DNA of 33,628 nt from positions 1-33,628 of the forward strand of contig NZ_JAUXYO010000182.1 in NCBI RefSeq assembly GCF_030694325.1. The letters run 5' to 3'. The position numbers and the translations under genes were made by a program. The stretch is from Allobosea sp. (lineage in GTDB: Bacteria > Pseudomonadota > Alphaproteobacteria > Rhizobiales > Beijerinckiaceae). Position 1 is the first letter of the stretch; every line of letters starts with the position of its first letter. Shown here in pieces: positions 1 through 33,628 of the stretch. The notes below the pieces were generated by a model. The model saw nothing but the letters and a program-made list of their open reading frames with translations. It had not been told where the DNA came from and did not search any database.

Positions 1-1354
1 CGCCGGCCGCCATGGCATGGCCGCCACCCTTGACCGCGAGCCCGGCCTCCACCGCCGCGCGCACGGCGCGGCCGAGATCGACGCCGGCCACCGAGCGGCC
101 CGAGCCGGTGGCGCCGCCCTCCCCGTTGAGGGCGAGCGCGAAGGCGGGCTTGCGGAAGCGCTCCTTCAGCCGCGCCGCGACCAGCCCGACGATGCCGGGA
201 TGCCAGTCCGGCGAACTCGCCAGCAGGACGGCCAGAGCGGGATCGCGCATCAGCGCGTGGTCGGCCTGCGAGATCGCCTCGATCACGGCCTGGCGCTCGA
301 TCTCCTGGCGCTCCTGGTTCAGGCGGTTGAGCTCGGCGGCTATGCTGCGCGCCTCGATCTCGTCGGCGGTCAGCAGGAGGCGCGCGCCGAGGCTGGCATC
401 GCCGATGCGCCCGCCGGCATTGATGCGCGGGCCGAGCAGGAAGCCGAGATGCCAGGGCTGGACCGGCCTGTCGAGCCCGGCGACGTCCATCAGCGCCGCC
501 AGCCCCGGCCGGACGCGCCCGCGCAGGATGGCGAGGCCCTGGCGGACGAAAGCCCGGTTGAGGCCCTGCAGCGGCACGACGTCGGCGACCGTCGCCAGCG
601 CGACGAGGTCGAGCGCGGCGAGCAGATCGGGCTCGCTGCCGCGCGATACCCAGGCACCGCGGCGGCGCAGTTCGGCACGGGTCGCAACCAGCGCCAGGAA
701 GACGACGCCCGCCGCACAGAGATGGCCGAGCCCCGAGAGATCGTCCTGCCGATTGGGATTGACCAGCGCCTCAACCTCCGGGAGCCGCTCAGGCGCCTGG
801 TGATGGTCGAGCACGACGACGTCGAGGCCGAGCCGCCTCGCCTCCGCCAGCGGTTCATGGCTGGTGGTGCCGCAATCGACCGTGACCAGCAGCGTCGCCC
901 CCTCGGCCGCCAGTTGCCGGATCGCCTCGCTGTTGGGGCCGTAGCCCTCGATCAGCCGGTCGGGGATGTGGATCCGCGGGCGCGCGCCTCCGGCCGTCAG
1001 GAAGCCCGCCAGCAGGGCTGCCGAGCAGGCACCGTCGACGTCGTAATCGCCGAAGATCGCGACAGGCTCGCCGCTTTCGACCGCGCGGGCGAGGCGCTCG
1101 GCGGCGGGCGCCATATCGGTCAGCGTGCCGGGATCGGGCAGCAGATCGCGCAGCTTCGGCTCGAGGAAGGATTGCGCTTCGCGGGGCTCGACCCCGCGCC
1201 CGGCGAGAAGCCGCGCCAGAATGTCGGGAATGCCCTCGACCTGCGCCAGCGCCTCGGCCCGGCCGAGGCCGGCGGCATCGAGCCGGTCGCGCCAGGGCCG
1301 GCCCAGCGCGGAGCGGGTGACGCCGAGAAAGGCACGCGGGGGAATGAGACTCAT
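1..1354 (-). CDS. recJ: Single-stranded-DNA-specific exonuclease RecJ (C-terminus outside window)
   Basis: RecJ degrades single-stranded DNA 5'->3' in recombination and mismatch repair. The frame is open from the ATG at 1354 (complement) to the left edge, giving 451 codons; the rest lies outside. The DHH-family phosphoesterase motifs are visible: DYDVDG at residues 103-108, the signature D183-H184-H185 in VVLDHH, and the DHHA1 glycine-rich motif GGGHAMAAG at the last codons of the window. All expected metal-binding motifs of this part are intact. It lies downstream of glpX on the same strand, but a strong terminator (1427-1452) separates them, so it probably has its own promoter in the roughly 70 bp between. 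The order alaC-hom-glpX-recJ is common in Hyphomicrobiales (known context). No Shine-Dalgarno sequence stands out before the start. Confidence 0.95.
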   Translation of the reverse strand, partial: MSLIPPRAFLGVTRSALGRPWRDRLDAAGLGRAEALAQVEGIPDILARLLAGRGVEPREAQSFLEPKLRDLLPDPGTLTDMAPAAERLARAVESGEPVAIFGDYDVDGACSAALLAGFLTAGGARPRIHIPDRLIEGYGPNSEAIRQLAAEGATLLVTVDCGTTSHEPLAEARRLGLDVVVLDHHQAPERLPEVEALVNPNRQDDLSGLGHLCAAGVVFLALVATRAELRRRGAWVSRGSEPDLLAALDLVALATVADVVPLQGLNRAFVRQGLAILRGRVRPGLAALMDVAGLDRPVQPWHLGFLLGPRINAGGRIGDASLGARLLLTADEIEARSIAAELNRLNQERQEIERQAVIEAISQADHALMRDPALAVLLASSPDWHPGIVGLVAARLKERFRKPAFALALNGEGGATGSGRSVAGVDLGRAVRAAVEAGLAVKGGGHAMAAG

Positions 1355-1426
1355 GGGCGCAGGGCGTCGCGCAGGCAGGCGCGTTCGTCAACCGTCGCCA
1401 AGGCGGCCGCGGGCTTCCCAAAAGCA

Positions 1427-1452
1427 GAACGGCCGGGCGAGCCCGGCCGTTC
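1427..1452 (-). terminator. Rho-independent terminator after glpX
   Basis: A perfect 12-bp inverted repeat (GAACGGCCGGGC and its complement) with a 2-nt spacer. On the minus strand it is followed within three bases by a short T run (CTTTTGG). It lies 27 bp beyond the glpX stop and would end the hom-glpX transcript before recJ. Confidence 0.8.
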
Positions 1453-1479
1453 GATCGACGATAGGGTATGGCTTCCGCC

Positions 1480-2478
1480 TCAATCCAGCTTGAACTTGCC
1501 GAAGTCGCGGTGCTCGCCATGGATGCGGCGGACCGTGCCGGTGATCGAGCGATAGACGATCGTCTCCGTCTCGATCACGTCCTTGCCGAACCTCACGCCC
1601 TTGAGCATGCCGCCATTGGTGACGCCGGTGGCGCAGACGATGGTGTCGCCCGACGCCATCTCCTCCATGCTGTACTTCTTGTTGGGGTCGGTGACGCCCA
1701 TGGTGAGGGCACGGGCGCGCTTCTCCTCGGTGTCGAGGATCAGGCGACCCTGCATCTGGCCGCCGACGCAGCGCAGCGCGGCCGCCGCCAGCACGCCTTC
1801 CGGCGCGCCACCGATGCCGAGATAGAGGTCGATGCCGGTCTTGTGCGGCTCGGTGCAGTAGATCACGCCGGCGACGTCGCCATCGGTGATCAGGCGGATC
1901 GAGCAGCCGGTCTTGCGAACCTCCTCGATCAGCTTGGCATGGCGCGGGCGGTCCATGATCAGCGTCGAGATCTCGCTCGGCTTGACGCCCTTGGCCTTGG
2001 CGAGCGCATGGATGTTGTCGGTCGGCGAGGCGTCGAGATCGACGACGCCGCGGGCATAGCCGGGGCCGATGGCGATCTTGTCCATATAGACGTCGGGGGC
2101 GTTGAGCAGCTTGCCGGCTTCCGCCATCGCCATCACGGCGATCGAATCGGGCATGTCCTTGGCGCAGAGGGTGGTGCCCTCGAGCGGATCGACGGCGATG
2201 TGGACCTTCGGCCCCTGGCGGGTGCCGACCTTCTCGCCGATGAAGAGCATCGGCGCCTCGTCGCGCTCGCCCTCGCCGATGACGATCTCGCCATCGATCG
2301 GCAGGCGGTTCAGTTCGCGGCGCATGGCGTCGACCGCCGCCTGGTCCGCCGCCTTCTCATTGCCATGGCCGCGCAGCCGAGCCGCCGAGACCGCCGCGCG
2401 CTCGGTGACGCGGACCAGCTCCATCGAGAGATAGCGCTCGATGATCTGGGAGGAGGAAATGCGGAGATCGTCGGACAT
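1480..2478 (-). CDS. glpX: Class II fructose-1,6-bisphosphatase GlpX
   Basis: Hydrolyses fructose-1,6-bisphosphate to fructose-6-phosphate in gluconeogenesis. The product is 332 residues, the usual GlpX length. Key motifs are IGEGERDEAPML at residues 67-78 and the metal/phosphate-binding VDPLEGTT at 96-103. The ATG at 2478 was chosen over the in-frame start at 2520 because AAAGGGAA sits six bases before it and family members begin near this point. It follows hom by 63 bp on the same strand, so the two are probably co-transcribed, ending at the terminator at 1427-1452. Some GlpX enzymes also have sedoheptulose-bisphosphatase activity; the sequence does not show whether this one does. Confidence 0.95.
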   Translation of the reverse strand: MSDDLRISSSQIIERYLSMELVRVTERAAVSAARLRGHGNEKAADQAAVDAMRRELNRLPIDGEIVIGEGERDEAPMLFIGEKVGTRQGPKVHIAVDPLEGTTLCAKDMPDSIAVMAMAEAGKLLNAPDVYMDKIAIGPGYARGVVDLDASPTDNIHALAKAKGVKPSEISTLIMDRPRHAKLIEEVRKTGCSIRLITDGDVAGVIYCTEPHKTGIDLYLGIGGAPEGVLAAAALRCVGGQMQGRLILDTEEKRARALTMGVTDPNKKYSMEEMASGDTIVCATGVTNGGMLKGVRFGKDVIETETIVYRSITGTVRRIHGEHRDFGKFKLD

Positions 2479-2541
2479 GAGCGGTTCCCTTTGGTTTTGC
2501 GAGCGAAGGCGGGCAGTCACGGCGATGACAACGCCTGAAGC

Positions 2542-3888
2542 CTACTCCCGTTCGATCCGGATGACTTGCGGCGGTTCGGCGATATGGCCATCGGCGGAGA
2601 CCTGCTCCAGGGCGGAGCGGATGGCGGCTTCACTCGTGGCGTAGGTGATGAGAACGACCGGAACGGGCGTACCCGAGCGCCCCGCCGGGTCCTGCGCCGC
2701 GGCGGCGGCCGAGCGGCGCTGCACGATGCTCTCCAGCGAGATGTCGGCCTGAGCCATGCGGGTGGCGATGCCGGCGGCCGCGCCGGGACGGTCGACCACC
2801 GAGAGGCGGACATAATAGCCGCCCTCGTGGCGCTGCATCGGCGTGCGCGCCGCGGTCTCGAGGCGTGCGACCGGCAGGCCGAAGGGCAGGCCCGCCGTGC
2901 CGCGCGCGATGTCGGCGATGTCCGCTACGACCGCGGAGGCCGTCGGGTCGCCACCGGCGCCGGGGCCGACGAGAGTGAGTTCGCGCACGGCGTCGGCGTC
3001 GACCGTAACGGCGTTGAGGACGCCCATCACCTGCGCGATGGCCGAGGATTTCGGCACCATGGTCGGATGGACGCGCTGCTCGATGCCGGCCTTTGTCCGC
3101 TCGGCGACGCCGAGCAGCTTGATCCGGTAGCCGAGCTCGTCGGCCATCTTCAGGTCGAGCGGAGTGATCGAGGAAATGCCTTCGACATGAATCGCTTCGG
3201 CGTCGATCTTCGTGCCGAAGGCGAGGCTGGTGAGGATGGCGAGCTTGTGGGCAGTGTCGTAGCCTTCGACATCGAAGATCGGGTCGGCCTCGGCATAGCC
3301 CAGGCGCTGCGCGTCCTTCAGGCAGGCCTCGAAGGTCAGGCCCACCATCTCCATGCGCGAGAGGATGGAGTTGCAGGTGCCGTTGAGGATGCCATAGAGC
3401 CGCGTCACGCTGTTGCCGGCCAGCGCCTCGCGCAGCGTCTTGACGATGGGAATGCCACCAGCCGAGGAGGCCTCGAAGGCGAGCGCGACGCCCCTCTCCT
3501 CCGCCAGCGCGGCGAGCGCGACGCCGTGATGGGCGAGCAGCGCCGTGTTGGCGGTGACGACCGATTTGCCGGCCGAGAGCGCCGCCTCGACGGCGGCCTT
3601 GGCCGGTCCGTCCGAGCCACCGACCAGTTCGACGAGGCAGTCGATCTCAGGCGAGCGCGCGAGTTCCACCGGATCGTCGAACCAGGTCAGCCCGCCGAGA
3701 TCGACGCCGCGATCACGGGTCCTGTCGCGGGCGCTGACGGCGGTGACGCGGATGGCGCGGCCGCAGCGCTCGCTCAGCGCATTCTCCTGCCGGCGCAGGA
3801 TGCGCAGCACCGAGGCGCCGACGGTTCCGACCCCGGCAAGGCCGATGCGGAGGGGGGTGGCGGCGGGTTTGGCGGAGGCGCTGGTCAT
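2542..3888 (-). CDS. hom: Homoserine dehydrogenase
   Basis: Reduces aspartate semialdehyde to homoserine with NAD(P)H, the branch point toward threonine and methionine. The 448-residue product has an N-terminal Rossmann fold with GLAGVGTVG at residues 16-24, the catalytic-domain segments GILNGTCN and AEADPxxDVxGxDxAxK, and a C-terminal ACT domain (about 365-445, with RLSVVDRPG) that usually gives feedback inhibition by threonine. The ATG at 3888 is preferred to an upstream in-frame TTG at 3924, because the motif-bearing N-terminus starts here and the extension is low-complexity; neither has a good ribosome site. Its position downstream of the AlaC-type aminotransferase and upstream of glpX is typical for the order. 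Confidence 0.95.
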   Translation of the reverse strand: MTSASAKPAATPLRIGLAGVGTVGASVLRILRRQENALSERCGRAIRVTAVSARDRTRDRGVDLGGLTWFDDPVELARSPEIDCLVELVGGSDGPAKAAVEAALSAGKSVVTANTALLAHHGVALAALAEERGVALAFEASSAGGIPIVKTLREALAGNSVTRLYGILNGTCNSILSRMEMVGLTFEACLKDAQRLGYAEADPIFDVEGYDTAHKLAILTSLAFGTKIDAEAIHVEGISSITPLDLKMADELGYRIKLLGVAERTKAGIEQRVHPTMVPKSSAIAQVMGVLNAVTVDADAVRELTLVGPGAGGDPTASAVVADIADIARGTAGLPFGLPVARLETAARTPMQRHEGGYYVRLSVVDRPGAAAGIATRMAQADISLESIVQRRSAAAAAQDPAGRSGTPVPVVLITYATSEAAIRSALEQVSADGHIAEPPQVIRIERE

Positions 3889-3945
3889 GGCGGCGGCGTC
3901 GCATGAGGGGCGCGTGCGAGTCAACGGCGAAGCCTCGACTCGCGC

Positions 3946-4377
3946 TCAGCCAAAGCGACAGACGACCTCGGCCGCCAGCCGCCGTAGCTTGCCCTCGCCG
4001 TAGGTCATGTGGACGCGCAACAGATTGGTGCCGAAGGCGGTGATCTTGATGGTGCGCAGCGCCTCGAGCGTGTCGCCGGTCCAGGTCGTCGCGTTCTCGT
4101 TGACGGGCGTCCAGAACCAGGGCTTCGGCGGCTCGATCACCGCCTCGGCAAGAATTTTCTCCGCCGCCGCCTGCTCGATTCCGGCCGGGAGATGGCGGGC
4201 GACGACCTCGGTCGCGTCACGGCCGCATTCGCGCGCCGTCGTCGCCGCGAGAACGTCGGCGATCAGCGGCGAATTCGTCTGCGGCACGCGCCCGCGCGAA
4301 AAATCATAGGTGCTGACGAGGCAGACCAGCGCGAACAGGATGACGCCCGCGGCTAGCAAACGGCCTTTGCTGATCAT
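3946..4377 (-). CDS. Small secreted or membrane-anchored protein, unknown function
   Basis: I do not recognise a family. From the ATG at 4377 the protein has 143 residues: a short basic N-terminus (MISKGR), one hydrophobic segment of about 18 residues (signal peptide or single anchor), then a soluble domain with one near-N-terminal cysteine (ARECGRD) and one near the end (VVCRFG), which could form a disulfide. An in-frame ATG at 4395 is an equal alternative. Longer forms up to 4533 are unlikely because they read into a palindromic repeat (4460-4575). The gene sits between alaC and hom, 57 bp before hom, and could be co-transcribed. Export is inferred from the hydrophobic segment only. Confidence 0.6.
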   Translation of the reverse strand: MISKGRLLAAGVILFALVCLVSTYDFSRGRVPQTNSPLIADVLAATTARECGRDATEVVARHLPAGIEQAAAEKILAEAVIEPPKPWFWTPVNENATTWTGDTLEALRTIKITAFGTNLLRVHMTYGEGKLRRLAAEVVCRFG

Positions 4378-4459
4378 CGCGCGTGGAAGCCCCATCCCGG
4401 ACGGGATCGTCCGTGCCGACGGGTTCCCATGTTTCGGGGTCGGGGTCCAGTCTCCCGAG

Positions 4460-4575
4460 CCCTCATCCTGAGGAGCCGCGGAACGCGGCGTCTCGAAGGA
4501 TGGTCCAGTTGGTTCGGGAGCCTCCTGGAGCATCCTTCGAGACGCGCTCCTGAGGAGCGGTCCTCAGGATGAGGG
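4460..4575. repeat. Palindromic intergenic repeat, type A, copy 1
   Basis: The ends are inverted copies (CCCTCATCCTGAGGA ... TCCTCAGGATGAGGG), with internal inverted segments (GTCTCGAAGGATG ... CATCCTTCGAGAC) and a central GAGCCTCCTGG. A second copy at 15122-15237 has the same outer ends, inner arms and centre but a different spacer. It lies just past the alaC stop and could fold as a long hairpin in either transcript. Confidence 0.85.
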
Positions 4576-4600
4576 ATGAACTCGAGGCCAGCCAGGCCCC

Positions 4601-5821
4601 CTACCCCGCCTTCGGCATCTGGATGACGTTGTGAAGCCGCTCGTCGGCCGTCTTCAGGAAGCGGCCGACATTGCGGGCGGCCTGGCGGATGCGCTGCTCG
4701 TTCTCGACGATGGCGATGCGGACATAGTCGTCGCCATGCTCGCCGAAGCCGATGCCCGGCGCGACCGCGACCTCGGCCTTCTCGATCAGCAGCTTCGAGA
4801 ACTCCAGCGAGCCGAGATGGCGGAACTTCTCGGGGATCGGCACCCAGGCGAACATCGAGGCTGCCGGCGCCGGGAACTCCCAGCCGGCCTTGCCGAAGCT
4901 CTCGACCAGCGCGTCGCGGCGCTTGCGATAGATCTCGCGCATCTCGCGGATGCAGTCGTCGGGGCCGTTGAGGGCGGCAGCGGCTGCGACCTGAATCGGC
5001 GTATAGGCGCCGTAGTCGAGATAGGACTTCACCCGGGCGAGCGCCGCCAGCAGCCGCTCGTTGCCGACCGCGAAGCCCATGCGCCAGCCGGCCATCGAGA
5101 AGGTCTTGGACATCGAGGTGAACTCGACGGTGACGTCCATCGCTCCCGGCACCTGCAGCATCGAGGGCGGCGGGTCGTTCTCGTCGAAATAGACCTCGGC
5201 ATAGGCGAGGTCCGAGAGCAGGATCAGCTCATGCTTCTTCGCGAAGGCGACGAGGTCCCGGTAGAAATCCAGCGAGGCGGTGTAGGCGGTCGGGTTGGCC
5301 GGATAACAGGTGACGAGCGCGATCGGCTTGGGCACCGAATGGATCATCGCCCGCTCCAGCGCCGGGAAGAAGGCCGGCGTCGGCTCGGCCGGTACGGAGC
5401 GGATGACGCCGCCCGCCATGAGGAAGCCGAAGGCGTGGATCGGGTAGCTCGGATTGGGCACCAGCACGACGTCGCCCGGGCCCGTGATGGCCTGCGCCAT
5501 GTTGGCGAAGCCCTCCTTGGAGCCCAGCGTCGCCACGACCTGGGTGTCGGGGTTCAGCTTCACGCCGAAGCGGCGATCGTAATAATGCGCCTGGGCCCGA
5601 CGCAGCCCGCCGATGCCCTTGGAGGCCGAATAGCGGTCGGTGCGCGGCTTGCCGGCGGTCTCGAGCAGCTTCTCGATGACATGCTTGGGCGCCGGCAGAT
5701 CGGGATTGCCCATGCCGAGATCGACGATGTCGACGCCCTTGGCGCGCTCGGCCGCCTTGATCTTGTTAACCTGTTCGAAAACATAGGGCGGCAGGCGCTT
5801 GATGCGGTGAAAATCGGCCAT
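4601..5821 (-). CDS. alaC: AlaC-type class I/II aminotransferase
   Basis: PLP-dependent transaminase of fold type I. In Escherichia coli the AlaC homologue makes alanine from pyruvate and glutamate; Hyphomicrobiales homologues are also annotated as LL-diaminopimelate aminotransferase, so the substrate is not certain. The product is 406 residues. The PLP lysine is K239 in TSMSKTFSMAGWR, with NPxNPT-like CYPANPTAY at 172-180 and SDLAYAEVYFD at 203-213. The ATG at 5821 is supported by AAGGAA nine bases upstream and by the family-typical N-terminus; the frame extends to 5977 but without similarity. Its position at the head of the hom/glpX cluster fits amino-acid metabolism. Confidence 0.9.
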   Translation of the reverse strand: MADFHRIKRLPPYVFEQVNKIKAAERAKGVDIVDLGMGNPDLPAPKHVIEKLLETAGKPRTDRYSASKGIGGLRRAQAHYYDRRFGVKLNPDTQVVATLGSKEGFANMAQAITGPGDVVLVPNPSYPIHAFGFLMAGGVIRSVPAEPTPAFFPALERAMIHSVPKPIALVTCYPANPTAYTASLDFYRDLVAFAKKHELILLSDLAYAEVYFDENDPPPSMLQVPGAMDVTVEFTSMSKTFSMAGWRMGFAVGNERLLAALARVKSYLDYGAYTPIQVAAAAALNGPDDCIREMREIYRKRRDALVESFGKAGWEFPAPAASMFAWVPIPEKFRHLGSLEFSKLLIEKAEVAVAPGIGFGEHGDDYVRIAIVENEQRIRQAARNVGRFLKTADERLHNVIQMPKAG

Positions 5822-6032
5822 TCGAACAGTTCCTTCGCCGGGCTGGCCGGCGTCCTTGTCTCCAGGAGCGCGTGCGGCAACACTCCAAAGGTGCCGCGGC
5901 CTTCCCCTGCAATTCAGATCGTTGCGCGCAGCGCGCTTCCGGCCGCATCTTTGGTCACGGGCAGACAAAAAACGCAAGATTCAATCGCAACCGAACCCGC
6001 GCCGGGCGTAGCGAGGCCTCGATCGGCGGGCT

Positions 6033-6488
6033 TCAGTTGGTGGGCAGCACCGCCGGCTTGGGGGCGGGCGTGGAGCCCAGCGTTTTCGCCATGGTGCCGG
6101 CAGCCTCGTTTGCGGTGCGCTTGGCTTCGAGTTCGGCCTCAATCTTCTTGAACTCGGCTCGAGGCTTGCACTCCTCGTTCGGCCTGCGGCCATCGGGCCT
6201 GTAGGAAAAATGCGCAGCCTGCCCGGCGGGAACGAAGGGCGGCGGGGCCGGCGCATCGCCCTGGCAGAGAGGGTTCACCGGCAAGGTCGTGCCGATCGGA
6301 ATGTAGCTCACATCGGCCGGGCGGGTTTCGCGCACGAAGGGCTTGGGCTCGGCCGCGGTGGTTGCCATCCCGGCTGCTTCCGCGACGCTCTTGCCGGCCT
6401 CGCCCGCGCAGCCCGCCGCGGCGACCGCCAGGCCCGCCACGATCAGGAGCGGCAGGAGCGGCGTGGACTGGAGTCGGGCTTGCGGCAT
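6033..6488 (-). CDS. Small putative lipoprotein, unknown function
   Basis: A 151-residue protein with a typical lipoprotein signal: a hydrophobic stretch (about residues 10-25) ending in VAAAGC, so the lipidated cysteine would be C27. The mature part is rich in proline, alanine and charged residues, contains two further cysteines (PLCQGD, EECKPR) and a short charged helix-like stretch (FKKIEAELEAKR), and has no enzyme motif that I recognise. It stands alone, transcribed divergently from phaC with 118 bp between the starts. A candidate promoter lies at 6518-6546. The lipoprotein assignment rests on the lipobox; function is unknown. Confidence 0.7.
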   Translation of the reverse strand: MPQARLQSTPLLPLLIVAGLAVAAAGCAGEAGKSVAEAAGMATTAAEPKPFVRETRPADVSYIPIGTTLPVNPLCQGDAPAPPPFVPAGQAAHFSYRPDGRRPNEECKPRAEFKKIEAELEAKRTANEAAGTMAKTLGSTPAPKPAVLPTN

Positions 6489-6517
6489 GGGTCGATCCGG
6501 CAGGTTACGGAATTCTT

Positions 6518-6546
6518 ATTGTAGTCGATATCCGCTACGTCCTTAA
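6518..6546 (-). promoter_or_regulatory. Candidate sigma70-type promoter for the lipoprotein gene
   Basis: On the minus strand, TTAAGG (6546-6541) and TACAAT (6523-6518) are separated by 17 bp. The -10 is good and the -35 is weak. The predicted start is near 6511, about 23 nt before the ATG at 6488. Confidence 0.35.
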
Positions 6547-6606
6547 TAGGACCAAAATGGGGAGCAGACAGCATCCCCTGAGAAGACGTGCGACGGGGAG
6601 AGCGCG

Positions 6607-8430
6607 ATGGACCGGCGAGCCGGTGAGAAGTCCGGGGCCGCGACAGGCCCGGCCGAGATGCCGGCGCCCGATCTCGACGCCTTCGCGCAGAACATGAGCC
6701 GCCTCGTCGAGGAATACGGCAAGGTCACAGCCGCCTATCTCAAGCCGATCGAGCGCGGCGAGGCCAAAGGCGGCCAGGCCGACGAAGCCAGCGAGATGGT
6801 CAAGACGCTGGGCCGCGTCGCCGAGAAATGGGTCTCCGACCCGCGCAAGATCATCGAGGCGCAGGCCTCGCTGACGGGCGATTTCCTGACCTTGTGGAGC
6901 ACGATGCTCAAGCGGGCGGGTGGCGAGGCGGCAGCGCCCGTCATCGAGCCGGACAAGCGCGATGGGCGCTTCGCCGACCCCGACTGGTCGGCCCATCCGA
7001 TGTTCGACTTCGTCAAGCAGGCCTATCTGATCGGCACGCGCTGGGCCGAATCGATGGTCGACCGCGCCGAGGATCTCGACCCCCACACCCGCGAGAAGGC
7101 GCGCTTCTATGTGAAGCAGATCGCCAGTGCGCTCTCGCCCTCCAATTTCGTCGCGACCAACCCGGAGCTGCTGCGCGAGACGCTGCAGCAAAACGGCGAG
7201 AATCTCGTGCGTGGCATGAAGATGCTGGCGGAGGACATCGAGGCCGGCCGGGGCGAACTCAAGATCCGGCAATCCGATCCCGGCGCCTTCAAGATCGGCG
7301 TCAACATCGCCTCGACGCCGGGCAAGGTCGTCTGGCGCAACGACATCATGGAGCTGATCCAGTACGCGCCCGCGACCGAGACGGCGCTGAAGCGCCCTCT
7401 CCTGATCGTGCCGCCCTGGATCAACAAGTTCTACATTCTCGATCTCAACGCCGAGAAGAGCTTCATCCGCTGGGCGGTCGCCCAGGGTCTGACCGTGTTC
7501 TGCATCTCCTGGGTCAATCCCGACGAACGCCACGCGTCCAAGGATTTCGAGAGCTACATGCGCGAGGGCGTCTTCGCGGCGCTGGACGCGATCGAGCAGG
7601 CGACGGGCGAGAAGAAGGTCAGCGCCATCGGCTACTGCGTCGGCGGCACGCTGCTGGGCGTCACGCTCGCCTATATGGCGGCGGGCGGCGACAAGCGCAT
7701 CGAGAGCGCGACCTTCTTCACCACCCAGGTCGATTTCTCGCAGGCCGGCGAATTGTCCGTCTTCGTCGACGAGGAGCAGATCCGGGCGGTCGAGGAGCAG
7801 ATGACCAAGAGCGGCTATCTCGACGGCGCGCGCATGGCGGGCGCCTTCAACATGCTGCGGCCCAACGACCTGATCTGGTCCTATGCGGTCAACAACTACC
7901 TGAAGGGCAAGGCGCCGACGCCCTTCGACCTGCTCTACTGGAACTCCGATTCGACGCGGATGCCGGCGGCGAACCACTCCTTCTACCTGCGCAACTGCTA
8001 TCTCGAGAACAAGCTCTCCAAGGGCGAGATGGTGATCGGCGGCAAGCGGCTCGATCTCGGGGCGGTGAAAATCCCGATCTACAATCTCGCCACCCGCGAG
8101 GACCATATCGCCCCGGCCCGCTCGGTCTTCACCGGCTCGCAATGCTTCGGCGGGCCGGTCGACTACATCGTCGCGGGTTCGGGGCACATCGCCGGGGTGG
8201 TCAACCCGCCCGGCAAGGTGAAGTACCAGTACTGGACCGGCGGCCCGCCGCGCGGAACCTATGAGGACTGGATCGGGGCGGCGCAGGAGCATCCGGGCTC
8301 CTGGTGGCCGCACTGGTTCTCCTGGGTCGAGGCGCAGGCGCCCAAGCGGGTGAAGGCGCGGGTGCCGGGCTCAGGCAAGCTGCCGGCGCTGGCCGATGCG
8401 CCGGGGACCTATGTGCTGAAGAAGGCCTGA
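6607..8430 (+). CDS. phaC: Class I poly(3-hydroxyalkanoate) synthase
   Basis: Polymerises (R)-3-hydroxyacyl-CoA into polyhydroxyalkanoate on the granule surface. At 607 residues it has class I length, with the N-terminal PhaC_N region followed by an alpha/beta-hydrolase core. The lipase-like box GYCVGG holds the nucleophile C344; D499 (TREDHIAP) and H527 (GSGHIAG) complete the triad at spacings like those of known class I enzymes. GGGGAG lies six bases before the ATG. The gene is monocistronic here: no phaA, phaB, phaR or phasin gene is adjacent. A palindromic element (8501-8598) follows it. Confidence 0.97.
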   Translation: MDRRAGEKSGAATGPAEMPAPDLDAFAQNMSRLVEEYGKVTAAYLKPIERGEAKGGQADEASEMVKTLGRVAEKWVSDPRKIIEAQASLTGDFLTLWSTMLKRAGGEAAAPVIEPDKRDGRFADPDWSAHPMFDFVKQAYLIGTRWAESMVDRAEDLDPHTREKARFYVKQIASALSPSNFVATNPELLRETLQQNGENLVRGMKMLAEDIEAGRGELKIRQSDPGAFKIGVNIASTPGKVVWRNDIMELIQYAPATETALKRPLLIVPPWINKFYILDLNAEKSFIRWAVAQGLTVFCISWVNPDERHASKDFESYMREGVFAALDAIEQATGEKKVSAIGYCVGGTLLGVTLAYMAAGGDKRIESATFFTTQVDFSQAGELSVFVDEEQIRAVEEQMTKSGYLDGARMAGAFNMLRPNDLIWSYAVNNYLKGKAPTPFDLLYWNSDSTRMPAANHSFYLRNCYLENKLSKGEMVIGGKRLDLGAVKIPIYNLATREDHIAPARSVFTGSQCFGGPVDYIVAGSGHIAGVVNPPGKVKYQYWTGGPPRGTYEDWIGAAQEHPGSWWPHWFSWVEAQAPKRVKARVPGSGKLPALADAPGTYVLKKA

Positions 8431-8500
8431 GCGGGCCGGCGCGAACGCGGGATCCGCCGATGGCTGATGCTCGAGCGTGCTGCGTTTCTCGCAACCACCG

Positions 8501-8598
8501 CCGTCATCCCGGGCTTGCCCCGGGATCCATCGGAGGGCTCCGGAGCCTTACGATGGATTCCGGAGCGGCGCGGTTTCGCCGCTTGTCCGGAACGACGG
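8501..8598. repeat. Palindromic intergenic repeat, type C, copy 1
   Basis: Begins CCGTCATCCCGGG and ends in a degenerate inverted copy (TCCGGAACGACGG), with an internal pair GGATCCAT / ATGGATTCC. It lies between the convergent phaC and FadL-type genes. A related element is at 17951-18055. Confidence 0.7.
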
Positions 8599-8630
8599 TC
8601 TGTTTCCGAATGAAATCAGCATGCTGCAAC

Positions 8631-8659
8631 AAAAAAGCCGGCCCGCGAGGGCCGGCTTT
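8631..8659 (-). terminator. Rho-independent terminator of the FadL-type gene
   Basis: An 11-bp perfect stem (AAAGCCGGCCC, loop 8645-8648, and its complement), followed on the minus strand by six T in total. It lies 24 bp past the outer-membrane gene's stop. On the plus strand the tail is only TTTC, so it mainly serves the minus-strand gene. Confidence 0.85.
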
Positions 8660-8682
8660 CGCGTCGGGCGCCGTGCGCCCGA

Positions 8683-10020
8683 TCAGTTCTTGCGCACCAC
8701 CGGGCGGACCGGGATCGCTTCCGTCGGGTTGTCCCAGCGATAGGTCAGGCCGGCCGAGACGATGTGGATATAGGGCTTGGCCTCGGCGGTGAAGAAGACC
8801 GGGCCCTGCTGCGGATGGGTGCCGCCATAGTTCACCTTGGCCTTGTTCACATGGATATAGGTGTAGCCGAGGTCGAGCTTGAGCTTTTCGGTGACCTGGT
8901 AGCTGGCGCCCGCCGAGAGCCAGAGGCGGTCATTGTCCGAGATGAAGACGGTGCGGTTGGTGTCGTTCACCGGCGACAGCTCATAGGCGATACCGGCGCG
9001 CAGCGTCAGGTCGCGGTTGTACTTGTATTCGAGCGCGCCGCTGAAATACCAGCTGTCGTCATAGACGAAGTTCAGGCTCGAGATCGGCAGGCCGCTGATC
9101 TGGCTGACGATGGGGATGCGGCGGAAGCGGCTCCAGTTGGTCCATTCGACGCCGAGATGAGCCTGCCACTGGTCGTTGATGACCTGCGACACGCCGAAGA
9201 CGACCGAGTCGGGCAGGTTGAGATTGGCCTTGATCGGGCCGACGCCGGCGACCGTCGAGATCGTGCCCTCGAGCGTCTGGTGGATCGAGGAGCGGTAGGC
9301 GATACCGATCGTCGTGCCATCGCGCGGGGTCAGCGTCGCACCGACACGGAAGCCGAAGTCGATCGTGTCACCCTTCAGGATCTGGTTAGGCGCCAGCGGA
9401 CCGATCGCGCCCGCCAGCGTCGCGCCGGTGGCGTTCTTCAGGTTCGCCTTGAGGTACTGGACCTGGAAGGCCGCGCCGACGGAGAGCCAGTCATTGACCT
9501 TGTAGCCGATCGTCGGCGAGACGTTGATCGTGCGCAGCGTGGCCGAGCGACCGTAGACCTGGCCGGCATAAACCTGGTTGTCGGCCTTGGAGCGCAGGCC
9601 GAAGGGGGCGCCGGTGGTCAGGCCGACCCAGAACCGGTCGGTCAGCTGCCAGGCCGAGTACGAGGCCGGAATGAAGGCACCGTCGCCGCCGATGTTGCCG
9701 GAGCCGTTCTGGATCGGGCTCAGCGGGCCGACCGGGGAACCGAGCCGCGTCGCCGAGGTCGGGTCATAGGAGGCGTTGGCGTTGAGATAGGTGACGTTCC
9801 ACTGGCTGTTGCGGCCCGGGAACATGGTGATCGTCGCGGGGTTCCAGGCCATGGAGCCCATGCCGATGCCGCCCGAGGCCGCGCCGGCATAGGCCATGCC
9901 GAGGCCTTCGGCACTCTGCCCGCTGCGAATCGCGAAGGAGCCGGCCTGGGCGGCGCCGGCGGCGAGAAGCGCCGCCATCGAAACCGTGGCCACGGCGACT
10001 GTGCGAACGATGCCCTTCAT
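8683..10020 (-). CDS. FadL/TodX-family outer-membrane transport protein
   Basis: Predicted beta-barrel for uptake of long-chain fatty acids or other hydrophobic compounds. From the ATG at 10020 it has 445 residues: a signal peptide ending AGAAQA (about residue 23), then a mature start GSFAIRSGQSAEGLGMAYAG typical of FadL hatch domains, the family's GMGSMAWNPAT, and many alternating strands (FRVGATLTPRDGTTIGIAYRS, LRAGIAYELSP, KLDLGYTYIHV). An in-frame ATG at 10029 would add three residues. It ends at its own terminator. The neighbouring phaC suggests, but does not prove, a link between fatty-acid uptake and polymer storage. The real substrate cannot be read from sequence. Confidence 0.88.
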   Translation of the reverse strand: MKGIVRTVAVATVSMAALLAAGAAQAGSFAIRSGQSAEGLGMAYAGAASGGIGMGSMAWNPATITMFPGRNSQWNVTYLNANASYDPTSATRLGSPVGPLSPIQNGSGNIGGDGAFIPASYSAWQLTDRFWVGLTTGAPFGLRSKADNQVYAGQVYGRSATLRTINVSPTIGYKVNDWLSVGAAFQVQYLKANLKNATGATLAGAIGPLAPNQILKGDTIDFGFRVGATLTPRDGTTIGIAYRSSIHQTLEGTISTVAGVGPIKANLNLPDSVVFGVSQVINDQWQAHLGVEWTNWSRFRRIPIVSQISGLPISSLNFVYDDSWYFSGALEYKYNRDLTLRAGIAYELSPVNDTNRTVFISDNDRLWLSAGASYQVTEKLKLDLGYTYIHVNKAKVNYGGTHPQQGPVFFTAEAKPYIHIVSAGLTYRWDNPTEAIPVRPVVRKN

Positions 10021-10447
10021 GGAATCCATCCCGTCTGACTGTTTCTTCGGGGCGCAAGGCCCCGCTCGAATCCGAGCATGCCGTGAGCCGGTTCCCGCCG
10101 CAATCCCGCCGCGAAGGCGCCGTTTTCCCGCCCGCTCCGCGCTTTGACGCTTGGGAACCCGCCAAAATCGGGAGAATTCGGCGATAATTCATGTTGCCGG
10201 CTCCGCGCCGCGTCCAAAGATATCGTTTATATAAGAACTATCGCCGGTTTTTCGATTTCTGGTTCGTATCGGAGCAGCCCAGCCCAACAGACAGGCAATC
10301 CGCTTTGACAGTGGGCGTGGCATTCCCGCAACAACCGGCCCGGCCGCTGGCCGCAGCCACGCCATGCGCGCGAATGGACTTGTCTTTCGGCCCGGCGTCT
10401 TGTCAGGATCGCGCCCCAATTAGATCGTTTGAAACGGGGGAAACGAC
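10021..10447. other. Intergenic region between divergent FadL-type and FAH-family genes
   Basis: About 427 bp with no convincing gene. It contains an AT-rich patch near 10218-10256 (ATATCGTTTATATAAG) that stands out against the GC-rich background and could hold the minus-strand promoter, though I could not fit a clean -35/-10 pair. On the plus strand TTGACA (10305-10310) precedes the FAH-family gene, but the hexamer 17 bp on (GCAACA) is a poor -10. Confidence 0.5.
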
Positions 10448-11296
10448 GTGAAACTGCTACGCTTCGGAGCCGCGGGCGCCGAAAAGCCCGGCCTTCTCGA
10501 CGCCAAGGGCGTCCTGCGCGACCTCTCGGGCATCATCCCCGATCTGGCCGGCAAGGCCCTGACCGCCAGCTCGCTGGCGAAAATTGGGGCGCTCGATCCC
10601 GAATCGCGGCCCAAGGTCGATGGCGCGCCGCGCATCGGCGCCTGCGTCGGCGACGTCCGCAACTTCATCGCGGTCGGCCTCAACTTCGCCGACCATGCGG
10701 CCGAGACCGGCACCGAGATCCCGAAGGAGCCGATCCTCTTCAACAAGGCGCCGAACTGCATCGTCGGCCCCAATGACGACGTGATCATTCCCAAGGGCTC
10801 GAAGAAGACGGACTGGGAGGTCGAGCTCGCCATCGTCATCGGCGACGGCGGCTCCTACATCCCCGAGGACAAGGCCATGGCCGCGATCGCGGGCTTTGCC
10901 GTCTGCAACGACGTCTCGGAGCGCGAGTTCCAGATCGAGCGCGGCGGCCAGTGGGCCAAGGGCAAGGGCTGCCCGACCTTTGGCCCGCTCGGCCCCTGGC
11001 TGGTGACGACGGACGAGGTCAAGGACGTCCAGAACCTCGCGATGTGGCTCGAGGTCGATGGCGAGCGCGTCCAGAACGGCTCGAGCAAGACGATGATCTT
11101 CGGCTGCGCCTATCTCGTCCACTATATCAGCCAGTTCATGCGGCTGGATCCGGGCGACGTCATCACCACCGGCACGCCGCCGGGCGTCGGGCTTGGCTTC
11201 AAGCCGCCGCGCTTCCTGAAGGGCGGCGAGATCGTGAAGCTCGGCATCGAGGGCCTCGGCGAGCAGCAGCAGCACTTCAAGGCCTATCAGGGCTGA
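10448..11296 (+). CDS. Fumarylacetoacetate hydrolase-family protein
   Basis: Member of the FAH superfamily, which cleaves or hydrates beta-diketo or 2-keto acids with a divalent metal; relatives are annotated as ureidoglycolate lyase, 2-keto-4-pentenoate hydratase or acylpyruvase. It is 282 residues. The metal site is visible as E124 and E126 in WEVELA and D155 in VCNDVSERE; VGLNFADHA (76-84) and GDVITTGTPPGVG are other family motifs. The GTG start has GGGGGAA seven bases upstream, a strong ribosome site. It is a single gene with no pathway neighbour that would fix the substrate, so only the superfamily is assigned. Confidence 0.88.
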   Translation: MKLLRFGAAGAEKPGLLDAKGVLRDLSGIIPDLAGKALTASSLAKIGALDPESRPKVDGAPRIGACVGDVRNFIAVGLNFADHAAETGTEIPKEPILFNKAPNCIVGPNDDVIIPKGSKKTDWEVELAIVIGDGGSYIPEDKAMAAIAGFAVCNDVSEREFQIERGGQWAKGKGCPTFGPLGPWLVTTDEVKDVQNLAMWLEVDGERVQNGSSKTMIFGCAYLVHYISQFMRLDPGDVITTGTPPGVGLGFKPPRFLKGGEIVKLGIEGLGEQQQHFKAYQG

Positions 11297-11304
11297 CTCT
11301 TTTC

Positions 11305-11513
11305 TTCTCCCACCCATCTCAGGCTTGCCAGAGATGGGAATTCAAAGTGTCAAAGTCGGCAACAGCCGACTTCGGTGGGGAGAAGGTGTCTGCGCAGCAG
11401 ACGGATGAGGGAAGGGTCGCGCAAGCGGCCCTTTCTTGTTTGTGGATGGAGGTTCCGCCTTCATCCGTCACGGCTTCGCCGTGCCACCTTCTCCCCCGAG
11501 GGGAGAAGGTGGC
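11305..11513. repeat. Composite palindromic intergenic repeat, type E
   Basis: Several nested inverted repeats: CCCATCTC...GAGATGGG, AAGTCGGC...GCCGACTT, and CCTTCTCCCC / GGGGAGAAGG near the right end, with CTTCATCCGTC facing GACGGATGAGG. It fills the space between the convergent FAH-family gene and argC. No other terminator is visible there, so it may end both transcripts. Confidence 0.6.
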
Positions 11514-11516
11514 GGC

Positions 11517-12452
11517 TTACTTCTCCGGCAGGCCGAGCATCAGCCGGATGTTCTGCACGGCGGCACCCGAGGCGCCCTTCCCGAGATTGTCGAGCCGCGC
11601 GACCAGCACGGCCTGGCGCAGATCGTCATCGCCGAAGACGCGCAGTTCCAGCTTGTTGGTGTCGTTGAGCGCCTGCGGCTCGAGCTTGCCGCCGGCCTGC
11701 GCGGCGGGGACGACCGAGACATAGGTCGAGCCGGCATAGTGCTCAGCCAGCGCATCGGCGAGATCGGCCGCCTTGGGCTTGCCCGGCAGCGTGTCGAGAT
11801 GCAGCGGCACCGAGACCAGCATGCCCTGCCGGAAATTTCCGACGGACGGAATGAAGATCGGCCGCCGCGTCAGCCGCGCATAACGCTGCAGCTCGGGCAG
11901 GTGCTTGTGCTTGAGGCCCAGCCCATAGAGCTCGAAGGCCGGCGCCGTGCCGGCCTCATAGGCCTCGATCATGCTCTTTCCACCGCCCGAATAACCCGAC
12001 ACGGCATTGATCGTGACGGGATGGTCCTGCGGGATGAAGCCGGCATCGACCAGCGGCCGCAGCAGCGCGATGCCCCCCGTCGGATAGCAGCCCGGATTCG
12101 AGACGCGGGTGGCCTTGGCGATGGTGGCGGCGTGGCCGTGCTCGAGCTCGGCGAAGCCGTAGACCCAGTCCGGCGCGACGCGATAGGCGGTCGAGGCGTC
12201 GACGATCTTGGGCGACTTCGCTCCCAGCGCGTCGGCGAGCGCGACCGATTCCTTGGCGGCGTCGTCGGGCAGGCAGAGCACGACGAGATCGACCTGCGCC
12301 ATCATCTCCTGGCGGGCGGCCGGGTCCTTGCGCTTGTCGGGGTCGATGCTGCGGACGACGACGCCCGGCATCGCGGCCAGACGGTCGCGGATGCCGAGCC
12401 CGGTCGTGCCGGCTTCGCCGTCGATGAAGATGGATTTCGGGTTCTGGCTCAT
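11517..12452 (-). CDS. argC: N-acetyl-gamma-glutamyl-phosphate reductase (ArgC, short type)
   Basis: Third step of arginine biosynthesis: reduces N-acetylglutamyl phosphate to N-acetylglutamate semialdehyde with NADPH. It has 311 residues, the shorter (type 2) ArgC form. The nucleotide-binding start is IFIDGEAGTTGLGIRDRL (residues 8-25), and the catalytic cysteine is C122 in SNPGCYPTG. The ATG at 12452 follows GAGGG at good spacing. It is preceded by a promoter (12630-12658), a short arginine-rich leader ORF (12564-12623) and a terminator hairpin (12511-12535), which together suggest attenuation by arginine supply. In many Hyphomicrobiales argC lies close to rplM-rpsI; here an agmatinase, a small membrane gene and an SDR lie between. 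Confidence 0.96.
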   Translation of the reverse strand: MSQNPKSIFIDGEAGTTGLGIRDRLAAMPGVVVRSIDPDKRKDPAARQEMMAQVDLVVLCLPDDAAKESVALADALGAKSPKIVDASTAYRVAPDWVYGFAELEHGHAATIAKATRVSNPGCYPTGGIALLRPLVDAGFIPQDHPVTINAVSGYSGGGKSMIEAYEAGTAPAFELYGLGLKHKHLPELQRYARLTRRPIFIPSVGNFRQGMLVSVPLHLDTLPGKPKAADLADALAEHYAGSTYVSVVPAAQAGGKLEPQALNDTNKLELRVFGDDDLRQAVLVARLDNLGKGASGAAVQNIRLMLGLPEK

Positions 12453-12510
12453 CGGACCCTCGCAAGGCGTCTGGGGGATCGGCTCAAGAAGCTTGGCCGG
12501 CTTCGGGCAT

Positions 12511-12535
12511 AAAAAAACCGCGCTCGGGGCGCGGT
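12511..12535 (-). terminator. Terminator hairpin in the argC leader (candidate attenuator)
   Basis: In the RNA, ACCGCGC pairs with GCGCGGU around the loop CCCGA and is followed by U7. It lies 58 nt before the argC start and about 30 nt after the leader-peptide stop. RNA segment CCGAGCG (12527-12521, loop plus part of the 3' arm) is fully complementary to CGCUCGG (12563-12557), the bases right after the leader stop codon, so an antiterminator can compete with it. Confidence 0.75.
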
Positions 12536-12563
12536 CGCGGACAATCGGGCTGCAAGCCGAGCG

Positions 12564-12623
12564 TCATCGCGGTCGCGCAAGGGCGGCCGTGGCGGTGCGA
12601 CGTCGGGACAGGTTCATGGTCAT
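12564..12623 (-). CDS. Putative arginine leader peptide upstream of argC
   Basis: Reads MTMNLSRRRTATAALARPR then TGA: 19 residues with Arg at 7, 8, 9, 17 and 19, encoded CGA CGT CGC, CGA and CGA, which are mostly codons that look uncommon in the neighbouring genes. The predicted -10 ends six bases before the ATG, so the transcript would begin at the start codon (leaderless). That is the arrangement reported for trpL of Sinorhizobium meliloti, and it explains the lack of a Shine-Dalgarno. A ribosome stalled at Arg7-9 would leave CGCUCGG (12563-12557) free to form the antiterminator; one reaching the stop codon would cover it and let the terminator form. Translation of this ORF is inferred. An equally short chance ORF is possible in GC-rich DNA, but promoter, ORF and terminator fit together well. 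Confidence 0.6.
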   Translation of the reverse strand: MTMNLSRRRTATAALARPR

Positions 12624-12629
12624 GGGCGG

Positions 12630-12658
12630 GATATGAGGGAGGGAGGGGGCGCTGTCAA
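12630..12658 (-). promoter_or_regulatory. Promoter of the argC leader transcript
   Basis: On the minus strand, a perfect TTGACA (12658-12653), a 17-bp spacer and CATATC (12635-12630). The seventh base after the -10 is the A of the leader ATG (12623). Confidence 0.65.
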
Positions 12659-12665
12659 TTGCATC

Positions 12666-12789
12666 GTCATTCTCGGGCAGCGCAAAGAGACGACCGGTGT
12701 CATGGTCGGCCTTGTGCCGACCATCCACGTCTTCCCGTATCGAGGGTTGGGTTCAAGACGTGGATGCTCGGCACAAGGCCGAGCATGAC
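12666..12789. repeat. Palindromic intergenic repeat, type D, copy 1
   Basis: Starts GTCATTCTCGGG and ends GCATGAC. Inside are ATGGTCGG...CCGACCAT, CCACGTCTT...AAGACGTGG and GCTCGGC...GCCGAGC inverted pairs. It lies downstream of the agmatinase-family gene and just upstream of the argC promoter, and probably ends the agmatinase transcript. Related elements are at 16436-16546 and 18654-18732. Confidence 0.7.
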
Positions 12790-12845
12790 GGAAAGGCGTT
12801 CCTGAACGATGCGAGTCGCTTGGCGCCGACAGCCGACAAATCGAT

Positions 12846-13802
12846 TCAACGCGTTGTCTTCAGCGCCAGCGCCTGGATGTGGTGCTGCACCAGGGTCGAG
12901 CCGGCGATCGCGGTGATGTCCGCATGGTCGTAAGGCGGCGAGACCTCGACGAGGTCCATGCCGCGGATGTCGAGGTCGCGCAGGCCCCAGACCAGGCGCA
13001 GCGCCTGGTCGGCCGACAGCCCGCCCGAGACCGGCGTGCCCGTGCCCGGCGCGAAGGCAGGATCGAGCGCGTCGATGTCGAAGGTGAGATAGGCCGGCCC
13101 CTCCCCGACCCGCTCGCGGATCCGCGCCAGCGTCCCTGCCACACCGAGTTCATGAACAGTGTAGGCGTCGAGGATCGCGATGCCGCCATCGCGCGGCGCG
13201 ACGGTGCGGATGCCGATCTGGATCGAGCGTTCGACGTCTATCAGGCCCTCGAGCACCGCCTCCAGCACGAAGGAGCCGTGGCCGATGGCGCCGACGCCGT
13301 CATCCCAGGTGTCCTGATGCGCGTCGAACTGGATCAGCGCGAGCCGGCCATGGCGGGCGACATGGGCGCGCAGCAGCGGCAGCGTGACGAAATGGTCGCC
13401 ACCCAGCGTCACCAGATGCGCGCCGGAGGCGAGGATATTCGCGGCTTCCGTCTCGATGGCCCGCGCGCAGCCCGGCAGATCGCCGCGCGGCAGCATGCAG
13501 TCGCCATAATCGAGCGCCGCGAGATGCGCGAAGGGATCGAGACCGGAGGGATATTGCGGGTCGCCGTCGAAGATCGCGCTGGCGCGGCGGATCGCCTGCG
13601 GGCCGAAGCGGGCGCCGGGCCGGTTGGTCACGGCCAGATCGAAGGGCACGCCCCAGATCACGAGATCGCAGCCGGCGACGTCCTTGCCATAGCGCCGGCG
13701 CATGAAGGAGAGCGCCCCGGCATAGGTCGGGTCGGCCGCGCCGCCACGGCGCTCGCCGGTGAAGGCGTGGTCGATCGCGCCCGGACCGGCCTGCTCGGTC
13801 AT
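12846..13802 (-). CDS. speB: Agmatinase-family ureohydrolase
   Basis: Ureohydrolase with a binuclear manganese site, hydrolysing agmatine to putrescine and urea or a related guanidino compound. It has 318 residues. Metal ligands are all present: H137 in GGDHF, D160, H162 and D164 in DAHQD, and D242 and D244 in TFDIDALDPAF. The ATG at 13802 has GGGGAG eight bases upstream; the frame extends to 13952 but that part overlaps the preceding small gene. It lies on the same strand 16 bp after that gene. Proximity to argC suggests arginine or polyamine metabolism, but guanidinobutyrase, guanidinopropionase or guanidinase activity is not excluded, so the symbol is by family only. Confidence 0.88.
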   Translation of the reverse strand: MTEQAGPGAIDHAFTGERRGGAADPTYAGALSFMRRRYGKDVAGCDLVIWGVPFDLAVTNRPGARFGPQAIRRASAIFDGDPQYPSGLDPFAHLAALDYGDCMLPRGDLPGCARAIETEAANILASGAHLVTLGGDHFVTLPLLRAHVARHGRLALIQFDAHQDTWDDGVGAIGHGSFVLEAVLEGLIDVERSIQIGIRTVAPRDGGIAILDAYTVHELGVAGTLARIRERVGEGPAYLTFDIDALDPAFAPGTGTPVSGGLSADQALRLVWGLRDLDIRGMDLVEVSPPYDHADITAIAGSTLVQHHIQALALKTTR

Positions 13803-13818
13803 CGCGACGCTCCCCTGC

Positions 13819-14100
13819 TCACGGGCGGCGCCCCACCAGCCAGACATAGAGGCACCAGGGCAGGATGAGCGCCAGCCCCGAGAGCACCAGCCGCAGCGTC
13901 GTCCAGGCGACCGGATTCTGCAGCGCCCGCCCGTCCAGCTCCGGCACGCCATGGATCAGGCCGAGCGCGACGGCCGGCGCCAGAAAGATCACCAGTGCAT
14001 TGGCGATGCGCCGCCCGCGCGGCAGGTCTCGCCGCGCCAGCGCGAGCAGCGCGGGTACGGCGACCATGCCGAAGGCGATGAGGATCAGGAGGACGCGCAT
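13819..14100 (-). CDS. Small integral membrane protein, unknown
   Basis: A 93-residue protein with three hydrophobic segments (about residues 2-20, 33-50 and 68-88) separated by basic loops (ALARRDLPRGRR) and ending in GRRP. I do not recognise the family. The ATG at 14100 was chosen because the hydrophobic protein starts there; the frame upstream reads through a repeat element with no coding character. It ends 16 bp before the agmatinase-family start on the same strand, so the two are likely translated from one mRNA. Confidence 0.65.
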   Translation of the reverse strand: MRVLLILIAFGMVAVPALLALARRDLPRGRRIANALVIFLAPAVALGLIHGVPELDGRALQNPVAWTTLRLVLSGLALILPWCLYVWLVGRRP

Positions 14101-14180
14101 GGGGGCTGTGGGTCGAGCGTTTCGTAACAGCGGAGCTTCTGCTCGATGTAGGGCATGCCGGATCGTGCCGGAAGCCCCGC

Positions 14181-14327
14181 CGTCATTCCGGGGCAGGCCG
14201 AAGGCATGAGCCCGGAACCCATGAACACGGTCGGACCAGACTGTTGCTCGCAGCCGGGAGCACTCCTGTCGGAGATCGGTGTTCATGGGTTCCGGGCTCG
14301 CCGCTCTGCGGCGCCCCGGAAAGACGG
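14181..14327. repeat. Palindromic intergenic repeat, type B, copy 1
   Basis: Outer ends CCGTCATTCCGGGGC and GCCCCGGAAAGACGG; inner arms of 20 bases form a perfect inverted repeat around CCCGGAACCCATG / CATGGGTTCCGGG. A sibling is at 21336-21468. It lies between the SDR gene and the small membrane gene. Confidence 0.8.
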
Positions 14328-14332
14328 TCGCC

Positions 14333-15085
14333 CTACCGCCCGCCACCCACGCGCAAGATCGAGCCGACGACATAGGACGCAGCCTCCGACAGGGCGAAGA
14401 GCACGACCTCCGCGATCTCCTCGGGCTGGGCGGCGCGCTTGATCGGAATCGTCGGCGCGATGCGGGCGACGCGGCCGGGCTCGCCCGAGGACAAAGCATG
14501 GATCTCGGTCTCGGTCATGCCCGGAGCCACCGCATTGACCCGGATGCCGGCGGGCGCCAGTTCCTTCGCCATGCCGAGCGTGAGGGAATCGATCGCGCCC
14601 TTGGAGGCCGCGTACCAGACGAATTCGTCGGGCGAGCCGAGGCCAGCCGCGATCGAGGAGATGTTGACGATCGCCCTGCCCTTCGCGTCCGGGTTGGCGA
14701 GCAGTGCACGCGTCGCCTCGCGCGCGACCAGGATCGCGCCGGTGACGTTGACGTCGATGCAGGTGCGGATGGTCTGCGGGTCGGCCTCGGCGAGCTTGCT
14801 GCCAGGGCCGGTGATGCCGGCATTGTTGACGACATGGGTGAGCGGGCCGAGCGCCGCTTTGGCTTCTGTGAAGACGCGCGCGATGTCCTCCTGCCGGGCC
14901 ATGTCGCCCTGCAGCGCGACCGCTTTCGCGCCTTCCGCCTCGCAGGCCGCCACCACCTTGGCCGCTGCCTCCGCCGCGCTCTGATAGTTCACCGCGACGT
15001 CATAGCCGCGCTGCGCGGCCATCCCGCAGATGGCGGCGCCGATGCCCCGGCTGCCGCCGGTGACGAGGAGGACGGGGCGGGACAT
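14333..15085 (-). CDS. SDR-family NAD(P)-dependent oxidoreductase
   Basis: Classical short-chain dehydrogenase of 250 residues. The cofactor motif TGGSRGIG is at residues 9-16, NNAG at 87-90, the active-site serine lies in NISSIAAG (143/144), and the Y158-x3-K162 pair is in YAASK. Relatives include FabG-like and glucose 1-dehydrogenase-like enzymes; the substrate cannot be told from sequence. AAGGAG precedes the ATG at 15085 by the usual distance. It is flanked by palindromic repeats on both sides (14181-14327 and 15122-15237), so it looks like a single-gene unit between the rpsI and agmatinase transcripts. Confidence 0.9.
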   Translation of the reverse strand: MSRPVLLVTGGSRGIGAAICGMAAQRGYDVAVNYQSAAEAAAKVVAACEAEGAKAVALQGDMARQEDIARVFTEAKAALGPLTHVVNNAGITGPGSKLAEADPQTIRTCIDVNVTGAILVAREATRALLANPDAKGRAIVNISSIAAGLGSPDEFVWYAASKGAIDSLTLGMAKELAPAGIRVNAVAPGMTETEIHALSSGEPGRVARIAPTIPIKRAAQPEEIAEVVLFALSEAASYVVGSILRVGGGR

Positions 15086-15121
15086 GGGTGGCTCCTTGGA
15101 TGGTCGCGTTTCAGACCCGAG

Positions 15122-15237
15122 CCCTCATCCTGAGGAGCGGGCCCGTGGCCCGCGTCTCGAAGGATGCTCCAGATGCTTCCGGAGCCTCCTGGGACATCCT
15201 TCGAGACGACCGCTTCGTGGTCTCCTCAGGATGAGGG
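15122..15237. repeat. Palindromic intergenic repeat, type A, copy 2
   Basis: Same ends (CCCTCATCCTGAGGAGC ... CTCCTCAGGATGAGGG), inner arms (GTCTCGAAGGATG / CATCCTTCGAGAC) and central GAGCCTCCTGG as the copy at 4460-4575. The variable parts are GGGCCCGTGGCCCGC and GACCGCTTCGTGGT. It lies between the rpsI terminator and the SDR gene. Confidence 0.85.
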
Positions 15238-15258
15238 CTGAGGAAGCAGTCAATACGA

Positions 15259-15286
15259 AAAGGGCGGCTCTTGCGAGCCGCCCTTT
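15259..15286 (-). terminator. Rho-independent terminator of rplM-rpsI
   Basis: A 12-bp perfect stem (AAAGGGCGGCTC and its complement) with a 4-nt loop and a run of T at the end of the 3' arm. It lies 26 bp after the rpsI stop. Confidence 0.85.
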
Positions 15287-15312
15287 CCACATATCGGACA
15301 GTCTGGAAACGA

Positions 15313-15792
15313 TCAGCGCTTCGAGAACTGGAAGCTGCGGCGGGCCTTGGCCTTGCCGAACTTCTTGCGCTCGACGACGCGCGAGTCGCGGGTCAGGAAG
15401 CCTTCCTTCTTGAGCGGGCCGCGAAGCTCGGGCTCGTAGAAGGTCAGGGCCTTGGAGATGCCGTGGCGCACCGCGCCGGCCTGGCCGGAAAGACCGCCGC
15501 CCTTGACCGTGACGACGACGTCGTACTGGGTCAGGCGATCGACGAGCTGCAGCGGCTGCTGGAGGACCATGCGCAGTACGGGGCGCGCGAAGTAGACCTC
15601 CTGGTCACGGGTGTTGACCGTGATCTTGCCGGTGCCGGGCTTGATCCAGACGCGGGCGATGGCGTTCTTGCGCTTGCCGGTGGCATAGGCGCGGCCCTGG
15701 GCGTCGACCTTCTTGACATGGACCGGAGCGGACTCGGCCTGCGTGGCCTTGACCCCACCGAGATCGGCGAGAGACTGGAGAACTTCAGCCAT
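15313..15792 (-). CDS. rpsI: 30S ribosomal protein S9
   Basis: Small-subunit protein uS9, whose C-terminal tail reaches the P-site tRNA. The 159-residue product has the family motifs [36 protein letters not shown] and a tail ending in SFQFSKR, with the expected basic run before it. The roughly 35-residue N-terminal extension before the S9 core is usual in alphaproteobacteria. It starts two bases after the rplM stop, so it is co-transcribed and probably translationally coupled, and it ends at the terminator at 15259-15286. Confidence 0.98.
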
Positions 15793-15794
15793 GA

Positions 15795-16256
15795 TCAGAC
15801 CCTCGCATTCTTGCTGTTGAGCGCGGCGACGTCGAGCGTCTCCGGCGACTGGGCCGCATGGGGGTGCTCGGCGCCCTTGTAGACGCGCAGGTTGCCGAGG
15901 ATCTGGCGGAAGAGCGGGCCGCGGGGCAGCATACGCTCGACGGCCTTCTCGACGATGCGCTCAGGGAAGCGCCCCTCGAGGATGAACTTGGCCGAACGCT
16001 CCTTGATGCCACCGGCATAGCCGGTGTGGTGGTAGTACACCTTCTGGTCGCGCTTGCGGCCGGTCAGGACCACCTTGTCGGCATTGATGACGATGATGTT
16101 GTCGCCGCAGTCGACATGGGGGGTGTACGCCGCCTTGTGCTTGCCGCGCAGACGCATCGCCACCACGGAGGCGAGACGGCCGACGACGAGCCCGGAGGCG
16201 TCGATCACAACCCACTTCTTTTCGACATCGGCGGGCTTGAGCGAGATGGTCTTCAT
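15795..16256 (-). CDS. rplM: 50S ribosomal protein L13
   Basis: Large-subunit protein uL13, an early assembly protein. From the ATG at 16256 it has 153 residues, the alphaproteobacterial length. Family motifs are visible: [54 protein letters not shown] and GMLPRGPL-like [17 protein letters not shown] is eight bases upstream of this ATG; an in-frame GTG at 16265 is less likely. It is first gene of the rplM-rpsI operon, with a promoter at 16322-16350 and a hairpin with a U tract in its leader. In E. coli, L13 represses its own operon (known), so the leader may be the control site. Confidence 0.97.
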
Positions 16257-16279
16257 CGCGGGCACCCTTCGGAGCGTTG

Positions 16280-16310
16280 AAAAAAGGAGAAGCCGCCGGA
16301 AACCGGCGGC
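16280..16310 (-). promoter_or_regulatory. Terminator-like hairpin in the rplM leader
   Basis: In the RNA, GCCGCCGG and CCGGCGGC form a perfect 8-bp stem around a UUU loop, followed by UUCUCC and U6. It lies between the predicted promoter (16322-16350) and the rplM ATG (16256), so it would be in the 5' UTR. It may attenuate the operon or be the L13 autoregulatory site; alternatively it just stops read-through from upstream. Confidence 0.55.
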
Positions 16311-16321
16311 GGTGTGAGCGG

Positions 16322-16350
16322 GGGATAGGGGCAGGCCGCGCCGGTGTCAA
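16322..16350 (-). promoter_or_regulatory. Promoter of rplM-rpsI
   Basis: Minus strand TTGACA (16350-16345), 17-bp spacer, TATCCC (16327-16322). The predicted start near 16315 gives a leader of about 59 nt. Confidence 0.6.
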
Positions 16351-16408
16351 GCGCTGTCTGACGCTCGCGAACCCGAAAAGCGCATTGTTTTCAAAGAAAT
16401 GCCGAAAA

Positions 16409-16424
16409 CGGTATCATGATACCG
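16409..16424. promoter_or_regulatory. Perfect 16-bp palindrome, candidate operator
   Basis: CGGTATCATGATACCG is fully self-complementary with no spacer, more like a dimeric regulator site than an RNA hairpin. It lies about 60 bp upstream of the rplM -35 and past the end of the thioesterase gene, in a small AT-richer patch. The regulator is unknown. Confidence 0.35.
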
Positions 16425-16435
16425 CTTCCGTTCTC

Positions 16436-16546
16436 GTCATGCTCAGGCTTGCCCCGAGCATCTCCTGAAAGAAGTTCTCGGGTCTTCGCGGAGTTTATCC
16501 TTGGGCCGATCGAAGATCGGACCCGAGGGCGACGCCCGAGAATGAC
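16436..16546. repeat. Palindromic intergenic repeat, type D, copy 2
   Basis: Starts GTCATGCTCAGGCTTG and ends GCCCGAGAATGAC, with internal CCGATCGAAGATCGG and GGGCGACGCCC. It lies just beyond the stop of the thioesterase gene and before rplM. It shares outer ends with 12666-12789 and 18654-18732. Confidence 0.65.
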
Positions 16547-16558
16547 GACCCGTCCGCC

Positions 16559-17002
16559 TCAGCGCTCCGCGGGAATCGAATAGGTCCCCGTCGCATGGGC
16601 GACCATTTCGCTCTCGCCCTGCGAGTAGAGCGAGACCTCGCCGACCGCCAGCCGCTTGCCGAGCTTGAGCAGCCTCGCTTCCCCGATCAGCGCCACGGGG
16701 CCCGGCTTGCGCAGGAAGTTGAAGGACAGGCTCGTGGTCACCGCGAGCGCGACCGGTCCGATCTGGCCGAGGATCGCGGCATAGAGCGCGAGATCGGCCA
16801 GCGCCATCATGGTCGGGCCGGAGATCGTGCCGCCCGGCCGCAGGTGCTTCTCGTGATAGTCGCAGCGCATGCGGGCGCTCATCGGCCCGACCTCCTCGAC
16901 GAAATAGGTCCGCCCGCCAATGTGAAGCTGCGGGAAGACCTCGTCGAGAAAGGCCTCGAGCTGCGCGGCGTTCATGCGGGGCGTGGTGTCGCGCAGGGTC
17001 AT
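16559..17002 (-). CDS. PaaI/4HBT-type hotdog thioesterase
   Basis: A 147-residue single hotdog-fold protein of the PaaI/YdiI type, expected to hydrolyse an acyl-CoA or aryl-CoA thioester. The hotdog helix motif is clear: HLRPGGTISGPTMMALADLALYAAI (first residues near 53), in which D70 is the likely catalytic acid. The following strands (ALAVTTSLSFNFLRKP) match the family. The ATG at 17002 and an in-frame ATG at 16975 are both possible; neither has a strong ribosome site. It is divergent from an enoyl-CoA hydratase-like gene 118 bp away, so a shared acyl-CoA role is plausible. Confidence 0.85.
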   Translation of the reverse strand: MTLRDTTPRMNAAQLEAFLDEVFPQLHIGGRTYFVEEVGPMSARMRCDYHEKHLRPGGTISGPTMMALADLALYAAILGQIGPVALAVTTSLSFNFLRKPGPVALIGEARLLKLGKRLAVGEVSLYSQGESEMVAHATGTYSIPAER

Positions 17003-17120
17003 CTCGGGCGGTCCGGCACAGGCTGCGGTGAGGAGATGCCCCTTGCAGCATGGGGGAGCGCGGCGGACAATACGGCAAAACGCACAAGCAAACGCTCACG
17101 GACACGCCGAGGTCACCGTC

Positions 17121-17933
17121 ATGAACGCCCATGCCCGCCCGGAGACGGCGCCCGCGCTGCGGCGCGCCGACAGCGAGGGCATCGCCGTCCTCACGCTCGA
17201 CCGTCCGCAATCGCGCAATCCGCTGAGCGAGGCGATGCTGGCCGCGCTGGCCGAGAGCTTCACCAGCATCGCCGCCGACCGGAGCGTCAAGGCGGTCGTG
17301 CTGGCGGCCGAAGGCCCGGTCTTCTGCGCCGGTCACGACCTCAAGGAGATGAGCGCCCACCGGGCCGATCCCGATCGCGGCCGGGCCTACTTCACCGACA
17401 TCCTCGGGCGCTGCTCGGGCGTGATGCAGCAGATCACCGCCCTGCCCCAGCCGGTGATCGCGGCCGTCGAGGGCACGGCGACCGCGGCCGGCTGCCAGTT
17501 GGTCGCAAGCTGCGACCTCGCGGTCGCGGGGGAAGCCGCCCGCTTCTGCACGCCCGGCGTCCATATCGGCCTGTTCTGCTCGACGCCGATGGTGGCGCTG
17601 ACGCGCAACCTCTCCGCCAAGCACGCCATGGAGATGCTGCTGCTGGGCGAGATGGTGCCTGCCGACGAGGCCGCCCGGATGGGGCTGGTCAACCGCGTCG
17701 TGGCAGCCGGCAGCGCGCTGGCGGAGACGAAGAGGCTGGCGGCCGTGATCGCCTCGAAATCCACCGCGACGATCCGGATCGGTAAGCGGGCCTTCTACGA
17801 GCAGCGCGAGATGGGGCTGGCGGCGGCCTATGACCACGCCTCGGCGGTGATGGTCGAGAACATGCTCGCGCGCGACGCCGAGGAAGGCATCGGGGCCTTC
17901 GTCGAGAAGCGCGCCCCGGTGTGGGAGGGGTAG
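17121..17933 (+). CDS. Enoyl-CoA hydratase/isomerase-family protein, ECHDC3-like, without the catalytic glutamates
   Basis: Crotonase-fold protein of 270 residues. The oxyanion-hole segment FCAGHDLKEM (68-77) and the CoA-binding region are conserved. The two catalytic glutamates of true enoyl-CoA hydratases are absent: the first position is Q126 in AAGCQLVASCD and the second is G146 in FCTPGVHIGLF. This pattern, including GLFCSTP, matches the ECHDC3 group (recalled, not searched). Hydratase activity is therefore doubtful; another acyl-CoA reaction or binding is possible. The ATG at 17121 has GAGGT eight bases upstream and was chosen over longer in-frame starts that overlap the thioesterase. 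Confidence 0.85.
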   Translation: MNAHARPETAPALRRADSEGIAVLTLDRPQSRNPLSEAMLAALAESFTSIAADRSVKAVVLAAEGPVFCAGHDLKEMSAHRADPDRGRAYFTDILGRCSGVMQQITALPQPVIAAVEGTATAAGCQLVASCDLAVAGEAARFCTPGVHIGLFCSTPMVALTRNLSAKHAMEMLLLGEMVPADEAARMGLVNRVVAAGSALAETKRLAAVIASKSTATIRIGKRAFYEQREMGLAAAYDHASAVMVENMLARDAEEGIGAFVEKRAPVWEG

Positions 17934-17950
17934 GCGCAGCGGAAGCGCGG

Positions 17951-18055
17951 GTCATCCCGGGCGACCGCAGGGAGACCCGGGATCCATTCCGGAACCTAAC
18001 CCACTAGCGCTCCGGAATGGATCCCGGATCTCCGCTGCGCTGCGTCCGGGATGAC
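17951..18055. repeat. Palindromic intergenic repeat, type C, copy 2
   Basis: Ends GTCATCCCGGG and CCGGGATGAC; inner arms GGGATCCATTCCGGA and TCCGGAATGGATCCC; a near-central variable part. It lies 17 bp after the ECHDC3-like stop. Compare 8501-8598. Confidence 0.85.
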
Positions 18056-18115
18056 CGCGCGCATCCTGCAGCCTATATCGATTGCCCTGAACCTCTCCAG
18101 CAGAGCTCAAACTCC

Positions 18116-18646
18116 ATGCCCCACGACGTCTATCCCGACGCCCAGATCCGTCAGATCCTCAAGGACACCAAGCGCATCGCGCTGGTCGGCGCCTCGGCCA
18201 GCGAGGCGCGCCCCTCCTGGATCGTGACGAAATACCTGCTCGACCGCGGCTATGACGTCATCCCGGTCAATCCCGGCCTGGCCGGCCAGACCCTGCTGGG
18301 CAAGACCGTCTACGCGTCGCTGAAGGATGTACCGGGCCCGATCGACATGGTCGAGATCTTCCGCAATTCCGAGGCCGCCGGACCGCTCACCGACGAGGCA
18401 CTGACGCTCGATCCGCTGCCGAAGGTGATCTGGATGCAGCTCTCGGTGCGCAACGACGAGGCGGCGGCGCGGGCCGAGGCGAAGGGCGTGACCGTCATCA
18501 TGAACCGCTGCCCCAAGATCGAATACGGCCGGCTCTCGGGCGAGATCGGCTGGCAGGGCATCAATTCCCGCATCCTGTCGTCGAAGAAGCCGGTGCTCGC
18601 CGGCAAGGGCTTCCAGAAGCTGACCATCCACCGCCCGGGGACCTGA
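18116..18646 (+). CDS. CoA-binding domain protein (YccU family)
   Basis: A 176-residue stand-alone CoA_binding domain with a Rossmann-type fold. The nucleotide loop is LVGASASEARPS (residues 23-34), followed by VIPVNPGLAGQTLLGKTVYASL and a late MNRCPKIEYGR typical of YccU-like proteins. The biochemical role of the family is not established. The ATG at 18116 gives the usual family N-terminus (YPDAQIRQILKDTKRIALVG); the upstream extension of the frame lies in a repeat. In many alphaproteobacteria this gene lies next to metY; here an FAD monooxygenase flanked by a palindrome separates the two. Confidence 0.85.
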   Translation: MPHDVYPDAQIRQILKDTKRIALVGASASEARPSWIVTKYLLDRGYDVIPVNPGLAGQTLLGKTVYASLKDVPGPIDMVEIFRNSEAAGPLTDEALTLDPLPKVIWMQLSVRNDEAAARAEAKGVTVIMNRCPKIEYGRLSGEIGWQGINSRILSSKKPVLAGKGFQKLTIHRPGT

Positions 18647-18653
18647 CGCCGGC

Positions 18654-18732
18654 GTCATGGTCGGGCTTGACCCGACCATCTCGGAAAGCAGCCATCTGGT
18701 CATGAGATTCTCGGGTCAAGCCCGAGAATGAC
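18654..18732. repeat. Palindromic intergenic repeat, type D, copy 3
   Basis: GTCATGGTCGGGCTTGACCC and its inner complement (ATGGTCGGG / CCCGACCAT type) at the left, TTCTCGGGTCAAGCCCGAGA at the right, ending ATGAC. It lies between the CoA-binding and FAD-monooxygenase genes, eight bases after the former. Confidence 0.75.
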
Positions 18733-18751
18733 GTGCAGGGGAGGATCGAGC

Positions 18752-19987
18752 ATGCGCGAAATCACCACCACTTGCTGCATCGCCGGGGGCGGCCCCGCCG
18801 GGATGATGCTCGGCTTCCTGCTCGCGCGCGCCGGCGTCGATGTGATCGTGCTGGAGAAGCACGCCGACTTCCTGCGCGATTTTCGCGGCGACACGATCCA
18901 TCCGTCGACGCTGCAGCTGATGCACGAGCTCGGGCTCCTCGAGGACTTCCTGAAGCTGCCGCACTCCGCCGTCTCGACCATCGCCATGCGGTTCGGGAAC
19001 GAGACGATCCAGTTCGCCGACTTTTCGCACCTGCCCGTGGCTGCTCCTTTCGTCGCGATGATGCCGCAATGGGATTTCCTCGACTTCCTGGCCGATCGCG
19101 GACATGAACAGCCGCGGTTCAGCTTGATGATGAGTGCGAAGGCCGAAGGACTGATCGAACAGGCCGGCAAGGTCACCGGCCTGACCGGCCACGATGGCAC
19201 TGGCCCGTTCTCGATCCGGGCGGACCTCGTCGTGGCCGCCGATGGACGCCGCTCCGACATCCGCGCCGCCTCGGGGCTGAAGAGCATCGATATCGGCGCG
19301 CCGATGGACGTGCTCTGGTTCAGGCTGCCGAAGGAGGCGGGCGACTCCGGCCAGACCGGCGGCCAGGTCGCGAACGGGCGGCTTCTGGTGACGCTGGATC
19401 GCGGCGATTACTGGCAGAGTGCCTTCGTCATTCCGAAGGGCAAGTTCGAGGCGCTGCGCGCGGCCGGGCTGCCAGCATTTCGCGCGGGTATCGTCAGGAT
19501 GGCGCCCTGGCTCGCCGACCGCATGCAGGCGATCCAGGACTGGCAGGAGATCAAGCTCCTGACGGTCGCCGTCGACCGGCTCGAAACATGGTGGCGGCCC
19601 GGCCTGCTCTGCATCGGCGATGCCGCGCATGCGATGTCGCCGATCGGCGGAGTGGGCGTCAATCTCGCCGTTCAGGATGCCGTCGCGGCGGCCAACCGCC
19701 TCGCCGCGCCCCTGCGCGAGAGGCGCCTGGACGACAGCGACCTCGCGGCCGTGCAGGAGCGCCGTGAATTCCCGACCAGGGCGACGCAGCGCATCCAGGT
19801 GATCGCGCAGAACAACATCATTTCGCCGCTGCTCGCCCGTTCCGAGAGCGATGCGCCGCTCGGCCCGCCCTTGCTGGTACGACTGTTCGACTGGCTGCCC
19901 CTGCTGCGACGCCTGCCGGCGCGGCTCGTCGGAATGGGCGTCACGCCCGAGCATATCGGTCCCGACCTCGCACCGCGCGTGAATTGA
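18752..19987 (+). CDS. FAD-dependent monooxygenase (PF01494-type)
   Basis: Flavoprotein hydroxylase of the UbiH/p-hydroxybenzoate hydroxylase class, 411 residues. The FAD GxGxxG motif is AGGGPAGMMLG (residues 11-21), followed by the ribose acid in VIVLEKHADF. The second FAD/NAD(P)H motif is LVVAADGRRSDIR, and the third is the GD motif IGDAAHAMSPIGGVGVN with D290. All three motifs are intact. The ATG at 18752 has GGGGAGG at good spacing; an ATG at 18728 lies in the repeat and lacks support. The substrate cannot be assigned: the neighbours are a CoA-binding protein and metY, not an aromatic pathway. The stop overlaps the -35 of metY. Confidence 0.9.
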   Translation: MREITTTCCIAGGGPAGMMLGFLLARAGVDVIVLEKHADFLRDFRGDTIHPSTLQLMHELGLLEDFLKLPHSAVSTIAMRFGNETIQFADFSHLPVAAPFVAMMPQWDFLDFLADRGHEQPRFSLMMSAKAEGLIEQAGKVTGLTGHDGTGPFSIRADLVVAADGRRSDIRAASGLKSIDIGAPMDVLWFRLPKEAGDSGQTGGQVANGRLLVTLDRGDYWQSAFVIPKGKFEALRAAGLPAFRAGIVRMAPWLADRMQAIQDWQEIKLLTVAVDRLETWWRPGLLCIGDAAHAMSPIGGVGVNLAVQDAVAAANRLAAPLRERRLDDSDLAAVQERREFPTRATQRIQVIAQNNIISPLLARSESDAPLGPPLLVRLFDWLPLLRRLPARLVGMGVTPEHIGPDLAPRVN

Positions 19988-20012
19988 CGCTGCCAGGGCC
20001 GTTCGATAAAAC
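19984..20012 (+). promoter_or_regulatory. Promoter of metY
   Basis: TTGACG (19984-19989), 17-bp spacer, TAAAAC (20007-20012). The -35 includes the stop codon of the upstream FAD gene. A start near 20019 leaves a leader of about 35 nt. Confidence 0.5.
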
Positions 20013-20054
20013 GAACGCAATGTCTCGCATTCAGAAGATCGCAGGGAGTTGACG

Positions 20055-21332
20055 GTGACCGACCGCGCACCCGGTTTCCATACGCTCGCCATCCATGCCG
20101 GCGCCGCGCCCGACGCGGCCACCGGCGCGCGCGCCACGCCGATCTACCAGACGACCTCCTTCGTCTTCGACGATGTCGACCATGCCGCCTCGCTGTTTGG
20201 GCTGCAGGCCTTCGGCAACATCTACACCCGCATCGGCAACCCGACGAACGCGGTGCTGGAGGAGCGCGTCGCGGCTCTGGAGGGCGGCACGGCGGCGCTC
20301 GCAGTCGCCTCGGGCCATGCGGCCGAATTCCTCTGCTTCCATGCGCTGATGCAGCCGGGCGACGAGTTCGTCGCCGCCCGCAAGCTCTATGGCGGTTCGA
20401 TCAACCAGTTCAATCACTCATACAAGAACTTCGGCTGGAACGTGATCTGGGCCGATTCCGACGATCTGGAGGCCTTCGCGGCCGCCGTCACGCCGAAGAC
20501 CAAGGCGATCTTCATCGAATCCATCGCCAATCCCGGCGGTGTGATCGTCGACATCGCCGGCATCTCCAAGATCGCGAAGCAGCACAACATCCCGCTGATC
20601 GTCGACAACACCATGGCGACGCCCTATCTGATCCGCCCCTTCGAGCACGGCGCCGACATCGTCGTGCATTCGCTGACCAAGTTCCTCGGCGGCCACGGCA
20701 ATTCGATCGGCGGCATCATCGTCGATGGCGGCTCGTTCAACTGGGTCGGCGACGAGCGCTACCCGATGCTCTCCAAGCCGCGCCCGGAGTACAACGGCAT
20801 GGTGCTGGGCGAGACCTTCGGCAATTTCGCCTTCGCCATCGCCACCCGCGTGCTCGGCCTGCGCGACATGGGCCCGGCGCTTTCGCCCTTCAACGCCTTC
20901 ATGATCCTGACCGGCATCGAGACGCTGCCGCTGCGCATGCAGCGCCATTGCGAGAGCGCGCTGGCTGTCGCGACCCATCTCTCGAAGCATCCGGCGGTGG
21001 AGTGGGTCAGCTATCCCGGCCTGGCCGGCGACAAGTACCACGAGCTGGCGAAGCGCTATTCGCCGAAGGGCGCCGGCGCGGTCTTCACCTTCGGGCTGAA
21101 GGGCGGCTACGACGCCGGCGTCAAGCTCGTCACCGAGCTGAAGCTGTTCTCGCATCTGGCCAATATCGGCGACACGCGCTCGCTGGTGATCCACCCGGCC
21201 TCGACCACGCATCGCCAGCTCAGCGACGAACAGAAGACCGCGTCGGGCGCCGGCCCGCAGGTGATCCGCCTGTCGATCGGGCTGGAGGATGTGCAGGACC
21301 TGATCGACGATCTCGATCAGGCGCTGGTCTAA
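20055..21332 (+). CDS. metY: O-acetylhomoserine aminocarboxypropyltransferase (sulfhydrylase)
   Basis: PLP enzyme that makes homocysteine from O-acetylhomoserine and sulfide (direct sulfhydrylation for methionine). It has 425 residues, the MetY length. The N-terminus [13 protein letters not shown], the [18 protein letters not shown] segment, the [22 protein letters not shown] motif and the PLP lysine K209 in [12 protein letters not shown] are diagnostic. The GTG at 20055 is preferred to the TTG at 20049, because AGGGAG ends six bases before the GTG and abuts the TTG. It has its own promoter overlapping the end of the FAD gene. Together with hom in this window it belongs to the homoserine-to-methionine route, although the two genes are far apart and not one operon. 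Confidence 0.95.
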
Positions 21333-21335
21333 CCT

Positions 21336-21468
21336 GTCATTCCGGGGCACGCCGCAGGCGTGAACCCGGAACCCACGACCGGGTGAACCTTCAGAGGGCT
21401 AAAGTCGGAAATGGCTGCGACCCAGTCATGGGTTCCGGGTCCGCTGCTCCGCAGCGTCCCGGAATGAC
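21336..21468. repeat. Palindromic intergenic repeat, type B, copy 2
   Basis: GTCATTCCGGGGCAC at the left, GTCCCGGAATGAC at the right, with AACCCGGAACCCA / TGGGTTCCGGGT inside; sibling of 14181-14327. It fills the gap between the convergent metY and ctaA genes and may terminate both. Confidence 0.85.
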
Positions 21469-21494
21469 AGGGCGCGCAGCGCCATCGCCGAGGC

Positions 21495-22562
21495 TCACCC
21501 CCGCGCCGCGGCTTCCGTGCGCGTCACATGGACGACGCCCATCGCCAGCACGAGGAAGCCGAGCGCCTGATGGGCGAGACCGGCCCAGAGCGGCACGACC
21601 AGCAGCAGCGTGACGATGCCGAGCACGGCCTGGCTCAGCGTCAGCCCGAGGATCGCCGTGGCGCGCTTGGCCCCGCCCGAGCCCGGCGCGGCCTTGCGCA
21701 GCGAAATCATGTGCCAGAGCGCCAGCGCCAGCAGCAGATAGGCGCAGAGGCGGTGGTTGAACTGCACGAGCGCGGCGTTGTCGACGAAGTTCTCCCAGAA
21801 GGCGGGCCGCACGAACAGCGTCTCGGCGCCAGGCACCAGCGCGCCGTCCATCAGCGGCCAGGTGTTGTAGGTGAAGCCGGCGCGCGAGCCGGCGACGAGG
21901 CCGCCGAGCGCGATCTGCCCGAAGAGCAGCGCCAGCAGCAGCCACGCCATCGCGCGCCCCCGCGCCGGCTCGATGCGCCGCAGCGGCGTCTTCCAGGTGG
22001 CGAAGGCGATCACCGAGGCAAAGAACAGCGCAGCGAAGGTCAGGTGCAGCGTCAGCTTCACCGGCGCGACCGCGACCATGCCGGGCTGCAGCCCCGAGGC
22101 GACCATGATCCAGCCGATCGTGCCCTGCAGGCCGAGCAGCAGCCCCATGCAAAACAGCACCAGAGTCTGGCGCCAGGGCAGCAGCCGCAGGCCTGCGACG
22201 ACCAGGAAACCGCCGAGATAGACCAGCCCGATGAAGCGGCCGAGCTGGCGGTGGCCCCACTCCCACCAGTAGATGAACTGGAACTCGCCAAGGCTCATGC
22301 CCTGGTTCAGCAGCTGGTATTGCGGGCTGGCGCGGTACTTCGCGAATTCGCTCGCCCAGGTCTCGGCCGAGAGCGGCGGCAGGGCGCCGGTGATCGGCTT
22401 CCACTCGGTGATGGAGAGGCCGGAGCCGGTGAGCCGCGTCGCGCCGCCGACGACGACCATCACGAAGACGAGCGCCGCCACGGCCCAGAGCCAGCGGCGG
22501 ATGCCGGCATGCGCCCCGCCCTGCAGGATGATCGAGGGGTGTCTGTCGAGGGCGATCGTCAC
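21495..22562 (-). CDS. ctaA: Heme A synthase (COX15/CtaA family)
   Basis: Inner-membrane enzyme that oxidises heme O to heme A for cytochrome aa3 oxidase. It has 355 residues and eight predicted membrane segments. The four conserved heme-ligand histidines appear as H104 (WEWGHRQLGR), H173 (TLHLTF), H270 (QFNHRLCAY) and H331 (LAHQALGF), and RLTGSGLSITEWKPITG (43-59) is the signature of the family. The GTG start has GAAGG about ten bases upstream. The adjacent divergent DUF2842 gene is a frequent neighbour in alphaproteobacteria. No cox structural genes are seen nearby. Confidence 0.96.
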   Translation of the reverse strand: MTIALDRHPSIILQGGAHAGIRRWLWAVAALVFVMVVVGGATRLTGSGLSITEWKPITGALPPLSAETWASEFAKYRASPQYQLLNQGMSLGEFQFIYWWEWGHRQLGRFIGLVYLGGFLVVAGLRLLPWRQTLVLFCMGLLLGLQGTIGWIMVASGLQPGMVAVAPVKLTLHLTFAALFFASVIAFATWKTPLRRIEPARGRAMAWLLLALLFGQIALGGLVAGSRAGFTYNTWPLMDGALVPGAETLFVRPAFWENFVDNAALVQFNHRLCAYLLLALALWHMISLRKAAPGSGGAKRATAILGLTLSQAVLGIVTLLLVVPLWAGLAHQALGFLVLAMGVVHVTRTEAAARG

Positions 22563-22701
22563 GGGAGCGGGGCCTTCGGTCGCATCGGATTGGCTTCACA
22601 AGCGCAGAAGCAGGTGACAGATAGTCGGCGCGCCCGGGGCCGACAACGCCCGCATTGCCGCAGGCCGGCGCCCGCGCCGAGAGTCAGGACGAGACCGCCC
22701 G

Positions 22702-22911
22702 ATGAGACAGACCCACCGCAAGCTGATCGGCACCGTCCTCATCCTCGTCTTCGTCTGCGTCTATGCGCTGGTCGCGATGGCGCTGGCGCAGGGGCGCATC
22801 ACCACGGCGCCGAAGTTCGTTCAGACCATCGCCTATATCGCGCTCGGGTTGGCCTGGGTGCTGCCACTGCTGCCGCTGATCAAGTGGATGGAGCGCAAGG
22901 ACCGGGCCTGA
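22702..22911 (+). CDS. DUF2842-family small membrane protein
   Basis: A 69-residue protein with two transmembrane helices (about 8-29 and 41-61), a short periplasmic or cytoplasmic loop AQGRITTAPKF, and a charged end KWMERKDRA. This matches DUF2842, a short alphaproteobacterial family often found next to heme A synthase; the function is unknown. It is divergent from ctaA, with 139 bp between the starts, which leaves room for promoters. Confidence 0.8.
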   Translation: MRQTHRKLIGTVLILVFVCVYALVAMALAQGRITTAPKFVQTIAYIALGLAWVLPLLPLIKWMERKDRA

Positions 22912-22929
22912 ACCTCCCACCAAACCTGT

Positions 22930-23244
22930 CTACCTGGTCAGATAAAAATACAGAATTAACGTGTACGGGATCGCTATAGATATCGCTCCGATTTTTTGGC
23001 TAAAATTGGATATCAATCCACTGACAATGAAAAGACCATATACGATTACTACACTGTTTTCATGGACATTTGGCTTGAACGATCGAGAAAACTGAACCGT
23101 CATGATGAACGGCAACAGAATTAGTACGCCTATTATTTTCGATAAGATGATTTTTCGCGGCGACTCATCAATATAAAACAACAGACGTCCAGCCACAAAA
23201 AGAAGAGCCGGCACAATCAAAAATCCCAGTAACTCACCGCTCAT
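22930..23244 (-). CDS. Orphan multi-pass membrane protein in an AT-rich island
   Basis: A 104-residue protein with about four hydrophobic segments (roughly 5-22, 36-53, 65-80 and 84-102) and the polar loop FSRSFKPNVHENS; I do not recognise a family. The gene and about 20 flanking bases are far poorer in GC (about 40 per cent by eye, against roughly 67 per cent elsewhere) and use AT-ending codons freely (ATA, TTT, AAA), pointing to recent transfer. It starts 17 bp after the stop of the polysaccharide deacetylase on the same strand and could share its transcript. No strong ribosome site was seen. Confidence 0.6.
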   Translation of the reverse strand: MSGELLGFLIVPALLFVAGRLLFYIDESPRKIILSKIIGVLILLPFIMTVQFSRSFKPNVHENSVVIVYGLFIVSGLISNFSQKIGAISIAIPYTLILYFYLTR

Positions 23245-23261
23245 AATTTAGCCCCGTCACA

Positions 23262-24314
23262 CTAACCCACATTGAGCCGCTTACCTCGGTTCCAGAGCCA
23301 GAACGGCAGCCCCGAGAGCAGCGCCCTCACGGCCGCCTCGCTCTGATGCAATCCGTTGAGCGAGACGCGCGGCAGGGCGTGGCGGTTGTCGGCATGCTCC
23401 GCGAAGAGATGGCCCGGCCGCGTCGTCACCGCGCTGGCGAAGCCCGCCGCCTTCGCCAGCGTAAACTCCCGCGGCCCGGCCGAGGTCGGATCACCGACCG
23501 GATAGGCGAAATGGCGGATGGGGAGGCCGAGCTCCGCTTCGAGCCGGGCCTTGCTGTCGCTGATCTCGGCGCGGGCGAAAGCCGCGTCATGCTTGGCCAG
23601 CATCGGATGCGTCAGCGTGTGGGCACCGATGGTCACGCCGGGCGCGCCGGCCAGCGCCCGCAGCGTCTCCCAGGGCAGGCATTCGCGCTCCACGAGCGCG
23701 GTGGGGTCGATGTCGGCCTGTGCCGTCAGATCCGAAATCGCCGACAGCAGAATCGCTTCCGGCTGTTTGCGCAGACGCCAGTAGAGCCTGTCGAACGCGC
23801 GCTGCTTTTCGGAATCACTCGCCGTCCGTGCCGTGAAGGGGCCGTCCGGCAAGGAGAGAGAGAGCGTCGGCAGCGCGCGGATCGCCTCCTCCAGCTCCAG
23901 CCACCAGAGCCGCGCCGTGCGGTCGGCGAAGCCCGGCGTGACGAAGAGCGTCCAGGGCGCGCCATGTTTCGCCAGCACCGGCCAGGCGTGCTCGACAGTG
24001 TCGCGGTAGCCATCGTCGAAGGTCAGCGCGACGAAGAAGCGGCCAGGGCGCGGCGCCGCAAGCCGGGCAAGCGCCTCGTCCAGCGAGACCAGATCGTAGC
24101 CCTCGGCGCGGACCAGCGAGAGGGTGCGGTCGAGGAAGTCGGGCGTGATCTCGAGGAGGCCGTTGGGCCGGAAGCCACCCGCGCCCTGCGGCCGGACATG
24201 GTGCAGCGTCAGGATGACGCCGCGGCCCTGCCCGAGCCCCCTGCCCCAGCGGTCGGCGCCCGTGGCCGCGATCGCCCTGAAGACGGCGGAGAAGGCAAGG
24301 TGGCGCAGGTTCAT
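23262..24314 (-). CDS. NodB-type polysaccharide deacetylase
   Basis: Carbohydrate esterase 4 enzyme that removes N-acetyl groups from an exopolysaccharide, probably at or outside the inner membrane. It has 350 residues from the ATG at 24314 (GGAACGGA upstream). The catalytic/metal motif TFDDGYRDT is at 98-106 (D100, D101) and the metal histidines are H232 and H236 in AHTLTH; late FAYPVGD is also typical. There is no clear signal peptide. It sits divergent from a CelD/GNAT gene and beside EPS export genes, a neighbourhood like HfsH-HfsK in Caulobacter holdfast synthesis. An in-frame ATG at 24368 adds a low-complexity head. Confidence 0.9.
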   Translation of the reverse strand: MNLRHLAFSAVFRAIAATGADRWGRGLGQGRGVILTLHHVRPQGAGGFRPNGLLEITPDFLDRTLSLVRAEGYDLVSLDEALARLAAPRPGRFFVALTFDDGYRDTVEHAWPVLAKHGAPWTLFVTPGFADRTARLWWLELEEAIRALPTLSLSLPDGPFTARTASDSEKQRAFDRLYWRLRKQPEAILLSAISDLTAQADIDPTALVERECLPWETLRALAGAPGVTIGAHTLTHPMLAKHDAAFARAEISDSKARLEAELGLPIRHFAYPVGDPTSAGPREFTLAKAAGFASAVTTRPGHLFAEHADNRHALPRVSLNGLHQSEAAVRALLSGLPFWLWNRGKRLNVG

Positions 24315-24458
24315 CTGTCCGTTCCGCGGCAACCGCCCGCTAACGCTGTTGTCCGATGGCGGCGCCATCTCAGGCGATCTCGGGCGATCTTGGCCAGTCC
24401 GTTCACAATAGCGGGTTAAGGAGGCGGCATCGCCGTTGCTCCCGAGGCTTTCAGATCC

Positions 24459-25709
24459 ATGTCAGCGCTCGTCGAACCCAGTCCCTCCGCTCCGACGCAG
24501 CGCCGCACGGACGCGCCGGTCGCGCGCGCGCCGGGCACCGCGAAGATCTGGGCGAGCCTGTCGGTGGTCGAGGAGATCGCCGCGCTCGCAGACGAGTGGC
24601 GAGCGCTGGAAGACCGTGCCCTGGTGACGCCCTATCAGGCCTATGGCTGGGTGCGGCCCTTCGTCGAGACGGTCGGCGCGGCCGAGCGCATGGCCTTCCG
24701 CCATGCCGTGCTGCGCGATGCCGGCGGGGCGATGCTGGCGATCCTGCCGCTGGTCATCACCCGCCGCAGCGGCATCCGCTTCGCCGAGTTCATCGGCGGC
24801 AAGCACGCCAATTACCATATGGGCATCTATGATCCCGCCTTCGCCGCCGGTCTCGACGCCGCCGGCGCCCGGCTGATGCTGGCCGAGATCGGAGCCGCGA
24901 TCGGCGGGCTCGACGCCTTCATCTTCGTCAACCAGCCGACGCAGTGGCAGGGCGTGCCCAACCCGCTGGCACAGCTCGCCGGCGGGCCGAGCCCGAGCGG
25001 CGCCTACAAGCTCGCCCTCGTGCCGGGCGATGGCGAGGGCTCGTTGCGGCGCTCGATGAGCAGCCACGCCCACATTTAGCTCAAGAACAAGCGCTACCGC
25101 TTCGTTGCCTACGGCCCCTCCGAAATGGTGCGGGCCCGCACGCCGGCCGAGATCGCCCGCGTCATCGACGCGTTCCTCCGGCAGAAGGCGGCGCGTTTCG
25201 CGATGATGGGCATCGCCGATCCCTTCGCGCCGCCGGCCGTGCGTCGTTTCCTGGAGCGCGGCGCGCAGGCGGACGGGGACCGGCCGCCGGTGCTGGAGCT
25301 CTATTCGCTCGATGTCGCCGGGCAGTCGGTCGCGACCTATGTCGGCGCCGTCCAGGCCGGGCGCTTCTCCGGCATGGCGACCTCCTTCGCCATGGAGAGC
25401 GAGGTGGCGAAGACGAGCCCGGGCGAGATCCTGCTGGTCGACCTGATCCGGCTGAAATCGCGCGAGGGCATCACCGTCTTCGATCTCGGCGTCGGAGAAG
25501 CCCGCTACAAGACGACGATCTGCGACGAGCGCGACAATCTCGTCGACAGCTTCCTGCCGCTGACCGCCAGGGGCCATGCCTTCGCGCTGTTCAGCCGGGC
25601 CAAGCGCGAGGCGAAGCGGCGGATCAAGGCGTCGCCGGTGGCGCTGAAGCTCGCGCACCGCGTCTCGGGCTGGCTCAGCCGCGGGCGCAAGCCCGCCGCC
25701 GACGAGTAG
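24459..25709 (+). pseudogene. GNAT/CelD-type acyltransferase interrupted by an in-frame TAG
   Basis: One reading frame of 416 codons plus stop, from the ATG at 24459, with a single TAG at 25077-25079 (codon 207) and no frame change. The part before it (206 residues) is the N-terminal domain of a BcsL/CelD-like protein (IWASLSVVEEIAALADEWRALEDR, FIGGKHANYHMGIYD). The part after it holds the acyl-CoA-binding core (PVLELYSLDVAGQSVATY, LLVDLIRLKSREGITVFDLGVGEARYK). Relatives read ...HxKKLRNK... at this point and here it reads HI-stop-LKNK, so the TAG replaces a residue in a conserved basic stretch. It may be a real nonsense mutation or a base-call error. Similar proteins (HfsK in Caulobacter) modify holdfast polysaccharide. 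It converges on the Wzz-like gene, with six bases between. Confidence 0.8.
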
Positions 25710-25715
25710 CCGGGC

Positions 25716-27896
25716 TCAGAGGGGCGCCGGGTCGCGCTCGCGGATCTCGCCCATCCGGGCCGGCTCGGGCGCGTCCAGCATCAGGGTGACCGGCGCGCGG
25801 GTCAGGTCCGACAGGCGATAGGCCGCCTCGACGGCATGGCCGTTGCCTAGCTGGCCGGCCATGACGAGCCCGCCCTGGGCGCGCTTGGCCAGGGGGCTGA
25901 GGACCTGCGCCTCGTCGCTGGAGGCTGCGGCGACGAAGACCCAGTCATAGGTCTCGCAAAGCGCATCCAGCGCGACCTCGACGAGATCCGGCGCCGCCAG
26001 CACGGCGTCGCGGCCGGCGCGACCGGGGCCGATGCGGTGCAGCCGCGAGCCGGGCTGGCGGGTGATGATGTCGGAGAACAGCGCCTCGCCCGCCAGGAGC
26101 TCGGAGAAGCCCGGCTCGCCGCGGCCCTCATCGGCCGCGAGATCGACGATGATGCAGCGGCAGCGCTGCGACAGCAGGTCGGCGAGGGCGTGCGGCGTGG
26201 TCGCGCCCTCCCCCGATCCGTCGAGGACGAGCACCATGGGCGCCATGCCGCGGGCCGGCTCGTCGATGCGCTCGGCGAGATCGGCGAGCGTCTGCTCGGG
26301 ATGGGCGAGGTCGAGCGTGATTTGCCCCAGCCGCCCGCCATGGGTGAGCAGGCCCGCGACGCGCTCGCGACGGGCCTCGGCCTGCGATTCCTCGCTGCGA
26401 TGCGCGCCGGTGCCGCCGCCGCCCACCCAGCCCGGCGTGCGCCGCAGCTGGCTCGGGGGCTGGTCGCGCTGGCCGTTCAGGAGCTCGCGCGAGACCACGG
26501 TGGCCAGCGCGGTGAGGAAGGTCGCCAGCGTCACGACCAGCACCGTCGGCAGCTTCTTCGGGAAGGAAGGCTCGGTCGGCTCGATGGCGCGCGAGATCAC
26601 GCGGGCATCGGCGGGGGTGGCGTTCTGGGTGTCGCGGGCGACGGCCTCGCGATAGCGCAGCATGTACTGCTCGAGCTGCTCACGCAGCGTCCGCGCCTCG
26701 CGCTCCAGCGCGCGCAGCTGCACCTCGCTGTCATTGCCCGAGGAGACGTTCTTCTTCTGGCCGTCGAGGGCGGCGGTGAAGCTCTCGACGCGCTGGCCGG
26801 CGATCTTGGCCTCGTTCTCCAGCGTCCTGACGGTGCGCTCGGCGGCGGCCCGCAGCTGGCCCTCGAGATCGGCGAGCTGGGCGTTGAGCTCCTTGATGCG
26901 CGGATGCTCGGAGAGAAGATTGCGCGATTCCAGCGCGATCTGCGCGCGCAGGTTGACGCGCTGCTCGATCAGGCGCCGCACCAGCTCGTTGTTGGCGACA
27001 TCGGGAATCTCGAAGGTGCGGCCCTGTCTGATCGCATCGCGGATCAGACCGGCCTTGGCCTGCGCCTCGGCCTGCTGGCTGCGGGCGGCGGAGAGCTGGG
27101 TCGACAGGTCGCCGAGCTGCTGGGCGTTGATCGTGGTGTTGTTGGACCCGACGAGCAGCCCGTTGCGCGAGCGGAAGTCCTCGACCTTGGCCTCGGCCTC
27201 GCTGACGCGCTGGCGCAGCGGCTCGATCGTGGTCGAGAGCCAGGAGGAGGCGCTGCGGGCGGAATCCTGCTTGGCGGCCTCCTGCAGCTCGAGATAGGCG
27301 TTGGCGATGATGTTGGCGCCCTTGGCGGCGAGCGTCGGATCCTGCGAGGTGAACTCGACCGCGACGATGCGCGAGCGCCCGACCGGATAGACCAGCAGGC
27401 GATCGTAGTATTTCTCCAGCACCCGGTCCTCGGGCGAGCGATCGGCCGGATGGCCGCCGAGCCCGATCAGGACGCCGAGCTTGCGCAGCGCGTTGAGCGC
27501 GCCGGCACCGGAATCGAATTCCGGATTGCCGACGAGGCCGATGCGCTTGATCGCCTCGCGCGCCAGGTCGCGCGACATGATGATCTGGACCTGGCTCTGC
27601 ACGGCCTCGGAGTCGAACTGTCCGACGCTGTCGGTCGAGGACTGACCGGGCAGCGTGAAGAAGGTGCCGCGGTTCTCCAGCAGGATGCGGGCCTCGCCGG
27701 TGTAGCGCGGCGTCACCAGATTGACCGCGACGAGGGACAGGCCCAGCGCCGCCAGCGTCGGCCCGATGATCCAGGCGCGGCGGCGCTTGATCGCGGCCCA
27801 GAGTGCCGTGAGATCGAGCATGTCGCCGCGGCCGTCATCGCGCGCGGCCGGCTCGCGCAGATCATCCCTGACGTGGCTCTCGGTGTGAGCGGTCAT
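25716..27896 (-). CDS. Wzz/GumC-type polysaccharide co-polymerase with degenerate kinase domain
   Basis: Inner-membrane chain-length determinant of an exopolysaccharide, 726 residues. The Wzz domain has a first membrane helix at about 41-61 (RRRAWIIGPTLAALGLSLVAV) and a second at about 448-468, with a long periplasmic coiled-coil region between (repeated LREQLEQY, AEAKVEDFRSRNG). The cytoplasmic C-terminal domain resembles a BY-kinase but its Walker A is DGSGEGATT (559-567), with alanine at the lysine position (565); it has no tyrosine-rich tail. It is probably a regulatory remnant, not a kinase. The start ATG 27896 lies upstream of a short basic head; the frame continues to 28868 opposite the wza-like gene, which is a shadow. 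Confidence 0.9.
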   Translation of the reverse strand: MTAHTESHVRDDLREPAARDDGRGDMLDLTALWAAIKRRRAWIIGPTLAALGLSLVAVNLVTPRYTGEARILLENRGTFFTLPGQSSTDSVGQFDSEAVQSQVQIIMSRDLAREAIKRIGLVGNPEFDSGAGALNALRKLGVLIGLGGHPADRSPEDRVLEKYYDRLLVYPVGRSRIVAVEFTSQDPTLAAKGANIIANAYLELQEAAKQDSARSASSWLSTTIEPLRQRVSEAEAKVEDFRSRNGLLVGSNNTTINAQQLGDLSTQLSAARSQQAEAQAKAGLIRDAIRQGRTFEIPDVANNELVRRLIEQRVNLRAQIALESRNLLSEHPRIKELNAQLADLEGQLRAAAERTVRTLENEAKIAGQRVESFTAALDGQKKNVSSGNDSEVQLRALEREARTLREQLEQYMLRYREAVARDTQNATPADARVISRAIEPTEPSFPKKLPTVLVVTLATFLTALATVVSRELLNGQRDQPPSQLRRTPGWVGGGGTGAHRSEESQAEARRERVAGLLTHGGRLGQITLDLAHPEQTLADLAERIDEPARGMAPMVLVLDGSGEGATTPHALADLLSQRCRCIIVDLAADEGRGEPGFSELLAGEALFSDIITRQPGSRLHRIGPGRAGRDAVLAAPDLVEVALDALCETYDWVFVAAASSDEAQVLSPLAKRAQGGLVMAGQLGNGHAVEAAYRLSDLTRAPVTLMLDAPEPARMGEIRERDPAPL

Positions 27897-28088
27897 GACC
27901 CATCCATTCACGCAAAACTCTCGCGCCCTGGACAGGGCGCAGTCGCGATCAGAACCCAGTAAGGTTAGTGCCGGGTTAAGAGGCCGGCTCGCGCCTGTAT
28001 CGATCCCGGCCAGACAGGATCGGGCGGAAGCTTTTCTTAACCATATCGCGCTCATGCTTCGCGCAGCTTCGCATGGGTATTGCTTGTG

Positions 28089-28649
28089 ATGAGTCGACGT
28101 CTCGCTTCCCTCGCTCTGGCCGTCGCCATGACGGCGGGCGCCTGCGCGCCGCGCGTCGGCCCGTCCGACTACGCGCTGGCCCAGCCGAGCGGCCCCTATC
28201 GCCTCGCGACGGGCGACCGCCTGCGCATCATCGTCTTCGGACAGGACAACCTCTCCAACATCTATGCGGTCGACGGCTCGGGCCGGATCGCGATGCCGCT
28301 GATCGACGCCGTCGAGGCCCAGGGCCGCACCACCCGCGAGTTGGAGCGCGCGATCGAGGCCAAGCTGCGGGCCGGCTACCTGCGCGAGCCGAAGGTCTCG
28401 GTCGAGGTCGACACCTACCGTCCCTTCTTCGTGCTCGGCGAGGTCACCAATTCCGGCCAGTTCCCCTACGTGCCCGGCATGACCGTGCAGACCGCGGTCG
28501 CCATCGCCGGCGGCTTCACCCCGCGCGGCCAGCGCTCCTATGCCGAGGTGACGCGCCAGATCGAGGACCAGTTGGTGACGGCGAGCGTGCCGATCACCTA
28601 TGCGGTCCAGCCCGGCGACACCATCGTCATCAAGGAACGCTGGTTCTGA
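28089..28649 (+). CDS. Wza/ExoF-like polysaccharide export lipoprotein
   Basis: Periplasmic/outer-membrane export protein of the poly_export (PF02563) family, 186 residues. The signal ends with TAGAC so that C19 is the likely lipidated residue; the lipobox is weak but acceptable. The poly_export core starts YRLATGDRLRIIVFGQDNLS and is followed by an SLBB-like domain (FFVLGEVTNSGQFPYVPGMTVQTAVAIAGG). It ends in YAVQPGDTIVIKERWF. It is divergent from the Wzz-like gene (192 bp apart) and is followed 19 bp on by a glycosyltransferase. It is shorter than Wza and lacks its large C-terminal barrel, like HfsD-type proteins (inference). Confidence 0.9.
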   Translation: MSRRLASLALAVAMTAGACAPRVGPSDYALAQPSGPYRLATGDRLRIIVFGQDNLSNIYAVDGSGRIAMPLIDAVEAQGRTTRELERAIEAKLRAGYLREPKVSVEVDTYRPFFVLGEVTNSGQFPYVPGMTVQTAVAIAGGFTPRGQRSYAEVTRQIEDQLVTASVPITYAVQPGDTIVIKERWF

Positions 28650-28668
28650 GCCTGCGCAGAGAGCCCCG

Positions 28669-29826
28669 ATGACGGACGCGCCGCGCCTGCGGATCCTGCA
28701 TGTCTTCCGGGCGCCGCTCGGCGGGCTGTTTCGCCACGCCATCGATCTCGCGAGGGGCCAGGCCGAGCGCGGCCACGCGGTCGGCATCTTCTGCGATTCG
28801 ACGACCGGCGGGCGCCGCGCCGACGAGGTCTTCGCGGAGCTATCGGGCCTGCTCTCTCTCGGAATCACGCGCGTGCCGATGTCGCGCTACCCGAGCGTCA
28901 CCGATGCGCGCGCGCAGCTCAGCGCGATGCGCCTGCGCAGCCGCCTTGCGCCCGACATCGTCCATTGCCACGGCTCCAAGGGCGGGGTGTATGGGCGGAT
29001 CCCCGCCCTCGTCAGCCCCGGGCGGCGCTATGTCACGGCCTACACGCCCCATGGCGGCAGCTTCAACTACAAGCCCGGCAGCACCGAGCATAAGGTCTAC
29101 ATGGCGGTCGAGCGGCTGCTCGAGCGCGCCACCGACATGTTCCTGTTCGAGAGCCGGTTCATCGCCGGGCGCTTCGAGGCCTATATCGGCCATATGCCGG
29201 CGACCGACCACCGCATCGTCCTCAACGGCATTTCCGACCCCGAATTCGAGCCGATCGACCATAGCGATGCGAGTTTCGACCTCGTCTATCTCGGCGAATT
29301 GCGTTCGGCCAAGGGGATCGACACCTTGATCGAGGCGCTTAGCCTGCTGAAGAGCCGTGACCGCATGACGCCGCGCATGCTGATCGTCGGCTCGGGGCCC
29401 GACGAGGCGGAGCTGCGCGCACTGACCGTCTCACGCGGCATCGCCGACCAGTGCGTCTTCGAGCCGCCGGGGCCGATCCGAAAGGCTCTGTCGCGGGCGC
29501 AGGTCATGGTCGTGCCCTCGCGCGCCGAATCCCTGCCCTATGTCGTGCTCGAGGCGGCGGCGGCGGCCCAGCCTCTCGTCTCGACCGATGTCGGCGGGAT
29601 CAACGAGATCTACGGGCCGCGCCATCGCCAACGGCTGATCCAGCCGAACGATCCGGTTGTCATGGCCGAGGCGATCGGCCGGGCGCTCGCCGCGCCGGAG
29701 GCGGATCGTCATGCGGAAGCGAGCGATCTCGCCGCCCATGTCCGCGACACCTTCCGGCTCGCCCCGATGATCGACGGCGTCACCGCGGCCTATCGCGACG
29801 CGCTGGCGAGGCGCCGGAGCGCCTGA
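28669..29826 (+). CDS. GT4-family glycosyltransferase
   Basis: GT-B fold enzyme that adds a sugar from a nucleotide donor to the lipid-linked polysaccharide unit at the cytoplasmic face. It has 385 residues. The N-terminal domain contains ILHVFRAPLGGLFRHAIDLARGQ (9-31) and TAYTPHGGSFNYKPG; the C-terminal donor domain has YLGELRSAKGIDTLIEAL and the EX7E motif with E287 and E295 in ESLPYVVLE. The ATG at 28669 has GAGAG upstream and lies 19 bp after the wza-like stop, so the two are an operon. It ends four bases before the stop of the SMR gene on the other strand. Confidence 0.9.
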   Translation: MTDAPRLRILHVFRAPLGGLFRHAIDLARGQAERGHAVGIFCDSTTGGRRADEVFAELSGLLSLGITRVPMSRYPSVTDARAQLSAMRLRSRLAPDIVHCHGSKGGVYGRIPALVSPGRRYVTAYTPHGGSFNYKPGSTEHKVYMAVERLLERATDMFLFESRFIAGRFEAYIGHMPATDHRIVLNGISDPEFEPIDHSDASFDLVYLGELRSAKGIDTLIEALSLLKSRDRMTPRMLIVGSGPDEAELRALTVSRGIADQCVFEPPGPIRKALSRAQVMVVPSRAESLPYVVLEAAAAAQPLVSTDVGGINEIYGPRHRQRLIQPNDPVVMAEAIGRALAAPEADRHAEASDLAAHVRDTFRLAPMIDGVTAAYRDALARRRSA

Positions 29827-29830
29827 CCGC

Positions 29831-30169
29831 TCAGAGCAGCTTGAGCGCGACGACACCGACGAGCACGAGCGCAATCCCCGCCCAGCCAGTGGGCCGGATG
29901 CGCTGGCCGAAAACCAGCGCGCCGATGATCGCGGTGATGACCAGCCCGGCTCCGCCCCAGACCGCATAGGCGACCGACAGGTCCATGCCACGGATCGCCT
30001 GGGCGAGCGCGGCGAAGGCGCCGATCACGAGCGCGATGCCGGCCAGCCCGGGCAGACGCCGGCGCATGCCGTCGGAGAGCTTGAGCAGGCAGGAGCCGAG
30101 AACCTCGAGCAGGACCGCCAGAACGAGCCAGGCGAGAGCCAGTGTCTGCGGCAAGAGCGCGGAGGTCAT
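29831..30169 (-). CDS. SMR-family transporter subunit (second of a pair)
   Basis: Small multidrug-resistance transporter of 112 residues and four helices. TM1 carries the essential glutamate in AVLLEVLGSCLLKLSDG, close to the EmrE sequence, and TM3 has the VAYAVWGGAG motif. Positive charges cluster in the first and third loops (MRRRLP and FGQRIRP), suggesting N-terminus outside. It overlaps the upstream SMR gene by four bases (ATGA), so the two are translationally coupled and probably form an antiparallel heterodimer. Likely substrates are cations such as polyamines or quaternary amines; a role in the EPS cluster is not supported beyond location. Confidence 0.88.
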   Translation of the reverse strand: MTSALLPQTLALAWLVLAVLLEVLGSCLLKLSDGMRRRLPGLAGIALVIGAFAALAQAIRGMDLSVAYAVWGGAGLVITAIIGALVFGQRIRPTGWAGIALVLVGVVALKLL

Positions 30170-30522
30170 GCCGGCCTCCCCTGCGCCGTGCGGACCGGGG
30201 CGTCACCGACGCCACGCTCCAGCAGGAGGATGCCGGCCAGGATCGCGGCCAGAGCGACGATCCGCCCCGCCGTCAGATGCTCGCCGAACAGGAGGTGGCC
30301 GACGACGGCGATGCCGACGATGCCGAGCCCTTCCCAGACCGCATAGGCCACGGCGAGCGGGATGACCCGCAGCGCGATCGAGAGCAGGGCGAAGGACAGG
30401 CCGATCAGGGCCAGCGGCAGGAACGCCACGAGCCAGGGGGCGGACACGACGGATTTCAGCGCGGCCGTCGCGGCGATCTCGACGGCGATGGCCGCGAGCA
30501 GGAATAACCAGTGGGAAGACAT
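30166..30522 (-). CDS. SMR-family transporter subunit (first of a pair)
   Basis: Four-helix SMR protein of 118 residues from the ATG at 30522. TM1 has the glutamate in AVEIAATAALKS and TM3 has VAYAVWEGLG. Net positive charge lies in loop 2 and the C-terminal tail (ERGVGDAPVRTAQGR), opposite to its partner, which fits N-terminus inside. The frame is open to 30711 with a 63-residue extension that does not resemble an SMR N-terminus and covers a hairpin, so the ATG at 30522 is preferred although no ribosome site precedes it. The gene follows a leader of about 195 nt from a promoter at 30724-30752. Confidence 0.85.
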   Translation of the reverse strand: MSSHWLFLLAAIAVEIAATAALKSVVSAPWLVAFLPLALIGLSFALLSIALRVIPLAVAYAVWEGLGIVGIAVVGHLLFGEHLTAGRIVALAAILAGILLLERGVGDAPVRTAQGRPA

Positions 30523-30611
30523 GTTGCACACGGGCGAAGCCGGCAACGGGCGCCACGGAGGCGGCGCCGGAGGGCTCAGCGAAAGTTCGGGTTTGAGATC
30601 AGCATCCGGTG

Positions 30612-30643
30612 AAAAAGGCTTTCGGAAACTGGATCCCGAAAGC
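30612..30643 (-). terminator. Terminator-like hairpin in the SMR-pair leader (candidate attenuator)
   Basis: In the RNA, GCUUUCGG pairs perfectly with CCGAAAGC (8 bp) around a 10-nt loop and is followed by C and U5. It is about 75 nt after the predicted start and 90 nt before the SMR ATG, so it would stop transcription before the genes unless overridden. A four-codon ORF (MSV-stop, 30704-30715) lies right behind the promoter. I could not match the leader to a known riboswitch. Confidence 0.4.
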
Positions 30644-30723
30644 AGCACGGCGACAGCGATCCGACGGCAGGGCCGGACCTTCGGTCGCGCGAACATGTGC
30701 TTCTCAGACACTCATCACGGAGC

Positions 30724-30752
30724 GATATAGCCTCGCGATTGCTTTGCGTCAA
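30724..30752 (-). promoter_or_regulatory. Promoter of the SMR pair
   Basis: Minus strand TTGACG (30752-30747), 17-bp spacer, TATATC (30729-30724); predicted start near 30717. Confidence 0.55.
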
Positions 30753-31027
30753 CCTCAAACGTCTTTTTTCGATCCCCTCGACCGGAGGGCGACGCCCAAA
30801 ACATCCAAATTCGACTGCAACAATACCTTGATCGGAATGGGAAAAATCCGGGTTCCGCGCCGGGGCTGCACACGCCCTCAAGCCCATTCCCTCGCCGCCG
30901 GTTTCTCGCCCCGCGAAACAGCGATTGGTCGGATTAAGCCTTCCGTGAGCATTTTCCGGTAGGCCATCGGCTGACCGGCTGGGGGCCATGCGACCGGCGA
31001 CGCCGACCGCGACGGGGATGTGACGTC
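30753..31027. other. Intergenic region upstream of the initiating sugar transferase
   Basis: Together with 30523-30752 this makes a 505-bp gap between divergent genes. This part has T-runs near 30763-30770 and AT-richer DNA to about 30850. TTGGTC (near 30925) with AGCATT 17 bp on is a weak plus-strand promoter candidate. No gene is supported. Confidence 0.4.
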
Positions 31028-32578
31028 ATGGGTGCCTTCGATGTCCGCGATCTGATGAAGGCGGATGCGGCCGCCTCGGCCACGCCGGAGATGTTCGGCC
31101 CGGCGCGGAGCGGGACGCGCGTGTTCCATCCGCTCGCCGAGCGGATTGCGGCGATCCCCGTGAAGCCGACGCTCTCGCCCGTGATGATCGAGGGTCTGGT
31201 GCGCCTGCTCGACGTGCTCGCCATCCTGGCGGCTGGAGGGCTGATCTACTGGCTCTATGCGGCCGGCAACACCGAGAGCACCCTGCCCTACCAGATCACG
31301 GTGCCGGCGCTCGCGGTCGGGGCGCTGGCGGCCTTCCAGGCGCTGCATCTCTACCATGTGGGTGCGCTCCGGAACTTCATCGCCATGGCGGTGCGGCTCG
31401 CCAGCGGCTGGACGCTGCTGTTCCTGATCACGCTCGCCGCCTTCTTCTTCCTCAAGATCGGCGACCAGGTCTCGCGCGTCTGGCTGCTCGGTTTCTACAG
31501 CGTCGGCGCCGCCGCCCTGCTCGGCGAGCGCCTGGCGGTTACGCTGGCGGTGCGCCATCTGACGCGCTCGGGCCGGCTCGAACGGCGGACCGCCATCGTC
31601 GGCGGCGGCGAGGGCGGCGAGGCACTGATCAAGGCGCTGGAAGCCCAGCGCGACACCGGCTTGCGCATCTGCGGCGTCTTCGACGACCGCAACGACGACC
31701 GCTCTCCCGATCTCGTGGCCGGCTATCCCAAGCTCGGCACGATCGACGACCTCGTCGAGTTCGCGCGGCGCACCAAGCTCGACCTCGTGATCTTCACCTT
31801 GCCGATCTCGGCCGAGGCACGTTTGCTGGCGATGCTGCGCAAGCTCTGGGTGCTGCCGATCGACATCCGCCTCTCGGCGCATATGTCGAAGCTGCGCTTC
31901 CGGCCGCGCTCCTATTCCTATTTCGGTGCGGTGCCGGTGCTCGACGTGTTCGACCGGCCGATCGCGGACTGGGACATCGTCGTCAAATGGACCTTCGACA
32001 AGGTCGTCGGGGCGCTGGCGCTGATCGTCCTCTCGCCGGTGATGCTGGCGACCGCGATCGCGATCAAGCTCGACTCGAAGGGGCCGGTGCTGTTCCGCCA
32101 GAAGCGCTACGGCTTCAACAACGAGCAGATCGAGGTCTTCAAGTTCCGCTCGCTCTATCACGAGATGACCGACCACAACGCCGCCAAGCAGGTGACGAAG
32201 GACGATCCGCGCGTCACCCGCGTCGGCCGTTTCATCCGCAAGACCTCGCTAGACGAACTGCCCCAGCTCTTCAACGTCGTGTTCAAGGGCAACCTCTCGC
32301 TGGTCGGCCCGCGGCCGCATGCGCTGCATGCCACCGCCTCCAACCGCGCCTATGAGCAGGTGGTCGACGGCTATTTCGCCCGCCACAAGGTCAAACCCGG
32401 CATCACCGGTTGGGCGCAGGTCAATGGCTGGCGCGGCGAGACCGACACCGAGGACAAGATCCAGCGCCGCGTCGAGCACGACCTCTACTACATCGAGAAC
32501 TGGTCGGTGCTGCTCGACCTCTACATCCTGATCAAGACGCCCTTCTCGCTGATGACCAAGAGCGAGAACGCCTATTGA
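31028..32578 (+). CDS. Undecaprenyl-phosphate sugar phosphotransferase (WcaJ/GumD/HfsE type)
   Basis: Initiating enzyme of polysaccharide assembly: transfers a hexose-1-phosphate from UDP-sugar to undecaprenyl phosphate at the inner membrane. It has 516 residues: four N-terminal helices (about 58-80, 89-109, 124-144 and 150-170), a Rossmann-like domain (TAIVGGGEGGEALIKAL, 188-204), a fifth hydrophobic re-entrant helix (325-346), and the catalytic bacterial transferase domain (GPVLFRQKRYG 352-362, KTSLDELPQL 405-414, VGPRP 426-430, GITGWAQVNGWRG). The full domain set gives the PHPT type. GGGGAT precedes the ATG. Its stop overlaps the next gene by four bases. Confidence 0.95.
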   Translation: MGAFDVRDLMKADAAASATPEMFGPARSGTRVFHPLAERIAAIPVKPTLSPVMIEGLVRLLDVLAILAAGGLIYWLYAAGNTESTLPYQITVPALAVGALAAFQALHLYHVGALRNFIAMAVRLASGWTLLFLITLAAFFFLKIGDQVSRVWLLGFYSVGAAALLGERLAVTLAVRHLTRSGRLERRTAIVGGGEGGEALIKALEAQRDTGLRICGVFDDRNDDRSPDLVAGYPKLGTIDDLVEFARRTKLDLVIFTLPISAEARLLAMLRKLWVLPIDIRLSAHMSKLRFRPRSYSYFGAVPVLDVFDRPIADWDIVVKWTFDKVVGALALIVLSPVMLATAIAIKLDSKGPVLFRQKRYGFNNEQIEVFKFRSLYHEMTDHNAAKQVTKDDPRVTRVGRFIRKTSLDELPQLFNVVFKGNLSLVGPRPHALHATASNRAYEQVVDGYFARHKVKPGITGWAQVNGWRGETDTEDKIQRRVEHDLYYIENWSVLLDLYILIKTPFSLMTKSENAY

Positions 32579-33628
32579 GCGCGCTGGCCGACAGGGGCGG
32601 TACGGAGCCGGCGCGCCGCGGCGGCCTGCGCATCTCCTATGCAGCGCTCAAGCGCGGCGCGCTCTGGCTGCTGACCGCCTCGAGCGGGCTGGCGCTGATC
32701 GAGCCCTCGCCCTACGAGCTCGTGTTCCTGCTGGCGGTCTTCGTCTTCGCGATCACCGGCATCCGCTTCTCGCAGAAGCTCCTGCCGCTGGCGCTCTTGC
32801 TGCTGCTCTACAATATCGGCGGCACCTTCTCGCTGATCCCCTGGATGGATGAATCGGCTTCGGTGCGGTTCACCGCCGTTTCGGTCTACCTGATGGTGAC
32901 CGCGGTGTTCCTGGCCGCCATCATGGCCGACGACGCGGTCGGGCGGCTCGAGACGCTGCGCCGGGGCTATCTCTTCGCCGCCTGGGGCGCGGGCCTCGCC
33001 GGCCTGCTGGGCTATTTCGACGTGGCGGGGCTGGGCTCGGTGTTCACGCTCTATGGCCGCGCCTCGGGCACCTTCAAGGATCCCAACGTGCTCGGCCCCT
33101 TCCTGGTGCTGCCGATCATCTATGTGCTGCAGCACATCCTGACCGGCCGGCTCGGGCTGATGCGCGGGCTCCTGCTGATGAGCGTGCCGCTGGTCGCGCT
33201 GTTCCTGACCTTCTCGCGCGGCGCCTGGGGCAATCTCGTCGCCGCCGCGCTGCTGATGATCGCGCTGACCTTCCTGACCGCCCCGAATGCGGCGCGGCGC
33301 GCGCGGGTCGTCGCGCTGACGCTGACGGCGCTCGGCCTTCTGACGGTCGCGCTGCTCTTCGCGCTCTCCTTCGAGAACATCCGCAGCGTCTTCGAGGTCC
33401 GCGCCAGCCTCGTCCAGGAGTATGATGGCGGCGTCACCGGCCGCTTCGGCAACCAGTTGCGTTCGATCCCGCTGCTGCTGGAGGAGCCCAACGGCTTCGG
33501 GCCGCTGCGCTTCCGCTGGCTGTTCCCGGAGGATCCGCACAATGTCTACATCAACGCCTTCGCCTCCTATGGCTGGCTTGGCGGCTTCGCCTGGCTCGCC
33601 TTGACCGTGGCGACCGTCCATGCCGGCT
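32575..33628 (+). CDS. O-antigen ligase/polymerase-like membrane protein (C-terminus outside window)
   Basis: Multi-pass protein of the O-antigen ligase/Wzy superfamily (PF04932 type), open to the window end (351 codons visible). Signature features are SRGAWGNL followed by hydrophobic helices, the large periplasmic loop with GRFGNQLRSIP, and EDPHNVYINAFASYGWLGG near the end. The start is TTG at 32575, overlapping the previous stop (TTGA), with no ATG near enough, so translation is probably coupled to the sugar transferase. In this context it is likely the repeat-unit polymerase of the exopolysaccharide, comparable to HfsC/HfsI (inference); a ligase role cannot be excluded. Confidence 0.88.
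   Translation, partial: MSALADRGGTEPARRGGLRISYAALKRGALWLLTASSGLALIEPSPYELVFLLAVFVFAITGIRFSQKLLPLALLLLLYNIGGTFSLIPWMDESASVRFTAVSVYLMVTAVFLAAIMADDAVGRLETLRRGYLFAAWGAGLAGLLGYFDVAGLGSVFTLYGRASGTFKDPNVLGPFLVLPIIYVLQHILTGRLGLMRGLLLMSVPLVALFLTFSRGAWGNLVAAALLMIALTFLTAPNAARRARVVALTLTALGLLTVALLFALSFENIRSVFEVRASLVQEYDGGVTGRFGNQLRSIPLLLEEPNGFGPLRFRWLFPEDPHNVYINAFASYGWLGGFAWLALTVATVHAG

Follow-up and report, generated by a model that had tools for sequence, protein, structure and literature searches.

A predicted ribosome-mediated attenuator with consecutive arginine codons upstream of argC in Bosea and related Alphaproteobacteria

Layout of the argC leader

The window, a stretch of 33,628 nucleotides from an Allobosea genome (contig NZ_JAUXYO010000182.1), encodes on its minus strand an N-acetyl-gamma-glutamyl-phosphate reductase of the TIGR01851 (argC_other) type (406 bits versus a cut-off of 230). 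The gene, argC, lies at 11517..12452 with its ATG at 12452 and is the predicted target of the leader described here. An agmatinase gene (12846-13952) is located upstream on the same strand. The leader between them, likewise on the minus strand, begins with a promoter-like pair, a -35 box TTGACA (12653..12658) whose first base is 35 nt 5' of the leader ATG and, after a 17-nt spacer, a -10 box CATATC (12630..12635) that lies 6 nt 5' of the same ATG. The leader ORF that follows, MTMNLSRRRTATAALARPR, has 19 codons and a stop (12564..12623, ATG at 12623), and Arg7 to Arg9 (CGA CGT CGC, 12597..12605) are its putative regulatory codons. Downstream is a terminator hairpin (12516..12536) of seven Watson-Crick pairs and a G-U pair (stem ACCGCGC/GCGCGGT, 12535-12529/12523-12517), which ends in a run of seven T (U7, 12511..12517). 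The initial annotation had described this series, from the promoter through the 19-residue ORF, its stop and a 7-bp terminator with U7 to argC, and every one of its coordinates was confirmed.

Two further features of the neighborhood were observed. A palindromic dispersed repeat at 12700-12789 separates the agmatinase gene from the leader promoter, and pieces resembling it occur on contigs C3, C11, C103, C216, and others of the same genome. On the 3' side of argC, a 286-aa ORF (10457-11317, minus strand) has no match in Pfam (E 0.001) or NCBIfam (E 1e-5); it overlaps a similarly long ORF on the plus strand, and either strand could be coding. A scan of positions 12300-12900 against Rfam (E up to 1) returned no family at the leader and no T-box match; the sole match in this interval, to mir-1258, falls outside the leader and scores 22.9 bits against a gathering score of 74.

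The 248 nt upstream of argC were shuffled 5000 times with preservation of dinucleotides. An ATG-initiated ORF of 10-30 aa with three consecutive arginines (RRR) appeared in 145 shuffles, such an ORF with a T5 run no more than 75 nt from its stop in 9, and both of these plus a TTGAC whose first base lay 35-38 nt 5' of the ATG in 1; the hairpin was not among the features required. By chance alone the layout is therefore uncommon, yet not impossible, and its conservation is the stronger test.

Conservation of the leader and of its arginine codons

The best 80 named argC relatives of a longer list were taken with their upstream DNA and read with a script that required an ORF with two consecutive Arg codons (RR) followed by a terminator-like end, that is, a GC-rich 3' arm and a T-run. 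After removal of one false positive (L062), a leader was present at 50 of the 80 loci, including all 21 Bosea-type loci, 19 of 20 from Microvirga, all four from Chelatococcus, and six others (Alsobacter, Salinarimonas, three Hyphomicrobiaceae MAGs, and Rhizobiales 65-9). In the Microvirga exception (L067), the ORF is present but is followed by no matching terminator, and at two loci (L093 and L096) the leader appears, by eye, to be eroded. The script found no leader at argC_other in 27 other loci of the best 80, L062 included, and the loci negative by this measure include Rhodopseudomonas, Bradyrhizobium, Labrys, and Rhodospirillales. Among 61 genomes of the same genus, the window's own counted, 59 carry the leader; of the two exceptions, one (G055, by sequence the genome of L093) has an eroded copy and in the other (G030) only the other argC type was matched. 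It should be noted that these 61 genomes and the 80 named loci overlap, that many of the sequences are close relatives, and that RR and a terminator occur in all aligned leaders partly by construction because the scripts demanded both. The initial annotation had pointed to the argC upstream DNA of relatives as the place to look, and the Arg run and the terminator are conserved there at the frequencies just given.

A covariance model (R1) was built from the 50 leaders. When 385 genomes of the class were scanned, five had a match at E <= 1e-6, one of them the window's own; the four genomes outside the order matched with 62-84 bits, and the gene downstream of the match is argC_other in three of them and encodes an acetylornithine transaminase in the fourth. 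Within the order, 141 of 397 genomes matched at E <= 0.01. The best 30 of these loci included 20 with an Arg ORF and terminator, before argC (18), argD (1), or a Rid-family gene (1), and in the other 10 the match was put down to an ordinary terminator belonging to another gene. A set of 19 named genomes yielded 16 loci that were read, of which three precede argC and 13 were judged not to be Arg leaders. The window's own genome has no R1 match above 26 bits besides that at argC, and seven matches scoring below argC were read as no leaders; a partial copy of the leader on contig C216 lies inside a coding sequence (cobyrinate synthase by translation) and was attributed to chance. As computed, then, the putative arginine attenuator is conserved in part of the Hyphomicrobiales and is seen in four genomes of other alphaproteobacterial orders.

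Conservation extends to the promoter-like elements. In 48 of the 50 aligned leaders the nearest TTGAC starts 35-38 nt 5' of the leader ATG, and inspection of the two exceptions revealed that the script had taken a longer start (L088) or that a second TTGAC is present (L107). A CATA-type hexamer occupies the same place in most of the same-genus leaders, by eye. Because the -10 box lies 6 nt before the ATG, transcription is predicted to start at, or adjoining, the leader ATG, and the first ribosome would therefore probably load on a leaderless mRNA. An SD-like motif was found 5' of the leader ORF in just 2 of the 50 aligned leaders. From the promoter spacing and this absence of an SD motif, the leader ORF is probably leaderless.

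The constraint on the Arg codons was computed by pairwise comparison of 22 equal-length Bosea-type leaders with RRR at positions 7-9. In codons 7-9, differences at the first, second, and third positions numbered 0, 0, and 42, all of them synonymous; the constraint here is evident chiefly from the near absence of change, because all 42 differences come from two deviating sequences. Codons 13-19 display an excess of third-position differences (115/117/295), and no such constraint was detected in codons 2-6 (404/622/302) or 10-12 (359/385/276). Across the 50 leaders, which were preselected for RR, the Arg run comprises two, three, or four codons in 6, 39, and 5 cases, respectively, the distance from the first Arg of the run to the stop is 10-13 codons and varies by whole codons, and a C-terminal ARxR recurs in many. 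The 149 codons of these runs are solely CGA (63), CGC (53), and CGT (33), with CGG, AGA, and AGG absent and CGA leading the run in 47 of the 50. The Arg codons of the argC and agmatinase genes of the window are CGC (27), CGG (16 of 50), CGT (5), CGA (1), and AGA (1). The three codons CGA, CGC, and CGT would all be decoded by one tRNA-Arg, with the anticodon ICG. According to a modeling paper, which synonymous codon serves as the regulatory codon matters in attenuation (PMC1183508).

Predicted RNA switch and attenuation model

In the full leader of the window, segment 1 (12598..12606, which includes Arg codons) is predicted to pair with segment 2 (12557..12566, the stop codon with CGCUCGG) as a 1:2 hairpin (12606-12598 with 12566-12557), and the terminator forms beside it. 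When a ribosome was masked at Arg7, Arg8, or Arg9, the RNA refolded into an antiterminator that uses the terminator arms. With the mask at Arg7 or Arg8, its 5' half (12555..12588), composed of codons 12-19, the stop, and following nucleotides and thus including segment 2, pairs with a 3' half (12516..12551) that consumes the terminator arms (12588-12555 with 12551-12516). The terminator re-forms when the mask is placed at codon 17 or at the stop. The antiterminator predicted by this modeling therefore joins codons 12-19 and the nucleotides 3' of the stop to the segment that leads into and includes the terminator arms. The initial annotation had assigned this role to a shorter pairing, between CGCTCGG right after the stop (12563-12557) and CCGAGCG in the terminator (12527-12521). 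Both are present and complementary, but the full-leader fold of the window places CGCUCGG opposite the Arg codons in the 1:2 hairpin, and the 7 nt that follow the stop have a perfect Watson-Crick partner downstream in just 8 of the 50 leaders. The shorter pairing depends on the terminator loop, which varies, and was rejected as the main antiterminator.

The computed dependence of the mutually exclusive folds on ribosome position is general among the leaders. The profile of terminator probability (P) along the ORF was calculated with a 12-nt mask that starts at the first base of the A-site codon and with folding at 37 C, both being assumptions. Over the 50 leaders, the mean P of the terminator is minimal (0.20) with the A site at the first or second Arg, reaches 0.95-1.00 from five codons past the minimum, and is 0.97-0.98 ten or more codons on. 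When the codons were shuffled synonymously, the mean at the first Arg was 0.60, and 44 of the 50 leaders fell below their own control. Tallied leader by leader (n = 51, since L115, with its terminator clipped by the script, is counted here but left out of the alignment, the profile, and the codon counts), the terminator P is not above 0.5 in 42 with the mask at the first Arg, the terminator winning in 9; at the third Arg the corresponding numbers are 37 and 14. With the ribosome at the stop, P is above 0.5 in 49 of 51 leaders (mean 0.96). The classical attenuation logic originally proposed for the locus is thus borne out by masked folding. Given this profile and the shuffle controls, the Arg run appears to be placed where stalling matters and the RNA to be under selection beyond that on the peptide.

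Unmasked leaders fold ambiguously, with a mean terminator P of 0.53 that is above 0.5 in 27 of 51. The Arg run pairs around the stop with P of 0.88 in the window; the mean over the 50 leaders is 0.55, versus 0.30 in synonymous shuffles, and the value is above 0.5 in 24 of the 50. The six aligned terminator pairs form in 300 of 300 cells, in leaders preselected for a GC-rich 3' arm and T-run. Covariation is thin, with both sides changing in one of the six terminator pairs and a slide by +3 scoring equally, and RNAalifold on the whole alignment recovered little besides the terminator.

We interpret the locus as an attenuator of argC transcription in which the translating ribosome senses charged tRNA-Arg, a reading to which we assign a probability of roughly 0.87. 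From the layout and folds we infer the 5' end, translation of the leader, termination, and a response to arginine, as follows. Transcription would start at or adjoining the AUG, and the first ribosome would probably load on leaderless mRNA. Under ample arginine, the ribosome would pass Arg7-9, reach the stop, and cover segment 2, in which case the terminator hairpin with its U7 would form and transcription would stop before argC. Under scarcity of charged tRNA-Arg, the ribosome would wait at Arg7-9. Codons 12-19, together with the bases that follow the stop, would then be available for pairing with the stretch that runs into the terminator; with the antiterminator paired, the terminator would be blocked and argC transcribed. 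The 1:2 hairpin, in which the Arg codons pair with the stop region, may favor termination when the leader is untranslated.

Arginine leaders before other genes, known systems, and rival readings

Arg leaders also precede genes other than argC_other. In one genus of the order (f20 g26), a shorter leader (such as MNTISTSTRRRSLILR) with a terminator precedes another argC at eleven loci; the product of this argC is 29-33% identical to the ArgC of the window over the aligned part; the one such gene that was scanned is of the TIGR01850 type. In family f2, an Arg leader with a terminator is present at 6 of 28 argD loci, four found by script (L299, L308, L311, and L318, with L308 being the same gene as L148) and two by eye (L303 and L305). 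Masked folding of these six revealed a clear switch in L311, L318, and L303 and none such in L299, L308, and L305. With L319, Arg leaders precede argD in seven genomes. A further RRR leader, MSPYAINRRRQFENPARARGR, with a terminator is found before a Rid-family gene (L145, genome G284, contig C2), where the family match is below its cut-off. No leader with a terminator was detected at the 20 argG loci that were read, a further one (L198) having been taken on the wrong strand, or at the 6 of 20 argJ loci that were read. Since leaders stand before three kinds of arginine gene, it is arginine, and not one gene family, that appears to matter.

Attenuation by a leader peptide has long been known for tryptophan and histidine, and in fungi the arginine attenuator peptide, encoded by a short uORF, makes an arginine gene responsive to arginine; it differs from the argC leader in being eukaryotic, in acting on translation, and in stalling at high arginine. 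The trp, his, leu, ilv, thr, and phe attenuators, as described in PMC1183508, share with the argC leader a short ORF, a run of regulatory codons, a four-segment RNA, exclusive antiterminator and terminator folds, and a U-run terminator before a biosynthesis gene, whereas the argC leader has Arg codons, an arginine gene, no SD motif, and its AUG at the predicted start. The Sinorhizobium meliloti trpL (rnTrpL, peTrpL) is an alphaproteobacterial leaderless leader ORF with an attenuator (PMC7298713, PMC10117765), and the start predicted at argC would fit this type; trpL has Trp codons and controls trpE, and no sequence relation is claimed. A candidate attenuator in the cysS leader of Rhodobacterales (uORFC-8-2) also has tandem regulatory codons in an alphaproteobacterial setting, but these are Cys codons before a tRNA-synthetase gene (PMC8632094).

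Leaders that sense arginine through Arg codons have been described as well. Two consecutive Arg codons in Salmonella speF orf34 (DUF2618) sense arginine via ribosome pausing, but, according to PMC6386406, the leader has an SD motif and controls ornithine decarboxylase through Rho, RBS sequestration, and RNase G, with no intrinsic terminator switch. The argC leader is not of this type; the HIRRT core is absent from its peptide, by eye, and the gene downstream is argC. In Staphylococcus aureus, Arg codons in the short rbfL leader sense arginine limitation; these are AGA/AGG codons, regulation is by RBS occlusion, and expression falls when arginine is short (PMC13009471). Arginine biosynthesis is the target of neither speF orf34 nor rbfL, and neither works by switching an intrinsic terminator. 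Full-text searches of the open-licence PMC literature returned, among the papers listed, none whose title or opening lines of the abstract deal with an Arg-codon attenuator of bacterial arginine biosynthesis, and the words argC and arginine are absent from the main texts of PMC2965389 and PMC1273637. The earlier statement that no arginine leader of this kind was known for argC needs to be qualified by speF orf34 and rbfL. The mechanism is known in kind; its arginine specificity and argC target are new, as far as the literature search reached.

That the described Arg-codon leaders act by other routes raises the question of whether argC is controlled after initiation by Rho, RNase, or exposure of its RBS, in the style of speF orf34 or rbfL, with the hairpin being secondary. 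A uORF at Bosea argD, where there is no evident U-run terminator just downstream, lends this some color. At argC, 59 of 61 same-genus genomes have a GC hairpin and U-run downstream of the ORF, and this hairpin is precisely what the predicted refolding disrupts, so that such a route is quite improbable. The presence of the agmatinase gene upstream on the same strand would suit the simpler explanation that the hairpin marks the end of the agmatinase transcript and that the ORF is incidental. An agmatinase is found upstream in only 20 of the 50 leader loci (three loci being too short to tell), yet promoter, ORF, and hairpin stay together, and the terminator accordingly belongs with the leader; further, the Arg codons vary only synonymously among the 22 Bosea-type leaders, and we regard this explanation as extremely unlikely.

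It could also be proposed that the leader encodes a stalling peptide for arginine, ornithine, polyamines, or a macrolide (R-x-R) instead of sensing charged tRNA-Arg. An Arg-Leu-Arg motif is cited, in a source that treats an hflX uORF, for antibiotic-resistance leader peptides, and many argC leaders have the C-terminal ARxR. Residues 2-6 and 10-12 vary freely, though, and the f20 g26 leaders retain little besides the Arg run and the final Arg. Arrest peptides generally need more fixed sequence than the argC leader keeps. With the controlled genes also being ones that make arginine, a stalling peptide is very unlikely here, and attenuation through charged tRNA-Arg remains the preferred reading.

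Arginine biosynthesis is usually described as repressed by ArgR. Among 150 genomes of the order, none had a match to the ArgR family PF01316 above cut-off, a single weak match lying below it, and the window's own genome has no match to the Arg_repressor family; the positive controls, E. coli, B. subtilis, and others of the control set, do match. A survey of 33 regulator groups places ArgR in many gammaproteobacterial groups and reports its absence from other proteobacterial classes (PMC5343134). A 2005 paper states that in other species T-boxes control arginine genes at the RNA level, and it assigns attenuators to histidine, threonine, and phenylalanine (PMC1262725). A conserved Arg-codon attenuator before argC would be a direct and testable answer to arginine sensing without ArgR; if it is real, classical attenuation would come to include arginine among the amino acids it senses, and the leader would offer a natural reporter of tRNA-Arg charging in its host bacteria. 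A broader proposal, to which we give somewhat less than even odds, is that attenuation by Arg leaders is the general arginine sensor of ArgR-less Alphaproteobacteria, with a regulon before both argC types and argD that is old or has evolved repeatedly, a translational version at Bosea argD, and perhaps leader peptides or attenuator RNAs that act in trans, by analogy with S. meliloti trpL.

Several other observations concern the upstream regions of arginine genes. The uORF at Bosea argD contains two invariant CGA CGA pairs in 21 of the 21 best loci, about 200 nt before the argD match, and its commonest form is MRMTARR[ED]...WLRR; in the copy of the window's own genome (L178, contig C282), a hairpin GCGACGA/TCGTCGC surrounds the stop. 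Because this uORF has neither an evident U-run terminator just downstream nor a third-position excess in the coding-constraint test, both an RNA element and a translational leader are possible. Inspection by eye of f2 argD loci such as L291, L293, L297, L306, and L307 revealed a promoter-like pair immediately followed by a GCCGCC/GGCGGC-type hairpin and a U-run, with no evident leader ORF and with a recurring GATTCGT-like motif farther upstream; a different attenuator or an operator may act at these loci. The window's own genome (G000) has no ArgJ (TIGR00120) match at E 1e-60, whereas 20 of 20 other genomes of the genus that were searched do, which is probably due to a gap in an assembly of 357 contigs. 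Upstream of Bosea argG (L194-L214, with L206 from the window's own genome), nearly all loci read share a promoter-like element that centers around GATCAGAAGGTTCCGATTGC and continues with GCGATAGTGCG or a near variant; it resembles a controlled promoter, and no leader was seen with it.
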